NCBI RefSeq assembly: GCF_001418015.1
Contig: NZ_LIQG01000027.1
Coordinates: forward strand, 1-64,000
DNA: 64,000 nucleotides
From: Lacinutrix mariniflava
GTDB lineage: Bacteria > Bacteroidota > Bacteroidia > Flavobacteriales > Flavobacteriaceae
Direction of reading: 5' to 3'
Part shown: piece by piece, positions 1-64,000 of the stretch
Position numbering within the stretch: position 1 is the stretch's first letter
How the letters are laid out: each line of letters opens with the position of its first letter
Notes under the pieces: model-generated
The model's input: the letters and a program-made list of their open reading frames with translations, nothing else
Databases searched by the model: none
Told to the model about the DNA's origin: nothing
Position numbers and translations under genes: made by a program

Positions 1-26
1 TTTTTTTATATAATTTTTTTCTTTTT

Positions 27-395
27 TCAAAAAGAATTAATTAATAAAAGCAACCAGCCAATAACTAAAAGTAAACCACCAATTGGAGTTACTGGTCCTA
101 GAAAGCGAAGCTTTTTTCCTTTGGCACTAGATAAAATTAAGCCGTAAATACTAAAAGAGAATAAAACAATACCTAGTGTAAAACACCAATATGTGGCAGC
201 AGTTATATTTGAGGCGTTAAAACCTAAAACCAATAATACTATTGCATGATACATTTGGTATTTTACGCCAACTTCAAAACTGTTTAATTGTTCTGCAGAT
301 AAAATCTTCTTTAAGGCATGCGCTCCAAAGGCTCCAAAAATGACTGAAAACATACCAAAAAAGGCACCTGTAGCTATTATAATTTCTTGTGTCAT
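27..395 (-). CDS. DUF423 family small membrane protein
   Basis: This 122-residue protein has four hydrophobic segments and the N-terminal pattern of the DUF423/YgdD family (an early GAFFGMFSVIFGAFGAHALKK stretch in which the GAFGAHALK signature is clear). It is an inner-membrane protein whose molecular role is unknown even in well-studied bacteria. The length is normal for the family. It lies 8 bases downstream of the methyltransferase gene on the same strand, so the two are probably cotranscribed, but the pairing gives no functional clue. The family call is confident; no function is claimed. Confidence 0.85.
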   Translation of the reverse strand: MTQEIIIATGAFFGMFSVIFGAFGAHALKKILSAEQLNSFEVGVKYQMYHAIVLLVLGFNASNITAATYWCFTLGIVLFSFSIYGLILSSAKGKKLRFLGPVTPIGGLLLVIGWLLLLINSF

Positions 396-403
396 TGTGT
401 TTT

Positions 404-1180
404 TTATTTATAAACTATTGGAATAATTTCTCCTTTAGCTAAACAGTATTTTTCAACGTCTTCTTTTGTAAGTCTTGCTGTGTAATCTTCTTCATTAACC
501 ATAAAACCTATGTCTCTAAGCTTACTAAAGTAATCGCAACCATAAACACGCACATGATCGTATTGTCCAAATATTTCAGCGCGTTCTTTTTTGTCAGTTA
601 TGGTATCGTCTTCAAACGTTGCCATTCTAGATAAATCTTGAGGAATTTGAAATATACCATAGCCACCAGGTTTCATAACACGAAACAGTTCTTGCATGGC
701 TTTAGTATCATCAGGTATATGCTCTAAAACATGGTTGCATAAAATAATATCGTAACTATTATCTTCAAATGGAAGGTTGCATATGTCTGCTTTAACGTCG
801 GCAATTGGAGATAATAAATCTGTAGTTGTATAGTCTAAATTGTCTAAGACTCTAAAGCGTTTTAAAAAACATTGTTCTGGAGCAAAATGAAGTACTTTTT
901 TTTCAGCAGAAAAGAAATCGGTTTCATTTTGTAAATACAACCATAATAATCGATGTCTTTCTAAAGATAGAGTAGAGGGAGATAACACATTGTTGCGTTG
1001 TTCTCCATAGCCATAAGGAAGAAAAGATTTGAAGCTTTTGCCGTCTATTGGGTCTGTAAATGTATTGCCTTTTAAAAAGAAAGCTAAAATTGGACGTGCA
1101 ACATAGCTTAACCTAATTAATAAAGGTCTCGGGATGGTGTTAAGTATTAATTTGAATAGTTTTTTTGACACGAATTTCAC
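404..1180 (-). CDS. class I SAM-dependent methyltransferase
   Basis: A 258-residue methyltransferase of the Methyltransf_11 type. The N-terminal ~90 residues are a basic extension; the Rossmann core follows, with a VLHFAPEQ segment in the SAM-binding motif I position, an acidic strand end (DLLSPIADVKADI), and the NHVLEHIPDD and MRVMKPGG-like motifs typical of motif II and III. The substrate cannot be told from sequence. The start is a GTG at 1180, and its first codons lie inside the 20-bp inverted repeat that flanks the neighbouring GxxExxY gene, so the native N-terminus may have been remodelled by that element. An internal start is possible. It is followed closely by the DUF423 gene. Confidence 0.8.
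   Translation of the reverse strand: MKFVSKKLFKLILNTIPRPLLIRLSYVARPILAFFLKGNTFTDPIDGKSFKSFLPYGYGEQRNNVLSPSTLSLERHRLLWLYLQNETDFFSAEKKVLHFAPEQCFLKRFRVLDNLDYTTTDLLSPIADVKADICNLPFEDNSYDIILCNHVLEHIPDDTKAMQELFRVMKPGGYGIFQIPQDLSRMATFEDDTITDKKERAEIFGQYDHVRVYGCDYFSKLRDIGFMVNEEDYTARLTKEDVEKYCLAKGEIIPIVYK
1161..1180. repeat. Left arm of perfect 20-bp inverted repeat around GxxExxY gene
   Basis: Positions 1161-1180 (beginning TTTTTTGACACG) are the exact reverse complement of 1622-1641. The arm overlaps the GTG start of the methyltransferase gene. Partial similarity continues inward for roughly another 12 bases on each side. See the GxxExxY gene and the finding on this cassette. Confidence 0.9.
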
Positions 1181-1196
1181 GAATTTTCAAGAATCC

Positions 1197-1571
1197 TTAC
1201 AGGACGATTCTTTTATACTTTAAACTGTCTTCTCCAAAATTAATGAGTAATCCTAGTTTTAGTTTAGATACAGCTAAATAATTTAATGTTTGTTTTGTAT
1301 GGGCTACTGTTAAACAGCTAATGGCTTTTAATTCTAAAACTATTTTATCATCTATAATAAAATCGGCCTTGTATTTATGAGGTAATAAATTGCCTTTGTA
1401 TACTATACCATATTTCATCTCACGAGAATACGGAATATTATTATCCGTTAATTCTATTTCTAAAGCATCTGCATAAACAACTTCGTTAAAACCTTTTCCT
1501 AATTGATTGTGAACTTCCATACAGATGCCAACTATTTTGTAAGCGTCTTCTTTGTATATAAGATTCGACAT
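1197..1571 (-). CDS. GxxExxY family protein
   Basis: This 124-residue protein carries the motif that names its family: Gly27, Glu30 and Tyr33 in GKGFNEVVY. A later ADFIIDDKIVLELKA segment resembles the D-(x)n-ExK core of PD-(D/E)xK nucleases. The family (formerly DUF3263-like/GxxExxY) is short, widespread and scattered among genomes; its function is not established. The gene sits alone between map and the methyltransferase gene, inside a perfect 20-bp inverted repeat, which interrupts an otherwise tight minus-strand run. The start is ATG at 1571. I am confident of the family and infer, but cannot prove, that gene plus repeats moved in as a unit. Confidence 0.9.
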   Translation of the reverse strand: MSNLIYKEDAYKIVGICMEVHNQLGKGFNEVVYADALEIELTDNNIPYSREMKYGIVYKGNLLPHKYKADFIIDDKIVLELKAISCLTVAHTKQTLNYLAVSKLKLGLLINFGEDSLKYKRIVL

Positions 1572-1621
1572 GAATTTAGATTAGATTAATAAAGTTTAAG
1601 TTAGCAAATTAGTGATAATTA

Positions 1622-1641
1622 GTGAAATTCGTGTCAAAAAA
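1622..1641. repeat. Right arm of perfect 20-bp inverted repeat around GxxExxY gene
   Basis: Positions 1622-1641 (ending CGTGTCAAAAAA) are the exact reverse complement of 1161-1180. The arm ends one base from the map stop codon at 1643. The enclosed segment between outer repeat ends is 481 bp and contains only the GxxExxY gene. Confidence 0.9.
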
Positions 1642-1642
1642 C

Positions 1643-2461
1643 TTAAAGCACTAAAGCCTTCTGTCTAAATTCATCTTCTTCTGTAGAAGTAATACCTAAA
1701 GCTTCATAAACATAAGCAAAAGTAGATAGTATCTCAGGTTTTCCGTCTAATATAGCTACATCATGTTCAAAATGTGCACTAGGCTTACCATCTTGAGTTG
1801 TAATAGTCCAACCGTCTCTATGTTGTTTTATGCGTTGTGTTCCAAGATTTATCATAGGTTCGATGGCAACAACCATACCTTCAATAAACTTTTTGCCACG
1901 ACCACGTTTACCGTAGTTCGGCATTTCTGGATCTTCATGCATAACACGACCTAATCCATGTCCAACCAATTCTCTTACAACACCATAACCATGATCTTCG
2001 CAATATTTCTGTATGGCATAACCAACATCGCCAACACGATTACCAACTTTTAATTCTTTAATACCAACGTATAAAGACTCTTTAGTGATTTGTAATAATT
2101 TCTCGGTTTCAGGATCTATTTCACCTACAGCAAAAGTGTAAGCATGATCACCATAAAAACCATTTTTTATAGAACCACAATCTATAGAAATAATATCACC
2201 ATTTTCTAATGGTGTGTTATTTGGGATACCGTGTACAACTTGAGAGTTTGGACTCATGCAAAGCGTATTAGGAAAATCGTAAAGACCTAAAAAACCAGGT
2301 ATTGCTCCTTGGTCTCTAATGCATTCTTCTGCAATTTTATCTAACTCTAATGTTGTTACACCAGGTTTTACAGCTTTTGCTATTTCTCCTAATGTTTTAG
2401 AAACTACAAGTGCAGCTTCGCGCATTAATTCTATTTCTTCTCTTGTTTTTACTATAATCAT
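1643..2461 (-). CDS. map: Type I methionine aminopeptidase
   Basis: Cytoplasmic metalloprotease that removes the initiator methionine from nascent proteins. The 272-residue sequence covers the whole pita-bread fold. The five dinuclear-metal ligands are all present: Asp94 and Asp105 (SIDCGS...GDHAY), His168 (GHGLG), Glu201 (AIEPM) and Glu232 (HFEHDVAI), and the substrate-contacting His77 lies in VVHGIP. It lacks the N-terminal zinc-finger extension of eukaryotic forms. The C-terminal ~20 residues go a little past the minimal domain. The stop codon abuts the inverted repeat of the GxxExxY cassette. Downstream of a BT0820-type HAD gene on the same strand (21-base gap), probably cotranscribed. 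Confidence 0.96.
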   Translation of the reverse strand: MIIVKTREEIELMREAALVVSKTLGEIAKAVKPGVTTLELDKIAEECIRDQGAIPGFLGLYDFPNTLCMSPNSQVVHGIPNNTPLENGDIISIDCGSIKNGFYGDHAYTFAVGEIDPETEKLLQITKESLYVGIKELKVGNRVGDVGYAIQKYCEDHGYGVVRELVGHGLGRVMHEDPEMPNYGKRGRGKKFIEGMVVAIEPMINLGTQRIKQHRDGWTITTQDGKPSAHFEHDVAILDGKPEILSTFAYVYEALGITSTEEDEFRQKALVL

Positions 2462-2482
2462 AATCTGTGAATAACTACTGTT

Positions 2483-2884
2483 TTAGAATCTGAAAAATCC
2501 TTTTTTCTTTTTTTGTTTAGGCTGAGGTCTTTCGTTTGTAAGCATTTGGTATATTTCTCCCCAACCCAGTATGCCACCAATATTTCTGTCGTCTATAAAT
2601 AAATCTGCATGAATTTTTCTGCTAGCATTATCGAGGTTCTCTTCTTCAGGGAAACTTCGGTTTACTGCATAAAATTCAATACCATTAGATTTGCAAAATT
2701 CTACGGCTTCGTCAAGTTTTTTACCATGGCGATAGGTCCATAAAATTAAACGGTGACCATCTGCTTGTAACCGTTTTAAAGTGTCGAATGCAAATAAGCG
2801 TTCGTCTCCAATACCAGGATAACCATCTTCTACAATAGTACCATCGAAATCTACAGCAATAATAAGTCCTTTAGAAATATTCAT
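2483..2884 (-). CDS. BT0820-like HAD-superfamily hydrolase
   Basis: A small 133-residue HAD protein. The catalytic DxDGT motif is seen near the N-terminus (AVDFDGTIVEDGYPGIG), a TYRHGKKL segment supplies the motif II Thr region, and the C-terminal acidic DLFIDDRNIGG is motif IV. There is no large cap domain, and the last ~15 residues are a basic tail (QPKQKKKKG). Proteins of this type are annotated after Bacteroides BT0820; the substrate is unknown. It is likely cotranscribed with map downstream. The phosphatase-type fold is well supported; a physiological role is not. Confidence 0.85.
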   Translation of the reverse strand: MNISKGLIIAVDFDGTIVEDGYPGIGDERLFAFDTLKRLQADGHRLILWTYRHGKKLDEAVEFCKSNGIEFYAVNRSFPEEENLDNASRKIHADLFIDDRNIGGILGWGEIYQMLTNERPQPKQKKKKGFFRF

Positions 2885-2946
2885 TCAAGTTTTAATTGAT
2901 TACAAAAATACGATAAAAATTAAAGCTTTAAATGAAACGATAAGAT

Positions 2947-2992
2947 TGAAAAAAAATAGCCCTCGACTTATTTTAAGAGGAGAACTATTTTG
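2947..2992 (-). terminator. Possible terminator after the small lipoprotein gene
   Basis: An imperfect stem pairs AAAATAG (about 2953) with CTATTTT (ending 2991), with an inner CCCTC/GAGG pairing. It lies between the lipoprotein gene (upstream on the minus strand) and the HAD gene. The minus-strand continuation is A/T-rich rather than a clean T-tract, so this is a weak call. Confidence 0.35.
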
Positions 2993-3036
2993 TTTTATTT
3001 TAAAAAAAATCAAAAAAGAGGTATTGAAGTTTATCT

Positions 3037-3357
3037 TCAGTCTAATAATATTGCATTAATGGCTTTATTATTTTCTTTATCGAAGGTTATGTCTAAATGA
3101 AACGGAGCCATATATCCAAATTCAATAAGATAATGAAAGTTAATGTTGCTGCTGTCTTTAGGCTTGCCAATAAGTTCAAGTATTTCAGTTTTACTTTTGC
3201 CAATTAATATTTTGCTTTCAACTAAGTCTGAAGCCATAAGCCCTTTTTCTCTTGGGCTAGCATTTTTCCATTTTACAGATTCAAATTTTTTAGGATTATA
3301 ATCTTTACAATTAGTAAAACTAATAAGTAAGAGCATTATAATTATTATTTTTTTCAT
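3037..3357 (-). CDS. Small hypothetical lipoprotein
   Basis: A 106-residue protein with a lipoprotein signal peptide: a lysine-rich start, a run of Ile/Leu, then LISFTNCKD with the lipidated Cys at residue 17. The mature part is ~90 residues, mixed charged. It contains LIGKSKTEILELIGKPKD, which resembles the first helix-turn of SmpA/OmlA (BamE-like) domains, a fold in which a G-x-(S/T)-x-x-(E/D)-(V/I)-x-x-x-(L/F)-G-x-P pattern is diagnostic. I infer a BamE-like small outer-membrane lipoprotein but would not assign it to the BAM complex. It starts 2 bases after the gpmI stop on the same strand. Confidence 0.65.
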   Translation of the reverse strand: MKKIIIIMLLLISFTNCKDYNPKKFESVKWKNASPREKGLMASDLVESKILIGKSKTEILELIGKPKDSSNINFHYLIEFGYMAPFHLDITFDKENNKAINAILLD

Positions 3358-3359
3358 TT

Positions 3360-4877
3360 TTAAACTAAGCTTTCTTGTGTCATAACAGCAGGTTTTTCAA
3401 CACCCATTAGTTTTAAAATAGTAGGAGCTAGGTCACCTAAGACACCATTTTTAATGTCTTTTAATTCGTTGTCTATTAAAATAACAGGAACAGGGTTAGT
3501 GGTGTGTGCTGTATGTGGAGAGCCATCAGGATTCATCATTGTTTCGCAATTACCATGATCTGCAATTAGTAAAGTGGTGTAACCATTTTCTAGAGCAGTT
3601 GTGATTACTTTTTCTACACAAGTATCTACAGCTTCACAGGCTTTAATGGCAGCAGGCATAGAGCCTGTGTGTCCAACCATATCGCCATTTGCAAAATTTA
3701 AACATACAAAATCGACTTCTCCTTTTTGTAGTTCCGGTACTAAAGCATCTGTTAATTCAAAAGCACTCATTTCGGGTTTTAAGTCGTAAGTCGCTACTTT
3801 TGGTGAGTTTTTTAATATGCGAGACTCACCTTTAAATGGTTTTTCTCTTCCGCCAGAAAAGAAAAAGGTAACATGAGGATACTTTTCTGTTTCTGCGATT
3901 CTAATTTGTGTTTTGTTATTCTTTTCTAAAACTTCACCTAAGGTTTCTGTAATATTGTCTTTATCGAAAATAATATGAATACCCTTAAAAGCATCACCAT
4001 AATTCGTCATTGTAACATAATACAAATTCAATTTATGCATGTTTTGCTCATGATGATCGTTTTGATATAAAGCATCTGTTAACTCACGACCTCTATCTGT
4101 TCTAAAATTAAAAAACAGAACAACATCGTCTTCTTTTATTGTTGCTAACGGAAGTCCTTCAGCATTTGCTTTTATAATTGGCTTTATAAATTCGTCTGTA
4201 ATATCTGCATCGTAGTGCTTTTGAATGCTGTCTGGTAAATTATTAGATAATTCACCTGCTCCATTAACTAAAGCATCATAAGCTAACTTAACACGCTCCC
4301 AACGGTTATCGCGATCCATTGCGTAATAACGACCTGTTATTGAGGCGATTTCTGTGTTTTTATCTTTCGTGTAATTTTCTAAATCTTCTATAAAACCTTT
4401 TCCAGATTTAGGATCTACATCTCTACCATCTGTAAAAGCATGAATGTATGTGTTTTTTACACCTGCATTTTCAGATGCATCGACTAATGCTTTAATATGG
4501 TTAATGTGAGAATGTACACCACCATTACTAACTAAACCTAGTAAATGAACGTTTTTGCCTTCCGCTTTAGCGTAATTAAAAGCATCTATTAGCACTTTTT
4601 CTTGTGCTAAAGTATTATTCTCAATTGCTAAATTAATCTTCGCTAAGTCTTGATAAACAATACGTCCGGCACCTAAATTCATGTGTCCAACTTCACTGTT
4701 TCCCATTTGACCTTCTGGTAAACCAACATGTAAACCGTCTGTTCTTAGTTGTGCATGCGGATATTTAGTGTATAAACTATCTATAAATGGTGTGTTGGCA
4801 TTATCTATTGCAGAGACTTTAGGATCTGGGCTTTTTCCCCAACCATCAAGAATCATTAGGATGACTTTTTTGTTCAT
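3360..4877 (-). CDS. gpmI: 2,3-bisphosphoglycerate-independent phosphoglycerate mutase
   Basis: Glycolytic/gluconeogenic enzyme interconverting 3- and 2-phosphoglycerate, a Mn-dependent member of the alkaline phosphatase superfamily. From the ATG at 4877 the protein is 505 residues, typical of the family. Asp11 (ILDGWG) and the phosphoserine Ser61 (GNSEVGHMNLGAG) are present, as are the FTDGRDVDP, GRYYAMDRD and HADHGNCE-like (ADHGNCETM) motifs, and the late GHTGS motif. The reading frame stays open upstream of this Met, but the added residues do not look like the family and would enter the upstream hairpin, so I chose 4877. Its own transcription unit, perhaps with the lipoprotein gene downstream. 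Confidence 0.96.
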   Translation of the reverse strand: MNKKVILMILDGWGKSPDPKVSAIDNANTPFIDSLYTKYPHAQLRTDGLHVGLPEGQMGNSEVGHMNLGAGRIVYQDLAKINLAIENNTLAQEKVLIDAFNYAKAEGKNVHLLGLVSNGGVHSHINHIKALVDASENAGVKNTYIHAFTDGRDVDPKSGKGFIEDLENYTKDKNTEIASITGRYYAMDRDNRWERVKLAYDALVNGAGELSNNLPDSIQKHYDADITDEFIKPIIKANAEGLPLATIKEDDVVLFFNFRTDRGRELTDALYQNDHHEQNMHKLNLYYVTMTNYGDAFKGIHIIFDKDNITETLGEVLEKNNKTQIRIAETEKYPHVTFFFSGGREKPFKGESRILKNSPKVATYDLKPEMSAFELTDALVPELQKGEVDFVCLNFANGDMVGHTGSMPAAIKACEAVDTCVEKVITTALENGYTTLLIADHGNCETMMNPDGSPHTAHTTNPVPVILIDNELKDIKNGVLGDLAPTILKLMGVEKPAVMTQESLV

Positions 4878-4910
4878 TTTCTTAGAGTTTGAGTAACAAA
4901 TATAAATAAT

Positions 4911-4934
4911 AAAGTCCCGCAAATGCAGGACTTT
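4911..4934 (-). terminator. Hairpin between VanY-like gene and gpmI
   Basis: AAAGTCC (4911-4917) pairs with GGACTTT (4928-4934), with additional GC pairing across the small loop. On the minus strand it follows the peptidase operon and precedes gpmI by about 35 bases, with a T/A-rich run after it. It probably terminates the upstream peptidase transcript. Confidence 0.5.
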
Positions 4935-5082
4935 ACTATATAATTAAGCGAAAACGTTTTAGTTGATTTTCTAATATTCTTTGTGCTAATTTTTTCTGCT
5001 GATGCTTTTTTTAGTAGAAAAATTGAAGCATGCTCTTATTTAGAGCTACGATTTAAATTCACCATTTTTATTATTTATAAAA

Positions 5083-5805
5083 TTACAGAAGTTCAGGATT
5101 GATGTCTAGAATGTTTTCTTCTGTGTACTTGGTGATAAATTCTTTAGAGAAATTTTGGCTTCCTAAAAGTTTGTCTGTTTTTAGAATTTCAACAATATCT
5201 AATTGGTTATAGTCTTTTAAATATTGAGAAGATAGTGGTTTGTAGCTGTAATGCCAAGGTTCATATTTGAAGCCTTTTCTGTTGGGTAAATCTGTGTAAA
5301 CAAGATAAAAACCATAATCTTTAGCATGTTTGTCCATCCATTCTTTAAGTTTACAAAAAGCACCGTTGTTATGAAAATTCCCTTCTAATAATAGACCTCT
5401 TGGTTGTTTAACATTGGTTTGGTAAATATCTATGTCTGTTCCCCAATGGTGTCTTGATGTTCCTGGAATGGTAGAATATTCTATAATTTTTTTAATATTT
5501 TCTGTAGTTGAAAGTCCTTTTGCTTGGTTGCTTTTAAATTTGCGTTCCCAAATACGTTTTTGGTGGGCAAAACTTCTATAACTTGAAACAGCTCCAATTT
5601 TAATGTTGCTTTTTAAAGCTTCGGTTTGCATTTGTTTAAAAGCTGTAAATGCTTCTTTTCTTAATTTATAGCCTTCACCAAATAACTCAGGATTGCCTTT
5701 CCCTATTAATTGCTCTGAAGAAATAGTGATTTGTGCAAAAGAGAGTTGCGGAAGAGTAGCTATAGCCATTAATAGTATAAGCTTTAAAAATGTGTTTCTA
5801 ATCAT
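5083..5805 (-). CDS. VanY-like D-alanyl-D-alanine carboxypeptidase (peptidase M15B)
   Basis: A 240-residue secreted zinc peptidase acting on peptidoglycan stem peptides. An N-terminal signal peptide ends at LPQLSFAQ. The M15B core is recognisable: SSYRSFAHQKRIWERKF, then the zinc-binding SRHHWGTDIDI (His and Asp ligands) and the final zinc histidine in EPWHYSYK, with the catalytic Glu just before it. Family members trim the terminal D-Ala from muropeptides in the periplasm; vancomycin resistance is not implied. The start overlaps the stop of the acetyltransferase gene by 4 bases, so the two form an operon. Confidence 0.9.
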   Translation of the reverse strand: MIRNTFLKLILLMAIATLPQLSFAQITISSEQLIGKGNPELFGEGYKLRKEAFTAFKQMQTEALKSNIKIGAVSSYRSFAHQKRIWERKFKSNQAKGLSTTENIKKIIEYSTIPGTSRHHWGTDIDIYQTNVKQPRGLLLEGNFHNNGAFCKLKEWMDKHAKDYGFYLVYTDLPNRKGFKYEPWHYSYKPLSSQYLKDYNQLDIVEILKTDKLLGSQNFSKEFITKYTEENILDINPELL

Positions 5806-6272
5806 AGTTTTTTGTGCATTAGGTAGTGATCTCCTACATTGGGTATGTTAAAAATATTACCAATGGTTTCAAATCCGTTTTTTTTGTAGAAATTAAGAGC
5901 AATTATGCGTGCATTAAACCACAAGCGTTCTATTTTTTTATCTTTTAAAAAAGCGACACCATGCGTTAATAATTTTTGACCAAATTGATGGCGTTGATAT
6001 TCTTCTAAAACACCCATTGCACGCAATCGATATTGTTTAGTGTCTTTAAAATAAGGAGACTTATCGACTACAAAAGAGGAAACAGCAACCAATTTATCCT
6101 CATAGAATAAACCAAAGTGGAAAGTGCTATCTAGATTATCTTGAGGAATCGCGCAAGCGTCAACAGGTTTTCCTTTTCGTAATACAGCATGTCTTACAGG
6201 AATAGTTTCTAAGCCGCTTATTTGTTTAATCGTAATTCTTGAAGCATTTATTATTTTAGGTTCAAACGGCAT
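5802..6272 (-). CDS. GNAT family N-acetyltransferase
   Basis: A 156-residue cytoplasmic acetyltransferase. The central RAMGVLEEYQRHQFGQKLLTHGVAFL segment matches motif A of the GNAT fold, where the (Q/R)xxGx(G/A) acetyl-CoA loop appears as RHQFGQ, and FYKKNGFETIG is the usual motif B ending. The substrate is unknown; an IPVRHAVLRKGKP segment near the N-terminus resembles the ElaA-like/YjcF-like subgroup. It overlaps the VanY-like peptidase gene by 4 bases and diverges from another GNAT gene. Confidence 0.82.
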   Translation of the reverse strand: MPFEPKIINASRITIKQISGLETIPVRHAVLRKGKPVDACAIPQDNLDSTFHFGLFYEDKLVAVSSFVVDKSPYFKDTKQYRLRAMGVLEEYQRHQFGQKLLTHGVAFLKDKKIERLWFNARIIALNFYKKNGFETIGNIFNIPNVGDHYLMHKKL

Positions 6273-6324
6273 TTATTGTTGTTTTATGTTTTCAAATTTA
6301 ATTAAATTTACTGAAAAAATAACG

Positions 6325-6750
6325 ATGGTATTTCGCTTTAAAATTATTGATAAAAAAGATATAAATACTATTATTCCGTTAGTTAGAAAATTAACGAGTA
6401 ATGCAAATTCTGAAAATGTACTAAAAGAACGTTTTGCTGCAATGGTAGAGGAGAATTACGAATGCGCAGGTGTTTTTGATAATGAAAAACTAATTGGTGT
6501 TTGTGGTATGTGGTTTCAGACAAGACATTATGCAGGTAAATCTATGGAAGTAGATCATGTTTATATTGAAGAGGCTTATCAAGGAAAAGGTTTGGGTAAA
6601 GAATTCTTTAAATGGTTGTACGATTATGCAAAATCAAAAGGATGCAATACTTCAGAATTAAATACTTATGTACAAAATTACCCTTCACATAAATTTTATT
6701 ATAATGAAGGGTATGAAATTTATGGTTATCACTTTTTTAAAACGTTATAA
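6325..6750 (+). CDS. GNAT family N-acetyltransferase
   Basis: About 141 residues from the ATG at 6325. The motif A region reads VDHVYIEEAYQGKGLGKEFFKWL with a canonical QGKGLG acetyl-CoA loop, and FYYNEGYEIYGYHF is motif B. The target amine is unknown. An in-frame ATG at 6286 would add 13 residues (MFSNLIKFTEKIT) but leaves only 13 bases to the divergent gene start at 6272; the later ATG leaves room for a shared promoter and fits the fold's first strand, so I prefer it. It ends one base before the convergent CHU_C gene stop. Confidence 0.8.
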   Translation: MVFRFKIIDKKDINTIIPLVRKLTSNANSENVLKERFAAMVEENYECAGVFDNEKLIGVCGMWFQTRHYAGKSMEVDHVYIEEAYQGKGLGKEFFKWLYDYAKSKGCNTSELNTYVQNYPSHKFYYNEGYEIYGYHFFKTL

Positions 6751-7899
6751 CTAGTAATTAAGATATAACCAACCAGAATAGCTCTTGTTGTCTTCGGTTT
6801 TTAAAACATAGAAATAGGTTCCTACAGGAAGTTTGTTTCCTTGAGTACCGACTACTTTTTTGTTTGAGATGCCATTAAATGTGTTTTTGTAGTTCTGTAC
6901 ATCATAAACAATTCTTCCCCAACGATTAAAAATCTTTAAAGTATTATTGAATAATTCAACGCCTTCAATTATGAATACATCGTTTAAACCGTCGTTGTTA
7001 GGGCTTATTCCGTTATAGACTGTAAGGCCATCGCTACCAATTAGTGCTCCAAAGGTTATAATTGTATAGTCATTTGGCGTAAACTCAAAAGAACTAATTG
7101 TTCCGTTGTTTATGTCTCCAGTTACAGAAGTGTTACCTAAATCTAACCATCTATTTTCTGCTTTACTCCATCCAACAATTCTTAGGTTCATTAAGTCATT
7201 TACTAATAACGAAATCTGACTTTCTTGATCCCAAGTTAAAGTAGCTAATGTTTTTTTAGAACCATTAAAATCCCAAAACTCTTCTTTGCTAATGGCATTA
7301 ATAATGGCTTCGGAATTATTTGTATCAAAGCTTTCTACAAACGTTGATGGAAAATTTGGGTCTTCGTTAAAGTATGCTGCTTTAAATTTAGGACTGTTAA
7401 TTTGTTCTGGTATTATTAAAGGTCTTAATTTATTATCATCCCCAATAGGAAACGTAAATGAGTTGTTTCCTTTAAAAGAAGCATATCCGTCTGTGAGTCT
7501 AAGGTCATCTTCTGAAACATAAAAGGTGTCATTTAGAAAGTCAAGTGAAATAATTGGGTTGTTTCTTGGTGTTATTGTATGACCAATAATATAATTCAAA
7601 CCATTAGAAACTTCGGTGCTAACTTCTAGAAATAAATTATCGAGAACGGCAACATCCATATCATAAAAGGTAGGTATTTCTGTTCCAGATATTGTTAATG
7701 CATTAGCTGAATTATAAAAACCAGCTAAACCTAAATTTTGGTTGAAGGTTCCATCGTTTTCTAAATCGATGTGGAAACCCATTTGACCTTGGTCGTGAAT
7801 TTGTACGTTTCCAAAATTATGGAAAGATTGTTGTGCCTTTGATATATTGAAAAACAAGATAACTAAGACTCCTATTATTATATTTTGTGTCTTATTCAT
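6751..7899 (-). CDS. Secreted protein with gliding-motility-type (CHU_C) C-terminal domain
   Basis: A 382-residue exported protein. It begins with a signal peptide ending at NISKAQ. The last ~90 residues form the gliding-motility-associated C-terminal domain: [18 protein letters not shown], then [13 protein letters not shown] and [12 protein letters not shown], ending with [10 protein letters not shown]. This is the type B sorting signal that directs proteins through the type IX secretion system to the cell surface or medium. The middle part has no domain I recognise. The start overlaps the stop of the collagen-like gene by 8 bases, so the pair is an operon and the two proteins may work together at the surface. 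Confidence 0.85.
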
Positions 7900-10800
7900 A
7901 AGCTGTATAAATTACTAGTATGTTCTCTGTTTTGTTATCCACATTAATTGTAAATCCAGTTGCATTAAACGATGTAAAACTTGCAGATGTTAAACCTTGA
8001 TTGTCTCCGTTATTATTAGAGTATCTTATTCCTATACAATGGGAGCTTGAAGCGTAACGAGAAATATCATTAATAGAATTACCACTACCTCCAACATAAA
8101 TTACTTGTTGCGTTGCTCCTCTTGCATAACCTGTCATTCCTCCAAAAGCGTTGTTGAAGCCATTATTATTGTTTCCAACACCATTGTCTGAATTTATGTT
8201 TTCACTTTCAACATTAGCATAGGCTTGAAATGTTACTTGAGAAGGTTCAAAAGGAATACCTGTTATTATTTTACTGCCAGTTGCTGTAATAATAAAATGT
8301 CCTACGTATGCATTCGATGGACCAACAAGTCCTTGCGCACCTGTTGCACCGTTAGTTCCATTAGTTCCAGCTTCACCTTCTGGACCTTGAGCGCCAGTTG
8401 TACCATCATTTCCGTTTATTCCTGCATCACCTTGAGGACCTTGAGCACCAGTTGCACCGTCGTTTCCATTTGTTCCAACATCACCTTGTGGACCTTGAGC
8501 ACCAGTTGCACCATCGTTTCCGTCAGCTCCGTTTACTCCAGCATCACCTTGAGGACCAGTTGCACCATTGTTTCCGTCAATTCCGTTTATTCCAGCATCA
8601 CCTTGAGGACCTTGAGCACCAGTTGCACCATCGTTTCCATTTATTCCAGCATCACCTTGTGGGCCTTGAGCGCCAGTTGCGCCATCAGTTCCATTTGTTC
8701 CAGGATCACCTTGTGGACCTTGAGCACCAGTTGCACCATCGTTTCCGTTTATTCCGGTATCACCTTGAGGACCTTGAGCACCAGTTGCACCATCGTTTCC
8801 GTTTATTCCAGCTTCACCTTCTGGACCTTGAGCGCCAGTTGTACCATCATTTCCGTTTATTCCTGCATCACCTTGAGGACCTTGAGCACCAGTTGCACCG
8901 TCGTTTCCATTTGTTCCAACATCACCTTGTGGACCTTGAGCACCAGTTGCACCATCGTTTCCGTCAGCTCCGTTTACTCCAGCATCACCTTGAGGACCAG
9001 TTGCACCATTGTTTCCGTCAATTCCGTTTATTCCAGCATCACCTTGAGGACCTTGAGCACCAGTTGCACCATCGTTTCCATTTATTCCAGCATCACCCTG
9101 TGGGCCTTGAGCGCCAGTTGCGCCATCGTTTCCGTCAGTTCCGTTTACTCCGGCATCACCTTGAAGACCTTGAGCGCCAGTTGCGCCATCGTTTCCGTCA
9201 GTTCCGTTTACTCCGGCATCACCTTGAAGACCTTGAGGGCCAGTTGTACCATCGTTTCCATTTATTCCAGCATCACCTTGTGGACCTTGAGCACCAGTTG
9301 CACCATCGTTTCCGTTTATTCCAGCATCACCTTGAGGACCTTGAGCACCAGTTGCACCATCGTTTCCGTTTGTTCCAGAATCACCTTGTGGGCCTTGAGC
9401 TCCAGTTGCACCGTCGTTTCCGTTGGTTCCAGCATCACCTTGTGGGCCTTGAGCACCAATTGCACCGTCAGTTCCGTTTATTCCAGCATCACCTTGTGGC
9501 CCTTGAGCGCCAGTTGCACCATCGTTTCCGTTTATTCCAGCATCACCTTGTGGGCCTTGAGCGCCAGTTGCACCATCGTTTCCTATTTGTTCCAGGATCA
9601 CCTTGTGGACCTTGAGCACCAGTTGCACCGTCAGTTCCGTTTGCTCCAGCATCACCTTGAGGACCTTGAACGCCAGTTGCACCATCGTTCCCGTTAGTTC
9701 CAGCTTCACCTTGAGGGCCTTGAGTACCAGTTGCACCATCAGTTCCGTTATTCCGGCATCACCTTGAGGACCTTGAACGCCAGTTGCACCATCGTTTCCG
9801 TTAGTTCCAGCTTCACCTTGAGGACCTTGAGGGCCAGTTGCACCGTCAGTTCCATTTGTTCCAGTATCACCTTGTGGACCTTGAGCACCAGTTGCACCAT
9901 CGTTTCCGTTTGCTCCAGCATCACCTTGTGGGCCTTGAGCGCCAGTTGTACCATCGTTTCCGTTAGTTCCAGCTTCACCTCGAGGACCTTGAGCGCCAGT
10001 TGCGCCATCGTTTCCGTCAGTTCCGTTTACTCCGGCATCACCTTGAAGACCTTGAGGGCCAGTTGCGCCATCGTTTCCGTCAGCTCCGTTTACTCCAGCA
10101 TCACCTTGAGGACCTTGAGCACCAGTTGCGCCATCGTTTCCATTTATTCCAGCTTCACCTTGAGGACCTTGAGCGCCAGTTGTGCCATCGTTTCCGTCAG
10201 TTCCGTTTATCCCAGCTTCACCTTGTGGACCTTGAGCACCAGTTGCACCATCGTTTCCGTTTAGCCCAGCATCACCTTGTGGCCCTTGAGCGCCAGTTGC
10301 ACCATCGTTTCCGTTTATTCCAGCATCACCTTGTGGGCCTTGAGCGCCAGTTGCACCATCGTTTCCATTTGTTCCAGGATCACCTTGTGGACCTTGAGCA
10401 CCAGTTGCACCGTCAGTTCCGTTTGCTCCAGCATCACCTTGAGGACCTTGAACGCCAGTTGCACCATCGTTCCCGTTAGTTCCAGCTTCACCTTGAGGGC
10501 CTTGAGTACCAGTTGCACCATCAGTTCCGTTTATTCCGGCATCACCTTGAGGACCTTGAACGCCAGTTGCACCATCGTTCCCGTTAGTTCCAGCTTCACC
10601 TTGAGGGCCTTGAGGGCCAGTTGCACCGTCAGTTCCATTTGTTCCAGTATCACCTTGTGGACCTTGAGCACCAGTTGCACCATCGTTTCCGTTAGTTCCA
10701 GCTTCTCCTTGTGGACCTTGAGCACCAGTTGCACCGTCGTTTCCGTTTATTCCAGCATCACCTTGTGGACCTTGAGCGCCAGTTGCGCCATCGTTTCCGT

Positions 10801-11824
10801 TAGTTCCAGCTTCGCCTTGTGGACCTTGAGCACCAGTTGCACCGTCGTTTCCGTTTATTCCAGCATCACCTTGTGGACCTTGAGCGCCAGTTGCGCCATC
10901 GTTTCCGTCAGTTCCGTTTATCCCAGCATCACCTTGAGGACCTTGAGCACCAGTTGCGCCATCGTTTCCATTTATTCCAGCATCACCTTGAGGGCCTTGA
11001 GTACCAGTTGCACCATCAGTTCCGTTTATTCCGGCATCACCTTGAGGACCTTGAGCACCAGTTGCACCATCAGTTCCGTTAGTTCCTGCTTCACCTTGAG
11101 GGCCTTGAGTACCAGTTGCACCATCAATTCCATTTACTCCAGCTTCACCTTGTGGACCTTGAGTGCCAATTGCACCATCGTTTCCGTCATTTCCGTTTAT
11201 TCCAGCATCACCTTGTGGGCCTTGAGCGCCAGTTGCACCATCGTTTCCGTCATTTCCGTTCGTTCCAGCTTCACCTTGAGGCCCTTGAGCACCTGTTGCA
11301 CCGTCATTTCCGTTTATTCCATTTGTTCCAGCATCACCTTGTGGGCCTTGAACACCAGTTGCACCATCGTTTCCGTTCGTTCCAACTTCACCTTGAGGCC
11401 CTTGAGCGCCTGTTGCACCGTCATTTCCATTTATTCCAGCATCACCTTGAGGACCTTGAGGTCCAGCTATACTAATAGTAATAGGTGTGCCTGTTTCATT
11501 AGTATATGTGAAACTTCCATCGTTATTTTGAGAAATAGATGTTATAGTTTCATTTTCCATAACATCAACACAGAGGCTATTCCATGTATTGTTGTTAAAT
11601 TGAAATAAGCAATTCTCGTCGGTATTGTACACTATTGCTCCGTTTAAAGGAGTAATAGCATTCATTTCTGCTTCAGAAATTCTTGTTACCACTAATACTT
11701 TTTCAGAACTCTCTAGTTCTAAAATCGAGTTTTGATCTATTGTTTGTGGATTGTCTCCTATTTTAACTTGTGCAAATGCATTTGTAGTAAGTAAGAGAAT
11801 TAAAATTAAAAATATCTTTTTCAT
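7892..11824 (-). CDS. Giant collagen-like repeat surface protein
   Basis: A 1310-residue secreted protein. Residues 1-18 are a signal peptide ([10 protein letters not shown]). Residues ~20-118 are a non-repeat N-terminal domain. From ~119 to ~1165 there is a Gly-X-Y collagen-like array built mainly on an 18-residue (54-bp) unit, [18 protein letters not shown], with variants. A ~145-residue C-terminal domain follows ([11 protein letters not shown]... to VIYTAYE), rich in Asn/Ser and aromatic residues, likely a globular trimerisation-type head; that role is inferred. Residues ~692-747 are out of the collagen frame because of two compensating single-base indels (see finding). No T9SS tail is visible. 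The 490-residue and similar long plus-strand frames here are repeat artefacts. Operon with the CHU_C gene. Confidence 0.88.
8290..11475. repeat. 54-bp tandem repeat array coding Gly-X-Y triplets
   Basis: The array has about 55-60 degenerate copies of a 54-bp unit (six collagen triplets), with some units lengthened by NGTDGNDG-type insertions. Higher-order duplications are visible: about 8391-8655 recurs near 8842-9100, and about 9561-9880 recurs near 10345-10660 with few differences. Such arrays expand and contract readily and are hard to assemble, so the copy number here should be treated as provisional. Confidence 0.9.
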
Positions 11825-11942
11825 TTAAGGGCTTTTTATTTCAAAAATAGCCTTGATTAGCTGATTTAGCGATGAAAAAGCTTAGTTCACTTCATAAAAT
11901 CGATGAATAACCTAAAAATTCGACATAATGCTTAATAATTAT

Positions 11943-11973
11943 GTTGCTGAATCCATAATAATTACTATTTTTG
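11943..11973 (+). promoter_or_regulatory. Bacteroidota-type promoter of tRNA-Gly
   Basis: TTG at 11943-11945, a 20-bp spacer, then TATTTTTG at 11966-11973, matching the Bacteroidota -33 TTG / -7 TAnnTTTG pattern. The -7 box ends 11 bases before the tRNA 5' end. Confidence 0.7.
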
Positions 11974-11984
11974 CCATCGGAAAT

Positions 11985-12057
11985 GCGAGAGTAGCTCAGT
12001 TGGTAGAGCGTCAGCCTTCCAAGCTGAATGTCGCCAGTTCGAACCTGGTCTCTCGCT
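11985..12057 (+). tRNA. tRNA-Gly (anticodon TCC)
   Basis: A 73-nt cloverleaf can be drawn by hand. Acceptor GCGAGAG pairs with CTCTCGC, the D-arm is GCTC/GAGC, the anticodon stem TCAGC/GCTGA closes loop CTTCCAA with anticodon TCC at 12018-12020, and the T-arm GCCAG/CTGGT closes TTCGAAC with one G-U pair. The discriminator is T and CCA is not encoded. A promoter precedes it and a terminator follows. Confidence 0.95.
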
Positions 12058-12062
12058 CAAAG

Positions 12063-12092
12063 AACTTCAATAGAAATATTGGAGTTTTTTTT
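12063..12092 (+). terminator. Terminator of tRNA-Gly
   Basis: AACTTCAATA (12063-12072) pairs with TATTGGAGTT (12077-12086) around a GAAA loop, with one G-T wobble, and is followed by a run of T. It starts six bases after the tRNA. Confidence 0.8.
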
Positions 12093-12216
12093 GTGCCTAT
12101 TTTTTAAAATTAATAGATAGTAGTTTTATTCATGAAGTTTAATAGGTTTCTTTTGTTGTAGACGAAACCCGACTAGTTAAGCTTAAATTGGTCTTACTAG
12201 GTTATTAGGTGTGTTT

Positions 12217-12924
12217 TTATTTTAATAAGTTTAAAGATGTATTTGTATCAATTTCATAAGCCTCTTTTTCGTGCTCAAAAATTCTGGCTTTCAATTTGCC
12301 TTTCAAAGTAATATCTTTTCCTTGAACTTCAATATAGCTTCCTTCTCGTAGACCAATTACTGGTTGCGTGTTAAATTGATGAAACTCTTTTATGCGTGTT
12401 TCTCTTGTTTCTCCCATATGTTTGCTTCCTGTTATTGGGTCTAGATAATGTGGGTTAATATTAAAAGGTACAAAACCTAAGGTTTTAAAACTTGGTGGAT
12501 ACACAATTGGCATATCATTGGTTGTGTTCATGGTGAGTCCACAGATATTACTACCAGCACTTGTTCCTAAGTATGGAATACCGCTATTAATAGCTTCTTT
12601 TAAAATATTTAAACATTTGTTTCTGTAAAGTTGATTGACTAGAACAAATGTATTACCTCCTCCAACATAAATACCCTTAGCTTGTTTTATGGCTTCAGTT
12701 GCATTTTTAAACTCATGAATACCTTTTACTTTTTTACCTATACTTTCAAAAGGCTTTTTAATTTTCTCAGTGTATTCATTGTGAGAAATCCCACCAGGTC
12801 TTGCGTAAGGAATAAAAAGTATGTCATCCGAGTCTTTAAAATGATTTTTTAATTCATCTAAAAGATAGTCTAATGGTTTACCTCCAAAAACGGTTGATGT
12901 ACTGGCAATAATTATACTTCTCAT
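12217..12924 (-). CDS. pepE: Dipeptidase E (peptidase S51)
   Basis: A 235-residue cytoplasmic serine peptidase that hydrolyses dipeptides with N-terminal aspartate. The nucleophile Ser122 sits in GTSAGSNI, Asp137 in TTNDMPIVYPP, and the third triad residue His159 in NINPHYLD, the same order and spacing as Salmonella PepE. The G-G-G-N-T-F segment (YVGGGNTF) is the oxyanion region. Length is standard. A stand-alone gene with its own ATG; it diverges from the CarboxypepD_reg-like pair. Confidence 0.92.
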   Translation of the reverse strand: MRSIIIASTSTVFGGKPLDYLLDELKNHFKDSDDILFIPYARPGGISHNEYTEKIKKPFESIGKKVKGIHEFKNATEAIKQAKGIYVGGGNTFVLVNQLYRNKCLNILKEAINSGIPYLGTSAGSNICGLTMNTTNDMPIVYPPSFKTLGFVPFNINPHYLDPITGSKHMGETRETRIKEFHQFNTQPVIGLREGSYIEVQGKDITLKGKLKARIFEHEKEAYEIDTNTSLNLLK

Positions 12925-13065
12925 TATAGTTTATTTGTTGTAAATTTATATGTCACTAATTTAACGATAAAATGTAAAGAGTTCTCTTTTTAACAAAAGT
13001 TTAAAACTCTTTTAAAATTTAATTAAGAAATGAAATCCGTTATTTACAGAACTAAACCAAGCCAT

Positions 13066-13875
13066 ATGAAACCATTATTATTTCTACTATTTTTTTCTTT
13101 AGCAACAATGTCTATGTTCGCTCAAGATGTTTCACGAATTGAAGTTAAAGGTAAAATAATTGTAGACGTAGACGATGTCGAGAACATTACTGTCTATAAT
13201 ACGACTTCAAATAAAGGAACGATTACAGATTCTATTGGGAATTTTGTAATTAAGGTTGCTTTAAATGATGAGATTCGTGTTTCTTCTGTTCAATTAATTC
13301 CTTTTACAACAAAAATAACCGAGCCAGTTATAGATACTAAAGTGTTGAAAATATATTTAAAAGAATATGTAAATACACTTGATGAGGTGGTTTTACTACC
13401 ATATGATTTAACAGGTGATCTTGCCACAGATGCTAAAGATGCTAAAGTGTCTGATGCTATTGTTTTTGAATTTGGAAGTTTCGAGAATTTTGAAATGCCA
13501 GACGATTACCATTCTAAGGTAGATAATATAGCGATAGGTACTCAAAACGATCGTCAGCGATTTCAGGCAGACGGTATGGCAATTATAGGTTTGTTAAGTA
13601 ATTGGATTTTTAAAAATAAGAAGAATAGAAATAAAGACAAGGTAGATCCAAGATTGGAAACTCCAATTTCTAGTGTTTCCTACGCCTTTAGTCCTTCATA
13701 TTTTATAGAAAATTACAATATTCCAGAAGATAGAGTACAAGAGTTTATTGGTTTTATCGAAGAATCTCATTTCGATGATACACTTTTAGAGCCTAAAAAT
13801 GAATTAAAATTAATTGAATATTTATTTGAAAAAAGTAAAGCATTCTTAGGGATTGAAGATGGCGGTAAAGAATAA
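13066..13875 (+). CDS. CarboxypepD_reg-like secreted protein (paralogue 1)
   Basis: About 269 residues from the ATG at 13066, where a clean signal peptide begins (MKPLLFLLFFSLATMSMFAQ). The mature N-terminus is a carboxypeptidase-regulatory-like beta-sandwich: VKGKIIVDVDDVENITVYNTTSNKGTITDSIGNFVIKVALNDEI..., then KVLKIYLKEYVNTLDEVVLLPY, where such domains normally lead into a TonB receptor plug. Here no barrel follows; the C-terminal ~150 residues are soluble and unfamiliar. An in-frame ATG at 13030 would give an atypically long n-region. The next gene overlaps its end and is a paralogue. Confidence 0.72.
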   Translation: MKPLLFLLFFSLATMSMFAQDVSRIEVKGKIIVDVDDVENITVYNTTSNKGTITDSIGNFVIKVALNDEIRVSSVQLIPFTTKITEPVIDTKVLKIYLKEYVNTLDEVVLLPYDLTGDLATDAKDAKVSDAIVFEFGSFENFEMPDDYHSKVDNIAIGTQNDRQRFQADGMAIIGLLSNWIFKNKKNRNKDKVDPRLETPISSVSYAFSPSYFIENYNIPEDRVQEFIGFIEESHFDDTLLEPKNELKLIEYLFEKSKAFLGIEDGGKE

Positions 13876-14650
13876 TGTTTTTTATCTGTTATTTTTAATT
13901 TCTTTTTTTAGTTTTTCTCAAAACACAATTTTAGTAGGTGTTGTTGATGGAGAAGAAGGTGTTGATGGAATTCATGTTATTAATCGTTCTCAAAAAAAAT
14001 ATGCTACTACAAGCGATAAAGGTGAATTTATGATAGAAGCAATTGTAAATGATACGATTGTTTTTACATCGGTACAGTATAAATCTTTAACACACATTGT
14101 AATATTTGAGAATATTAAAAGCAAAACGCTTAATGTTAATCTTGAGACTCAGGTAAATCAATTGCCAGAAGCATTAATAGGCTTTACTCTAACAGGAGAT
14201 TTAAGTAATGATGTTTTAAATTCTGATGTGAAAAGATCAATAGATTTCTACGATGTGGGAATTCCTGGTTATAAAGGCAAAAGAAAAACCCAAAGCGAGC
14301 GATTATTAGCAGAAGCAGGAGAATTTAAGCCTATAATGTTATTGGGGATCCTTGGAGGCTCAATTCCTTTAAATCCAATTTTAAATGGAATTTCAGGAAG
14401 AACTAAAGAGCTTAAAAAACGTGTTGATATTGAAAATAACACAAAATTAATGAATGCTTTAAAAAACAGGTTATCTGAACCTTTTTTTAAAGAGAATGAA
14501 TTAAAAGAAGAACTTAGAGCAGAGTTTTTTTATTTCTGTGCAGAAGATGATGCGTTCGAAACTAGATGTACTTCTAGTGATTTAGAAGCTTTAGTTTTTA
14601 TGAAAGAAAAGTATAGTGTTTATAAAGAAAATCTTGCTTTAAAAGAATAA
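13859..14650 (+). CDS. CarboxypepD_reg-like secreted protein (paralogue 2)
   Basis: About 263 residues from ATG 13859, overlapping the upstream paralogue by 17 bases. A signal peptide ends at FFSFSQ. The next ~90 residues repeat the pattern of paralogue 1 (TILVGVVDGEEGVDGIHVINRSQKKYATTSDKGEFMIEAIVNDTIVFTSVQY, then a LTGDLSNDV segment matching LTGDLATDA of paralogue 1). The shared LTGDL(S/A)xD motif just after the beta-sandwich shows that the two arose by duplication. Function unknown. A second possible start lies two codons upstream at 13853. Confidence 0.72.
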   Translation: MAVKNNVFYLLFLISFFSFSQNTILVGVVDGEEGVDGIHVINRSQKKYATTSDKGEFMIEAIVNDTIVFTSVQYKSLTHIVIFENIKSKTLNVNLETQVNQLPEALIGFTLTGDLSNDVLNSDVKRSIDFYDVGIPGYKGKRKTQSERLLAEAGEFKPIMLLGILGGSIPLNPILNGISGRTKELKKRVDIENNTKLMNALKNRLSEPFFKENELKEELRAEFFYFCAEDDAFETRCTSSDLEALVFMKEKYSVYKENLALKE

Positions 14651-14710
14651 CTAAAAACTTGGAATACTTTTTGTCTACTTTAAGTAATTTAGCAATCGAA
14701 ACATATATAC

Positions 14711-15211
14711 ATGAAAATTTTTAAATCGATTTTATTTTTAACTTTAGTTGTGTCATTAGCCTTTACTAATGCACATAAATATTATGTAAGTATTACTAAA
14801 ATTGAATACGTAAAAGAGCAGCAATCTGTGCAAATTATTACGCGAATTTTTATAGACGATTTCGAGAGACTTCTTAAAGAGCGATTCGACGATAGAATTG
14901 TTTTAAATACAAGTACAGATGAAATACAAATAGATAACTACATTAAAAAGTATTTACTTTCTAGGCTAAAAATAGATGTTAATGGAGAGCAATCTGTTAT
15001 AAAATTTATTGGTAAAGAATACGATGGAGATGTAGTGCAGTGTTATATGGAAATTGAAAAAGTAGAAAACATTAAATCTTTTAGTGTTGAAAATAATGTG
15101 CTATATGATTTGTTTAGCGATCAAAAAAACATCGTGAGAACACATATAAACGGTAAGGATAAATCTTTTATTCTAATCCCTGAAAACGATAAAGGAATGT
15201 TAAACTTCTAA
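14711..15211 (+). CDS. DUF6702 family protein
   Basis: A 166-residue exported protein with an N-terminal signal segment ending near SLAFTNAH, followed by KYYVSITKIEYV, the opening typical of DUF6702 proteins, which in Flavobacteriaceae commonly stand immediately upstream of an M1 peptidase gene, as here. The remainder is a beta-rich domain (IITRIFIDDFERLL...VKFIGKEYDGDVVQCYMEIE). Its molecular role is unknown. The spacing of 64 bases to the peptidase suggests cotranscription, and a shared role in periplasmic peptide handling is an inference from context only. Confidence 0.75.
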   Translation: MKIFKSILFLTLVVSLAFTNAHKYYVSITKIEYVKEQQSVQIITRIFIDDFERLLKERFDDRIVLNTSTDEIQIDNYIKKYLLSRLKIDVNGEQSVIKFIGKEYDGDVVQCYMEIEKVENIKSFSVENNVLYDLFSDQKNIVRTHINGKDKSFILIPENDKGMLNF

Positions 15212-15275
15212 AAAAAGGAATGTTTAAATCTTAAAATTTGTTAAATTCAGCCTCTATTCTGAAAACAACAAAAAA

Positions 15276-17576
15276 ATGAACAATTTTAAGTACTTGGTGC
15301 TATCTGCACTTTTTGTTACTGTTGGCGTGTTTGCTCAGCAAGATCAAGAAAAAAAAGAGCCTCAACAAGGGCACGTTAATCAAAACAAATTCAAGCAACT
15401 TTACGAGGAGTTTTCTACTCCTAACATGTATCGTGCTGCATCTGGAGCACCTGGAGTTGCGTATTATCAGCAACAAGCAGATTATAAGATGGATTTAGAA
15501 TTAGACGATGTTAATGCTAAATTATCTGGTTTCGAAACGATTACTTATACTAATAATTCTCCAGATGTACTTAAATATCTTTGGGTGCAATTAGATCAAA
15601 ACATGAGAGCTAAAGATTCTAAAACGCCTTTAATTGAAGGTAGTGGAGTTAGACCTGCAGCTCAAATTTCTTCTTACGCTAACGATTACATGAGTGATGG
15701 TTTCGATGGTGGTTTTAATATAGAAGAAGTAAAAGGAACAAATGGTAAGCCTTTACAACACATGATTAATCGTACGATGATGCGTGTGGATATGCCTGAA
15801 CCATTAGCGTCTGGAGAGCAATTTTCATTCTCAATAAAATGGTGGTATAATATTAATGACCACGTTAATGGAAGAGGTCGTTCTGGGTACGAGTACTTTA
15901 AAGAAGACGATAATAGAGCGTATGTAATGGCACAGTTTTATCCTAGAATGGCTGTTTATAATGATGTAGAAGGATGGCAAAACTCTCAGTTTTGGGGACG
16001 TGACGAATTTGCGTTACCATTCGGAAACTTTGAAGTGAATATAACAGTGCCTGCAGATCATATTTTAGATGGTACAGGAAAGTTAACTAATAGGAAAGAC
16101 GTATTTTCTAAAGATATGATGAAGCGTTACGAGAAAGCGAAGAAATCATACGATGAGCCAGTTGTAGTTGTTACTCAAGATGAAGTAGTTGAAAAACTAA
16201 AAACTAAATCTTCAAAAACAAAAACTTGGAAATTATATGCAGAGAACGTTAGAGATTTCGGTTTTGCAACTTCAAGACGTTACATTTGGGACATGATGTC
16301 TGTAAAAATTGGAAACAAAGATGTTATGGCTGTTTCTATGTATGGAAAAGAAGGAAACCCGTTATGGGAAGATTGGTCTACTAAAGCAGTGGCAAGTACA
16401 TTAAAATCTTACTCACGTATGACTTTCGATTATCCTTATCATAAAGCTATTTCAGTACATGCTAAACAGCAAGGTATGGAGTATCCAATGATTTGCTGGA
16501 ATTATGGTCGACCAGATAAAGATGGGAACTATAGTGACCGTGTTAAATTTGGAATGATGTCTGTAATTATTCATGAGGTTGGACATAACTTCTTCCCAAT
16601 GATTGTAAACAGTGATGAGCGCCAATGGACATGGATGGACGAAGGTTTAAATACTTTTGTACAGTACGTTGCAGAACAAGATTTCGGAAAATGGTATCCA
16701 GGTGCTTTATCTGAAGGACAATCGGCATATCCTTCACGTCGTGGACCAGCAGCAAATATTACAAGATATATGGGAGGAGATCAAGATTTTATTGCTCCTA
16801 TCATGACTAAAGGTTTGAACACTTACCAGTTTGGAAACAATGCTTATGGTAAGCCAGGAACTGCATTAAATATTCTTAGAGAAACAGTAATGGGACCAGA
16901 ATTGTTCGATTATGCATTTAGAGAATATGCGCAACGTTGGATGTTTAAGCACCCAACACCAGAAGATTTTTTCCGTACTATGGAAGATGCTTCAGCATTC
17001 GATTTAGATTGGTATTGGAGAGGATGGTTCTACACAACAGATTATGTTGATATTGGAATTAAAGATGTGAAAAAATACTATGTAACAACTAAAGCAAATA
17101 AAGCTGGCGGAGATTTAGCTAAACGTTTTGGAATGGACGAAAAAGATTTAGTGTATTTTGTTGAAGATGGAAGTGAAGAGCATACGGCAGGAATGAAAAG
17201 CGAAAGTATTTCAGATGAGTCTACCACGCTAAAAGAGTATTTAATGGATAATTTTACTGCTGAAGAACGCACAAAAATGGAAGAGCCTAAGTTTTTCTAT
17301 AACGTAACTTTCAACAAGCCAGGAGGATTAGTTATGCCAATTATAGTAGAATATACTTATGCAGATGGAACTAGTAAAACTGAAACGTATCCAGCGCAAA
17401 TTTGGAGACTTAATGATAAAGAAGTAAGTAAAGCAATATCTTCAAAGAAGGAGATTGTTGGAATTACTGTAGATCCTAAATTAGAAACTGCAGATGTTGA
17501 TACTTCTAATAACTCTTGGCCAAGAGAGGTTAAAGAAGGAGAGTTTGATAAATTTAAAAATAGAGTAAGAAACTAA
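15276..17576 (+). CDS. M1 family zinc metallopeptidase (aminopeptidase N-like)
   Basis: A 766-residue exported gluzincin. A signal peptide ends at GVFAQ, then a Lys/Gln-rich linker. The N-terminal beta domain contains the LDDVNAKLSGFETITYTNNSPD segment typical of M1 proteins. The zinc site is His433-Glu434-x-x-His437 (IIHEVGH) with Glu456 (WMDEGLNTF) 18 residues later, exactly the M1 spacing. The usual GxMEN exopeptidase motif is not obvious; a QGMEYPMICW segment stands in its place, as in Bacteroidota members of this group. A C-terminal region beyond residue ~600 lacks the ERAP1-like domain. Probable periplasmic peptide degradation. A strong terminator follows. Confidence 0.9.
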   Translation: MNNFKYLVLSALFVTVGVFAQQDQEKKEPQQGHVNQNKFKQLYEEFSTPNMYRAASGAPGVAYYQQQADYKMDLELDDVNAKLSGFETITYTNNSPDVLKYLWVQLDQNMRAKDSKTPLIEGSGVRPAAQISSYANDYMSDGFDGGFNIEEVKGTNGKPLQHMINRTMMRVDMPEPLASGEQFSFSIKWWYNINDHVNGRGRSGYEYFKEDDNRAYVMAQFYPRMAVYNDVEGWQNSQFWGRDEFALPFGNFEVNITVPADHILDGTGKLTNRKDVFSKDMMKRYEKAKKSYDEPVVVVTQDEVVEKLKTKSSKTKTWKLYAENVRDFGFATSRRYIWDMMSVKIGNKDVMAVSMYGKEGNPLWEDWSTKAVASTLKSYSRMTFDYPYHKAISVHAKQQGMEYPMICWNYGRPDKDGNYSDRVKFGMMSVIIHEVGHNFFPMIVNSDERQWTWMDEGLNTFVQYVAEQDFGKWYPGALSEGQSAYPSRRGPAANITRYMGGDQDFIAPIMTKGLNTYQFGNNAYGKPGTALNILRETVMGPELFDYAFREYAQRWMFKHPTPEDFFRTMEDASAFDLDWYWRGWFYTTDYVDIGIKDVKKYYVTTKANKAGGDLAKRFGMDEKDLVYFVEDGSEEHTAGMKSESISDESTTLKEYLMDNFTAEERTKMEEPKFFYNVTFNKPGGLVMPIIVEYTYADGTSKTETYPAQIWRLNDKEVSKAISSKKEIVGITVDPKLETADVDTSNNSWPREVKEGEFDKFKNRVRN

Positions 17577-17596
17577 TAAGTAGTTTTTCATAACAT

Positions 17597-17632
17597 AAAA
17601 AGCCTGTTCATAATGAACAGGCTTTTTTTTTG
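17597..17632 (+). terminator. Intrinsic terminator after the M1 peptidase gene
   Basis: A 14-bp stem: AAAAAGCCTGTTCA (17597-17610) pairs with TGAACAGGCTTTTT (17614-17627) around a TAA loop, followed by a long T run. Confidence 0.95.
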
Positions 17633-17854
17633 TTTTTTTGTCAGATGTGATTTTGTTTACTGATTACTAGTGTGTTATGTGTTGTTTCTTACGAAACACT
17701 ATGTTAGAAGTCTCATAATTAGGTGGTTGTGTTTTTGGTATTAATGTATTCTTGTTTTTTAGGTTAAAAAGATGTGATTTTCTATATTTTTTGAGCTTAA
17801 ATTTGAATTTATTACATTAGCTTTCGTAAGAACTAATCAAACTAAAAACTAACT

Positions 17855-20260
17855 ATGGATAAAATGATGATTTATTTGCCAATAGTATTGGCAATTTTAG
17901 GTTTAGTCTATATGGCTATTAAGCAAAAGTGGGTTATGAAACAAGATGCTGGAGATGGTAAAATGAAAGAGATTTCAGATCACATCTACGAAGGTGCTTT
18001 AGCCTTCTTAAATGCTGAATATAGATTGCTTACAATTTTCGTAATAATAGTTAGTATATTATTAACGATAGTTTCAGTTGTTGTACCTACTACGCATTGG
18101 CTAATAGTAGTTGCATTTATTTGTGGTGCTGTGTTTTCTGCTTTCGCAGGAAATTTAGGTATGAAAATAGCTACTAAAACTAATGTAAGAACAACACAAG
18201 CGGCAAAGACTAGTTTGCCAAATGCGCTTAAAGTGTCTTTTGGAGGTGGAACAGTAATGGGGCTTGGTGTGGCAGGATTGGCTGTTTTAGGTTTAACGAT
18301 TTTCTTTATCGCATTCTTTCAGTTTTTTATGGGAGGTGTTTGGACAAATACAATGGACATGACTATTGTGCTTGAAACCTTAGCAGGTTTCTCTTTAGGA
18401 GCAGAGTCGATTGCATTATTTGCACGTGTTGGTGGAGGGATCTATACAAAAGCTGCAGATGTTGGTGCTGATTTAGTAGGTAAAGTTGAAGCGGGTATTC
18501 CTGAAGACGATCCAAGAAATCCAGCGACAATTGCTGATAATGTTGGAGATAATGTAGGTGATGTGGCAGGAATGGGAGCCGATTTATTTGGGTCTTACGT
18601 TGCAACGGTATTGGCAGCGATGGTTCTTGGTAATTATATTATAAAAGATATGGGTGGAAATATTGGTGAAGCCTTTGGCGGAATTGGGCCAATTCTACTA
18701 CCAATGTCAATTGCTGGTGTAGGCATTATTATTTCTATAATTGGCACTATGCTAGTTAATATTAGCAGTAATGATGCTAAAGAATCTCAGGTAATGGGAG
18801 CACTTAATAAAGGGAATTGGACAGCAATTGTTTTAGTTGCTATTGCTTGTTTTGGTTTATGTAAATGGATGTTACCAGAAACTATGCAAATGAATTTCTT
18901 CGGAGAGGGTTTAATTGAAATTACATCAATGCGCGTATTTTACGCAACACTTGTAGGTTTAGTAGTTGGAGCAGCTATTTCTGGAATTACAGAGTACTAT
19001 ACAGGATTAGGTAAAAAACCAATATTAAAAATTGTACAGCAATCTTCTACGGGTGCAGGTACAAACATTATCGCAGGTTTAGCAACAGGAATGATTTCCA
19101 CCTTCCCATCGGTATTATTATTCGCCGGAGCTATTTGGGCTTCTTATGCGTTTGCAGGATTTTACGGTGTTGCTTTAGCTGCATCTGCAATGATGGCCAC
19201 AACAGCTATGCAATTAGCTATTGATGCTTTTGGACCAATAGCGGATAATGCAGGTGGAATAGCCGAAATGAGCGAACAAGAACCAATTGTAAGAGAGCGT
19301 ACAGATATTTTAGATGCCGTTGGCAATACAACAGCAGCAACAGGAAAAGGATTTGCTATTGCGTCAGCAGCATTAACCTCTTTGGCTTTATTTGCAGCTT
19401 ATGTAACCTTTACTGGAATCGACGGAATTAATATTTTTAAAGCACCCGTTTTAGCTATGTTATTTGTTGGTGGTATGGTGCCCGTTGTGTTTTCTGCTTT
19501 AGCAATGAATGCAGTAGGTAAAGCTGCCATGGAAATGGTAGAAGAAGTAAGAAGGCAATTTAGAGAGATTCCAGGAATTATGGAAGGTACTGGGAAACCA
19601 GAATACGATAAATGTGTAGCAATTTCGACTAAAGCCTCTTTAAAAGAAATGATGTTACCGGGTTTATTAACTATTGGCTTTCCATTAATAATTGCTTTCG
19701 TTCCTATGATTTTTGGAATGGATAATTTAGCTATAGCTGAAATGTTAGGTGGTTATATGGTAGGTGTTACTGTATCTGGTGTGCTTTGGGCAATATTCCA
19801 AAATAACGCAGGTGGAGCTTGGGATAATGCAAAGAAATCTTTTGAAGCAGGTGTTGTGATTAATGGAAAAATGACTCACAAAGGTTCTGCGGCCCACGAA
19901 GCTGCAATTACTGGAGACACCGTTGGAGATCCATTTAAAGATACATCTGGACCATCAATGAACATATTAATTAAATTAACTTGTTTAATTGGTTTAGTAA
20001 TTGCGCCTATTTTAGGAGGACATGCTGAAGAAGGTTATGCAATGAATAATTCTAATGTCGAAGTAACTAAGGAAATATCAGTTGAAACAAATGATGATGG
20101 AATTATAGAGGGAGCAGCAAAAGCAACAATTACAACCACAAAAACTATTGATGATAATAATATAGAAATCAGTAAAAAAATGTTTGAAGGCAACTTACAG
20201 GATGTAGAAAAAGATGCCACTGAATATGCCAAAAACGAAGAAGAGAAGGGAAGAAACTAA
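17855..20260 (+). CDS. hppA: Membrane-bound ion-translocating pyrophosphatase
   Basis: An integral membrane enzyme of about 16 helices that couples hydrolysis of pyrophosphate to H+ or Na+ export. The acidic substrate loops are intact: DVGADLVGKVEAGIPEDDPRNPATIADNVGDNVGD near residue 200, the second acidic cluster around IDAFGPIADNAGGIAEM, and the third near AWDNAKKSFE...GDTVGDPFKDT. The GNTTAATGKG motif has Ala rather than Lys at the diagnostic position, which marks the K+-dependent subfamily; the pumped ion cannot be decided by reading. At 801 residues it is longer than usual because ~75 charged residues follow the last helix (NNSNVEV... to EEEKGRN). Confidence 0.95.
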   Translation: MDKMMIYLPIVLAILGLVYMAIKQKWVMKQDAGDGKMKEISDHIYEGALAFLNAEYRLLTIFVIIVSILLTIVSVVVPTTHWLIVVAFICGAVFSAFAGNLGMKIATKTNVRTTQAAKTSLPNALKVSFGGGTVMGLGVAGLAVLGLTIFFIAFFQFFMGGVWTNTMDMTIVLETLAGFSLGAESIALFARVGGGIYTKAADVGADLVGKVEAGIPEDDPRNPATIADNVGDNVGDVAGMGADLFGSYVATVLAAMVLGNYIIKDMGGNIGEAFGGIGPILLPMSIAGVGIIISIIGTMLVNISSNDAKESQVMGALNKGNWTAIVLVAIACFGLCKWMLPETMQMNFFGEGLIEITSMRVFYATLVGLVVGAAISGITEYYTGLGKKPILKIVQQSSTGAGTNIIAGLATGMISTFPSVLLFAGAIWASYAFAGFYGVALAASAMMATTAMQLAIDAFGPIADNAGGIAEMSEQEPIVRERTDILDAVGNTTAATGKGFAIASAALTSLALFAAYVTFTGIDGINIFKAPVLAMLFVGGMVPVVFSALAMNAVGKAAMEMVEEVRRQFREIPGIMEGTGKPEYDKCVAISTKASLKEMMLPGLLTIGFPLIIAFVPMIFGMDNLAIAEMLGGYMVGVTVSGVLWAIFQNNAGGAWDNAKKSFEAGVVINGKMTHKGSAAHEAAITGDTVGDPFKDTSGPSMNILIKLTCLIGLVIAPILGGHAEEGYAMNNSNVEVTKEISVETNDDGIIEGAAKATITTTKTIDDNNIEISKKMFEGNLQDVEKDATEYAKNEEEKGRN

Positions 20261-20280
20261 TTAACATATTTGTAAGTTTA

Positions 20281-20310
20281 AAAACCATGCTTTTATGCAT
20301 GGTTTTTTTT
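20281..20310 (+). terminator. Intrinsic terminator after hppA
   Basis: AAAACCATGC (20281-20290) pairs with GCATGGTTTT (20297-20306) around TTTTAT, followed by T residues. Confidence 0.9.
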
Positions 20311-20338
20311 GTGCTCTAAAATCAGGTAGTTTTACCTA

Positions 20339-20369
20339 TTGCAATTTCTCTTATATTTATTTACTTTTA
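20339..20369 (+). promoter_or_regulatory. Candidate promoter upstream of an unknown gene
   Basis: TTG at 20339-20341, a 20-bp spacer, and TACTTTTA at 20362-20369 match the Bacteroidota promoter pattern except for the last base. This makes it unlikely that the TTG at 20339 is the start codon of the following gene. Confidence 0.45.
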
Positions 20370-20374
20370 ATAGT

Positions 20375-20881
20375 GTGATTAATAAATCTGAAAAAATAAA
20401 TAAGTTACGGCTACAGTTTCAAAAATTTGAAATCGTAAAATGTGGTATGTATCATGAGCATGTTGTGTTCGGGTTAAACAAAAAACCGGTTTATAGAGAA
20501 GATAACAAGACCCTTGTTTTTAATCGTGAAAAACTATGTAATACTGAAGATCGAGTAGTAAGACTTGGTTGTGCGCATTCGTCTTCTAACCATAATTTCG
20601 AGGAGCTTCTAGATAGTTTAAGTGCGTTGTTGCCAAGAAAATCTTTGCTTATTTTAAATTTAAGGAATGAATTTAAAGCGGTGGTTTCGCGTATTTATAT
20701 GTTAGATCATAAAAAGGGACAGCTTGAGCACGATTTGGCACTCTGTAAAATTACTTTAGACTATAGTGAAAATGAAGCATTAGCTCAATTGTCTTTCAGG
20801 ATAAAAGAAGAGCATAATATGCTAATGGAAGATCTTGTTGAAATTAAAGCAAACATTAAACGACTTATAAGAGTACAGTAA
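20375..20881 (+). CDS. Hypothetical protein
   Basis: I do not recognise this protein. From a GTG at 20375 it would be about 168 residues; the frame is open further upstream, but that part overlaps a likely promoter. No signal peptide or membrane segment is evident. It contains scattered Cys and His (VKCGMYHEHVVFG, KLCNTEDR, LGCAHSSSNHN) and a C-terminal half predicted by eye to be helical and charged (KKGQLEHDLALCKITLDYSENEALAQLSF...), which could form a coiled coil. It lies between hppA, whose terminator precedes it, and the App1-like gene. ATG 20447 is an alternative start. Codon use resembles its neighbours. Confidence 0.55.
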   Translation: MINKSEKINKLRLQFQKFEIVKCGMYHEHVVFGLNKKPVYREDNKTLVFNREKLCNTEDRVVRLGCAHSSSNHNFEELLDSLSALLPRKSLLILNLRNEFKAVVSRIYMLDHKKGQLEHDLALCKITLDYSENEALAQLSFRIKEEHNMLMEDLVEIKANIKRLIRVQ

Positions 20882-20949
20882 ATTACCAATATTAATAGAG
20901 TGCTTGTTTTTTCGATTTTAGTATCTTGAGCACTTAATTTATTCAATCT

Positions 20950-21948
20950 GTGTTTAAGAAAGATCCTTTACAAATTATAGCATTCCAAAGTTATGGAACA
21001 GACTCCCATTTTTATTTAAGAGGCAGAGCATTGCAAGACGAATCTATAGATTTAGAGCAAGGTGGTTTTTTTAGATTGTTAATTAATAGTTGGAAACGTA
21101 TTGAAACCGATGAAGCTAGACATGTTGGAATTAATATAAAATTACCAGACGGGACGATTTTAAAAACGGAAAGCGATGCTAAAGGCTATTTTAAAGTGAA
21201 AGCCGATTTACAGGATTTAAGAATCATGGCAAATACTGAAGGTTGGTTAGCTTGTGAAGTCGCTTATAGTGATGTTAATGTAAAACGAAACATTCAGGAA
21301 AATAATCGATTTCCTGCTGAAATTTTAATACCGTCTACCAAGGCCGAGTTTGGTGTTGCTAGTGATATCGACGATACTATTCTGCATACAGGAGTAGTGT
21401 CTACGCTAAAATGGAGGCTTTTATATAATACGCTTTTTAAATCGGCAAAAATGCGCTTGCCTCTCAAGGGAGCTGCCGAGTTTTATCATTTGTTGCATAG
21501 AGGTAAATCTGGCGAGAATGCAAATCCAATATTTTATGTAAGTCATAGTCCTTGGAATTTGTATCTCTATTTAGAATTATTTCTAAAGCAAAACGATTTC
21601 CCTAAAGGACCAATTTTATTAAGAAGCTTTAGTAATATGCTAAAGAAAAAGACTCCAAACGAAAAGCCACAAAAGCAAAAAGAGATTTTAAATTTACTTA
21701 AAACATATCCAGATTTACCGTTTATTTTAATAGGTGATAGTGGTGAGCACGATGTGGATATTTATTTAGAAATAGCAGAACTGTTTCCGGATAGAATTAA
21801 AGCGATTTATTTGCGTAGTGTAAAACATGAAAAGAGAATAATACGAGTAAAAGGATTACTAGAAAATTACAAAACTACACCAGCTTTGTTGGTTGAAAGT
21901 AGCGATCAGGCTATTGAGCATGCAAAAGTTAATGGCTTTATAAAGTAA
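20950..21948 (+). CDS. App1-like phosphatase domain protein (DUF2183)
   Basis: A 332-residue cytoplasmic protein. Residues 139-143 form the HAD-type catalytic motif DIDDT (VASDIDDTILHTGV), followed by a PIFYVSHSPWNLY segment and a late LIGDSGEHDVDIY acidic motif, the three signatures of the App1/DUF2183 family that includes yeast phosphatidate phosphatase App1. The N-terminal ~125 residues are a beta-rich domain (VGINIKLPDGTILKTESDAKGYFKVKAD) usual in bacterial members. The bacterial substrate is not established, so lipid phosphatase activity is only a possibility. The start codon is GTG. Confidence 0.85.
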   Translation: MFKKDPLQIIAFQSYGTDSHFYLRGRALQDESIDLEQGGFFRLLINSWKRIETDEARHVGINIKLPDGTILKTESDAKGYFKVKADLQDLRIMANTEGWLACEVAYSDVNVKRNIQENNRFPAEILIPSTKAEFGVASDIDDTILHTGVVSTLKWRLLYNTLFKSAKMRLPLKGAAEFYHLLHRGKSGENANPIFYVSHSPWNLYLYLELFLKQNDFPKGPILLRSFSNMLKKKTPNEKPQKQKEILNLLKTYPDLPFILIGDSGEHDVDIYLEIAELFPDRIKAIYLRSVKHEKRIIRVKGLLENYKTTPALLVESSDQAIEHAKVNGFIK

Positions 21949-21954
21949 TAATTG

Positions 21955-24447
21955 TTAAGCTTTATTAAGTTTGTTTTTTAAATCGGTAAAAGTATCGGAA
22001 AGATAAAAAGAACATAAACTTTTAATTCTTATAATGGTTTCTTGATGATGAAATTCTTCTTTGTCATTAATGCGTTCCAACACATTTTTTAAACCATATT
22101 TAGATATTGCAGGTAACTCTTTTTCGAAAGCTGGAGTGCTTAAAATAATGCTTCTAACGGCCGCATACAAATCATCAGAAAAAAGAAGAGCAACCTTATC
22201 TGCCATTATTTCCATTAATCTAGAGGTAATTAAAAGGTCTTGAGAACTAGTAGTCTCATCATTTTTATTCAAGAAATTAATATTTAGTTTGTCGCCAACT
22301 TCTAGAATGTCTTGACTCTTTTCGGCAACATTAGAGGCTTTTTCTACATTGCTTACAATTTTTAGATATTTGTCGACATTAGTAAAATTGCCAAGTATTG
22401 AGCCTAAGCTTCCTGCAAAAGGCAGTATGGTAAGTAACACACTTATAACCGAAAAACCTTTTTCGGCAGCACCTCTCCAAACATCGCTTGAGGTGATTTT
22501 TGAGTGTTCAAAATAAATGTGAGCAAGCTCTACCGCAATTAAAAACCGTAATTCATTAATATTAAGTTGTGTTGGCGTTTCGGTTTTAATAAAATTAATA
22601 CCAATAATTAAAAAAGGAGGCTTGCCTTCTATGCCAATAATAGTATTGGCGTAATTTGCACGACCGATATAACATTCTGGAGTTTGTAAATTAAGTGCAT
22701 AACATATATTTGTTACCACTTTATAAATTTCCGGATAGTTGCTAGAGTTTAATTTATCTGAAAAAGAAATAACAGCACTGTAATCTGGCTGTTTAATGTT
22801 CGCAATATAGCCATTTAGGGTATCGAAAAAACCTGAAGCATTCTTGAAACAATCAGGTGTTACGGCTTCTAAAACATTAGTTTTTTCAAGTTTGTTGTAG
22901 TTTTTTTCGTTAAAATCTATGGGAGCAGGTTCTACATTATCTAAGTGTAGTGTTTGCTCTATTGTTTTAGAAAGCTGTTGGAATCTAGTTTGGTTTAACG
23001 CTTCAATTCTAGTAGTAACTAAGGGCTGTAATTGTGCTAGTTTTAGAAGCGTTTCTTCTGTATTTAAGTGCGCTTTTTGCTCACAATCTAAAATAGACTC
23101 TAAAATGGTAGTTTTTAATTCTTGCCCGTTTTGTCCATTTAAAATATTTGTGGCGTTTGTGGGAATTAAATCTAAGATGCTGGCGTCTGGTAATGTTGTG
23201 TATATGTTTTTGTAGATTTCGATTGCATCGATATAGAATTTAGACTTTGCTAGGGCTTTTGCGAAATTAAGATTGAATTCAAATTGCTTTTCAGGCTTGT
23301 CTTCGTTTTTTAGAAATAGTGGTCTAAAGGAACGCTGAAAAGTAAGACTATTTTCAATAGATAGAATATCTTGTTTTTTAAATAAAATGGTCGAGAATTC
23401 ACGTTGTGTTTTATAATCTAAATTCCAAGAAGCGATTACTTTGGAGATATTTTCGCCAAAAAGAGTAGAGCGTAAACTATGCTTTTTAAAAAGTAGCCTA
23501 ATTTCTTCCTGTTTCTTTTTGTCTATTTTTAGCGATTCCATTAATACAATTAATTCGCTCTTTAGTGCGTAAATATCAAGAGTGTTATGTTCTAGTTGTA
23601 GTGCATAACATTTTGCTGCAAGTTTTAAATATTTTGTTTTGCTATTGTGTTTTTTTAGTAAGCAATCCCCAAAAAGGTCTAATCTGTTGTTTTTCGAGGT
23701 TATAACAGGAAATAAAGCGGAGTAATAACCGTCATTCATTAATTCAGTTAATAGAGAAAACGTTTCTCCTGTAATAAGATCTTTGCCTGTTTTTTCGGTT
23801 AAGGTTAATTTTTCATTAGAAATATCGAGAACATAATGTGTTCCACTTGAGTGGCCAATAAGTAAATTTCTTAATGAGGTAACAATAAAATACCAGGTAG
23901 TATTGTCTGGAAAATCGAGTGTATTAGTTTTTAATGTTACAGAACTTGTATTTAAAAGACTTAAAATATATTCTTGTTTTTTAAGTAAATGAAAAATGTA
24001 GTTTTTAGTAAAGAGATCTGGTTGTTGTATAAAACCTAAGTTTTGGGTATTATGTAATGCGTACAAACCGTCGTCTTGAGTTTCTATTACTTGATTTTGA
24101 ACGGCTTTAAAAAGAGTGCTTTTTGTAATAGATTCTTTTGCTACGCTAATGGTTTCTTTGTAGGTGTCTAGATTTATATTTATAGATTCTGAAAAGATTG
24201 TAACCTTATTATCTTCTTTTATAAATCTAAAACGAGAGGCTTGAATGTGTTCTTTTTCTTCTTTTATATTATAGTCTAAAACAAGTGTGTTGTCTTTAGT
24301 TTTTAACTTAAATGAAGTAGTTTTAATTTGCTCTAAGCTAGATTCTATAATGGTTTTTAATTGTGTTAGTGAAAAACCTGAGGCGATAAAGAGTGTTGCT
24401 TTATTGGTCTCACCATCATTATTTTTGGACTTGAAAAATTTAATCAT
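21955..24447 (-). CDS. Large hypothetical protein with degenerate M48-like region
   Basis: An 830-residue protein without a signal peptide. Residues 1-~500 show no domain I know. The C-terminal third resembles Ste24/M48-type peptidase neighbourhoods: ICYALNLQTPECYIGRANYANTIIG, then LRFLIAVELAHIYFEHSK, followed by a hydrophobic pair (VISVLLTILPFAGSLGSILGNF). In active M48 enzymes the helix reads HExxH; here residues 639-643 are Val-Glu-Leu-Ala-His, so the first zinc-binding His is replaced by Val. It is therefore probably inactive or not a metallopeptidase. It ends 6 bases from the convergent App1-like gene. Cellular role unknown. Confidence 0.6.
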   Translation of the reverse strand: MIKFFKSKNNDGETNKATLFIASGFSLTQLKTIIESSLEQIKTTSFKLKTKDNTLVLDYNIKEEKEHIQASRFRFIKEDNKVTIFSESININLDTYKETISVAKESITKSTLFKAVQNQVIETQDDGLYALHNTQNLGFIQQPDLFTKNYIFHLLKKQEYILSLLNTSSVTLKTNTLDFPDNTTWYFIVTSLRNLLIGHSSGTHYVLDISNEKLTLTEKTGKDLITGETFSLLTELMNDGYYSALFPVITSKNNRLDLFGDCLLKKHNSKTKYLKLAAKCYALQLEHNTLDIYALKSELIVLMESLKIDKKKQEEIRLLFKKHSLRSTLFGENISKVIASWNLDYKTQREFSTILFKKQDILSIENSLTFQRSFRPLFLKNEDKPEKQFEFNLNFAKALAKSKFYIDAIEIYKNIYTTLPDASILDLIPTNATNILNGQNGQELKTTILESILDCEQKAHLNTEETLLKLAQLQPLVTTRIEALNQTRFQQLSKTIEQTLHLDNVEPAPIDFNEKNYNKLEKTNVLEAVTPDCFKNASGFFDTLNGYIANIKQPDYSAVISFSDKLNSSNYPEIYKVVTNICYALNLQTPECYIGRANYANTIIGIEGKPPFLIIGINFIKTETPTQLNINELRFLIAVELAHIYFEHSKITSSDVWRGAAEKGFSVISVLLTILPFAGSLGSILGNFTNVDKYLKIVSNVEKASNVAEKSQDILEVGDKLNINFLNKNDETTSSQDLLITSRLMEIMADKVALLFSDDLYAAVRSIILSTPAFEKELPAISKYGLKNVLERINDKEEFHHQETIIRIKSLCSFYLSDTFTDLKNKLNKA

Positions 24448-24640
24448 GTAAACGTAGCTAGAGTTTAGTGTTTTAAAAACTTGAAATTACAGAAAAAAAA
24501 TGAAATAGCTTGAAGCTTTAAAAAAAGTAAGTGGAGATTTTGTTTCGCTTTACTATTTATAAAGTATAATGATGTTTTATTTTAATAAAACGCAACTAAT
24601 TTTGGAAAAAGGCGAAGCGCTTTTTAGTTTATAAGAGTAA
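24448..24640. other. AT-rich intergenic region, no gene seen
   Basis: No plausible coding frame, tRNA or strong hairpin is visible here. It should contain the promoter of the large minus-strand gene. The remainder of the 331-bp gap is occupied by the structured repeat at 24641-24757. Confidence 0.6.
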
Positions 24641-24757
24641 GGCGTTAAGGATTGAACGGCATGTTTGAGCTCCTCGCAGAGAGCGAGTAGTGAAAGCCTG
24701 ACTTTTTGCGATCCTGCAAGGTTTTAAACCTGGCAGGTATGAGTAAAAAGAAACGCT
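24641..24757 (+). repeat. Dispersed structured intergenic repeat, copy 1
   Basis: It begins GGCGTTAAGGATTGAACGGC, contains the inner palindrome GCTCCTCGCAGAGAGCGA, the conserved GAAAGCCTGAC block, and ends near AAACGC. The same blocks in the same order occur at 43575-43650 and, inverted, at 56863-57033. It also contains a nested hairpin at 24713-24737. Confidence 0.75.
24713..24737. repeat. CCTGCAAGGTTT-type palindrome
   Basis: CCTGCAAGGTTT (24713-24724) pairs with AACCTGGCAGG (ending 24737) with one mismatch. Palindromes of this exact kind are frequent intergenic elements in Flavobacteriaceae genomes. Here it is nested inside the larger dispersed repeat. Confidence 0.65.
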
Positions 24758-24778
24758 ATAAAATTAGTAATTAATGGG

Positions 24779-25393
24779 TTAAAATAAACCGTTTATTTCG
24801 GCATCAATTTTATTCAGAATCAATCCTAAATCCTCTGGGTTGTCTACAAAATCAAGATTGTCTACATCGATAATTAGTAATTTACCTTTGTCGTAACCTG
24901 TGATCCAGGCTTCGTAACGCTCGTTTAATCTGCTTAAATAATCTATGCTAATAGAGTTTTCGTAATCGCGACCGCGTTTGTGGATTTGAGAAACTAGATT
25001 AGAAATAGAACTGCGTAAATAAATTAATAAATCTGGACCTTGCACAAAGCTCTCCATAAGTTCGAAAAGTGATGAGTAGTTTTCGAAGTCGCGATTAGTC
25101 ATTAATCCCATAGCATGAAGGTTTGGTGCAAAAATATGTGCATCTTCATAAATGGTACGGTCTTGAATAATGTCTTTTCCGCTTTCACGAATAAGGCCTA
25201 CTTGACGAAAACGACTGTTTAAGAAGTAAACTTGTAAATTAAAACTCCAACGTTCCATCTGGTTGTAAAAATCATCTAAATATGGATTGTCTACAACGTC
25301 TTCTAATTGCGCTTCCCATTTATAATGTTTAGCTAATAGTTTTGTGAGCGTAGTTTTTCCAGCTCCAATGTTTCCTGCAATGGCAACGTGCAT
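24779..25393 (-). CDS. Deoxynucleoside kinase
   Basis: A 204-residue cytoplasmic kinase of the dNK (dCK/dGK) family that phosphorylates deoxyribonucleosides with ATP for nucleotide salvage. The P-loop is residues 7-15 (GNIGAGKTT). The catalytic Glu lies in the following helix region, and the DRT motif appears in IIQDRTIYEDAHIF, the counterpart of the ERS motif. The lid arginines are seen in HKRGRDYENSISIDYL. Which base is preferred cannot be told from sequence. It is one base from the stop side of the upstream gene start, so it forms an operon with the exported protein at 25395. Confidence 0.9.
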   Translation of the reverse strand: MHVAIAGNIGAGKTTLTKLLAKHYKWEAQLEDVVDNPYLDDFYNQMERWSFNLQVYFLNSRFRQVGLIRESGKDIIQDRTIYEDAHIFAPNLHAMGLMTNRDFENYSSLFELMESFVQGPDLLIYLRSSISNLVSQIHKRGRDYENSISIDYLSRLNERYEAWITGYDKGKLLIIDVDNLDFVDNPEDLGLILNKIDAEINGLF

Positions 25394-25394
25394 A

Positions 25395-26177
25395 TTATTT
25401 TAATTTAAGTTGGTAATGATAAAGCACTTTATCGGTGTAAATATACACGATTTGATTGGTTACAAAAAACTGACTTATTAACAAATTTGTAATGTTAAGA
25501 GGTTTAGTTGTTTCTGTGTTTTTTGCAATGTAAAATAACTTGTTGTCTTTTTTTAAGATGATGTTTTCGTTACTTTCTTTAATGCTAGTGTAGCCATTAT
25601 TAGGCATTTTATAGACTAAACTTCCAAAGTAATTGTATTTGTAAAGATGGTTTTTTGTTAGTAGCCAGCAGGAATTATAGTTGCTTGCAATATCTAATAC
25701 GTTACTTTCTATGGGTAGCGTTTTTGTACGGACTGTTTTTGTTTTGTAATCGTATAATTCTAGTTGCATTAAGTCTTGATTAAAAACCCAAATGGTATTA
25801 TCGCTTCCTGTAGAAATGTTGGAGACGTTTTTATATGGTTCGGTTTGGTTGAAGTCTATTTTATAGATTTCGGCTAAGCGATTATCTAAGATTGTAACAG
25901 TGTTAAATGCTTTGTAAAAAACATTTATTTTAAGTGGATTAAAGCTGTTTGCAGATGTTATTGTGCCTAATTGTACATTGCTGTATTTAAGTAATTGGTC
26001 TTCTTGTTTTTTTATTAAAGTATTGTTTAAAGTGTAGAATGTCGTGCCGAAGTTATCGATGCCAATAATAGAATCGGCTTTAAATTCGATTTTATCTATA
26101 AGTTCTGCACTAATGCTTTCTTGAGCATTTGTAGAAAATGTAAGAAGTAGAAGTAATAAATAAAGTAGTTGTTTCAT
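25395..26177 (-). CDS. Exported protein of unknown function, probable beta-propeller
   Basis: A 260-residue protein with a clear signal peptide (MKQLLYLLLLLLTFSTNAQ). The mature part has repeated beta-strand pairs of the type IVYIYTDKVLYHYQLK, TIWVFNQDLMQLELYDYKTKTV and CWLLTKNHLYKYNYFG, suggestive of propeller blades, although no family name can be assigned from reading. It sits directly upstream of the deoxynucleoside kinase gene (one intervening base), an arrangement seen in related genomes, but no functional link is evident. Confidence 0.6.
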   Translation of the reverse strand: MKQLLYLLLLLLTFSTNAQESISAELIDKIEFKADSIIGIDNFGTTFYTLNNTLIKKQEDQLLKYSNVQLGTITSANSFNPLKINVFYKAFNTVTILDNRLAEIYKIDFNQTEPYKNVSNISTGSDNTIWVFNQDLMQLELYDYKTKTVRTKTLPIESNVLDIASNYNSCWLLTKNHLYKYNYFGSLVYKMPNNGYTSIKESNENIILKKDNKLFYIAKNTETTKPLNITNLLISQFFVTNQIVYIYTDKVLYHYQLKLK

Positions 26178-26361
26178 AGAGGATTGGAAAATACAAAAAT
26201 TGGACCACTTACTTAGTTAAAGTTTTATTATGGTTAATTAATAATTTTAAGCTTATTTTTTTTTGTGAAATATTTAACATCTATGGATTAAACATTTTTT
26301 GCTTTTGGTCGTCTAACAGTTGTTATCTGTAATTTTACAAAACCAATTTAGAAATAATATT

Positions 26362-27324
26362 ATGAAATTAAAAGCATTACTAATCTGTATTACGTTATTC
26401 TCGGCTTCACTTTTGTCTGCACAAGACGATTTTCAAGGAGTAGCAACTTACATGTCTAAAACAACAATGGATATGGACGGTTTTGGAGGAAAGGATATGA
26501 GTCCGGAAAGAAAAAAGGCTATAGCAGAGAGAATGAAAGGTATGTTAGAAAAGACCTATATTTTAACATTTAATAGATCGGAATCTACTTATAAAGAAGA
26601 TGAGGCTTTGGAGGCTCCAGGTGCTGGAGGAGGTTTTAGAGGTATGATGAGTAGTTTTACTGCTGGTGCGCAATACAAGAATATTAAAGAAGGGCAGTTA
26701 ATTCAAGATCAAGAGTTTTTTGGAAAGCAGTTTCTTATTAAAGATGATTTAGAAAAATTAGAGTGGAAAATGACAGGTGAAACCAAGCAAATTGGTAAAT
26801 ACATGGCTATGAAAGCTGTTGCAACAAAAAAGGTTGATGAAATGGACTTTTCTAAAATGAGAAGAAGAGGAAGAGATGATGATAAGAAGAAAGAAGAAGC
26901 AAAGACTAAAGGTGATAGAACGGTTAGTGCTTTTGGAAAGGGAGAAGGTAAAGAGGGAGAGAAAGTAAACGATTCTTCTACATTAGCATCGACTGAAGAA
27001 AAGACTACAGTTATATCAGATGAAATAGAGGTTCCAAAAGAAGAAGAGGTTGTTGCTTGGTATACAATGCAAATACCTGTAAATAGTGGTCCTGGAGATT
27101 TTTGGGGATTACCAGGTTTAATTTTAGAAATCAATTCGGGTCGAACTACTATTCTATGTTCTAAAATAGTAATGAATCCTTCGGAAAAGCAAGAGATTAA
27201 AAAACCTTCAAAAGGGAAAGAGGTTACGAAAGCTGAATATAACGACATCGTTAAAAAGAAAATGGAAGAAATGAGAGAAATGTACGGAGGAAGAAATCGC
27301 GGTGGTCGTGGAGGAGGACGTTAA
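26362..27324 (+). CDS. GLPGLI family protein
   Basis: About 320 residues from the ATG at 26362. A signal peptide ends at SASLLSAQ. The family hallmark is exact: GDFWGLPGLILEINSG near residue 250, preceded by AWYTMQIPVNSGP. The central part is strongly charged and low in complexity (KKKEEAKTKGDRTVSAFGKG), and the C-terminus is Gly/Arg rich (GGRNRGGRGGGR). GLPGLI proteins are Bacteroidota envelope proteins of unknown function, normally encoded beside an outer-membrane beta-barrel receptor, as here. An upstream in-frame start at 26320 would precede the signal peptide with 14 unlikely residues, so it is rejected. Confidence 0.88.
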   Translation: MKLKALLICITLFSASLLSAQDDFQGVATYMSKTTMDMDGFGGKDMSPERKKAIAERMKGMLEKTYILTFNRSESTYKEDEALEAPGAGGGFRGMMSSFTAGAQYKNIKEGQLIQDQEFFGKQFLIKDDLEKLEWKMTGETKQIGKYMAMKAVATKKVDEMDFSKMRRRGRDDDKKKEEAKTKGDRTVSAFGKGEGKEGEKVNDSSTLASTEEKTTVISDEIEVPKEEEVVAWYTMQIPVNSGPGDFWGLPGLILEINSGRTTILCSKIVMNPSEKQEIKKPSKGKEVTKAEYNDIVKKKMEEMREMYGGRNRGGRGGGR

Positions 27325-27441
27325 TCTCGAATTTTAGAATAAGCCAATACAATTACAAAAGCGAACATAGAATTGTTTTTACTAAAAATATAGTAAAAAC
27401 AAATAGAGGTTGTTTGTTAAAAAAAAACCATACAAAAATAG

Positions 27442-30153
27442 ATGAAACACTTTTTTACACTGTTACTTTTAATAGTAACAAGCACAGCTTTTGCACAAGT
27501 TAAATTTGAAGGTATAGTAAAAGATACCGAAGGAGAGCTTTTGGAGTTTGCAAATGTTATAGCTATAAACAAAGAATCTAAAGTATTAGAGTCTTATGCA
27601 GTAACAAATGATGCTGGACGCTATAAACTTAATTTAGGTAAAAATACGACGTACAAAATACAAGTTAGCTATATTGGTTTTACCACATTTGAACAAGAAA
27701 TAACAACAAAAGAGGAGTCTTTAAATAAAGATTTTAGTTTGGTTATGGATAATAGTCTTGAAGAAGTAGAGTTGGTTTATGAAATGCCAGTTACTATTAA
27801 AGGAGATACTATTGTTTATAATGCAGATTCCTTTAAAAACGGAACAGAGCGAAAACTTGAAGATGTCTTGAAAAAGCTTCCAGGTGTAGAGATTAATGCA
27901 GATGGGCAAATAGAGGTAGAAGGTAAGGTTGTGAATAAATTAATGGTTGAAGGAAAGGATTTTTTCGATGGAGATTCGAAATTGGCAACTAAAAACATTC
28001 CTGCAGATGCGATAGATAAAGTGCAAGTTTTAAAGAACTTCTCTAACGTTGGACAGTTAAGTGGTGTGCAAAACAACCAAGATAATGTCGCTATTAATAT
28101 TAAGCTTAAAGATGGTAAAAAGAATTTTTGGTTTGGTACAGTAACAGCAGGAAGTGGAAACTCTGACACTGAGGGACTATACCTAGCACAGCCTAAGTTA
28201 TTTTATTATAGTCCTAATAAGAGTATCAATTTTATTGGAGATTTAAATAATATTGGAGAATTAGCATTCTCGCGCAGGGATTTTAGAAATTTTAGTGGAG
28301 GTTTTAGTGCTCCAAGTCAACAAAGTGGAACAAATATAAATATTGGAGATGGTGGATTAAACTTTTCTAATCTTCAAAATGATAAAGCTAAAGATATAAA
28401 TACAAAATTTGGAGCAGTAAACTTTAATGTCTCTCCAAATGAGGCTTTAGATATTGGTGGTTTTGCTATTTTTACGAGTAGTAGAATAGAACTTCAAGAA
28501 AACCAAAGTGTAGAGTATACAGATGAAGCTTTAGGTATACCGGATGAAACAACAGCAAGTAATACAAGACAAAGTAGTGATGCTGGTTTATTAAAGTTTA
28601 AAGCTAAGTACAAGCCAAATGGAAACAATCAATTAGATTATGATGTGTTGGCTAAAGTAACAAAGGAAGAACAACGCCAAAGTTTCTTTTCTTCTGTTGT
28701 TGGAGATATTGGTCAGGTTGAAAACTCTAAACCGTTTAGTTTAAATCAAAGTTTAAAGTATTATTACACCTTAGATGAGAATAATATTTTTGCTTTTGCA
28801 GGCTTACATGAAATTTCAGACGAAGATCCTTTTTATAATGCTATTTTAGAAGATAAAATAAATTATGGTAACACAGCAGCAGCGTTAGGTTTAGACGAAG
28901 CGCAATCGAATTATAGCATTGGGCAAGATAAAAGAGTAAAGTCTAATCAATTAGATGCAAAGTTAGATTACTGGAATGTGTTAACACCTAAAAGTAATAT
29001 CAATTTAACTTTAGGAACCATTTTAAGTAAGCAAAATTTTAACACCGATATTTTTCAGTTTTTAGATAATGGTTCTCAATTTGATACAACAGCAACTATT
29101 AATGATGGTTTAGATGCTAACGACACAGAGTATAATTTTAGTGATGTTTATGTAGGTGCTCATTACCGTTTTAAAACGGGAATATTTACTTTTACGCCAG
29201 GTGTTTCAGCACATGCTTATAGTTCTAATAATTCTCAGTATGGTACAGAGGTTAAAGACAATTTCTTTAGACTGTTGCCAGATTTCAACATGGTTATTCA
29301 GCTTAAAAAGAGTGAGAGTGTCCAATTGAATTATCGCATGCAAACTACTTTTACAGACGTTACTAACTTAGCACGTGGTTTAGTATTAAATAATTATAAC
29401 TCTCTATACTCTGGAAATCCAGAATTAGAAAGTGCAACAGCTCATAATTTAAGTTTAAACTATTTTAGTTTTAATATGTTTAATTATACAAATGTCTTCG
29501 GAAGACTATCGTACACAAAAAATATAGATGGTATTAGAGGAGCTTCTTCTTTTCAGCCAGGAAGTGTAGTTAATGTTGGGTCGTCTATAAATTCAGATTT
29601 TGCTGACGAAAGCGTTACTGCCTTCGGAAGATTTCAGCGTTCGTTTGGGAAATTAAAAGCTTCTGTTAGAGGTAACTTTAATTATTCTAAATACAATCAA
29701 TTAATTAATGATAACGTCTCTACTAACGAGAGTTATTCTCAAACTTATAGTGCTGGTTTAAGCTCTAACTTTAGAGATGCTCCAAATTTTGATTTTAGTT
29801 ACGGTTATACAATTAATGATAACGATCAAGGAGCAACGAGATCTAGCTTCTTTACACACTCTCCATCCGTAAGTTTCGATGCTTTAATGCTTAAGAGTTT
29901 TACTTTTAAAACAGATTATACGTATAACGATTTTAGAAATGAAGAAACCTCACTTAATACTTACGAATTTTGGAATGCTTCTTTAGCATATAGAAAAGAT
30001 GAAGATAGTAAGTTTGAATACGAAGTAAAAGCAACTAACTTGTTGGATACCAAATCTCAAAATAATACCAATGCAGGAGCTTTTTCTGTAAGTGCAACAG
30101 AATACTTTATACAACCAAGATTTTTAACTTTTAGAATTATCTATAGTTTGTAA
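27442..30153 (+). CDS. TonB-receptor-like outer-membrane beta-barrel protein
   Basis: A 903-residue outer-membrane protein. After the signal peptide (STAFAQ), residues ~20-105 are a CarboxypepD_reg-like domain (VKFEGIVKDTEGELLEFANVIAINKE...GRYKLNLG). A plug-like region follows (VYNADSFKNGTERKLEDVLKKLPGVEINADGQIEVEGKVVNKLMVEGKDFF), and from ~230 to the end alternating strands form a barrel of the OMP_b-brl_3 type, ending with FRIIYSL. No typical TonB box is seen. It follows the GLPGLI gene by 117 bases; such pairs are thought to act together, but the ligand is unknown. A terminator lies just downstream. Confidence 0.85.
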   Translation: MKHFFTLLLLIVTSTAFAQVKFEGIVKDTEGELLEFANVIAINKESKVLESYAVTNDAGRYKLNLGKNTTYKIQVSYIGFTTFEQEITTKEESLNKDFSLVMDNSLEEVELVYEMPVTIKGDTIVYNADSFKNGTERKLEDVLKKLPGVEINADGQIEVEGKVVNKLMVEGKDFFDGDSKLATKNIPADAIDKVQVLKNFSNVGQLSGVQNNQDNVAINIKLKDGKKNFWFGTVTAGSGNSDTEGLYLAQPKLFYYSPNKSINFIGDLNNIGELAFSRRDFRNFSGGFSAPSQQSGTNINIGDGGLNFSNLQNDKAKDINTKFGAVNFNVSPNEALDIGGFAIFTSSRIELQENQSVEYTDEALGIPDETTASNTRQSSDAGLLKFKAKYKPNGNNQLDYDVLAKVTKEEQRQSFFSSVVGDIGQVENSKPFSLNQSLKYYYTLDENNIFAFAGLHEISDEDPFYNAILEDKINYGNTAAALGLDEAQSNYSIGQDKRVKSNQLDAKLDYWNVLTPKSNINLTLGTILSKQNFNTDIFQFLDNGSQFDTTATINDGLDANDTEYNFSDVYVGAHYRFKTGIFTFTPGVSAHAYSSNNSQYGTEVKDNFFRLLPDFNMVIQLKKSESVQLNYRMQTTFTDVTNLARGLVLNNYNSLYSGNPELESATAHNLSLNYFSFNMFNYTNVFGRLSYTKNIDGIRGASSFQPGSVVNVGSSINSDFADESVTAFGRFQRSFGKLKASVRGNFNYSKYNQLINDNVSTNESYSQTYSAGLSSNFRDAPNFDFSYGYTINDNDQGATRSSFFTHSPSVSFDALMLKSFTFKTDYTYNDFRNEETSLNTYEFWNASLAYRKDEDSKFEYEVKATNLLDTKSQNNTNAGAFSVSATEYFIQPRFLTFRIIYSL

Positions 30154-30172
30154 AGCGTTAATAGGTTAAAAT

Positions 30173-30203
30173 AAAGCGAGTTAGTTTTTAACTCGCTTTT
30201 TTT
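30173..30203 (+). terminator. Intrinsic terminator after the barrel protein gene
   Basis: AAAGCGAGTTA (30173-30183) pairs with TAACTCGCTTT (30189-30199) around GTTTT, followed by T residues. Confidence 0.9.
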
Positions 30204-30213
30204 GATAAAAAAG

Positions 30214-30245
30214 TTTGTAGGCTTGTAAAAACTATAATATATTTG
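30214..30245 (+). promoter_or_regulatory. Bacteroidota-type promoter of tRNA-Tyr
   Basis: TTTG at 30214-30217, a 20-bp spacer, and a perfect TATATTTG at 30238-30245. The -7 box ends 12 bases before the tRNA, the same geometry as at tRNA-Gly. Confidence 0.8.
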
Positions 30246-30257
30246 CCATCAGTTTTG

Positions 30258-30339
<82 letters not shown>

Positions 30340-30349
30340 CACAAATTAG

Positions 30350-30380
30350 AAAAGTCTGTACATATGTACAGACTTTTTTT
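30350..30380 (+). terminator. Terminator of tRNA-Tyr
   Basis: A perfect palindrome AAAAGTCTGTACAT / ATGTACAGACTTTT at 30350-30377, followed by more T. Confidence 0.9.
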
Positions 30381-30456
30381 GTTATATAAACAAGTGAAGT
30401 TTATTATAACCAACAATGTGTTGCTGGGTTGATAGATGTCGCTTTAAGCGGAAAAT

Positions 30457-30486
30457 AAAAAAGCTCTCGTTTGAGAAGGCTTTTTT
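30457..30486 (-). terminator. Terminator of metK
   Basis: AAAAAAGC plus TCTC pairs with GAGA plus GCTTTTTT around GTTT, with one bulge. Flanked by A and T runs, so it could work on both strands; on the minus strand it follows metK by about 20 bases. Confidence 0.75.
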
Positions 30487-30505
30487 GTTTTTATGTAGCT
30501 GAAGT

Positions 30506-31762
30506 TTAAATACCAAACTCTGCTTTCACCTTATCAATGTAATCTAGTTTTTCCCAAGTAAACAACTCAACATCTAAAGTAATGTCATCTCCATTTGGTC
30601 TAGAAAATGTTTTAGTAACTGTTTCGTTTATTCTTCCCATGTGTCCATAAGCAGCAGTTTCGCTGTATATTGGATTACGTAGTTTTAAACGAGATTCTAT
30701 TGCAGATGGTCTCATGTCAAACACTTTCGAAATTTTATTTGCAATTTCTCCGTCTGTCATATTAAATGGACAAGTACCATAAGTGTCAACAAATATTCCC
30801 ATAGGCTCCACAACACCAATAGCGTAAGAAACTTGAACTAAAATTTCTTCAGCAACACCTGCAGCAACTAAGTTTTTTGCAATGTGTCTTGTTGCGTAAG
30901 CAGCACTTCTGTCTACTTTACTAGGGTCTTTTCCTGAAAAAGCACCTCCACCATGAGCACCTTTTCCACCATAGGTGTCTACAATAATTTTACGTCCAGT
31001 TAATCCTGTGTCACCATGTGGTCCACCAATTACAAACTTTCCTGTTGGGTTAATGTGATATTTAATATCATCATTAAACAACGCTTGGATAGCTTCCGGT
31101 AATTTCGCTACTACTCTTGGTATTAATATCTCAACAATATCTTTTCTAATTTTAGCTAGCATAACATCGTCATTGCTATCAAAATCATCATGTTGTGTAG
31201 AAACAACTATAGCTTCTATACGTTGCGGTGTATTATCATCGCTATATTCTATAGTTACTTGACTTTTAGAATCTGGTCTTATGTAAGTAATGTCTTTATT
31301 CTCACGACGTAATTCTGCTAATTCAATTAATATTTTATGAGATAAATCTAACGCCAAAGGCATATAGTTTTCTGTTTCGCTAGTTGCGTAACCAAACATC
31401 ATTCCTTGATCTCCTGCACCTTGTTCTTCTTTTGTGTCTCTATCAACACCACGATTAATATCGTCACTCTGTTCATGGATAGCACTAAAAACACCACAAG
31501 AATTACCATCAAACATATATTCGCTCTTAGTATAGCCAATTTTGTTTATAGTATCTCTTGCAATTTGTTGTACGTCTAAATACGTGTTAGATTTTACTTC
31601 TCCTGCAAGAACTACTTGTCCTGTAGTAACAAGGGTTTCGCAAGCAACTTTAGATTCACTATCGAATGCTAAAAAATTGTCGATTAATGCATCACTAATT
31701 TGATCTGCAACTTTATCTGGATGTCCTTCAGATACACTTTCTGATGTAAATAAATACGCCAT
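30506..31762 (-). CDS. metK: S-adenosylmethionine synthetase
   Basis: Cytoplasmic enzyme that makes S-adenosylmethionine from methionine and ATP, tetrameric with Mg2+ and K+. The 418-residue sequence shows the ATP/Met site [21 protein letters not shown] at the N-terminus, [12 protein letters not shown], the P-loop-like [18 protein letters not shown] and [15 protein letters not shown]. All three repeats of the fold are present. The gene diverges from the methionine operon and has a long leader (about 110 bases from the start to the aptamer's 5' end) containing a SAM-II-like riboswitch, so its product most likely represses its own synthesis. Confidence 0.97.
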
Positions 31763-31789
31763 AACTTTTTTTTAAATTTTATATATACA

Positions 31790-31864
31790 GGATTTGACGA
31801 AAGCGTCGAAGGAAGTTTACACTGCCTTTAGCATTTTTTAATGAGGTTGCAATCAGTCAAATCC
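31790..31864 (-). promoter_or_regulatory. Expression-platform inverted repeat in the metK leader
   Basis: GGATTTGAC at 31790-31798 is the exact complement-in-reverse of GTCAAATCC at 31856-31864. On the metK RNA the first arm is loop 1 of the SAM-II-like aptamer and the second lies 28 bases before the ATG. The second arm partly overlaps a small GACG-CTTT-CGTC hairpin. Aptamer folding and the long-range pairing are mutually exclusive, as expected of a switch; direction of control is inferred. Confidence 0.6.
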
Positions 31865-31872
31865 GTCCTCGT
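31820..31872 (-). promoter_or_regulatory. SAM-II-like riboswitch aptamer in the metK leader
   Basis: Read on the metK strand, the order of conserved elements matches SAM-II: stem P1 5' arm GAGG (31870-31867), loop with GGATTTGAC and ATTGCA, P1 3' arm CCTC (31846-31843), an A-rich linker, then GCTAAAGG. A pseudoknot closes as ACTG (31857-31854) with CAGT (31824-31821), at the place where SAM-II pairs. This is pattern recognition by eye; a covariance search against the SAM-II model would confirm or refute it. Confidence 0.75.
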
Positions 31873-32137
31873 AATTAATTTCGACAAAAGTATAAAAAAT
31901 TATATGGATAGAAATTCCTTTTTACAATTTTATGAAAACTTTATCTTTAAGGATTAAATCTTTAAGTCAGAAAACGTGATAATTAAAAGACAATATTTTT
32001 TATTAAAATAATTTTAGTTTTATAAAATAGTAATAGACTGTTTTTGGTGAAATATATTTTGTTTAATATTGACTCTAAAGATTTATTTTCTGTTTTAATT
32101 ATTTTAAATTAATTATTCGGAAAAATATTCTTTTTAG

Positions 32138-32170
32138 TTTGGTTAATTAGATTTTTTTTCACAATATTTG
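32138..32170 (+). promoter_or_regulatory. Candidate promoter of the methionine operon
   Basis: TTTG at 32138-32141, a 21-bp spacer, and AATATTTG at 32163-32170 (one mismatch to TAnnTTTG). It lies 31 bases upstream of the SAM-I aptamer. Confidence 0.45.
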
Positions 32171-32200
32171 TGCTCACAAAGTTCAAACACTTACTGAAAT

Positions 32201-32318
32201 GTTATCAAGAAAGGTGGAGAGATAGACTCGCTGAAACCTTAGCAACCCTTAGACTTACTAAGAAGGTGCTAAATTCTACTTAATTTTCGATTCATTAATC
32301 GAACATTGGATAGATAAC
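32201..32318 (+). promoter_or_regulatory. SAM-I (S-box) riboswitch upstream of the methionine operon
   Basis: The aptamer closes with P1 GTTATC (32201-32206) and GATAAC (32313-32318). Inside, the S-box consensus blocks appear in order: AAGAAAGGTGGAGAGA, then CTGAAACCTTAGCAACC and AAGGTGCTAAATTCT. A short AT-rich hairpin (CTAATT/GATTAG, about 32324-32345) followed by TTTCTTTTT may be a weak terminator or part of the switch. SAM binding is expected to reduce expression of the downstream methionine genes. Confidence 0.92.
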
Positions 32319-32437
32319 TAAAATCTAATTACTCATCTGTGATTAGTATTTCTTTTTAACATTTTTCTAATATGTACGCTTCAAATGAAGCTTATTTGAC
32401 TTTTGAATTAATTTATTTAACTCGAAAACTTAGAAAA

Positions 32438-33730
32438 ATGAGTACACAAAAATTTGCAACACAAGCATTACACGCAGGACACGACACAAGTAAAACAGGA
32501 GGAACAAGAGCGGTTCCTATTTATCAAACATCATCTTATGTTTTTGACGATTCAGATGACGCCGCAGGACGATTTAATCTTTCTGTGCCAGGTTTTATTT
32601 ACACCCGATTAAACAACCCAACAAACGATATTTTAGAGCAACGTATCGCAGCACTCGAAGGTGGTATTGCGGCAGTCGCAACAGCATCTGGTACAGCAGC
32701 AATTTCTACAACATTGTTAACGTTGTTAAAAGCAGGCGATCATATTGTAGCATCAAGTAGTTTATACGGTGGAACATACAATTTGTTAAGTGTTACATTG
32801 CCAAGACATGGTATTACGACAACTTTTGTAGATCCTTCAGATCCAGAAAATTTTAGCAAAGCAGCGCAAGAAAATACAAGAGCTATTTTTGTAGAGTCTC
32901 TAGGAAATCCAAAATTAGATGTGTTAGACTTAGAGGCTATTTCTAAAGAAGCCAAAGCAATTAAAGTACCTTTAATTGTAGATAATACAGTGGCAACGCC
33001 TTATTTATTAAACCCAATTGCGCATGGCGCAAACATTGTAATCCATTCTTTAACTAAATATATTAATGGTAATGGAACATCGCTTGGTGGTATCATTATA
33101 GATGGAGGAACATTTGATTGGACTAACGGAAAATTCCCTGAATTTACAGAGCCGTCTGCTGGTTACCATGGTTTAGTGTATAGCGAAGCTATTGGTGCGG
33201 CTGCATTTATTGCTAAAGTTAGAATCGAAGGTTTAAGAGATTACGGTGGCGCATTAAGTCCGTTTAACGCTTTTCAAATCATTCAAGGATTAGAAACATT
33301 AGAATTAAGAATTTTAAAGCACTCTCAAAATGCATTAGCGCTAGCAAAATGGTTGCAAGAGCAACCAGAAGTAACTTGGGTAAATTATCCAGGATTACAG
33401 ACTAGTAAATATAATAGTTTAGCTAAAAAATATTTACCAAAAGGACAAAGTGGTGTGGTTACTTTTGGGGTTGATGGTGGTTTTGAATCGGCTAAAAAAA
33501 TAGCAGACACCACAAAATTATTCTCGCTATTGGCCAATATTGGTGATACAAAATCATTAATCATTCATCCTGCAAGTACTACGCATCAACAATTAAGTGA
33601 TGAAGCACAACAATTAACAGGAGTGACTAAGGATTTAATTAGACTATCCGTAGGAATCGAAAATATAGAAGATTTAAAAGCCGATTTAAAAGAAGCTTTC
33701 GCAGTCGTTAAAAAAACAGTTTTAGCTTAA
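32438..33730 (+). CDS. metY: O-acetylhomoserine sulfhydrylase
   Basis: A 430-residue PLP enzyme of the Cys/Met metabolism family that combines O-acetylhomoserine with sulfide to give homocysteine. It has the longer length and N-terminal KFATQALHAGHDTSKTGGTRAVPIYQTSSYVF block characteristic of the sulfhydrylase branch, YTRLNNPTNDILEQR, and the PLP lysine at residue 207 (HSLTKYINGNGTSLGG). The frame is open upstream to 32372, but those residues (MYASNEAYL...) are leader sequence; ATG 32438 fits the family. First gene behind the SAM-I riboswitch; its substrate is made by the fusion protein two genes downstream. Confidence 0.93.
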   Translation: MSTQKFATQALHAGHDTSKTGGTRAVPIYQTSSYVFDDSDDAAGRFNLSVPGFIYTRLNNPTNDILEQRIAALEGGIAAVATASGTAAISTTLLTLLKAGDHIVASSSLYGGTYNLLSVTLPRHGITTTFVDPSDPENFSKAAQENTRAIFVESLGNPKLDVLDLEAISKEAKAIKVPLIVDNTVATPYLLNPIAHGANIVIHSLTKYINGNGTSLGGIIIDGGTFDWTNGKFPEFTEPSAGYHGLVYSEAIGAAAFIAKVRIEGLRDYGGALSPFNAFQIIQGLETLELRILKHSQNALALAKWLQEQPEVTWVNYPGLQTSKYNSLAKKYLPKGQSGVVTFGVDGGFESAKKIADTTKLFSLLANIGDTKSLIIHPASTTHQQLSDEAQQLTGVTKDLIRLSVGIENIEDLKADLKEAFAVVKKTVLA

Positions 33731-33758
33731 GACGTTACTTAATTAAAATTCAGAAAAG

Positions 33759-34211
33759 ATGAGTGATTTAAAATTTTCAGTAGCAGGAGTAAGTACATCT
33801 GCGACACAATTTGTTGGAAAAGCAAGGCAGTTTAAATTAGTAATAGATGAACCCGAAGCTTTAAATGGTGCAGACGAAGGTGCTAATCCAGTAGAATATA
33901 TTCTTGCAGGATTTGCAGGCTGTGTTAACGTTGTTGGTCATTTAGTAGCTAAAGAACTTGGTTTTAAAATTGATAAATTAAACATAGAAGTATCAGGAGA
34001 TATTAACCCAGGTAAGTTTCTAGGGACATCAAATAATGAGCGCGCAGGTTTTAAAAATATAGAATTAAAACTAGTGCCAGAAACTACTGCCAGCATTGAA
34101 ACATTAGTTAAATGGTTAGAAATTGTTGAAGCACGATGTCCAGTTAGAGATAATTTATCTAATAATACACCAGTAAAAATCTCAGTGCAAAAAGAATACA
34201 ACCTTAATTAA
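33759..34211 (+). CDS. OsmC family protein
   Basis: A 150-residue OsmC/Ohr-fold protein. EYILAGFAGCVNVVGHLVAKELG carries the first conserved cysteine in the typical NPxExLLAxxxxCxxxx context (NPVEYILAGFAGC), and the second redox Cys is in VEARCPVRDNLSNNTP. Family members reduce organic hydroperoxides with these two cysteines, though this thiol-type subgroup is often found in sulfur-metabolism operons. Its stop overlaps the start of the fusion gene by one base (TAATG), implying translational coupling inside the methionine operon. A role in handling reactive sulfur or peroxides is inferred from context. Confidence 0.88.
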   Translation: MSDLKFSVAGVSTSATQFVGKARQFKLVIDEPEALNGADEGANPVEYILAGFAGCVNVVGHLVAKELGFKIDKLNIEVSGDINPGKFLGTSNNERAGFKNIELKLVPETTASIETLVKWLEIVEARCPVRDNLSNNTPVKISVQKEYNLN

Positions 34212-37200
34212 TGACAGATTTACAATACATAGACAGTATCGATTATGTTACTCAAAGTGGTAAGGCAATTAAAATAAAGTTGTCTTATCAGCTTTTTGGT
34301 AAAGCATTACATACAGCTCCAATTGTATTGGTAAATCATGCGCTAACAGGTAATAGTAATGTTGCAGGAGAAGGCGGTTGGTGGTCCGATTTGGTTGGCG
34401 ATAATAAAGTTATCGACACTAAACAATATACCGTTTTAGCATTTAATATCCCAGGAAACGGATATGATGGTTTTTTAATTGAAAATTATAAAGATTTTAT
34501 TGCTAGAGATATAGCAAAACTATTTTTAATAGGATTAGAAAAACTAAACATCAACTCGGTTTACGCTATGGTTGGAGGTTCTCTTGGAGGAGGAATTGCT
34601 TGGGAAATGGCAGTTTTAAAACCCAATTTAGCAACACATTTTATTCCTGTGGCTACAGATTGGAAAGCTACAGATTGGTTAATGGCTAATTGTCAAATAC
34701 AAGAACAGTTTTTGGTTAATTCTAAAAACCCAGTACATGACGCTCGCATGCATGCTATGTTGTGTTATCGTACGCCAGAATCTTTTAAATCAAGGTTTCA
34801 GCGTTCTAAAAACGAAGATTTAGACCTGTTTAATGTAGAAAGTTGGTTGTTGCATCATGGTAATAAATTGCAGGAACGTTTTCAATTATCGGCTTATAAA
34901 TTAATGAATCAATTACTACGTAGCATCGATGTTACTAAGGGAAGAGAATTAAACAATAAGGTGTTAGATGGTATTCAATCTAAAATTACAATTGTTGCAG
35001 TAGATTCTGATTTGTTTTTTACTGCTGAAGAAAACCGAGAGACACAAAAACAGTTAGCATTAACGCATCCCAATGTTACTTATAATGAAATTAATTCCAT
35101 TCACGGGCACGATGCGTTTTTAATAGAGTTCGAGCAACTCGAAAAAATAATAAAAGGCATTTTTAAGCCTGAATTAAAAGAGAATAAAATGAAAATATTA
35201 AAATTCGGAGGAAAATCTTTAGCCAATGGAGAAGGTTTAAACCGCGTTATTTCTATTATAGAAAATAAAGTTAAGGCCGAAGAAAATATCGTTGTTGTGG
35301 TTTCAGCAAGAGGAAAAGCCACAGATCAATTAGAAAACATTCTTGAAAAAGCAGTAATTGATGAATGTTATAAAACAGAATTAGAATTTTTTAAAAACTA
35401 TCAAAAAGAAGTTGCAAACATAGATTTTGAAACAGAATTTTCAAGGCTCGATAGCTTGTTTGCAGGTGTGCAATTGTTAGGGGATTATAGTCAGAAAATT
35501 AAAGATGAAGTGTTAGCGCAAGGCGAATTAATTTCAGCTAAAGTTGTTACGGCATTATTAATAGAAAAAAATATTAATGCAAAAGCAACAGATGCTAGAA
35601 CGTTTATAAAAACAGACGATACCTTTGGTAATGCAAAACCAATAGATGCGTTGTCTAAGAAAAATGTAGTCGCTTATTTTAAACAAAATAATGGCACTAC
35701 AGTTAATGTAGTCACTGGTTTTATAGCGTCTAATAGAGATAACAAAACAACAACTTTAGGTCGTAATGGTAGTAATTACACTGCTGCATTATTGGCTAAT
35801 TATCTTGATGCCGCAGAGTTACAAAATTATACGCATGTGAATGGTATTTATACCGCTAATCCCGATTTGGTATCAGATGCTAGAAAAATTGAAAGACTGT
35901 CTTTTACAGAAGCTAATGAATTGGCTAATTTTGGAACGACCATTTTACACGCAAAAACTATTATTCCTTTAATAGAAAAAAATATTCCATTACGTATTTT
36001 AAACACATTCAATCCGGAAGATAAAGGCACAATAATAACGGCTCAAAATAAAGATAAAGGTATCCGTTCGTTATCTGTTTTAGATAATGTGGCTTTAGTA
36101 AATATCGAAGGACGTGGTTTATTGGGTAAAGTCGGTGTAGATGCTAGGATTTTTACTGCTTTAAGTAAAGAGAATATAAGCGTTAGTATTATTTCTCAAG
36201 GCTCGTCAGAGCGTGGTATTGGTTTGGTCATTGAAGCCGAACATGCAAATAGAGCCGTTATTGTTTTAGAACAAGAGTTCGAGAATGATTTCTATTCGCA
36301 AGACATTAATAAAATTAGTGTTATAGACGATGTGTCTGTCATTTCAATTATCGGTCAAGAGTTAAGCACGTTTCACAAACCGTTTAATGCCTTAATTAAA
36401 AACCAGATTATTCCTATCCTTTTCAATAACACAATTACTGGCGAAAATGTGAGTATTGTAGTTAGAAAAAAGGAACTTCATAAAGCCTTGAATGTTATTC
36501 ATGGAGAGATCTTCGGAATCTCAAAAAAGATAAATCTAGCCATTTTTGGACATGGTTTAGTTGGTGGTGCTTTAGTGAATCAAATTATTGCTTCAGCTAA
36601 AGATATCGAAAAACGTAAAGGTATTAAGCTTAATATTTTTGCGATTGCCAATTCCAAAAAGGCAATATTCAATAAAAATGGCATCGATAAAAACTGGAAA
36701 AACACATTAGAAACTAACGGTGGAAATTATAAGATTGAAGATGTCTTTCAATTTGCAAAAGACAATCATTTAGAAAACTTAATAGCTATAGATAATACGT
36801 CAAGCTTAGAGTTTGTATCTAATTATATTAAGTTGGTAGAGCAAGGTTTCGATTTAGTATCGTCTAATAAAATAGCAAATACTATAGATTTAGAATTCTA
36901 TAACCAATTACGTAATACTTTAGAGAAGCATCAAAAAAGCTATTTATACGAAACTAATGTTGGTGCAGGTTTACCGCTAATAGATACTATTAAATTATTG
37001 CACCTTTCGGGTGAAAATATTGTGCGTATTCGTGGTGTGTTTTCTGGATCGTTAAGTTATTTGTTTAATACGTTTTCTTCGGAAGACACCTCGTTTGCAA
37101 CCGTATTACAGCAAGCTCTAGATAAAGGGTTTACAGAACCAAATCCAAGAGAAGATTTAAGCGGAAACGATGTCGCAAGAAAACTATTAATCTTAGCGAG

Positions 37201-37606
37201 AGAATTAGATTTACATAATGAAATTAGCGATGTAACTATCGAAAACCTAATTCCAGAGCCGCTTAGAGAAATTGAAACGTCTCAGTTTTTAGATAGTTTA
37301 GATGAAATGAATACTGTTTTTCAAAAGATAAAAGAAGCACAAAAAGAAGGTCACGTATTAAGATACATTGGCGATTTACACGGTGATTTATCGCAAGAAA
37401 ACGGAGCGAAATTAGATGTTAAACTGGAGTCTGTGCCTAGTCAATCGCCTTTAGGAGCGTTGCAAGGAGCCGATTCTATTTTCGAAATATACACAGAAAG
37501 CTATGGCGAAAAACCCATTGTTATTCAAGGCGCAGGAGCTGGAGCATCAGTAACAGCAAGAGGTGTTTTTGGAGATATTTTAAGACTAACAGAAAAGAAT
37601 AATTAA
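34211..37606 (+). CDS. Fused homoserine O-acetyltransferase / aspartokinase / homoserine dehydrogenase
   Basis: A 1131-residue three-part enzyme. Residues 1-~325 are a MetX-like alpha/beta hydrolase fold: nucleophile Ser124 (VGGSLGGGIAWE), Asp267 (VDSDLFF) and His300 (IHGHDAFL). Residues 327-~765 are a ThrA-type aspartokinase starting MKILKFGGKSLANG, with GRNGSNYTAAL and two ACT-like regions. Residues ~775-1131 are homoserine dehydrogenase (IFGHGLVGGALVNQ; LVSSNKIANT; VGAGLPLIDTIK; GVFSGSLSYLFNTF). There is no stop or obvious start signal between parts. It would catalyse three steps, aspartate to aspartyl-phosphate, aspartate semialdehyde to homoserine, and homoserine to O-acetylhomoserine. 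The kinase part has unusual substitutions (see finding). Confidence 0.92.
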   Translation: MTDLQYIDSIDYVTQSGKAIKIKLSYQLFGKALHTAPIVLVNHALTGNSNVAGEGGWWSDLVGDNKVIDTKQYTVLAFNIPGNGYDGFLIENYKDFIARDIAKLFLIGLEKLNINSVYAMVGGSLGGGIAWEMAVLKPNLATHFIPVATDWKATDWLMANCQIQEQFLVNSKNPVHDARMHAMLCYRTPESFKSRFQRSKNEDLDLFNVESWLLHHGNKLQERFQLSAYKLMNQLLRSIDVTKGRELNNKVLDGIQSKITIVAVDSDLFFTAEENRETQKQLALTHPNVTYNEINSIHGHDAFLIEFEQLEKIIKGIFKPELKENKMKILKFGGKSLANGEGLNRVISIIENKVKAEENIVVVVSARGKATDQLENILEKAVIDECYKTELEFFKNYQKEVANIDFETEFSRLDSLFAGVQLLGDYSQKIKDEVLAQGELISAKVVTALLIEKNINAKATDARTFIKTDDTFGNAKPIDALSKKNVVAYFKQNNGTTVNVVTGFIASNRDNKTTTLGRNGSNYTAALLANYLDAAELQNYTHVNGIYTANPDLVSDARKIERLSFTEANELANFGTTILHAKTIIPLIEKNIPLRILNTFNPEDKGTIITAQNKDKGIRSLSVLDNVALVNIEGRGLLGKVGVDARIFTALSKENISVSIISQGSSERGIGLVIEAEHANRAVIVLEQEFENDFYSQDINKISVIDDVSVISIIGQELSTFHKPFNALIKNQIIPILFNNTITGENVSIVVRKKELHKALNVIHGEIFGISKKINLAIFGHGLVGGALVNQIIASAKDIEKRKGIKLNIFAIANSKKAIFNKNGIDKNWKNTLETNGGNYKIEDVFQFAKDNHLENLIAIDNTSSLEFVSNYIKLVEQGFDLVSSNKIANTIDLEFYNQLRNTLEKHQKSYLYETNVGAGLPLIDTIKLLHLSGENIVRIRGVFSGSLSYLFNTFSSEDTSFATVLQQALDKGFTEPNPREDLSGNDVARKLLILARELDLHNEISDVTIENLIPEPLREIETSQFLDSLDEMNTVFQKIKEAQKEGHVLRYIGDLHGDLSQENGAKLDVKLESVPSQSPLGALQGADSIFEIYTESYGEKPIVIQGAGAGASVTARGVFGDILRLTEKNN

Positions 37607-37615
37607 ATAATAATT

Positions 37616-37663
37616 GTCAGTTCGAGTGATTTTATGACTTTGGAATAAAATTGTATCGAGAAC
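37616..37663. repeat. Dispersed 48-bp repeat, copy 1
   Basis: It starts GTCAGTTCGAGTGATTTTAT and ends TATCGAGAAC. It is identical at 43 of 48 positions to 39253-39300. Both copies lie in intergenic gaps of the methionine cluster. Confidence 0.85.
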
Positions 37664-37683
37664 AATGAAGAATAATAACTTAA

Positions 37684-38853
37684 ATGGATTCTAATAATTT
37701 TGAAACCCAGGCCATAAGAACACAAACAGAGCGTTCTCAGTATTTAGAGCATTCTACACCTTTATACTTAACATCTAGTTATGTATTTGAAGATGCCGAA
37801 GATATGCGAGCCTCTTTTGCAGACGAGAAAGATCGTAATATTTACAGTCGCTATTCAAATCCAAACACATCAGAGTTTATAGATAAAATCTGTAAAATGG
37901 AAGGCGCAGAAAGTGGTTATTCTTTTGCTTCGGGTATGTCTGCTATATTTTCAACATTTGCAGCTTTATTAGATGCAGGAGATCATATTATTTCATGTAA
38001 CAGTGTTTTTGGTTCTACACAAACCATGTTTAAAAATATTTTACCAAAGTGGAATATTTCTACCAGTTATTTTAAAATAAATGAACTTGATAAAATTGAA
38101 AGCTTAATTCAACCAAGTACTAAGGTTATTTATGCAGAAAGCCCAACAAATCCAGCAGTAGATATTTTGGATTTAGAAGCTTTAGGTCGCATTGCTAAAA
38201 AGCATAATCTTATTTTAATTATCGATAATTGTTTTGCAACACCTTATTTACAACAACCTATACAATTTGGAGCAGATTTGGTAATCCATTCGGCAACAAA
38301 GTTAATAGATGGTCAAGGTCGTGTACTAGGTGGTATTACAGTTGGTAGAGCTGATTTAGTTAAGAAAGTCTATTTGTTTTCAAGAAATACAGGTCCAGCA
38401 TTGTCACCTTTTAATGCATGGGTATTGTCTAAAAGTTTAGAGACTTTAGCGGTTAGATTAGATAGACATTGTGAGAACGCATTAAAAATAGCAACATTTT
38501 TAGAAAGTCACGATAAAGTAAATGTTGTAAAATATCCTTTTTTAAAATCGCATCCACAGTACGAATTGGCTAAAAAGCAAATGAAAGCTGGTGGTAATAT
38601 TGTTGCTTTTGAAGTTAAAGGTGGTATTGAGGCAGGACGACAGTTTTTAAATAATATTAAGCTATTATCGTTATCTGCAAACCTTGGTGATACTAGAAGT
38701 ATTGTCACGCATCCAGCATCAACAACACATGCAAAGCTAACCGAAGAAGAAAGATTATTAACGGGTATTATTGGCGGTTTAGTGCGTGTTTCGGTAGGAT
38801 TAGAGCATCCAGAAGATATTATTAAAGATTTAAATCAAGCATTAGCATTATAA
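37684..38853 (+). CDS. Trans-sulfuration PLP enzyme (O-succinylhomoserine sulfhydrylase-like)
   Basis: A 389-residue PLP enzyme of the Cys/Met metabolism family, the second in this cluster. The PLP lysine is residue 206 (HSATKLIDGQGRVLGG), and YSRYSNPNTSEF and the late SLSANLGDTRSIVTHPASTTH block are canonical. Its N-terminus (NFETQAIRTQTERSQYLEHSTPLYLTSSYVFEDAEDMRASF) and length are nearest to MetZ and cystathionine gamma-synthase types rather than MetY. Which sulfur donor it uses cannot be told by reading. It could provide a second route to homocysteine or make cystathionine. It begins 78 bases after the fusion gene, behind a repeat element. Confidence 0.88.
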   Translation: MDSNNFETQAIRTQTERSQYLEHSTPLYLTSSYVFEDAEDMRASFADEKDRNIYSRYSNPNTSEFIDKICKMEGAESGYSFASGMSAIFSTFAALLDAGDHIISCNSVFGSTQTMFKNILPKWNISTSYFKINELDKIESLIQPSTKVIYAESPTNPAVDILDLEALGRIAKKHNLILIIDNCFATPYLQQPIQFGADLVIHSATKLIDGQGRVLGGITVGRADLVKKVYLFSRNTGPALSPFNAWVLSKSLETLAVRLDRHCENALKIATFLESHDKVNVVKYPFLKSHPQYELAKKQMKAGGNIVAFEVKGGIEAGRQFLNNIKLLSLSANLGDTRSIVTHPASTTHAKLTEEERLLTGIIGGLVRVSVGLEHPEDIIKDLNQALAL

Positions 38854-38870
38854 AATAAAAAACACAGATT

Positions 38871-39161
38871 ATGAGTAAAAATTCAGAATTTAAAAACATT
38901 CAAGAGTATCTAGATAAAGGTGCTGTAATATTAGACGTTAGAACGGAAGGTGAGTATAATGAAGGTCATGTAGATAATTCATTACATATCGTTTTAGATG
39001 AATTGGAATATGAAATAGACCAACTAAAAGCGCTTGATAAGCCAATAATAACATGTTGTAGAAGTGGAGCAAGAAGCGAAAGAGCAAAAGAACTTTTAGA
39101 AGACAATGGCTTAGATGTTATTAATGGAGGACCATGGGAAAATGTAGAATCTTATTTGTAA
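38871..39161 (+). CDS. Rhodanese-like sulfurtransferase domain protein
   Basis: A single-domain 96-residue rhodanese. The active-site loop is TCCRSGARSERA, with the catalytic cysteine followed by an Arg-Ser-Gly-Ala-Arg-Ser cradle; an extra Cys precedes it. The N-terminal VILDVRTEGEYNEGHVDNSLHI is the family's CH2A region. Such proteins carry sulfane sulfur. It lies 17 bases after the PLP enzyme gene in the methionine operon, so a role in delivering or disposing of sulfur is plausible, inferred from position. Confidence 0.9.
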   Translation: MSKNSEFKNIQEYLDKGAVILDVRTEGEYNEGHVDNSLHIVLDELEYEIDQLKALDKPIITCCRSGARSERAKELLEDNGLDVINGGPWENVESYL

Positions 39162-39252
39162 AATAATAAAATATTTACATCGATTTGTCATTCCTGATTA
39201 GGCAGTAATCTAGTATAAAGATTGAAGTAAAAGACAAGAGTAAATAATTAAC

Positions 39253-39300
39253 GTCAGTTCGAGTGATTTTATGACGAAGGAATGAAATAGTATCGAGAAC
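39253..39300. repeat. Dispersed 48-bp repeat, copy 2
   Basis: GTCAGTTCGAGTGATTTTAT through TATCGAGAAC, 43 of 48 identical to 37616-37663, in the same orientation. It sits in the 194-bp gap between the rhodanese gene and the first metH half; nothing else was recognised in this gap. Confidence 0.85.
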
Positions 39301-39355
39301 AAATAATAATAGTACTTAAGGTTTTCTTAGGTGTAGTTGAAATATAGTATTAAGG

Positions 39356-40375
39356 ATGGCAAATATTAGAGAGGAATTAAAAAAACGAATTTTAGTGTTG
39401 GATGGTGCAATGGGTACCATGTTACAGGCTTATAAATTTTCTGAAGAAGATTTTAGAGGCGAACGTTTTAAAGATTATGCTACGCCATTACAAGGAAATA
39501 ACGATTTGTTATCCATCACGCAACCAGAAGCTATAAAAACCATTCATGGTAAGTATTTTGAAGCTGGAGCAGATATTATAGAAACCAATACCTTTTCTGG
39601 AACTACAATTGCGATGGCAGATTACCAAATGGAAGATTTGGTGTACGAACTAAATTACCAATCGGCTAAAATAGCAAAAGAAGTAGCAGACGAGTTTACG
39701 GAAAGAGAACCACATAAACCACGTTTTGTAGCAGGTTCAATTGGGCCTACAAATCGTACAGCAAGTATGTCTCCAGATGTAAACGACCCTGGCTATAGAG
39801 CAGTAACTTTCGATGAGTTGCGTATAGCTTACAAGCAACAAGTAGAAGCGTTAATAGATGGTGGAGCAGATTTGTTATTGGTAGAAACGGTTTTCGATAC
39901 CTTAAATGCAAAAGCAGCTTTATTTGCTATTGAAGAAGTTAAAGACGAAAGAAATATAGAGGTGCCTATTATGTTAAGTGGTACAATTACAGATGCTTCA
40001 GGTAGAACATTGTCTGGACAAACAGCAGAGGCTTTTTTAATTTCTATATCGCATATTCCATTATTATCTGTAGGTTTTAATTGTGCTTTAGGTGCTAATT
40101 TATTACAACCGCATTTAGAGGCTATTGCTAGTAAAACAGAGTTTGCTATTTCGGCACATCCAAATGCAGGATTACCAAATGCTTTTGGTGAGTATGATGA
40201 AACTCCAGAAGAAATGGGGGAACAAATAGAAGAGTATTTAAAAAGAGATTTAATAAATATTATTGGTGGTTGTTGTGGTACAAGTCCAGAACATATTAGT
40301 GTTATTGCAAATATTGCAACAAAATATAAACCTCGCCAAACGACCATTTTGAGTGCAGTCGAAGCGTCTCATTAA
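39356..40375 (+). CDS. Homocysteine S-methyltransferase subunit (N-terminal half of split MetH)
   Basis: A 339-residue protein equal to the homocysteine-binding module of cobalamin-dependent methionine synthase. It starts with the typical [16 protein letters not shown] and shows [10 protein letters not shown], the zinc-ligand cysteine in VGFNCALGA and the paired zinc cysteines in [11 protein letters not shown]. The pterin, cobalamin and activation modules are absent here but are encoded by the gene at 40803, so the two proteins together form MetH. It is separated from its partner by a small monooxygenase-like gene. The split arrangement is common among Flavobacteriia. Confidence 0.93.
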
Positions 40376-40386
40376 GATAGGAAGTT

Positions 40387-40668
40387 ATGATTTTAGAAGT
40401 CGCAATTTTAAATATAAAAAAAGGATTGTCTCAAGAGTTTGAAAAAACATTTTTGGTAGCTCAAGAGATTATTTCATCAATGAAAGGTTATATCTCTCAT
40501 CAATTAAAAAAATGCATTGAAGAAGACGATAAATATATATTATTAGTGCATTGGGAGACAATTGAAGATCACGAGATAGGATTTAGACAATCAGAAGAGT
40601 ATCAGCAATGGAAAGCATTATTGCATCGTTTTTACGAGCCATTTCCAACTGTAGAACATTATGTTTAA
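40387..40668 (+). CDS. Antibiotic biosynthesis monooxygenase (ABM) domain protein
   Basis: A 93-residue dimeric ferredoxin-like fold protein of the ABM family: MILEVAILNIKKGLSQEFEKTF as the first strand-helix unit, YISHQLKKCIEEDDKYILLVHWETIEDHEIGFRQSEEYQQWKALL as the core with the conserved W-E-x-x-x-D-H, and FYEPFPTVEHY at the end. Family activities range from quinone oxidation to haem degradation and many members lack known substrates. It starts 12 bases after the first metH half and probably travels with it on the transcript; no direct role in methionine synthesis is claimed. Confidence 0.85.
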   Translation: MILEVAILNIKKGLSQEFEKTFLVAQEIISSMKGYISHQLKKCIEEDDKYILLVHWETIEDHEIGFRQSEEYQQWKALLHRFYEPFPTVEHYV

Positions 40669-40802
40669 TAATTTGTTTTTTACAGATTGGAAACAAAATA
40701 ATAGGTTTTAAAAAATTTGAAACTTATTTCAGGAATAAAACAAAAGTGAAACTTGAAAAAGTTTTATAACAAATGTATAAAGTTAGTATAAGGTATTAAT
40801 AG

Positions 40803-43502
40803 ATGAGTAAAACTTACATCCATAAAAAAGCAAACGTTAAACAAACAAAGTACATGAAACTGTCTGGTTTAGAGCCTTTGGTTTTAAACGAAAACATGAA
40901 CTTTATAAATATTGGTGAGCGTACAAATGTAGCAGGTTCGCGTAAGTTTTTACGATTAATAAAAAACGAAGAATTTGATGAAGCACTAGATGTTGCAAGA
41001 CATCAAGTAGATGGAGGCGCCCAAATTATCGACATTAATATGGACGATGGTTTAATTGATGGTGTAAAGTCTATGGTTCGTTTTTTAAATCTTATTGCAG
41101 CAGAGCCAGATATATGTCGAGTGCCTATTATGATTGACAGTTCTAAATGGGAAATCATAGAGGAAGGTTTAAAAGTTGTACAAGGTAAGTGTGTAGTAAA
41201 CTCTATTTCTTTAAAAGAAGGCGAAGAAAATTTTATCTGGCAAGCCAAGCAAATTAAGCGTTATGGAGCAGCAGTTATTGTTATGGCTTTCGATGAAGTT
41301 GGGCAAGCAGATAATTACGACAGACGAATAGAAATAGCACAGCGTTCTTACGATGTTTTAGTAAATAAAGTAGGTTTTCCTTCGGAAGATATCATTTTCG
41401 ATTTAAATATATTTCCTGTAGCGACAGGAATGGACGAACACCGCAGAAATGCTATCGATTTTATTGAAGCAACACGTTGGGTAAGAGAAAACTTAATAAA
41501 TGCAAGTGTAAGTGGTGGTGTAAGTAATGTGTCTTTTTCTTTTAGAGGAAATGATGGTGTTCGCGAAGCTATGCACTCTGTATTTTTATATTATGCTATT
41601 CAAGCAGGTATGAATATGGGAATTGTAAATCCAGCCTTGTTGGAGATTTACGATGATATTCCTAAGGATTTATTAGAGCGCGTAGAAGATGTTATTTTAG
41701 ATAGACGCGACGATGCTACCGAACGTTTATTAGATTTTGCAGACACTGTAAAAGGTTCTAAAAAAGAAAAAGTAGCCGATTTAACTTGGAGAGAAAACCC
41801 ATTACAAGATAGAATTACACACGCTTTAGTTAAAGGTATAGATGCTTTTATTATTGAAGATGTAGAGATTGCAAGGCAAGAAGCAGATAAACCTATTGAA
41901 GTTATAGAAGGTAACTTAATGGCAGGAATGAATGTGGTTGGAGATTTATTTGGTGCAGGAAAAATGTTTTTACCACAAGTGGTGAAATCTGCTCGTGTCA
42001 TGAAAAAAGCAGTATCCTACTTAAATCCATTTATTGAAGCCGAAAAAGGTGAAAAACAAAAAGCTTTAGGTAAGGTGTTAATGGCAACTGTAAAAGGAGA
42101 TGTACACGATATTGGTAAAAATATTGTGAGTGTTGTTTTGGGCTGTAATAATTATGAGATTGTAGATTTAGGTGTTATGGTATCGCCAGAAAAAATAATA
42201 GCAGCTGCTATTGAAGAAAATGTAGACATTATAGGTTTGAGTGGTTTAATTACACCGTCGTTAGACGAAATGGTGTATTTGGCTAAAGAAATGGAACGCC
42301 AGAATTTTGTTGTTCCGTTGTTAATTGGTGGTGCAACAACCTCTAAAGCGCATACCGCTGTAAAGATTGATACGCAATATAAAAATGCAGTTGTACATGT
42401 TAATGACGCCTCTAGAGCAGTAACTGTTGTTAGTGATTTATTGAATCCTAAAACAAGTAATTTATATGTTGCTAAATTAAAGAAGGATTATGACGAGTTT
42501 AGAACCAAGTTTTTAAAACGTGGTAAGGAAAAATCATACATCAGCATTGAAAAAGCAAGGGAAGAGAAGTTTAAAATCGATTGGAATACAAGTCATATTG
42601 TAAAACCAAAAACACTAGGTGTTCAAACGTTAGAGCAGGTTAGTTTAAAAGAAATTCTGCCATTTATAGATTGGAGTCCGTTTTTTAGAAGTTGGGATTT
42701 ACATGGAAAGTATCCAAACATTTTAACTGATGAGGTTGTTGGCGAGCAAGCCACTATTTTGTTTGAAGATGCTCAAATTATTTTAAAGAAAATTATAAAT
42801 AAGCAGTTATTAAAACCGAAAGCTATTTTTGGTTTGTTTGAAGCAAATACTATTAATGATGATGATATTTCTATTCAGAAAAAAGGAGAAGAAATAGCTG
42901 TTTTTAGAACGCTACGTCAGCAATTAAAAAAACGAGCAGGAAAACCAAGTTTTGCGTTATCAGATTTTATTGCGCCTAAAGAAACTGGAATTACCGATTA
43001 TATGGGTGCTTTTTGTACTGCTATTTTTGGAGCAGACGAGTTGGCTAAGAAATATAAAGATAAAGAAGACGATTATAATGCCATAATGGTTCAGGCAATT
43101 GCAGATAGGTTTGCTGAAGGTTTAGCCGAATACTTGCACAAGCAAGTAAGAATAAAACATTGGGCTTATGGTGCAAATGAAGACTTAACAAACGAAGATT
43201 TAATTAAGGAAAATTACAAGGGTATTCGTCCAGCACCTGGATATCCAGCGTGCCCAGATCATTTAGAAAAAGAAACGATTTGGGACTTGTTAAAAGTAGA
43301 AGAACAAATAGGTGTAACGCTTACCGAAAGTTTAGCCATGTGGCCAGGAGCTGCAGTTTCGGGATATTATTTTGCAAACGAAGAAGCGAAGTATTTTGGA
43401 TTGGGTAAAATTACAGACGATCAAGTTAAAGATTTTGCACTAAGAAAGAATATCACATTAGAAAAAGCAAGAAAGTGGTTGCATCCTAATTTAACAGAGT
43501 AA
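40803..43502 (+). CDS. metH: Methionine synthase, cobalamin-dependent (C-terminal half of split MetH)
   Basis: An 899-residue protein with the rest of MetH. Residues ~30-300 are the pterin-binding barrel ([35 protein letters not shown]). Residues ~330-420 form the helical cap, and the cobalamin domain follows with Asp433-x-His435-x-x-Gly438 (GDVHDIGKN), where His435 is the expected cobalt ligand. From ~600 comes the SAM-binding reactivation domain ([35 protein letters not shown]). It takes a methyl group from 5-methyltetrahydrofolate, made by MetF encoded downstream. It therefore makes methionine synthesis B12-dependent here. Confidence 0.95.
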
Positions 43503-43574
43503 ATGCCAGTGAAGGAAGTAGTCTCATAATAGATGAGAGATACAGTCTTTTTAAGCTGAAAAATGGCTGATTAG

Positions 43575-43650
43575 TGCGTTAGGGATTAAGGCGTTTGTTG
43601 AAGCTCCTCGCAGAGAGCGACTGCCGAAAGCCCGACCTTTAGGTAACGCC
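43575..43650 (+). repeat. Dispersed structured intergenic repeat, copy 2
   Basis: The shortest copy: TGCGTTAGGGATTAAGGCG, the palindrome GCTCCTCGCAGAGAGCGA, GAAAGCCCGACC and a closing GGTAACGCC. The GCGTT start and AACGCC end can pair. It is in the 201-bp gap between metH and metF. Confidence 0.8.
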
Positions 43651-43703
43651 CAAATAGAAATAAATAATAATTTAATAAGACTTCCACTTTCGTGGGAAAT
43701 ACT

Positions 43704-44660
43704 ATGAAAGTAACAGATCACATAACTAAAGGAAAAGGGAAAACACAATTTTCTTTCGAAATTTTACCGCCATTAAAAGGGCAACACATTCAATCTATAT
43801 TTAATAATATAGATCCTTTAATGGAGTTTAATCCGCCTTTTATAGACGTAACGTATCATCGCGAAGAATATGTTTACAAGAATTTAGGCGACGGTTTATT
43901 AAAAAAACAAGTGGTAAAAAAACGACCTGGAACGGTAGGTATTTGCGCTGCAATCCAGAATAAATACAATGTAGATGCCATACCGCATATCTTGTGTGGT
44001 GGTTTTAGTAGAGAGGATACTGAGAATTTTTTAATAGATTTAGATTTTTTAGGTATCGATAACGTGGTGGCTTTACGAGGAGATGCTGTGAAAACAGAAA
44101 CGTATTTTACACCAGAAAAGGAAGGACATCATTATGCGAGTGAGTTGGTGTCTCAGATTTCGGATTTGAATAAGGCTGTGTATTTAGATGAGGACTTGCA
44201 AAACTGTTCGGCAACTAATTTTTGCATTGGTGTGGGCGCCTATCCAGAAAAACACATGGAAGCACCAAGTCTAGATAGCGATATTCATTTTCTTAAAAAG
44301 AAGATAAAAAATGGTGCTGAGTATATTGTTACACAAATGTTTTTTGATAACGAGAAGTATTTTCAGTTTGTCGATAAATGTAGAAAAGAAGGAATTACAG
44401 TACCAATAATTCCTGGTTTAAAACCGATATCGACAAGGAAACAACTCAATATAATACCGCATCGCTTTCATGTGGATTTACCTGAAGCCTTAATAAAAGA
44501 GATTATTAAATGTAAAGATAATAAACAAGTAAGACAGGTTGGAGTGGAGTGGGCAATACAGCAATCTAAAGAATTGGAAAAAGCGGGAGTACCGATCTTA
44601 CACTATTATTCTATGGGAAAAAGTGATAATGTAAAGAGCATAGCGTCTGCCCTTTTTTAA
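43704..44660 (+). CDS. metF: Methylenetetrahydrofolate reductase
   Basis: A 318-residue flavoprotein that reduces 5,10-methylene-THF to 5-methyl-THF, the methyl donor for MetH. Family motifs include FSFEILPPLKG, FIDVTYHREE (a variant of the V-T-x-x-x-G region), NVVALRGDAVK and TQMFFDNEKYFQFVDKC, followed by VPIIPGLKPIS. From the ATG at 43704 the start fits the family; an upstream GTG at 43692 adds four residues inside a TTCCAC-TTTC-GTGGGAA hairpin. It is the last gene of the methionine block and is separated from metH by a repeat. Confidence 0.95.
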   Translation: MKVTDHITKGKGKTQFSFEILPPLKGQHIQSIFNNIDPLMEFNPPFIDVTYHREEYVYKNLGDGLLKKQVVKKRPGTVGICAAIQNKYNVDAIPHILCGGFSREDTENFLIDLDFLGIDNVVALRGDAVKTETYFTPEKEGHHYASELVSQISDLNKAVYLDEDLQNCSATNFCIGVGAYPEKHMEAPSLDSDIHFLKKKIKNGAEYIVTQMFFDNEKYFQFVDKCRKEGITVPIIPGLKPISTRKQLNIIPHRFHVDLPEALIKEIIKCKDNKQVRQVGVEWAIQQSKELEKAGVPILHYYSMGKSDNVKSIASALF

Positions 44661-44673
44661 ATAGAAAAAGAGT

Positions 44674-44681
44674 TACTTTTG
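44674..44681 (+). promoter_or_regulatory. TACTTTTG -7-like box just before the Rrf2 gene
   Basis: TACTTTTG matches TAnnTTTG and ends 4 bases before the ATG at 44686, which would give a nearly leaderless mRNA. It lies within the inverted repeat GTTAC-TTTT-GTAAC (44673-44686), a possible autoregulatory site. The -33 element is unclear. Confidence 0.35.
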
Positions 44682-44685
44682 TAAC

Positions 44686-45096
44686 ATGCTTTCTAAGAAA
44701 ACAAAATACGGAATTAAGGCGCTAACCTATTTAGCGAAACAGGAAACACATGTTCCTGTAAGAATTGCGACGATTTCTGAAAGTGAAAATATTTCTTTAA
44801 AATTTTTAGAAACCATTTTACTGTCACTTCGTAAAAATGGATTATTAGGCTCTAAAAAAGGAAAAGGTGGTGGTTATTATTTATTAAAAGACCCTAAAGA
44901 TATTCCTATGACGGAAGTTATGAGAGTTCTCGAAGGTCCGATAGCAATGATACCTTGCGTGAGTTTAAACTTTTACGAAAAGTGTCAAGATTGTCCAGAC
45001 GAAAATGCCTGTGCAGTCAATAAAATAATGCTTAAAGTAAGAGATAATACTCTAGAGATTTTTAGAAATACTACGCTTGCCGATTTGTCTAATTAG
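44686..45096 (+). CDS. Rrf2 family transcriptional regulator
   Basis: A 136-residue winged-helix regulator. Residues 1-~80 hold the DNA-binding domain (MLSKKTKYGIKALTYLAKQ, ISLKFLETILLSLRKNGLLGSKKGKGGGYYL). The C-terminal part has four cysteines, Cys91, Cys100, Cys103 and Cys109, in the region where IscR and NsrR bind an iron-sulfur cluster; the spacing differs from IscR. Rrf2 relatives such as CymR control cysteine and sulfur genes. Since the sulfate-assimilation genes follow at once, with paired dyad sites in front, it is very likely their local regulator. Whether it senses an Fe-S cluster or a sulfur metabolite is open. Confidence 0.9.
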   Translation: MLSKKTKYGIKALTYLAKQETHVPVRIATISESENISLKFLETILLSLRKNGLLGSKKGKGGGYYLLKDPKDIPMTEVMRVLEGPIAMIPCVSLNFYEKCQDCPDENACAVNKIMLKVRDNTLEIFRNTTLADLSN

Positions 45097-45137
45097 CAGA
45101 TTCTCAGTTTTAACACCTAATTTTTTAATTATTATAC

Positions 45138-45168
45138 TTGATTTCTAGATTAATAATCTATAAGTTTG
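45138..45168 (+). promoter_or_regulatory. Promoter of the sulfate-assimilation operon
   Basis: TTG at 45138-45140, a 20-bp spacer, and TAAGTTTG at 45161-45168, the same geometry as the tRNA promoters in this window. The candidate operator begins five bases downstream. Confidence 0.7.
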
Positions 45169-45173
45169 CACTT

Positions 45174-45196
45174 TATCCTACTAAACCTATAGGGTA
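45174..45196. promoter_or_regulatory. Candidate Rrf2 operator, site 1
   Basis: A 23-bp dyad with half-sites TATCCTA (45174-45180) and TAGGGTA (45190-45196), 6 of 7 symmetric. It lies where transcription should start, immediately after the -7 box, a good position for repression. It is identical at 18 of 23 positions to the site at 48412-48434. Confidence 0.6.
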
Positions 45197-45221
45197 ATTA
45201 GATTAAATATAAAAGGATAGT

Positions 45222-45473
45222 ATGGAAAACGTAATAAATTCGGAAGTAAGTTTGGAGAAAGAAGAACAAACGTCCTCAGAAAATATTAAAAGAAGTTTAG
45301 TAAAAACGATTAGTTGGAGAGCTGTAGGAACTATAACTACAGTAACTATTTCGTATATAATTACAGGAACAATGGCATTGGCTTTCTCAATAGGAGGAAT
45401 AGAGTTAGTGTCTAAAATGGTATTGTACTTCTTTCACGAACGTGCATGGGAAAAAATTAAATGGGGAAAGTAA
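45222..45473 (+). CDS. DUF2061 family membrane protein
   Basis: An 83-residue protein. After a charged N-terminus (NSEVSLEKEEQTSSENIKRSLVKTISWRAVGTITT) come two hydrophobic segments, TVTISYIITGTMALAFSIGG and VSKMVLYFFHERAWEKIKWG. The SxxKxxxWRxxGTxxT and YxHERxW (here FFHERAW) patterns define DUF2061. Its function is unknown, but the gene is a regular member of cys operons in Bacteroidota. The stop overlaps the cysH start (TAATG), showing translational coupling. A link to sulfate or sulfite transport is speculative. Confidence 0.85.
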   Translation: MENVINSEVSLEKEEQTSSENIKRSLVKTISWRAVGTITTVTISYIITGTMALAFSIGGIELVSKMVLYFFHERAWEKIKWGK

Positions 45474-46087
45474 TGAGCTTAGATTTAGATAAAATAAACA
45501 AACAGTTAGGTGATAAAACACCAAAAGAAATAGTGGAATGGGCAATTGATTTTGCAAAATCTCCTGTGGTAACAACTAATTTTAGACCATATGAGGCTGC
45601 TATTTTAAAAGTAACAAGCGACGTTAAAAAAGATATTAAAGTTGTTTGGTGCGATACAGGTTACAATACACCTAACACCTATAAGCATGCCGAAGAAGTA
45701 ATTGAAGCATTAGAACTTAATGTTAAATTATATGTGCCTAAACAAACGACAGCGCATCGCGATGTGGTTTTAGGTATTCCGGATATTAACGATCCAAAAC
45801 ATGCTGTGTTTACAGAGCAGGTAAAGTTGGAGCCTTTTAAACGTGCTATGGTTGAGCACAAACCAGATGTTTGGTTTACAAATTTACGTAAAGGTCAAAC
45901 GGCTTTTAGAGACAGTATAAATATTGTGTCTCAAGATAAAAATGGAGTCGTAAAAGTGAGTCCTTTTTACAATTGGACAGATAAAGAATTGGATGTTTAT
46001 TTAGAAGAAAACAATTTGCCAAACGAGTTTAAATACTTCGATCCAACAAAACAATTAGAAAATAGAGAGTGTGGATTACACGCCTAA
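45473..46087 (+). CDS. cysH: Adenylyl/phosphoadenylyl sulfate reductase family protein
   Basis: A 204-residue thioredoxin-dependent reductase that releases sulfite from APS or PAPS. It ends with the catalytic ECGLH motif, the cysteine that carries the sulfo group. KVVWCDTGYNTPNTYKHAEE and WFTNLRKGQTAFRDS are family blocks. The CC...CxxC cysteines that hold a [4Fe-4S] cluster in classical bacterial APS reductases are absent. There is no APS kinase gene in this cluster, so the true substrate is uncertain. The start ATG overlaps the previous stop; an in-frame ATG at 45461 would lie inside the DUF2061 gene. Confidence 0.85.
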   Translation: MSLDLDKINKQLGDKTPKEIVEWAIDFAKSPVVTTNFRPYEAAILKVTSDVKKDIKVVWCDTGYNTPNTYKHAEEVIEALELNVKLYVPKQTTAHRDVVLGIPDINDPKHAVFTEQVKLEPFKRAMVEHKPDVWFTNLRKGQTAFRDSINIVSQDKNGVVKVSPFYNWTDKELDVYLEENNLPNEFKYFDPTKQLENRECGLHA

Positions 46088-46097
46088 AAATATAGAA

Positions 46098-47000
46098 ATG
46101 AAAGATACATCAAGTATAAATCCGTTAGAAAACGAAGCTATTTACATCATGCGTGAAGTTGCTGCTCAATTTGAAAAGCCAGTGCTTTTGTTTTCAGGCG
46201 GAAAAGACTCCATCACGTTAGTGCGTTTGGCGCAAAAAGCATTTTATCCAGCTAAAATTCCGTTTCCATTAATGCATATCGATACGGGTCATAATTTTCC
46301 TGAAACGATAGAGTTTAGAGACCGTTTAGTTAAGGAGTTAGGATTAGAGCTTATTGTTAGAGATGTTCAAGATTCTATAGATGAAGGTAAAGTAAAAGAA
46401 GAATCTGGACGTTATGCCAGTAGAAATCAATTACAAACGACTACGCTTTTAGATGCTATCGAAGAGTTTAAATTCGATGCTTGTATTGGTGGAGCAAGAC
46501 GTGATGAAGAAAAAGCGAGAGCTAAAGAGCGTATTTTCTCTGTAAGAGATGATTTTGGGCAATGGGATGAAAAAAATCAACGTCCAGAGTTATTCGATAT
46601 GCTTAATGGTAATATCGAGTTAGGTCAAAATGTACGTGTGTTTCCTATTTCTAACTGGACAGAATTAGACGTTTGGTCATATATTCAAAAAGAACAAATA
46701 GAAATTCCATCTATTTATTTCGCGCATACGAGAGCTACTTTTTTAAGAGACGGATTAATCTGGTCTGCAGACGATGCTGTTGTTTATAGAGATGATGAAG
46801 AAGAAGTTGTAGAAAGAATTGTACGTTTTAGAACTGTTGGAGATATGAGTTGTACTGCAGCTGTATTGTCTGAAGCAGCAGATATTTCTAGTGTAGTACA
46901 AGAGATTAGAGAATCTTCAATATCAGAAAGAGGAGCGAGAATAGACGATAAACGTTCGGAAGCTGCAATGGAGAAAAGAAAACAACAAGGGTATTTCTAA
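46098..47000 (+). CDS. cysD: Sulfate adenylyltransferase subunit 2
   Basis: A 300-residue N-type ATP pyrophosphatase subunit that, with CysN, activates sulfate to APS. The PP-loop is SGGKDS at residues 33-38, followed by HIDTGHNFPE and GGARRDEEKARAKERIFS, and IYFAHTR. Length is standard. A GTG at 46071 would give an overlapping start within cysH, but the ATG at 46098 yields the usual N-terminus (SSINPLENEAIYIMREVAAQF). It lies 10 bases after cysH and is followed by a strong hairpin before cysN. Confidence 0.95.
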   Translation: MKDTSSINPLENEAIYIMREVAAQFEKPVLLFSGGKDSITLVRLAQKAFYPAKIPFPLMHIDTGHNFPETIEFRDRLVKELGLELIVRDVQDSIDEGKVKEESGRYASRNQLQTTTLLDAIEEFKFDACIGGARRDEEKARAKERIFSVRDDFGQWDEKNQRPELFDMLNGNIELGQNVRVFPISNWTELDVWSYIQKEQIEIPSIYFAHTRATFLRDGLIWSADDAVVYRDDEEEVVERIVRFRTVGDMSCTAAVLSEAADISSVVQEIRESSISERGARIDDKRSEAAMEKRKQQGYF

Positions 47001-47013
47001 GTCGCTTTTTTTT

Positions 47014-47054
47014 ATTTCCGCACTTCGACTGCGCTCAGTGTAAACTGCGGAAAT
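47014..47054. repeat. Hairpin-forming element between cysD and cysN
   Basis: ATTTCCGCA (47014-47022) is the exact inverted complement of TGCGGAAAT (47046-47054). The loop includes CTTCGACTGCGCTCAG, a sequence seen as a common intergenic element in Bacteroidota. It may tune relative expression of cysD and cysN or be a neutral insertion. No T-tract follows. Confidence 0.7.
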
Positions 47055-47094
47055 CTCAAAAAGTAATTTTAAATTAAGAATTAAAAAATGAAGT

Positions 47095-47111
47095 CCTTCC
47101 ATTTAGGAAGG
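47095..47111 (+). other. Small hairpin before cysN
   Basis: CCTTCC-ATTTA-GGAAGG at 47095-47111, 11 bases before the cysN ATG. It could affect translation initiation or processing between cysD and cysN. Confidence 0.45.
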
Positions 47112-47122
47112 TTAAGATAGAT

Positions 47123-48370
47123 ATGGAAGTTTTAAAAATAGCAACAGCAGGAAGTGTAGATGATGGAAAGAGTACTCTAATTGGGAGATTGCTTTACGAT
47201 ACAAAGTCATTAACATCAGATAAGTTAGAAGCGATAGAAAAAAAGAGTAAGCAATTAGGTTACGATTATCTAGATTTCTCTTTAGCAACAGATGGTTTAG
47301 TAGCAGAAAGAGAACAAGGTATTACTATAGATGTTGCACATATTTACTTTTCTACGGCTAATAAAAGTTACATTATTGCAGATACTCCAGGTCATGTAGA
47401 ATATACAAGAAATATGGTTACAGGAGCTTCGACATCTCAAGTTGCGATTGTATTAATAGATGCAAGAAAAGGAGTGATCGAGCAAACTAATCGTCATTTC
47501 TTTATTAATAATTTACTGAGAATTAAAACCGTAATTGTTGCCATTAATAAGATGGATTTAGTAGATTTTTCTGAAGAAAAGTATAACGCCATAAAAGCAG
47601 ATTTTGAAGCTTTAATGAGTAAGCGTGACTACCAAGACCAGAAAATAACATTTATTCCTGTAAGTGCTTTAAAGGGAGATAATGTTGTTAATAAATCTGA
47701 TAAAACACCATGGTATAAAGGCGAGACATTATTAGAGAATTTAGAAAATATTGATAATCAAGATGTCTTTAATGTCGGAACTCCTAGGTATCCTGTACAA
47801 TATGTTATTCGTCCAAAAACAGACGAGTTTCACGATTTTAGAGGTTATGCAGGAAAAGTTTATGGTGGAGAGTTAAGCGTTGGAGATGACGTTGTCATTT
47901 TACCATCGGAAACGAAGTCTAAGATTAAAGAGATTCTTTTCTACGACAAGAAAGTACAAACAGCTTCGCGTCGTTCATCAGTATTAATTACGTTGAAAGA
48001 CGATGTAAATATTAGCAGAGGAGACATGATTGTTAGAGCTAACGATTTACCAAAAAGAGAAAAAGAATTTACAGCAACCATTTCTTGGATGGATTCTCAA
48101 AACCTAAAAGCAGGTAACAAATATATTGTACAACATGGTGTAAATAAAGTGTTGGCAAAAGTAGATCGTATTCATCATAAAATTAATCCAGATTATTCTG
48201 GTGTTGACGACACGGTAGAAGCTTTAGCAATTAATGATATTGCAACGGTATCTTTTAAATTAAACAAGCCTATTTTTTATGATGCTTTTAAAGATCACAG
48301 AACTAATGGCTCGTTTATTCTAGTCGATTCGAAATCTAACAATACTGTAGGCGCAGGTTTTATTCAATAA
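47123..48370 (+). CDS. cysN: Sulfate adenylyltransferase subunit 1 (GTPase)
   Basis: A 415-residue EF-Tu-like GTPase that drives APS formation by CysD. G1 is GSVDDGKS (10-17), G3 is DTPGH (87-91) and G4 is NKMD (142-145), and two beta-barrel domains follow. It stops before the APS-kinase (CysC) domain that is fused in some bacteria, so no PAPS-forming activity is encoded here. Start and length agree with the family. Confidence 0.95.
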   Translation: MEVLKIATAGSVDDGKSTLIGRLLYDTKSLTSDKLEAIEKKSKQLGYDYLDFSLATDGLVAEREQGITIDVAHIYFSTANKSYIIADTPGHVEYTRNMVTGASTSQVAIVLIDARKGVIEQTNRHFFINNLLRIKTVIVAINKMDLVDFSEEKYNAIKADFEALMSKRDYQDQKITFIPVSALKGDNVVNKSDKTPWYKGETLLENLENIDNQDVFNVGTPRYPVQYVIRPKTDEFHDFRGYAGKVYGGELSVGDDVVILPSETKSKIKEILFYDKKVQTASRRSSVLITLKDDVNISRGDMIVRANDLPKREKEFTATISWMDSQNLKAGNKYIVQHGVNKVLAKVDRIHHKINPDYSGVDDTVEALAINDIATVSFKLNKPIFYDAFKDHRTNGSFILVDSKSNNTVGAGFIQ

Positions 48371-48411
48371 AAATTGAATCGATATTTCGACAAATAAAAA
48401 TATATTTTAAT

Positions 48412-48434
48412 TATCCTATTAACCCTATGGGATT
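48412..48434. promoter_or_regulatory. Candidate Rrf2 operator, site 2
   Basis: A second 23-bp dyad, half-sites ATCCTAT (48413-48419) and ATGGGAT (48427-48433), with its centre at the same relative position as site 1 and 18 of 23 bases identical. It is 14 bases before the sulfite reductase ATG. No convincing separate promoter was seen, so it may also act as a roadblock on readthrough transcription. Confidence 0.6.
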
Positions 48435-48447
48435 TACATATTAAGAC

Positions 48448-50538
48448 ATGCAGAGTTTTAGAACAGAAATTGAAAATCCTATTGTAGAACAGGATATTAT
48501 AGATTTAGCCAATAAGATTGAGCTTTTTCATAACGGAAAAATTGACGAAGAAAAATTTAGAAGTTTACGTTTAGCACGTGGTGTTTACGGTCAGCGTCAA
48601 GAAGGCGTGCAGATGATTCGTATAAAACTACCTTACGGAAAAGTGTTAAGTAAACAATTACGTCGTATTGCTGAGGTTTCAGACGAATATTCTAGAAGTA
48701 GATTGCATATTACTACGCGTCAAGATATTCAAATCCATTATGTCGATTTAAATCGTACGCCAGAACTTTGGGCAGAATTAGAAAGAGACGATGTTACTTT
48801 ACGTGAAGCTTGTGGTAACGTTGTTAGAAACGTAACAGCTAGTGAAACTGCAGGTATAGATAAAGACGAACCTTTTGATGTTTCTCCTTATGCCGATGCT
48901 ATCTTTAAATTCTTTTTACGTAACCCAATCTGTCAAGAAATGGGTAGAAAATTTAAAGTGTCTTTTTCTGGTACAGATGAAGATACAGGTTTATCGTACA
49001 TGCACGATTTAGGTTTTATAGCTAAAATTGAAAATGGTGTAAAAGGTTTTAAAGTGATGTTAGGTGGTGGTTTAGGGTCGCAACCAAGACATGCAGACGA
49101 AATGTATAGTTTCTTAGCTTCAGATAAAATTATTCCTTTAATGGAAGGTGTTTTAAGAGTTTTCGATCGTTATGGCGAGCGTAAAAGTCGTGCTAAAGCA
49201 AGAATGAAGTTCTTATTAAAAGATATCGGTTTAGAGGCTTTTAAAGCTTTAGTTGAAGAAGAGCAAGATGCAATCGAATTTAAAACAGTTACTATAGACG
49301 AAGCTAATTACACCGCTTCAACTCCAGTTTCTATTGAAGCTCCAAAGGTTGAGATAAAAGATCAAGAGGCTTTTAATTTATGGAAGGCAACTAATGTTAT
49401 TCCACAAAAGCAAGACGGTTATGTTGCTATTGGTATTAAAGTATTATTAGGAGATTTCTACACGGACAAAGCACGATTATTAGCAGATTTAGTAGAACAA
49501 TATGCAGCAGGAGAAGTGAGATTAAGTTTAAGACAAAACATATTAATTCCTTTTGTTAAAGAAGAATTGTTAACCTTTTTCTATACTGAATTAGAAAAAT
49601 TAGGCTTTGCAGAAGCAGGTTATAATAAAGCCGTAGATATTACAGCATGCCCAGGAACAGATACTTGTAATTTAGGTATTTCTAGCAGTACAGGAATTGC
49701 TGAAGAATTAGAACGTGTTATAAAAGCAGAGTATCCACAATACTTATCTAACGAAGATTTAGTCATTAAAATTAGTGGTTGTATGAATGCTTGTGGACAA
49801 CATAATATGGCAAATATTGGTTTTCAAGGGATGTCTATTCGTACAAAAGATAAATTAGTTGCACCAGCATTACAAGTGCTTTTAGGTGGCGCAAACCTTG
49901 GAGATGGTAAGGCTTATTTTGCAGATAAAGTAGTAAAAGTACCAAGTAGAAGAGGTCCAGAAGCTTTACGTCGTATTCTTAATGATTTTGAAGCTAATGG
50001 AAAGGGCCAATCATTTGGGGAATATTATATAGAAAAAGGTGAAAAGTATTTTTACAGTCTACTAACAGATTTATCTAATGTAGACAATCTAACACAAGAC
50101 GATTTTATTGATTGGGGAACCGACGAAGAATACGTTAAAGCTATTGGTGTTGGAGAGTGTGCCGGTGTTGTTATCGATTTAATTGCAACTTTATTTCTTG
50201 AAAGTGATGAAAAAATTGAAGAGGCAAAACAGTCTTTCGATAACAAGGTCTATTCTGGAGCAATCTACGAAGCGTATCGCTCGATGGTTAATTCCGCGAA
50301 AGCGATATTAATATCAGAAGACATTAAAACAAACACACAAGCAGGTATAATCAGTCAGTTTAATGAGTTGTTTATCGATACAAAAAAAATAGACTTAGGT
50401 GTTTCTTTTTCAGATTTAGTGTATCAAATAAAAGTACACGCTCCAACTCAAGAATTTGCATTGCGTTACATAGAAAATGCAGAACAGTTTTTAGAAAAAG
50501 TAAGAGGTTTTAGACAGAAAGCAGTAGCTACTAGTTAA
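48448..50538 (+). CDS. Siroheme/[4Fe-4S] sulfite reductase with C-terminal HEPN-like extension
   Basis: A 696-residue enzyme reducing sulfite to sulfide in six electrons. The cluster/siroheme cysteines are Cys401 and Cys407 (ACPGTDTCNLG) and Cys445 and Cys449 (SGCMNACGQHN), and two ferredoxin-like half-domains are visible (ARGVYGQRQEGVQMIRIKLP; RLHITTRQDIQIHY). After residue ~560 an extra ~130 residues form a helical domain (YSGAIYEAYRSMVNSAKAILI) with the look of a HEPN fold. Electrons probably come from the ferredoxin and reductase encoded nearby. Nitrite is an alternative substrate by homology, but the setting among cys genes favours sulfite. Confidence 0.92.
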   Translation: MQSFRTEIENPIVEQDIIDLANKIELFHNGKIDEEKFRSLRLARGVYGQRQEGVQMIRIKLPYGKVLSKQLRRIAEVSDEYSRSRLHITTRQDIQIHYVDLNRTPELWAELERDDVTLREACGNVVRNVTASETAGIDKDEPFDVSPYADAIFKFFLRNPICQEMGRKFKVSFSGTDEDTGLSYMHDLGFIAKIENGVKGFKVMLGGGLGSQPRHADEMYSFLASDKIIPLMEGVLRVFDRYGERKSRAKARMKFLLKDIGLEAFKALVEEEQDAIEFKTVTIDEANYTASTPVSIEAPKVEIKDQEAFNLWKATNVIPQKQDGYVAIGIKVLLGDFYTDKARLLADLVEQYAAGEVRLSLRQNILIPFVKEELLTFFYTELEKLGFAEAGYNKAVDITACPGTDTCNLGISSSTGIAEELERVIKAEYPQYLSNEDLVIKISGCMNACGQHNMANIGFQGMSIRTKDKLVAPALQVLLGGANLGDGKAYFADKVVKVPSRRGPEALRRILNDFEANGKGQSFGEYYIEKGEKYFYSLLTDLSNVDNLTQDDFIDWGTDEEYVKAIGVGECAGVVIDLIATLFLESDEKIEEAKQSFDNKVYSGAIYEAYRSMVNSAKAILISEDIKTNTQAGIISQFNELFIDTKKIDLGVSFSDLVYQIKVHAPTQEFALRYIENAEQFLEKVRGFRQKAVATS

Positions 50539-50559
50539 TACTATTAAAAATAAAGTTCC

Positions 50560-51342
50560 ATGATAAATCCAAAATTAACAGTTGTTGGCGCCGGACCAGG
50601 CGATCCAGACTTAATAACATTAAAAGCTATAAAAGCAATACAATCTGCCGATGTTATTTTGTATGATGCTTTAGTAAACGATGAATTATTAGACTACGCA
50701 TCTAAAACAGCAGAAATTATTTTTGTTGGAAAACGAAAAGGATGTTATGCGTATCAACAAAGTCAAATAAACGAGTTAATAGTAGAACGTGCTTTAAGAT
50801 GTGGTCATGTTGTACGTTTAAAAGGAGGTGATCCTTTTATTTTTGGTCGTGGAGCAGAAGAGTTAGATTATGCTAAGGAATATGCCATAGAAATTGCGGT
50901 TGTTCCCGGTATTTCTTCATCTGCAGCAGTGCCAGCTTATCAAGGAATTCCTTTAACTAAACGTAATGCCTCAGAAAGTTTTTGGGTGATTACAGGTACA
51001 ACGAAATCACATCAAATATCTAGCGATATTTCATTAGCGGCAAAATCTACAGCAACAGTTGTTATTTTAATGGGAATGGGAAAACTAGCAGAAATTGTAG
51101 AGATTTTTTCTTCGGAAGGAAAACAAAATACTGCAGTTGCAATCATTCAAAATGGGACACGAGAAAACGAGAAAGTCGGCATTGGGACTATTAATACTAT
51201 AGAAGCTATTGTTGAAGAAAAGCAATTATCTACTCCAGCAATCATTATTATTGGAGAAGTGGTTAATCAACGTGTAGATTTATCTTCAGTTTATGAAAAA
51301 GCAAATAAAGCACCTCAATTTTCACAACCTATTTCAGCTTAG
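50560..51342 (+). CDS. cobA: Uroporphyrinogen-III C-methyltransferase
   Basis: A 260-residue SAM-dependent enzyme methylating uroporphyrinogen III at C2 and C7 to precorrin-2, the first step of siroheme. The signature VGAGPGDPDLITLKAI is at the N-terminus, and VVRLKGGDPFIFGRGAEE, VVPGISSSAAVPAYQGIPLT and MGMGKL follow. It is the single-domain form; the dehydrogenase/chelatase partner is the next gene, six bases on. Its product supplies the cofactor of the sulfite reductase encoded just upstream. Confidence 0.95.
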   Translation: MINPKLTVVGAGPGDPDLITLKAIKAIQSADVILYDALVNDELLDYASKTAEIIFVGKRKGCYAYQQSQINELIVERALRCGHVVRLKGGDPFIFGRGAEELDYAKEYAIEIAVVPGISSSAAVPAYQGIPLTKRNASESFWVITGTTKSHQISSDISLAAKSTATVVILMGMGKLAEIVEIFSSEGKQNTAVAIIQNGTRENEKVGIGTINTIEAIVEEKQLSTPAIIIIGEVVNQRVDLSSVYEKANKAPQFSQPISA

Positions 51343-51347
51343 AACAT

Positions 51348-51929
51348 ATGGAAAGGAATAATTTGTATCCTATTTTTTTAAAGGTTAAAAATCTGCAAGT
51401 ACTTATTGTGGGTGGCGGTAATGTAGCTGAAGAAAAATTAACATTTTTATTAAAATCGAGTCCTGATGCACATGTAACTATGGTTTCTCCAATGTTTAGA
51501 GAAGGGACTATTGCAATAGCAGATACAGGATGCGTAACAAGAATCAAGGACACTTATAACGATAGTTATCTCGAAGGAAAGCATATGGTTGTTGCAACCA
51601 CAGATATTCCAGAAGTTAATGTGCAAGTGTATAACGATTGTCGTGCGCAAAGTAAATTAGTAAACGTTGCCGATAATCCGCCATATTGTGATTTTTATAT
51701 GGGAGGCATTGTAACAAAAGGTAATGTAAAAGTTGCCATTTCGACTAATGGAAAATCACCAACTACAGCAAAACGATTACGTCAGTTTTTTGAAGACGTA
51801 ATACCAGAAAATATAGACGATTTAGTAAAAAATCTTAATGTTTATAGAAAAACTATAAAAGGAGATTTTGAACAAAAAGTGGAGACATTAAATGAATTTA
51901 CTAAAGGCTTAGTAGAAAAAATAAAATAG
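51348..51929 (+). CDS. Precorrin-2 dehydrogenase / sirohydrochlorin ferrochelatase
   Basis: A 193-residue Met8p/CysG-B type protein that oxidises precorrin-2 with NAD+ and inserts iron to give siroheme. It has the Rossmann loop VLIVGGGNVAEEKL, then VVATTDIPEVNVQVYNDC and NVADNPPYCDFYMGGIVTKGNVKVAISTNGKSPTTAKRLRQFFE, all diagnostic. Whether this short version performs the chelatase step alone is not certain. It is the second half of a split CysG. Confidence 0.92.
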   Translation: MERNNLYPIFLKVKNLQVLIVGGGNVAEEKLTFLLKSSPDAHVTMVSPMFREGTIAIADTGCVTRIKDTYNDSYLEGKHMVVATTDIPEVNVQVYNDCRAQSKLVNVADNPPYCDFYMGGIVTKGNVKVAISTNGKSPTTAKRLRQFFEDVIPENIDDLVKNLNVYRKTIKGDFEQKVETLNEFTKGLVEKIK

Positions 51930-51930
51930 T

Positions 51931-52980
51931 ATGATTAAAACAGATATATTAATAATAGGAGCAGGACCAACAGGTTTATTTACTGTATTTGAAGCAGGAT
52001 TGTTAAAATTAAAGTGCCATTTAATTGATGCATTACCACAACCTGGTGGTCAATGTTCCGAATTATATCCCAAAAAACCTATTTACGATATTCCTGGTTT
52101 TCCAGAAATATTAGCCGGAGATTTAACAGGTAACCTATTAGAGCAAGGCAAGCAATTTCAACCTGGTTTTACTTTAGGAGAACGTGCAGAAACGATAGAA
52201 AAGCAAGAAGATGGTAGTTTTATTGTTACAACAAATAAAGGTACACAACATCATGCTCCAATTGTTGCTATTGCAGGAGGTTTAGGTAGTTTTGAGCCTA
52301 GAAAACCTAAATTAGAAGGAATCGAGAAGTATGAAGATAAAGGTGTTAATTACTTTATTAAAGATCCTGAAGTTTACAGAGATAAAAAAGTTGTGATTGC
52401 TGGAGGTGGAGATTCTGCATTAGATTGGTCTATTTTTCTAGCAGATGTTGCGTCAGAAGTTACTTTAGTACATAGAAGAAACGAGTTTAGGGGCGCATTA
52501 GATTCTGTAGAAAAAGTGCAAGAATTAAAGCTTTTAAATAAGATAAACTTAATCACACCAGCAGAAGTTGTTGGCTTAAAAGGCGAAAACCATATCGAAG
52601 GTATTACTTTATCTAAAGGAGATGAAATTATAGAATTAGAAGCAGATCATTTTATTCCATTATTTGGATTGTCGCCAAAGCTTGGTCCAATTGGAGATTG
52701 GGGATTAGAGATCGAAAAAAATGCAATAAAAGTAAATACAGTAGACTACCAAACAAATATTCCAGGTATCTTTGCTATTGGTGATGTTAATACATATGAA
52801 GGGAAACTAAAATTAATTCTTTGTGGATTTCATGAAGCAACATTAATGTGTCAATCTGCATATAAAATATTAAATCCAGGCAAGAAGTTTGTTTTAAAAT
52901 ATACTACAGTAAGTGGTATAGATGGATTTGATGGAACACGAAAAGAATCACCAAAAGCAGTTGTAAAGGCTATAGTATAA
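51931..52980 (+). CDS. NAD(P)H-dependent flavoprotein oxidoreductase (ferredoxin reductase-like)
   Basis: A 349-residue FAD protein of the thioredoxin-reductase-like ferredoxin-NADP reductase group. FAD binding: IIGAGPTGLFTVFEAG; NAD(P) binding: KVVIAGGGDSALDWSIFLA; late GIFAIGDVNTYEGKLKLI. It lacks the CxxC redox pair of thioredoxin reductase, which fits a ferredoxin reductase. The start is one base after the previous stop, and the end overlaps the ferredoxin gene by one base (ATAATGG). Very likely passes electrons from NAD(P)H through the ferredoxin to sulfite reductase. Confidence 0.88.
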   Translation: MIKTDILIIGAGPTGLFTVFEAGLLKLKCHLIDALPQPGGQCSELYPKKPIYDIPGFPEILAGDLTGNLLEQGKQFQPGFTLGERAETIEKQEDGSFIVTTNKGTQHHAPIVAIAGGLGSFEPRKPKLEGIEKYEDKGVNYFIKDPEVYRDKKVVIAGGGDSALDWSIFLADVASEVTLVHRRNEFRGALDSVEKVQELKLLNKINLITPAEVVGLKGENHIEGITLSKGDEIIELEADHFIPLFGLSPKLGPIGDWGLEIEKNAIKVNTVDYQTNIPGIFAIGDVNTYEGKLKLILCGFHEATLMCQSAYKILNPGKKFVLKYTTVSGIDGFDGTRKESPKAVVKAIV

Positions 52981-53309
52981 TGGAAGATGTTACTTTACAT
53001 ATTACAGATCGCGAAGGCAAAAAACATAGTGTTTTAGCACCTACAGATATGGCAATGAATGTTATGGAGGTTATTCGTTCTTACGAGTTAGCTCCAGAAG
53101 GAACCGTTGGTATTTGTGGAGGTATGGCCATGTGCGCTTCGTGCCAATGTTATGTGAATTCGGATAACGAAATTAATGCAATGGAAGACGATGAGGATGC
53201 TATGTTGTCTGAAGCTTTCAACGTAAAAGATAACAGTAGATTAAGTTGTCAAATTCCTATTACAGATGCTTTACATAATTTAGAAATAGAATTGGCTCCA
53301 GAAGTTTAA
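52980..53309 (+). CDS. [2Fe-2S] ferredoxin
   Basis: A 109-residue adrenodoxin-type ferredoxin. Cluster ligands are Cys46, Cys52 and Cys55 (GICGGMAMCASCQCYV) with Cys90 (SRLSCQIPI). An extra Cys57 is present. It overlaps the reductase gene start-to-stop by one base, a strong sign that the two work as a pair, most probably delivering electrons to the siroheme sulfite reductase of this cluster. Confidence 0.92.
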   Translation: MEDVTLHITDREGKKHSVLAPTDMAMNVMEVIRSYELAPEGTVGICGGMAMCASCQCYVNSDNEINAMEDDEDAMLSEAFNVKDNSRLSCQIPITDALHNLEIELAPEV

Positions 53310-53320
53310 ATAATAATAAG

Positions 53321-54058
53321 ATGCAAGAGACATTGCAAATTCCATTTAGGTTTAAAGAAAAAGTAGAAGAACTCGCAAAAGAATTATTCTATTGCGCATT
53401 AGAATCTTCAGATAAACAAATAGAACTCCTTAAGAATATTAAGGAGTCCTTTTTTTATATATCTAAAGCCTTAGATTGTGGTATTTGTAATACAAAATGG
53501 GAGCAATTTGTAATCGGAATTAAAGCATTAAAACCAAAATTGCAATTAGATGCAGAAGCTGCATATAATAACGATCCGGCTGCTAAAAGTGTTAGAGAGG
53601 TATACTTAGCATATCCAGGTTTTTATGCTATTGCCATGTATCGCATAAGTCATATTTTATGGCAAATAGATATTCCTGTTTTACCACGTATGATTTCAGA
53701 ATATGCACATGGAGTAACAGGTACAGATATTCATCCAGGAGCAACCATTGGGCATTCGTTTTTTATAGATCATGCCACTGGAGTTGTTATTGGTGAGACT
53801 GCATTAATACATAATCATGTTGTTATTTATCAAGGCGTAACTTTAGGAGGAATTACAGTAGAAAAAGCATTAGCAAACACTAAAAGGCATCCTACAATTA
53901 ATGATCATGTTACAATATATGCGAATGCTACTGTTTTAGGAGGAGATGTTGTAATCGGTAAAAATAGTATTATTGGTGCAAATGTTTGGATCACTAAGTC
54001 TATTCCAGAAAATTCTATTGTTACCTACAAGTCAGATATTAAAATAACAAAAAGATAA
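53321..54058 (+). CDS. cysE: Serine O-acetyltransferase
   Basis: A 245-residue enzyme acetylating serine with acetyl-CoA, providing O-acetylserine for the next gene's product. The N-terminal half is helical, with YPGFYAIAMYRISHILW at the junction. The left-handed beta-helix begins at GTDIHPGATIGHSFFIDHATGVVIGETALIHNHVVIYQGVTLGG, including the catalytic Asp and His, and KRHPTINDHVTIYANATVLGG. The short C-terminal tail ends in ITKR rather than the Ile-terminated peptide that docks into cysteine synthase in enteric bacteria. A terminator-like hairpin lies inside its 5' coding part. Confidence 0.93.
   Translation: MQETLQIPFRFKEKVEELAKELFYCALESSDKQIELLKNIKESFFYISKALDCGICNTKWEQFVIGIKALKPKLQLDAEAAYNNDPAAKSVREVYLAYPGFYAIAMYRISHILWQIDIPVLPRMISEYAHGVTGTDIHPGATIGHSFFIDHATGVVIGETALIHNHVVIYQGVTLGGITVEKALANTKRHPTINDHVTIYANATVLGGDVVIGKNSIIGANVWITKSIPENSIVTYKSDIKITKR
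53425..53456 (+). terminator. Terminator-like hairpin inside the cysE coding region
   Basis: ACTCCTTAA (53425-53433) pairs perfectly with TTAAGGAGT (53439-53447) around GAATA, then CC and seven T. It encodes LLKNIKESFFY. Structurally it has the parts of an intrinsic terminator, but in coding sequence; whether it works while ribosomes cover it is unknown. Confidence 0.5.
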
Positions 54059-54062
54059 CGTT

Positions 54063-54941
54063 ATGAGTATTTTAAAACAAATAGGAAACACACCTTTAGT
54101 AGAAGCTTCAAATTTAGTGTCTAAACCTAATGTTAAGCTATATCTAAAGTTAGAAGGTAATAATCCAGGCGGAAGCGTTAAAGATAGACCAGCTTATAAT
54201 ATGATTGCCGAAGCCGTAAAGCGAGGTGACATAAAAAAAGGAGGTCATTTAGTCGAAGCTACAAGTGGTAACACAGGTATTGCTTTAGCTTATGTAGCAA
54301 GTCTATTTGGTATAAAAATATCTTTAGTCATGCCAGAAAACTCTACAATAGAACGTGTAAAAACAATGCGAGCTTATGGAGCTGAGGTTATTTTAACAGC
54401 ATCAGACAGAGGTATTGAAGGTTCTAGAGATATCGCCTTTAAAATGCGAGACGAAAAAGGATACCTTTTATTAAATCAGTTCGAGAACGACGATAACTGG
54501 AAAGCACACTACAAAACAACAGGACCAGAAATCTGGAAAGACACGAAAGGTGAAGTTACTCATTTTGTCTCGGCAATGGGCACAACAGGAACCATAATGG
54601 GAACCTCTACGTTTTTAAAAGAACAGAATAAAAACATTCAAATTATTGGAGCGCAACCTATGGATGGTTCAAGAATTCCTGGTATTCGAAAATGGTCGCC
54701 AGACTATGTGCCAAGTATTTTTAATCCATTAAAAGTGGATCAAGTAATAGAAGTAAGCCAAGAAGAAGCTGCTGCTATGACCAAGCGTTTAGCTAGAGAA
54801 GAAGGTGTTTTTGCAGGCATGAGCAGTGGAGGATCTGTAGCAACAGCCTTAAAATTAATAGAAAACTTAGACCAAGGCGTTGTGGTTGCCATTGTTTGCG
54901 ATAGAGGTGATCGTTACCTGTCTTCTACCTTATTCGATTAA
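54063..54941 (+). CDS. cysM: Cysteine synthase
   Basis: A 292-residue PLP enzyme forming cysteine from O-acetylserine and sulfide. PLP Lys40 is in NNPGGSVKDRPAY, and EATSGNTGIALAY is the Asn-loop/substrate motif; SAMGTTGTIMGTS binds the phosphate, and GMSSGGSVATAL follows. Length and the SVKDRPA context suit the CysM-type (O-acetylserine sulfhydrylase B). It is four bases after cysE, so substrate production and use are cotranscribed. It ends the sulfur cluster. Confidence 0.94.
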   Translation: MSILKQIGNTPLVEASNLVSKPNVKLYLKLEGNNPGGSVKDRPAYNMIAEAVKRGDIKKGGHLVEATSGNTGIALAYVASLFGIKISLVMPENSTIERVKTMRAYGAEVILTASDRGIEGSRDIAFKMRDEKGYLLLNQFENDDNWKAHYKTTGPEIWKDTKGEVTHFVSAMGTTGTIMGTSTFLKEQNKNIQIIGAQPMDGSRIPGIRKWSPDYVPSIFNPLKVDQVIEVSQEEAAAMTKRLAREEGVFAGMSSGGSVATALKLIENLDQGVVVAIVCDRGDRYLSSTLFD

Positions 54942-55007
54942 GCACTTGAAAATTATAATCTAATAAGTAATATTTAGTTTACTTTTGCCTTCTAACAAAT
55001 TTGCTTG

Positions 55008-56102
55008 ATGAGGTATTTACTTTACGCTTATATTCTATTTTTTTCTATCAGTATTTCTGCTCAAGAAGAAAAAGATCCTTTTACCATAGATGTTAATTAT
55101 TTCTATGGAAATATAGCAGAACACAATACCGATATTTCACATTTAATTACTGGTCATCCTTCTGGTGTTTTATTAAGTTTTAATCAAAAAACTTTTGGTA
55201 AAAAAGCTTGGGAAAGTAGATTTAATTATCCCGATTTTGGAGCATCAATTATCTATCAAAAATTTAATAATGAGTTTTTAAGCGAAAACATAGGAGTCTA
55301 TGCACACTATAATTTTTACTTTTTTAAACGGAATGTTATGTTTCGCATAGGTCAAGGTCTTGCTTATAATGATACGCCTTATGATAAGGTTGAGAATTTT
55401 AGAAACAATGCTTTTGGATCACACTTATTAAGTTCCACTTATTTAATGTTAAACTATAAAAAGGAAAATATTTTTAAAGGCATAGGTCTTCAAGCTGGTT
55501 TTTCTTTAATTCACTATTCTAATGCAAACGTAAAGGCACCAAATAGTTCTATAAATAGTATCGCTTTTAATATAGGAGCAAATTATATTTTTGATTCCGA
55601 AAATCCAACAGAATATATTCCATCAACCGAAGAGAAATTTTTTAAAGAAAAAATAAAGTATAACGTTGCCTTTAGAACAGGAGTAAACGAAAGCGATGTT
55701 ATAAATACAGGGCAGTACGCTTTTTATGTTGTATCTGCTTATGCAGATAAACGATTAAATAGAAAAAGTGCTATTCAAGTGGGAACAGATGTGTTTTTCT
55801 CGAATTTTCTAAAAAAACATATACAATATAAAGCCGTCGCTTTTCCTGAAGATAATGTAAGTGGAGATGAAGATTATAAGCGTGTTGGTATCTTTGTTGG
55901 GCACGAACTATTTATTAGTAAAACATCACTAATAACACAATTGGGTTATTATGTATATTATCCTTTCGATTTCGAAGGTCGTGTGTATAACAGAGTAGGG
56001 CTAAAACGCTATTTTGGAGATAAAATTTATGGAGCACTAACTTTAAAATCTCATGGAGCCAAAGCAGAAGCAGTAGAATTAGGAATTGGAATACGATTAT
56101 AA
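55008..56102 (+). CDS. Outer-membrane acyloxyacyl hydrolase (PagL-like)
   Basis: A 364-residue exported beta-barrel protein with a signal peptide ending at SISISAQ. The first 190 residues resemble the lipid A 3-O-deacylase (PagL/acyloxyacyl hydrolase) family seen in Bacteroidota: FNYPDFGASIIYQKF, NVMFRIGQGLAYNDTPYD and IGLQAGFSLIHYSNANVKAPNSSIN, with the catalytic His-Ser pair expected in the LIHYSN segment. A second barrel half follows. Remodelling of lipid A is inferred from family. The ATG at 55008 is preferred over the overlapping TTG at 55005. Confidence 0.8.
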   Translation: MRYLLYAYILFFSISISAQEEKDPFTIDVNYFYGNIAEHNTDISHLITGHPSGVLLSFNQKTFGKKAWESRFNYPDFGASIIYQKFNNEFLSENIGVYAHYNFYFFKRNVMFRIGQGLAYNDTPYDKVENFRNNAFGSHLLSSTYLMLNYKKENIFKGIGLQAGFSLIHYSNANVKAPNSSINSIAFNIGANYIFDSENPTEYIPSTEEKFFKEKIKYNVAFRTGVNESDVINTGQYAFYVVSAYADKRLNRKSAIQVGTDVFFSNFLKKHIQYKAVAFPEDNVSGDEDYKRVGIFVGHELFISKTSLITQLGYYVYYPFDFEGRVYNRVGLKRYFGDKIYGALTLKSHGAKAEAVELGIGIRL

Positions 56103-56103
56103 G

Positions 56104-56847
56104 ATGAAAAAAATAGCATACATATTTATAATATTACTTTTTGCAAGTTGCGATAACGATAACGCACCAGATTGTTTTAAAAATGCAGGAGATATAATTG
56201 AAAAAGAAATTATAGTAACACCATTTACAGAAATCACCGTTTTTAAAAACATAGAATTAATCGTTACAGATGGGCTAGATTACACTGTAAAAGTAGAAAC
56301 AGGCGAGAATTTAATTGATGAAGTAACGGCAGTAGTTGAAAATGGTAGATTGTTAATAAACGACAATAACGGCTGTAATCTTACAAGAGATTACGGTTTA
56401 ACTAAAGTATATGTTAGTGCTCCTAATCTAACTAAAATAAGGAACAGTAGCCAATTTACAGTACGAAGTAATGGTGTTTTAAATTATCCAGATTTAGCAT
56501 TATTAAGCGAAGACGATTCTGGCGATTTCTATAATAATGGTATTTTTAATCTCGAAGTAAACGCAACAAATATCTCTGTAGTAATTAATAATACAACCAC
56601 AGTTTATATTTCTGGAACAACAACTAACCTACGCGTTAATCATGCCTCTGGCGATGGTCGATTTGAAGGCCGAAACCTTATTGCAGATAATGTTACCATT
56701 TACCATCGTGGCTCTAACGATATTACTGTAAATCCGCAAGTATCCTTAAAAGGAAGTTTAGTAAGTACAGGAAACGTTATTTCTGTAAACACACCTCCAA
56801 CTATAGTAGTAAACGAGCTTTTTGATGGTCGTGTAATTTTCGAGTAA
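56104..56847 (+). CDS. DUF2807 (head GIN domain) lipoprotein
   Basis: A 247-residue lipoprotein: short signal sequence with lipidated cysteine in IILLFASCDND. The mature protein is a right-handed beta-helix-like repeat fold typical of DUF2807: FTEITVFKNIELIVTDGLDYTVKVETGENL, LTKIRNSSQFTVRS, and NVTIYHRGSNDITVNP. Its function is unknown; these are periplasmic or surface lipoproteins. It begins one base after the PagL-like gene's stop and is surely cotranscribed with it. ATG 56104 is chosen because the signal peptide starts there. Confidence 0.85.
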   Translation: MKKIAYIFIILLFASCDNDNAPDCFKNAGDIIEKEIIVTPFTEITVFKNIELIVTDGLDYTVKVETGENLIDEVTAVVENGRLLINDNNGCNLTRDYGLTKVYVSAPNLTKIRNSSQFTVRSNGVLNYPDLALLSEDDSGDFYNNGIFNLEVNATNISVVINNTTTVYISGTTTNLRVNHASGDGRFEGRNLIADNVTIYHRGSNDITVNPQVSLKGSLVSTGNVISVNTPPTIVVNELFDGRVIFE

Positions 56848-56862
56848 AATTCATGTAACTAT

Positions 56863-57033
56863 GGCGTTCCCTTTTTAAGCCGAAAAAGCTTAAAAACGTC
56901 AGGCTTTCCGCTATATCTTTCTGCTAAGCAGTTTCAAACTTGATTTGAGATCTCATTTTACAAAGCGAGGACATTAATTTAAATTTGTGTTTTTTTATAT
57001 AGCACAAAGGATGCCGCATCAATCCTTAACGCG
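56863..57033 (-). repeat. Dispersed structured intergenic repeat, copy 3
   Basis: On the minus strand it reads GCGTTAAGGATTGATGCGGC, then a long variable insert, then AGATATAGCGGAAAGCCTGAC, an AAGCTTTTTCGGCTT hairpin, and AACGCC. It holds the same conserved blocks as copies 1 and 2 but a different interior, and fills most of the 283-bp gap between the DUF2807 and SMR genes. Confidence 0.75.
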
Positions 57034-57130
57034 CTTACTCGGTTGGTTTACTCGAAATCTAAATTTAGAAGTGCATTTCATCGATTTCTATTTGTTATAT
57101 ACGCATGTTATGCGTTGTACTTTAATAATC

Positions 57131-57457
57131 TTAATTTGAGACAAATTTTAGTCCAATTATTGAAAAAATAAGCATTAAAATAAAAACGATTCTCCATAAA
57201 TTAACAGGGTCTTTAAATATTAAAATTCCTAATAAAACTGTTCCAACTGCACCAATTCCAGTCCAGACGGCATATGCTGTTCCTAATGGTAATGTTTGAG
57301 TTGCTTTGATTAGTAAAGTCATACTAATTCCTAAACAGATTAAAAAAGCACCATACCACCAATAAACCTCATTTCCAGAAGATTCTTTAGCTTTACCTAA
57401 ACAAAATGCAAATAGCACCTCAAACAAACCTGCAATAACTAAAATTATCCAATTCAT
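57131..57457 (-). CDS. Small multidrug resistance (SMR) family transporter
   Basis: A 108-residue four-helix membrane protein. The essential glutamate is in the first helix (VIAGLFEVLFAF), and TLPLGTAYAVWTGIGAVGTVLLGIL is the canonical third-helix motif. The sequence resembles the SugE/Gdx branch (guanidinium exporters) more than EmrE, although the usual Trp after the glutamate is Phe here. It exports small cationic compounds in exchange for protons as a dimer; the substrate is not certain. It runs in the same direction as the Crp-like gene upstream, 77 bases away. Confidence 0.88.
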   Translation of the reverse strand: MNWIILVIAGLFEVLFAFCLGKAKESSGNEVYWWYGAFLICLGISMTLLIKATQTLPLGTAYAVWTGIGAVGTVLLGILIFKDPVNLWRIVFILMLIFSIIGLKFVSN

Positions 57458-57534
57458 AATAAATTCTTTTTAAATATTTGACAAAGATTATATTATAAAT
57501 TAAGTTGTCTTTTTACAAATGTTAAAAAACATTA

Positions 57535-58098
57535 TTAATTAATTTTAGCTCTAATTCTACTTAAACTAACCTGTGTAATACCAAGGTAAGAAGCTAAATA
57601 CCCTAATTTGACTCTTTTAATTAAGTCCGAGTTATATTTTAATAAATCACTATATTTTTCTTTAGCTGTTTTAAACTCTCTATTAATAAGTCTTTCTTCA
57701 GTTTTAATTAGTTCTTTCTCGGCAAATTTTCTTCCCCAATTTGCAATATGAACATCTTTTTTATATAAAATTTTCAATTCATCAGCTTTTAATTGATACA
57801 TTTCACAATCTTCTAAAAGCGAAATATTTTCGTAACTAGCTTTGCTCTCAACATAACTCTTCATAGAAACAACCGTTTGGCCTTCTTTGCCAAACCAAAA
57901 GGTTATTTCAATACCATCATAATTTACGTAAGCTCTTACAATTCCCTTTTTAATGAAATATATATACTTTTCAATTTTGTTTGCCTTTATAAGTGTATGA
58001 CCTTTTTTATGGTTTATTTCTGACACTATTTTTTTTAATGCTAATTTAGAATTCTCAGGAAGTAAATATATATCATCAAGAATTTCATCTATTTCCAT
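57535..58098 (-). CDS. Crp/Fnr family transcriptional regulator
   Basis: A 187-residue regulator. Residues ~10-130 form a cyclic-nucleotide-binding-like beta-barrel (LIKANKIEKYIYFIKKGIVRAYVNYDGIEITFWFGKEGQTV), and the C-terminal helix-turn-helix is LGYLASYLGITQVSLSRIRAKI. It lacks the Arg and Ser phosphate-cassette residues for cAMP and Fnr-type N-terminal cysteines, as is usual for this Bacteroidota group, so its effector is unknown. It stands just upstream of the SMR transporter gene and may control it; this is inferred. Confidence 0.88.
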   Translation of the reverse strand: MEIDEILDDIYLLPENSKLALKKIVSEINHKKGHTLIKANKIEKYIYFIKKGIVRAYVNYDGIEITFWFGKEGQTVVSMKSYVESKASYENISLLEDCEMYQLKADELKILYKKDVHIANWGRKFAEKELIKTEERLINREFKTAKEKYSDLLKYNSDLIKRVKLGYLASYLGITQVSLSRIRAKIN

Positions 58099-58200
58099 TT
58101 GAATCTGTTTTTGTATTGCGCATAACTCGTTATATAGTTAGTTTTATTGTCGATATCCCGTAAAGATAATTTTTTTATAATACTATTCAAAGCGTTAGTT

Positions 58201-59094
58201 CTAAGCAGTCAACTCCCTAAACATGCTCTCTAAACTAGCATTTTTCTGGTTAAGCTGTAGAATCTTCAATTCATTATCATGTGCAAAATCAAACACATGT
58301 GAACGCATATCTTCTTTAGTAGAAAAGATAATTTCGTAAATAAAATCATGTGTATTTTTAACGCTTTTAGCATTAGGTAATTTTAGTAAAAAAGCATCTT
58401 CAACTCTATAGTCAAACTCAACAATAACGGTTTGCTCTTGTCCGTCACGAAGTTCTGTAAGTTTTTTATTCGCTACAATTTCACCTTTATTAATAATAAT
58501 AACGCGATCGCACATGGCTTCAACCTCCTGCATAATATGCGTAGAAAGAAACACTGTTTTTTCTTTACCTATAGATTTTATTAACTGTCTTATTTCCACT
58601 AATTGATTAGGATCTAAACCAGTAGTAGGTTCATCGAGAATTAAAACGTCTGGATTATGTAATAAAGCATTTGCTAAACCAACACGCTGTCTATATCCTT
58701 TAGATAATTGGCTTATTTTTTTATGGGCCTCAGGCGCTAAACCTGTAAGCTCAATAACCTCTTCAATTCTAGATTTACTAACCTTATAAACATCTGCATT
58801 AAAAGCTAAGTATTCACGAACGTATTGCTCTAAGTATAATGGATTGTGCTCTGGTAAGTAACCAACACTTTGTTGTACTTGTTTGGCTTGAGATAAAATA
58901 TCGTGTCCGTTTACAGCTGCTTGACCTTCTGTTGGGCTAATAAAAGTGGTTAATATTTTCATCATTGTAGACTTTCCAGCACCATTTGGTCCTAGAAATC
59001 CAACAATTTCGGGCTTATTAACTTCAAAAGACACATTGTTAAGCGCTTTTTGTTCACCATAAATCTTCGTTATATTTTCAACCTTTATAGACAT
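58201..59094 (-). CDS. gldA: Gliding motility ABC transporter ATP-binding subunit
   Basis: A 297-residue ABC ATPase. Walker A is GPNGAGKS at 35-42, the signature is LSKGYRQRVG and Walker B is VLILDEPTTGLDP, with a STHIMQEV switch His. The sequence closely follows flavobacterial GldA (SIKVENITKIYGEQKALNNVSFEV; SVGYLPEHNPLYLEQYVREYL). In gliding Flavobacteria, GldA works with GldF and GldG. Those genes are not adjacent here. The C-terminal ~80 residues are the usual accessory domain. An upstream ATG at 59112 would add six residues; 59094 matches homologues. Confidence 0.88.
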   Translation of the reverse strand: MSIKVENITKIYGEQKALNNVSFEVNKPEIVGFLGPNGAGKSTMMKILTTFISPTEGQAAVNGHDILSQAKQVQQSVGYLPEHNPLYLEQYVREYLAFNADVYKVSKSRIEEVIELTGLAPEAHKKISQLSKGYRQRVGLANALLHNPDVLILDEPTTGLDPNQLVEIRQLIKSIGKEKTVFLSTHIMQEVEAMCDRVIIINKGEIVANKKLTELRDGQEQTVIVEFDYRVEDAFLLKLPNAKSVKNTHDFIYEIIFSTKEDMRSHVFDFAHDNELKILQLNQKNASLESMFRELTA

Positions 59095-59197
59095 CTTATA
59101 TTCTTTCTTCAAAAATAAACATTCTGTAATTTAAACAAGGCTTTGTATAGAAATCTTTAAATCTTTAGCTAAAAGCTTAAAATTCATGCTTTAGTAT

Positions 59198-59227
59198 TTT
59201 GATTTGTAAAATAATTATTTACTTTAG
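59198..59227 (+). promoter_or_regulatory. Candidate promoter of the pheA leader
   Basis: TTTG at 59198-59201, an 18-bp spacer, and TACTTTAG at 59220-59227 (one mismatch to TAnnTTTG). It lies 13 bases before the leader peptide ATG. Confidence 0.5.
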
Positions 59228-59240
59228 CACCATAATTATT

Positions 59241-59318
59241 ATGAAAACATTTCAAATTACATATTACAGCTGGTTTTATTTCTTTTTTAGCGAAAAGAAC
59301 GAGACTACTTATATGTAA
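59241..59318 (+). CDS. Aromatic amino-acid leader peptide (pheA operon attenuator)
   Basis: A 25-codon frame from ATG 59241 to TAA 59316-59318. It contains five Phe (residues 4, 12, 14, 15, 16), four Tyr (8, 9, 13, 24) and one Trp (11), with a dense WFYFFF core. It precedes a mutually exclusive antiterminator/terminator pair and the Phe/Tyr biosynthetic operon, so stalling of the ribosome at these codons when charged tRNA-Phe or tRNA-Tyr is scarce should permit readthrough. The core is 44-70 bases upstream of the terminator, and the 5' antiterminator arm overlaps the end of the frame. Too short for usual gene finders. Confidence 0.88.
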   Translation: MKTFQITYYSWFYFFFSEKNETTYM

Positions 59319-59350
59319 TTTTAATACACATATATTTAAACTAAGTCTCG
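59300..59350 (+). promoter_or_regulatory. Antiterminator of the pheA attenuator
   Basis: Within the leader, CGAGACT (59300-59306) is complementary to AGTCTCG (59344-59350), and TATATGT (59310-59316) to ACATATA (59328-59334). These pairings use the 5' arm of the terminator, so the two structures exclude each other. The 5' arm overlaps codons 20-26 of the leader peptide, so a translating ribosome would disrupt it. Confidence 0.8.
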
Positions 59351-59376
59351 ATAATTTTATCGAGACTTTTTTTATA
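59343..59376 (+). terminator. Attenuator terminator upstream of pheA
   Basis: AAGTCTCGAT (59343-59352) pairs perfectly with ATCGAGACTT (59359-59368) around AATTTT, followed by a T run. It is 27 bases before the pheA start. Confidence 0.95.
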
Positions 59377-59402
59377 TAATAATTTTAAAAAGAAATAGAA
59401 TT

Positions 59403-60230
59403 TTGATTAAAACAGTAGCCATACAAGGAATTAGAGGGTCTTTTCATCACATCGTGTCACAAGACTACTTTGGAGAAGATACCGCGGTAAACGAATGTTT
59501 GTCTTTCGACGAAACCGTAGAAGCCTTACTTTCAGGAGAAAGCGAAGTTGCAATTATGGCCTTAGAAAACTCTATCGCAGGTTCAATTATACCAAATTAT
59601 GCATTAATAGATACACATAACCTTCATATGGTTGGTGAGTATTATTTAGATATTCAACATAATTTAATGGCATTGCCCAATCAAAGTATTGAAGATATAA
59701 AAGAGGTGCATTCACATCCAATGGCATTGTTACAATGTAAAACATTCTTCAAAAATTATCCACATATAAAATTAATTGAAGATAAGGATACGGCCGATGT
59801 TGCTAAACGAATTCAAGATAAAAACTTAAAAGGTATTGCTGCAATAGCAAGTAGTTTAGCAGCTTCAATATTTGAATTAGATATTATAGCTGAAAGCATA
59901 CAGACCATTAAACACAACGAAACTAGATTCGCTATTGTAAAGCAAAACAGTTCTCAAATTAGTAAAACTGAAATAAATAAAGCCTCAATTAAGTTCGAAC
60001 TTGATCACAAACGAGGAAGTCTAGCTGCAATACTTAATGTAATGAGTGATTGCAAGCTAAATTTAACAAAAATACAATCTCTGCCTAAAATTGAAACACC
60101 ATGGCTTTATGCCTTTTTTGTAGATGTTACTTTTAATAATTATCAAGATTTTGAAAAGGCAAAAGCAATTATAGAAATAATGGCAACACATTTAAAGGTA
60201 TTAGGAGAATATAAAAACGCGAAGAAATAA
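59403..60230 (+). CDS. pheA: Prephenate dehydratase
   Basis: A 275-residue enzyme converting prephenate to phenylpyruvate. N-terminal catalytic domain: VAIQGIRGSFHHIVSQDYF, VAIMALENSIAGSI and NETRFAIV (the T-R-F catalytic motif). From ~190 an ACT domain follows (KASIKFELDHKRGSLAAILNVMSDCKLNLTKIQSLPKIETPWLYAFFVDV), the site of feedback by phenylalanine. It is the monofunctional type, not fused to chorismate mutase, which is carried by the last gene of the operon. The start is a TTG; no ATG fits in frame. Confidence 0.93.
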   Translation: MIKTVAIQGIRGSFHHIVSQDYFGEDTAVNECLSFDETVEALLSGESEVAIMALENSIAGSIIPNYALIDTHNLHMVGEYYLDIQHNLMALPNQSIEDIKEVHSHPMALLQCKTFFKNYPHIKLIEDKDTADVAKRIQDKNLKGIAAIASSLAASIFELDIIAESIQTIKHNETRFAIVKQNSSQISKTEINKASIKFELDHKRGSLAAILNVMSDCKLNLTKIQSLPKIETPWLYAFFVDVTFNNYQDFEKAKAIIEIMATHLKVLGEYKNAKK

Positions 60231-61369
60231 TGGAAGTTGCAAATAGATTACATAGCGTTGAAGAGTACTACTTTTCTAAGAAATTAAAGGAAGTTAATTT
60301 CCTGATATCTCAAGGGAAACCTATTATTAACTTAGGTATTGGTAGTCCAGATTTACAACCGCCTGGAAAAGTAATTACGGCTATTGCGGATAGTTTTATG
60401 TCAGCAAATGCTCATAAATATCAAAGTTATCAAGGTTTGCCAGAGTTGCGAGAAGCGATTGCAGGTTTTTATAAAAACCATTTTCAAGTAAGTGTTAGTG
60501 CGGCAACAGAGGTATTGCCACTTATGGGAAGTAAGGAAGGAATTATGCATATTTCTATGGCTTTTTTAAATAAAGGCGATGCGGTTTTAATACCAAATCC
60601 TGGATATCCTACATACACTTCGGTTACTAAATTATTAGAGGCAGAGCCAATTTTCTACAATTTAGATCAAGAAAATAATTGGTGCCCAAATATAGAAGAG
60701 CTTGAAAAACAAGATTTAAGTAAAGTAAAGATTATGTGGTTAAATTATCCACATATGCCAACGGGAGCAAAAGCGACTAAAGCAGTATTTAAAACACTAA
60801 TTGCATTTGCTAAAAAGCATGATATTTTATTAGTGAATGATAATCCGTATAGTTTTATTTTAAACCAAGAACCATTAAGTATTCTTAGTGTAGAAGGTTC
60901 TAAAGATGTGTGTTTAGAGTTAAACTCTTTAAGCAAAACATTTAATATGGCTGGCTGGAGAGTTGGTATGTTACTTGGTAATCACGACTTGCTAACTGCT
61001 GTTTTAAAAGTAAAGAGTAACATGGATTCTGGTATGTTTTATGGCATACAAAAAGGAGCTATTGAAGCTTTAAACTCATCAAAAATGTGGTTTGTAAGCT
61101 TAAATAGTATCTACGAGAAGCGCCGTAAATTAGTTTGGGAATTAGCAACTAAATTAAACTGTACTTTCGATAAAGATGCAAGTGGATTATTTGTTTGGGC
61201 AAAGTTGCCACCATTTTTTAAATCCGAAGAATTTATAGATAATCTATTAAAAAACCATAATATTTTTATTACACCAGGAACTATTTTTGGTAGTCAAGGT
61301 GAAGGATATGTACGTTTTTCTCTATGTGCCACAGTAATAGAATTAGAAGCAGCAATTGCAAGAGTATGA
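60230..61369 (+). CDS. PLP-dependent class I/II aminotransferase
   Basis: A 379-residue fold-type I aminotransferase. The PLP lysine is residue 236 (NSLSKTFNMAGWRVG), and the NLGIGSPDLQPP N-terminal block, NPGYPTYTSV and the arginine in RFSLCAT near the end complete the site. In this operon it most likely transaminates phenylpyruvate and 4-hydroxyphenylpyruvate (or prephenate) to give Phe and Tyr. By sequence alone it could also be assigned to the LL-diaminopimelate or aspartate type. It overlaps pheA by one base and tyrA by four (ATGA), so all are translationally coupled. Confidence 0.9.
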   Translation: MEVANRLHSVEEYYFSKKLKEVNFLISQGKPIINLGIGSPDLQPPGKVITAIADSFMSANAHKYQSYQGLPELREAIAGFYKNHFQVSVSAATEVLPLMGSKEGIMHISMAFLNKGDAVLIPNPGYPTYTSVTKLLEAEPIFYNLDQENNWCPNIEELEKQDLSKVKIMWLNYPHMPTGAKATKAVFKTLIAFAKKHDILLVNDNPYSFILNQEPLSILSVEGSKDVCLELNSLSKTFNMAGWRVGMLLGNHDLLTAVLKVKSNMDSGMFYGIQKGAIEALNSSKMWFVSLNSIYEKRRKLVWELATKLNCTFDKDASGLFVWAKLPPFFKSEEFIDNLLKNHNIFITPGTIFGSQGEGYVRFSLCATVIELEAAIARV

Positions 61370-62220
61370 TAAATAATATTTACATAATAGGAGTTGGTTT
61401 AATAGGTGGTAGTTTGGCTTTAGATATAAAGAAAAAACGGCCAGATGCAACTGTTTACGGTATAGATAACAGCGAGCAACATTTAAATGAAGCAATAGAA
61501 TTAAATGTTATAGATGCTAAAGCAACTTTAGACGATTTAGATAAAGCAGATTTGGTAATATTATCTATTCCTGTAGATGCCGCAGTAAAATTATTACCAG
61601 AGGTTTTAGATAAGATTTCAGATTTTGGTTTAGTTGTAGATGTTGGTTCTACCAAGTCAGACATTTGTAAAGTGGTAGAAAATCATCCAAAAAGAAGAAA
61701 TTTTTTAGCCATGCATCCTATAGCGGGAACAGAGTTTTCTGGACCTAAAGCGGCTATTCTAAATTTATTTCAACATAAAACAAATATTGTGTGTGAAGTA
61801 GAAAAAACAGCATTTAAGCTTCAAGAAAAAGCATTAAGCTTGTTCTCAGAAATTGGTATGAGAATGCGTTACATGAACCCAGAGGCACACGATAAGCACA
61901 TTGCATACGTATCGCATTTATCACACATTAGTGCATTTATGCTTGGTAAAACAGTAATAGAAAAAGAAAGGAACGAACGTGATATTTTCGATATGGCAGG
62001 TTCGGGATTTGAAAGCACAGTAAGGCTAGCAAAAAGTTCTCCAGCCATGTGGACACCTATTTTTAAGCAAAATAAACATAATGTTATTGAAAGCTTAGAA
62101 GGGTACATTGCTAATCTAACACAGTTTAAAAATAGAATGCAAAACGACGATTTTGAAGGTGTTTTTAATGAAATGAAAGACACAAATTATATTAAACAAA
62201 TATTAAACGGAATAAAATAA
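61366..62220 (+). CDS. tyrA: Prephenate dehydrogenase
   Basis: A 284-residue NAD(P)-dependent enzyme making 4-hydroxyphenylpyruvate from prephenate. The Rossmann loop is GVGLIGGS at residues 9-16, and VVDVGSTKSDI, FLAMHPIAGTEFSGP and HDKHIAYVSHLSH, which holds the catalytic His, are all in place. No ACT domain is attached. The frame is open upstream to 61324, but the ATG at 61366 overlaps the preceding stop (ATGA) and gives the standard N-terminus. Confidence 0.94.
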   Translation: MINNIYIIGVGLIGGSLALDIKKKRPDATVYGIDNSEQHLNEAIELNVIDAKATLDDLDKADLVILSIPVDAAVKLLPEVLDKISDFGLVVDVGSTKSDICKVVENHPKRRNFLAMHPIAGTEFSGPKAAILNLFQHKTNIVCEVEKTAFKLQEKALSLFSEIGMRMRYMNPEAHDKHIAYVSHLSHISAFMLGKTVIEKERNERDIFDMAGSGFESTVRLAKSSPAMWTPIFKQNKHNVIESLEGYIANLTQFKNRMQNDDFEGVFNEMKDTNYIKQILNGIK

Positions 62221-62296
62221 CATCAATTTCTTGTAAGGATATTGTATTGAATTCGTTTCAATATTTAACTTTATAAGTACAATAAAAAGTAGGATT

Positions 62297-63379
62297 ATGG
62301 AAAACAAAAAAGAAATGAGAAACTGGTTGACTGACATGGCGTTAGATCATCCATTAGTGATCGCTGGACCATGTAGTGCAGAGACGGAAGAACAAGTTTT
62401 AAAAATCGCTCACGAGCTTAAAGATACAGATGTTAGTTATTTTAGAGCAGGTATTTGGAAACCACGTACACGTCCAGGAATGTTTGAAGGTGTTGGTGCT
62501 TTAGGTTTAAATTGGCTTAAAAAAGTAAAGGAAGAAACAGGAATGAAAACCTGTACAGAAGTTGCAAATGCAGCACACGTAAAGTTAGCAATCGAGAATG
62601 ATGTAGATTTACTTTGGATTGGAGCACGTTCTACGGTAAGTCCATTTATCATGCAAGAATTAGCAGATGCTTTAGCTGGAACAGACAAAATTGTTTTAGT
62701 TAAGAATCCAGTAAATCCAGATTTAGCTTTATGGTTAGGTGGAATTGAAAGATTATATACTGCAGGTATTAAAAATTTAGGTGCAATACACAGAGGTTTC
62801 TCTACTTACGAGAAAACGAAGTATAGAAACATTCCAGAATGGCAAATAGCTATCGAGTTTCAAAACAGATTTCCAGATTTACCATTAATTAACGACCCTT
62901 CGCATATTACAGGAAAACGAGATATGGTTTTCGATGTGTCTCAAACGGCTTTAGATCTTAATTTCGATGGATTAATGATAGAAACGCATTTCGATCCCGA
63001 TAACGCATGGAGTGATGCTGCACAGCAAGTAACGCCTACAGCATTGATTCAAATGATGACGGATTTAAAAATTAGAAAGCAAACAGATCCAGAAGCAGAG
63101 TACAACAAAGAGTTAACTAATTTAAGAGCTCAAATAGATGTTGTAGATAATCAGCTTATAGATTTAATGGGCAAGCGTATGCAAGTAGCAGATGGTATTG
63201 GTCAATTAAAGAAACAAAAAAATGTTGCTGTTTTACAAAGTAAACGTTGGAACGAGATTTTGGGTAAAATGGTACTTCAAGGAGACGAGAAAGGTTTAAG
63301 TGAAGAATTTATTTTAAAACTGTTTAAAGCAGTTCACCAAGAGTCTATAAATCATCAAGAAAAAGTGATTAAAGGATAA
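62297..63379 (+). CDS. Bifunctional DAHP synthase / chorismate mutase
   Basis: A 360-residue fusion. Residues ~1-265 are a type I-beta (KdsA-like) 3-deoxy-7-phosphoheptulonate synthase: IAGPCSAETEEQ, FRAGIWKPRTRPGMFEG, LLWIGARST, LVKNPVNPDLALWLGGIERL and NDPSHITGKRD. Residues ~272-360 are an AroQ-type chorismate mutase helix bundle (NLRAQIDVVDNQLIDLMGKRMQVADGIGQLKKQ). It catalyses the first step of the shikimate pathway and the branch step to prephenate. In fusions of this type the mutase domain also allows allosteric control by prephenate. It closes the aromatic operon. Confidence 0.95.
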   Translation: MENKKEMRNWLTDMALDHPLVIAGPCSAETEEQVLKIAHELKDTDVSYFRAGIWKPRTRPGMFEGVGALGLNWLKKVKEETGMKTCTEVANAAHVKLAIENDVDLLWIGARSTVSPFIMQELADALAGTDKIVLVKNPVNPDLALWLGGIERLYTAGIKNLGAIHRGFSTYEKTKYRNIPEWQIAIEFQNRFPDLPLINDPSHITGKRDMVFDVSQTALDLNFDGLMIETHFDPDNAWSDAAQQVTPTALIQMMTDLKIRKQTDPEAEYNKELTNLRAQIDVVDNQLIDLMGKRMQVADGIGQLKKQKNVAVLQSKRWNEILGKMVLQGDEKGLSEEFILKLFKAVHQESINHQEKVIKG

Positions 63380-63429
63380 TTAAATTTTATTATAATAGTT
63401 GTTTATATTTTAAACAACACAACTGTTAA

Positions 63430-63462
63430 AAAGAGTTTCAATATTTTGAAACTCTTTTTTTT
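63430..63462 (+). terminator. Terminator of the aromatic operon
   Basis: AAAGAGTTTCAA (63430-63441) pairs with TTGAAACTCTTT (63446-63457) around TATT, followed by T. A strong intrinsic terminator 50 bases after the stop. Confidence 0.95.
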
Positions 63463-63558
63463 TGCTTTTTACTCACCCAAAAGTAGTGTTCACTCATTTT
63501 AAGTTTTATAGAAATTGAATTAAATATAGATTTGGTTAAACTTTAAAAACGAAAGCTT

Positions 63559-64000
63559 ATGAAACACATTTTACTATTATTTTTAGCAATGAGTTGTCCG
63601 ATTATGAATTACAGTCAAACTGAAATTAAAACTTCTGAAGAACCGATTAAGGTATATGCATTAGATGAGGTTGAGTTAGTTGCTTATGGGATAAAAGCTA
63701 AAAAAGACGCTATTGGCTGTGGATATAGAGAGGTTGTATCAACAACTCATACAAATTGTACCACATACTGCTCGATAAGGAATGTGTTAATAGAAGCTGC
63801 TTTAGATAAAAAAGAACTTGATGCTATACAGCTATATCCAAATCCTTCGGCAAAAGGCATTTTTAAAATACATTTAGATGCAAAGTATAAGTCAATTGCA
63901 ATAACTGTAAGTTCAATAACAGGTCAGGTTGTTTTGAGTAATTCATATCAAAATAGCCGAAGTGAAATAACGATTAATCTATCTCAATATCCACCAGGTG
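63559..64000 (+). CDS. T9SS type A sorting domain protein (partial)
   Basis: An open frame from ATG 63559 to the window end, 147 codons and continuing. It starts with a signal peptide (MKHILLLFLAMSCPIMNYSQ). A short Cys-rich middle region follows (AIGCGYREVVSTTHTNCTTYCSIRN), then IQLYPNPSAKGIFKIHLDAKYKSIAITVSSITGQVVLS, which is the Por_Secre_tail C-terminal signal for the type IX secretion system. Thus the complete protein is short, about 155-165 residues, with ~90 residues of cargo. The cargo function is unknown; the paired cysteines suggest disulfides after export. Confidence 0.82.
   Translation, partial: MKHILLLFLAMSCPIMNYSQTEIKTSEEPIKVYALDEVELVAYGIKAKKDAIGCGYREVVSTTHTNCTTYCSIRNVLIEAALDKKELDAIQLYPNPSAKGIFKIHLDAKYKSIAITVSSITGQVVLSNSYQNSRSEITINLSQYPPG

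Follow-up and report, generated by a model that had tools for sequence, protein, structure and literature searches.

Back-to-back SAM riboswitches of two classes between metK and the metY operon of Lacinutrix mariniflava, with predicted start-site and antisense expression platforms

Classical S-box (SAM-I) riboswitches act through intrinsic terminators or by masking of the Shine-Dalgarno (SD) sequence. The locus of Lacinutrix mariniflava presented here resembles them in that a full SAM-I aptamer (RF00162) stands before methionine biosynthesis genes. Unlike in the classical S-box, the start site that the expression platform appears to conceal is A-rich and has no SD element, and the strand that would conceal it also pairs with the 5' edge of the aptamer.

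Weinberg et al. (2010; PMC2864571) list Bacteroidetes and marine sequences for the long-loop variant of SAM-II (RF01726), and the second aptamer of this locus agrees with that entry in both aptamer and taxon. In alpha- and beta-Proteobacteria, SAM-II is described as often being followed by terminators (PMC2258182, PMC9373788). In contrast, the spacer that precedes metK here appears to be antisense to the aptamer, and such spacers show no excess of terminators.

Two classes of SAM sensor close together are also found in the SAM-II/SAM-V and SAM-II/SAM-I-IV tandems covered by a 2022 review, which counts seven tandems with SAM-II before SAM-I/IV and two in the reverse order (PMC9481103). The tandems described there have both aptamers on one transcript, whereas here each stands on its own divergent transcript, before its own gene. 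No report of a head-to-head pair of SAM riboswitches was found in the open-licence literature searched.

Two aptamers in one divergent intergenic region

The window analysed is a 64-kb stretch of L. mariniflava DNA. It was scanned whole with cmscan against Rfam (4227 families, gathering thresholds), which gave both aptamer matches. RF00162 matched at 32199-32320 on the plus strand with 75.4 bits (cut-off 44.4, E 7e-16) over the full model, positions 1-108. A preliminary description of the region had placed a complete SAM-I aptamer in the met operon leader at the slightly narrower limits of 32201-32318, in agreement with this match. RF01726 matched at 31876-31818 on the minus strand with 61.9 bits (cut-off 44, E 1.7e-9), again over the full model (positions 1-60). 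The ACUG/CAGU pseudoknot is visible by sequence. At the Rfam thresholds, the earlier assignment of the metK leader to the pseudoknotted SAM-II class stands.

That description had named RF00162 and RF00521 as the models to run, and this was right for the first and wrong for the second. RF00521 (SAM_alpha) gave only 20.7 bits in the metK leader (31880-31809, minus strand), under its gathering cut-off of 36. It had also held that the SAM-II reading would fall if the leader scored below threshold for all SAM-II-type models, and RF01726 passes. The correct model name for the metK aptamer is thus RF01726, not RF00521. A genome-wide search returned a single match of each class. The aptamers lie on opposite strands, 322 bp apart (323 by the S-box profile), and precede different genes; they are therefore not a tandem riboswitch, which would have both on the same strand before one gene. 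The genes, aptamers and promoter elements are as follows.

30506..31762, minus strand: metK, methionine adenosyltransferase (TIGR01034 and three Pfam SAM synthetase domains)
31818..31876, minus strand: SAM-II (long-loop) aptamer of metK (RF01726)
31885..31892, minus strand: Bacteroidota -7 promoter element TACTTTTG (TAnnTTTG), just 5' of the SAM-II aptamer (consensus as given in PMC6847099 and PMC7366714)
32163..32170, plus strand: probable metY -7 element AATATTTG, one mismatch to TAnnTTTG, about 37 nt before the aptamer
32199..32320, plus strand: SAM-I (S-box) aptamer of the metY operon (RF00162)
32438..33730, plus strand: metY, O-acetylhomoserine sulfhydrylase (TIGR01326)
33759..34211, plus strand: OsmC-like protein gene (PF02566)
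34211..37606, plus strand: MetX-like domain fused to aspartate kinase and homoserine dehydrogenase
37684..38853, plus strand: second Cys/Met-metabolism PLP enzyme, probably homoserine sulfhydrylase (PF01053; best NCBIfam model just below cut-off)

The identities of metK (TIGR01034, 504.9 bits, cut-off 309.4) and metY (TIGR01326, 640.3 bits, cut-off 495.1) are clear, and the SAM-I aptamer stands 5' of a sulfur/methionine gene. Among the matches listed, the first titled relative of metK is from Gaetbulibacter (89% identity). The relatives point to 32438 as the most likely start of metY, rather than the ATG that comes first in the frame, at 32372. With this start, the limits of 31763-32437 given earlier for the intergenic region hold. 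The fusion gene is a 1131-aa frame in which a MetX-like alpha/beta hydrolase part (TIGR01392, below cut-off) is joined to a bifunctional aspartate kinase/homoserine dehydrogenase part (NF006959, above cut-off), so that three pathway steps reside in one protein. Just downstream of metK, on the opposite strand, lies a tRNA-Tyr gene (anticodon GTA, 30258-30340, plus strand).

Of 194 SAM-II leaders, 187 carry the motif TAnnTTTG in the 60 nt ahead of the aptamer, where shuffled sequences would give about 11; nearly always it sits 11-20 nt before the aptamer. These 194 are the leaders used throughout; two of the 196 with a metK match had no start codon set and were dropped. For SAM-I, 55 of 107 leaders have a -7-like motif in the last 60 nt ahead of the aptamer, most commonly at position -37 (18 matches).

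Membership of these families suggests that both RNAs would bind SAM. Together with the gene identities, the class matches support the earlier proposal that a single metabolite could control its synthase and its precursor pathway through unrelated RNA folds. It could be argued that one of the two RNAs has lost SAM sensing, through decay or repurposing of its aptamer, since the SAM-II of the window has a G more than the model consensus ahead of its pseudoknot strand (GGCAG). However, the same G recurs among the relatives listed, both RNAs match full-length models well above cut-off, and the window retains ACTG/CAGT, the commonest SAM-II pseudoknot pair (142 of 182 parsed leaders, from the 194). 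The outermost pair of the pseudoknot is standard in 146 of these 182, as read with a parsing pattern that itself demanded TG and CAG. We regard loss of sensing as very improbable.

Distribution of the two classes and of their layouts

A 2007 survey is reported to have met no species with both SAM-I and SAM-II (PMC2258182). In a Flavobacteriaceae sample of 299 genomes searched at E<=0.001, SAM-II was found in 283 and SAM-I in 234. Comparison of the two tables by hand left six genomes with SAM-I but without SAM-II, and hence 228 of 299 with both. The presence of both classes in one genome is ordinary in this family. Across a phylum sample of 148 genomes, SAM-II was found in 21 and SAM-I in 127.

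The two classes stand mostly before different genes. Among the 193 SAM-II loci first parsed, 191 are followed directly by metK in the same orientation, at a median distance of 62 nt. For SAM-I we used 107 distinct examples, chosen for a top score or for lying near metK and hence not a random draw. By best tblastn match, metY follows 44 of them, the MetX fusion 12 and the second PLP enzyme 10; a further 27 stand before a MetH-like frame known by its DGAMGT motif. No gene could be assigned to the remaining 14, and metK is not among the genes that follow the other 93.

SAM-II has also been placed elsewhere. Two small genomes without a SAM-I match (G004 and G239) carry a SAM-II copy upstream of metY. 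G004 has two SAM-II copies, neither of them before metK, and the second precedes genes for a DUF6580 protein and a homocysteine S-methyltransferase. In G052 a SAM-II copy is followed by queF, one more frame and a Cys/Met PLP gene, and in each of G081, G290 and G298 a copy lies before queF or a close likeness of it.

Individual records among the loci collected show this picture in more detail. In L028 and L338, which have no SAM-I match, SAM-II lies upstream of metY in the place that SAM-I holds in many relatives, and one SAM aptamer class replaces another at the same gene. L333 (583-2134), whose genome likewise gave no SAM-I match, has SAM-II ahead of the genes for a DUF6580 membrane protein and a homocysteine S-methyltransferase; this context hints that DUF6580 may serve the transport of methionine or a precursor. 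A second SAM-II stands ahead of queF in L006 (1639-2073), L334 (696-1106), L335 (627-1052) and L336 (676-1101), all from small-genome relatives without a SAM-I match. QueF was recognized by Pfam in the first two and by sequence likeness in the others, and in all four it is followed by a frame resembling the DUF6580 protein of L333. SAM-II-like profile matches also lie upstream of metK in Bacteroidales-type records (L262, L264, L281, L287-L289, L292-L294, L296, L297, L299-L304, L307, L309 and L314); of these, L288 reaches 62.4 bits in Rfam and the others were seen by profile only. In Flavobacterium hibisci (L242, 4381-4459), a Flavo-1 RNA (RF01705) lies directly downstream of metK.

The layout was examined in 198 SAM-II loci, one per genome and with the window included, out of the 283 SAM-II-positive genomes. 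A divergent SAM-I within 1 kb was found by the S-box profile in 29 of them, with gaps of 126-688 bp. In five loci SAM-I was divergent at 1.5-1.8 kb, in 35 it lay downstream of metK on the same strand, and in 129 none was found in the fetched stretch; as 57 of the 198 loci span no more than 1.5 kb on each side, collinear or distant SAM-I copies may be missed. Among 80 titled metK loci, four head-to-head pairs within about 240 bp were found, three in Polaribacter (L241, L253 and L268, confirmed by Rfam) and one in a Bacteroidia MAG (L248, by profile match). The two congeners examined lack this layout. They have an Rrf2-like frame (named by eye) upstream of metK, and their SAM-I lies about 148 kb off in one and on a different contig in the other.

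One may ask whether the layout itself is functional, with divergent promoters or leaders coupled, for instance by supercoiling or a shared regulator, and kept by selection. Its recurrence, seen in 29 of 198 loci and again in the three Polaribacter records and the MAG, would fit this idea, as would the 16 gaps of only 126-151 bp, which leave roughly room for two promoters. However, it is missing from two congeners, a collinear order is found instead in 35 of 198 loci, and on the metK tree the layout label needs 21 changes for 29 tips (a single-gene FastTree in which 80 of 191 inner branches are weak). A coupled layout is therefore improbable in our view, and the plain reading is that of neighbouring genes, each with its own switch. 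The arrangement would follow from metK adjoining the met operon, and any function of its own is hypothetical. The observation of two SAM riboswitch classes head to head is thus confirmed, as a recurrent but labile variant, and the arrangement singled out in the preliminary description tells less than the sequences downstream of the aptamers.

A predicted start-site switch in the metY leader

The elements of the metY leader to which the following tests refer are these, all on the plus strand.

32196..32211, plus strand: 5' flank and P1 5' strand GAAATGTTATCAAGAA, putative anti-sequestor partner (MFE folds, duplex tests)
32325..32346, plus strand: post-aptamer hairpin CTAATTAC/GTGATTAG (MFE folds)
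32350..32367, plus strand: anti-sequestor TTCTTTTTAACATTTTTC, predicted to pair with 32196-32211 in the ligand-free fold (folds, duplex test)
32360..32370, plus strand: sequestor CATTTTTCTAA, predicted to pair with the metY start site under aptamer masking (folds, duplex test, scrambling)
32430..32440, plus strand: metY start site TTAGAAAAATG (ATG 32438-32440), predicted sequestor target (relatives' starts, folds)

Bacteroidota mRNAs are described as being without SD sites, and ribosome profiling in Flavobacterium johnsoniae is reported to show that upstream adenines and low structure favour SD-less initiation (PMC6847099). Masking of the start site is thus a plausible off-state in such an mRNA. 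No study of a SAM switch in an SD-less Bacteroidota setting was found in the open-licence literature searched.

We compared 53 metY leaders. Class A, which includes that of the window, comprises the 31 whose start site reads GAAAAATG; the other 22 form class B. In metY leaders a strand reading TTCTTnnTAAC or similar lies 3' of the SAM-I aptamer and is complementary to the 5' flank and the 5' strand of P1. Without any anchor, over the first 110 nt, this anti-sequestor pairing was better than in shuffles (p<0.05, ignoring kinship) in 21 of 31 class A and 15 of 22 class B leaders, and over the whole region it was so in 25 of 27 metH leaders, again ignoring kinship. Anchored counts were higher (30 of 31 and 18 of 22) but optimistic, since the anchor had been chosen by that same pairing, and we rely on the anchor-free ones. 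A duplex test with a first choice of anchor, which proved wrong in several leaders, was rejected; it had given p<0.05 for the anti-sequestor in 81% and for the sequestor in 62% of the 53. In the metH set, L050 and L037 were run with a shortened start site, and L096 has an OsmC-like frame (by eye) before metH.

In class A the strand extends into CATTTTTCTA, which can pair with TAGAAAAATG across the start codon. The sequestor paired with the start site better than shuffles (p<0.05, ignoring kinship) in 31 of 31 class A leaders at the anchored strand and in 14 of 31 anchor-free. Outside class A this pairing was weak (class B 4 of 22 anchored and 3 of 22 anchor-free; metH 5 of 27). Class A sequestors favour class A start sites (mean -9.85 versus -2.94 kcal/mol), and class B sequestors show no preference for class B over class A start sites (-3.85 versus -3.96). 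A class comparison of the flank only (AA -2.75, AB -2.00, BA -2.09, BB -2.21) gave differences too small to use. By eye, the downstream strand and the start site deviate together from the class pattern in L040 and L142 (both metH) and in L248 (metY).

Predicted folds respond to the aptamer in the same sense. When it was masked, the start region became less accessible both in class A (0.51 to 0.23; lower in all 31 leaders) and in class B (0.52 to 0.40; lower in 20 of 22). Scrambling of the sequestor in the 31 class A leaders shrank the change induced by masking from -0.33 to -0.06. The class A helix has nine pairs, none of them changed on both sides among the 24 of 31 sequences aligned; being nearly invariant, it offers no covariation support. 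A covarying three-way junction in the metY element was also considered and dropped, as consensus folding gave the sequestor helix only, with no compensatory pair. Start-codon masking thus appears well supported by sequence and model in the leader class of the window, and in that class only.

A different view would have this SAM-I act by intrinsic termination as in Firmicutes, the hairpin at 32325-32346 followed by TATTTCTTTTT stopping transcription when SAM is bound. An eight-pair, AT-rich hairpin and a T-rich, interrupted run do follow the aptamer of the window, and terminator-like hairpins come after 15 of 97 SAM-I aptamers against 1.8 expected. But the other 82 show no such structure in the same test. 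The terminator scan did not list the hairpin of the window. The T-rich run TTCTTnnTAAC is accounted for by complementarity to the aptamer 5' strand, and scrambling of the sequestor abolishes most of the predicted start-site effect. Termination is thus unlikely to be how this leader works, and start-site masking is the reading that we keep.

At low SAM, the 5' flank and P1 5' strand GAAAUGUUAUCAAGAA would pair with the downstream UUCUUUUUAACAUUUUUC, leaving the metY start site free. With SAM bound, P1 would close and release CAUUUUUCUAA, which could then pair with UUAGAAAAAUG containing the start codon. This pairing would block metY translation without any SD element.

A predicted antisense platform in the metK leader

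On the metK side, the following elements on the minus strand are of concern.

31763..31817, minus strand: SAM-II-to-metK spacer, 55 nt, putative expression platform
31790..31798, minus strand: antisense strand GUCAAAUCC in the spacer, complementary to the aptamer (MFE fold and spacer statistics)
31809..31828, minus strand: inner hairpin AAGGcAGU/ACUuCCUU of the predicted ligand-free fold, absorbing the aptamer 3' pseudoknot strand (MFE fold)
31856..31864, minus strand: SAM-II aptamer segment GGAUUUGAC, predicted ligand-free partner of the downstream antisense strand (MFE fold)

In the ligand-free MFE fold of the window, GGAUUUGAC pairs with GUCAAAUCC and the pseudoknot strand is drawn into the inner hairpin. 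The overall stability of the window metK leader is unremarkable (z -1.18). Short motifs complementary to the aptamer are strongly enriched in the spacers: GTCAAAT occurs in 84 of 194 (1.4 expected), GCAATC in 27 (2.25) and CTCTAGC in 18 (0.4), and 36 of the 194 have none of these three simple motifs. Over the 194 leaders, the spacer-aptamer duplex has a mean z of -2.39, with p<=0.05 in 63%, kinship being ignored. The signal lies in the aptamer 5' half (mean z -2.19); the two regions used as controls gave values near zero (-0.11 and 0.01), and those on the start side lay between -0.38 and -0.21. Spacers also pair better with their own aptamer variant (mean z -0.96, at least as well as with 79% of other cores), and for the 31 cores seen only once the figure is 73% (Wilcoxon p 1.6e-4), both comparisons ignoring kinship. 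It is reasonable to think that the metK spacer is an antisense copy of the SAM-II aptamer that tracks its variants.

Several routes by which such a spacer could reach metK were considered. An intrinsic terminator as a general rule was rejected (4 of 194 leaders, 4.85 expected), as was general masking of the start site by the spacer (mean z -0.38 near the start and -0.08 for the aptamer-adjacent strand) and pairing of the upstream 5' flank with the metK start (mean z -0.13). Masking of SAM-II barely moves the accessibility of the start site (0.57 to 0.55 in 194 leaders, Wilcoxon p 5e-5). Among the 48 leaders whose spacers measure 35-49 nt, 12 showed a start-site stem at p<0.05, as did 18 of all 194 (9.7 expected). 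The metK start site of the window does not pair with the beginning of its spacer (p 0.8).

The SAM-bound state may instead act through Rho, its freed C-rich and G-poor spacer being a Rho loading site. In the proximal half of the spacer, C averages 26% and G 13%, masking of the aptamer raises the unpairedness of the spacer from 0.34 to 0.56, and SAM-II leaders show neither a terminator excess nor general start-site pairing. On the other hand, complementarity to the G-rich strand of the aptamer would also give an excess of C, all spacers but one are only 37-110 nt long, and some short-spacer leaders show a start-site stem instead. We regard the Rho route as tentative and less likely than not.

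For the antisense platform itself, we propose that at low SAM the spacer strand would pair with the 5' half of the aptamer and keep the leader permissive. Binding of SAM would lock the pseudoknot and free the spacer, and metK expression would fall. This last step could be termination by Rho, decay of the transcript or, in some of the relatives with short spacers, masking of the start site.

We infer ligand binding, the direction of control and all effects on expression; the aptamers and the conserved alternative pairings come from sequence and predicted folds. On this basis, the locus probably holds two genuine and independent SAM off-switches back to back, a SAM-I acting on the start site and a SAM-II acting through an antisense spacer, and we put the probability of this reading at roughly 0.7. 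A broader proposal, to which we give barely better than even odds, combines three ideas. In start-site mimicry, the aptamer 5' edge and the gene start would compete for one strand, which the closed SAM-I aptamer yields to the start codon. The SAM-II platform would be antisense to its own aptamer. Finally, the two classes would divide the labour, with SAM-II controlling metK and SAM-I methionine synthesis, a division kept across most of the family and sometimes squeezed into one divergent intergenic region. As predicted here, the SAM-I start-site mimic and the self-antisense SAM-II platform look new, both being undescribed in the open-licence literature searched.

The locus would provide a pair of natural switches for one ligand in one cell, whose sensitivity and speed could be compared. 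Likewise, the two platforms may serve as testable models of how riboswitches reach translation in Bacteroidota, where mRNAs are without SD sites.
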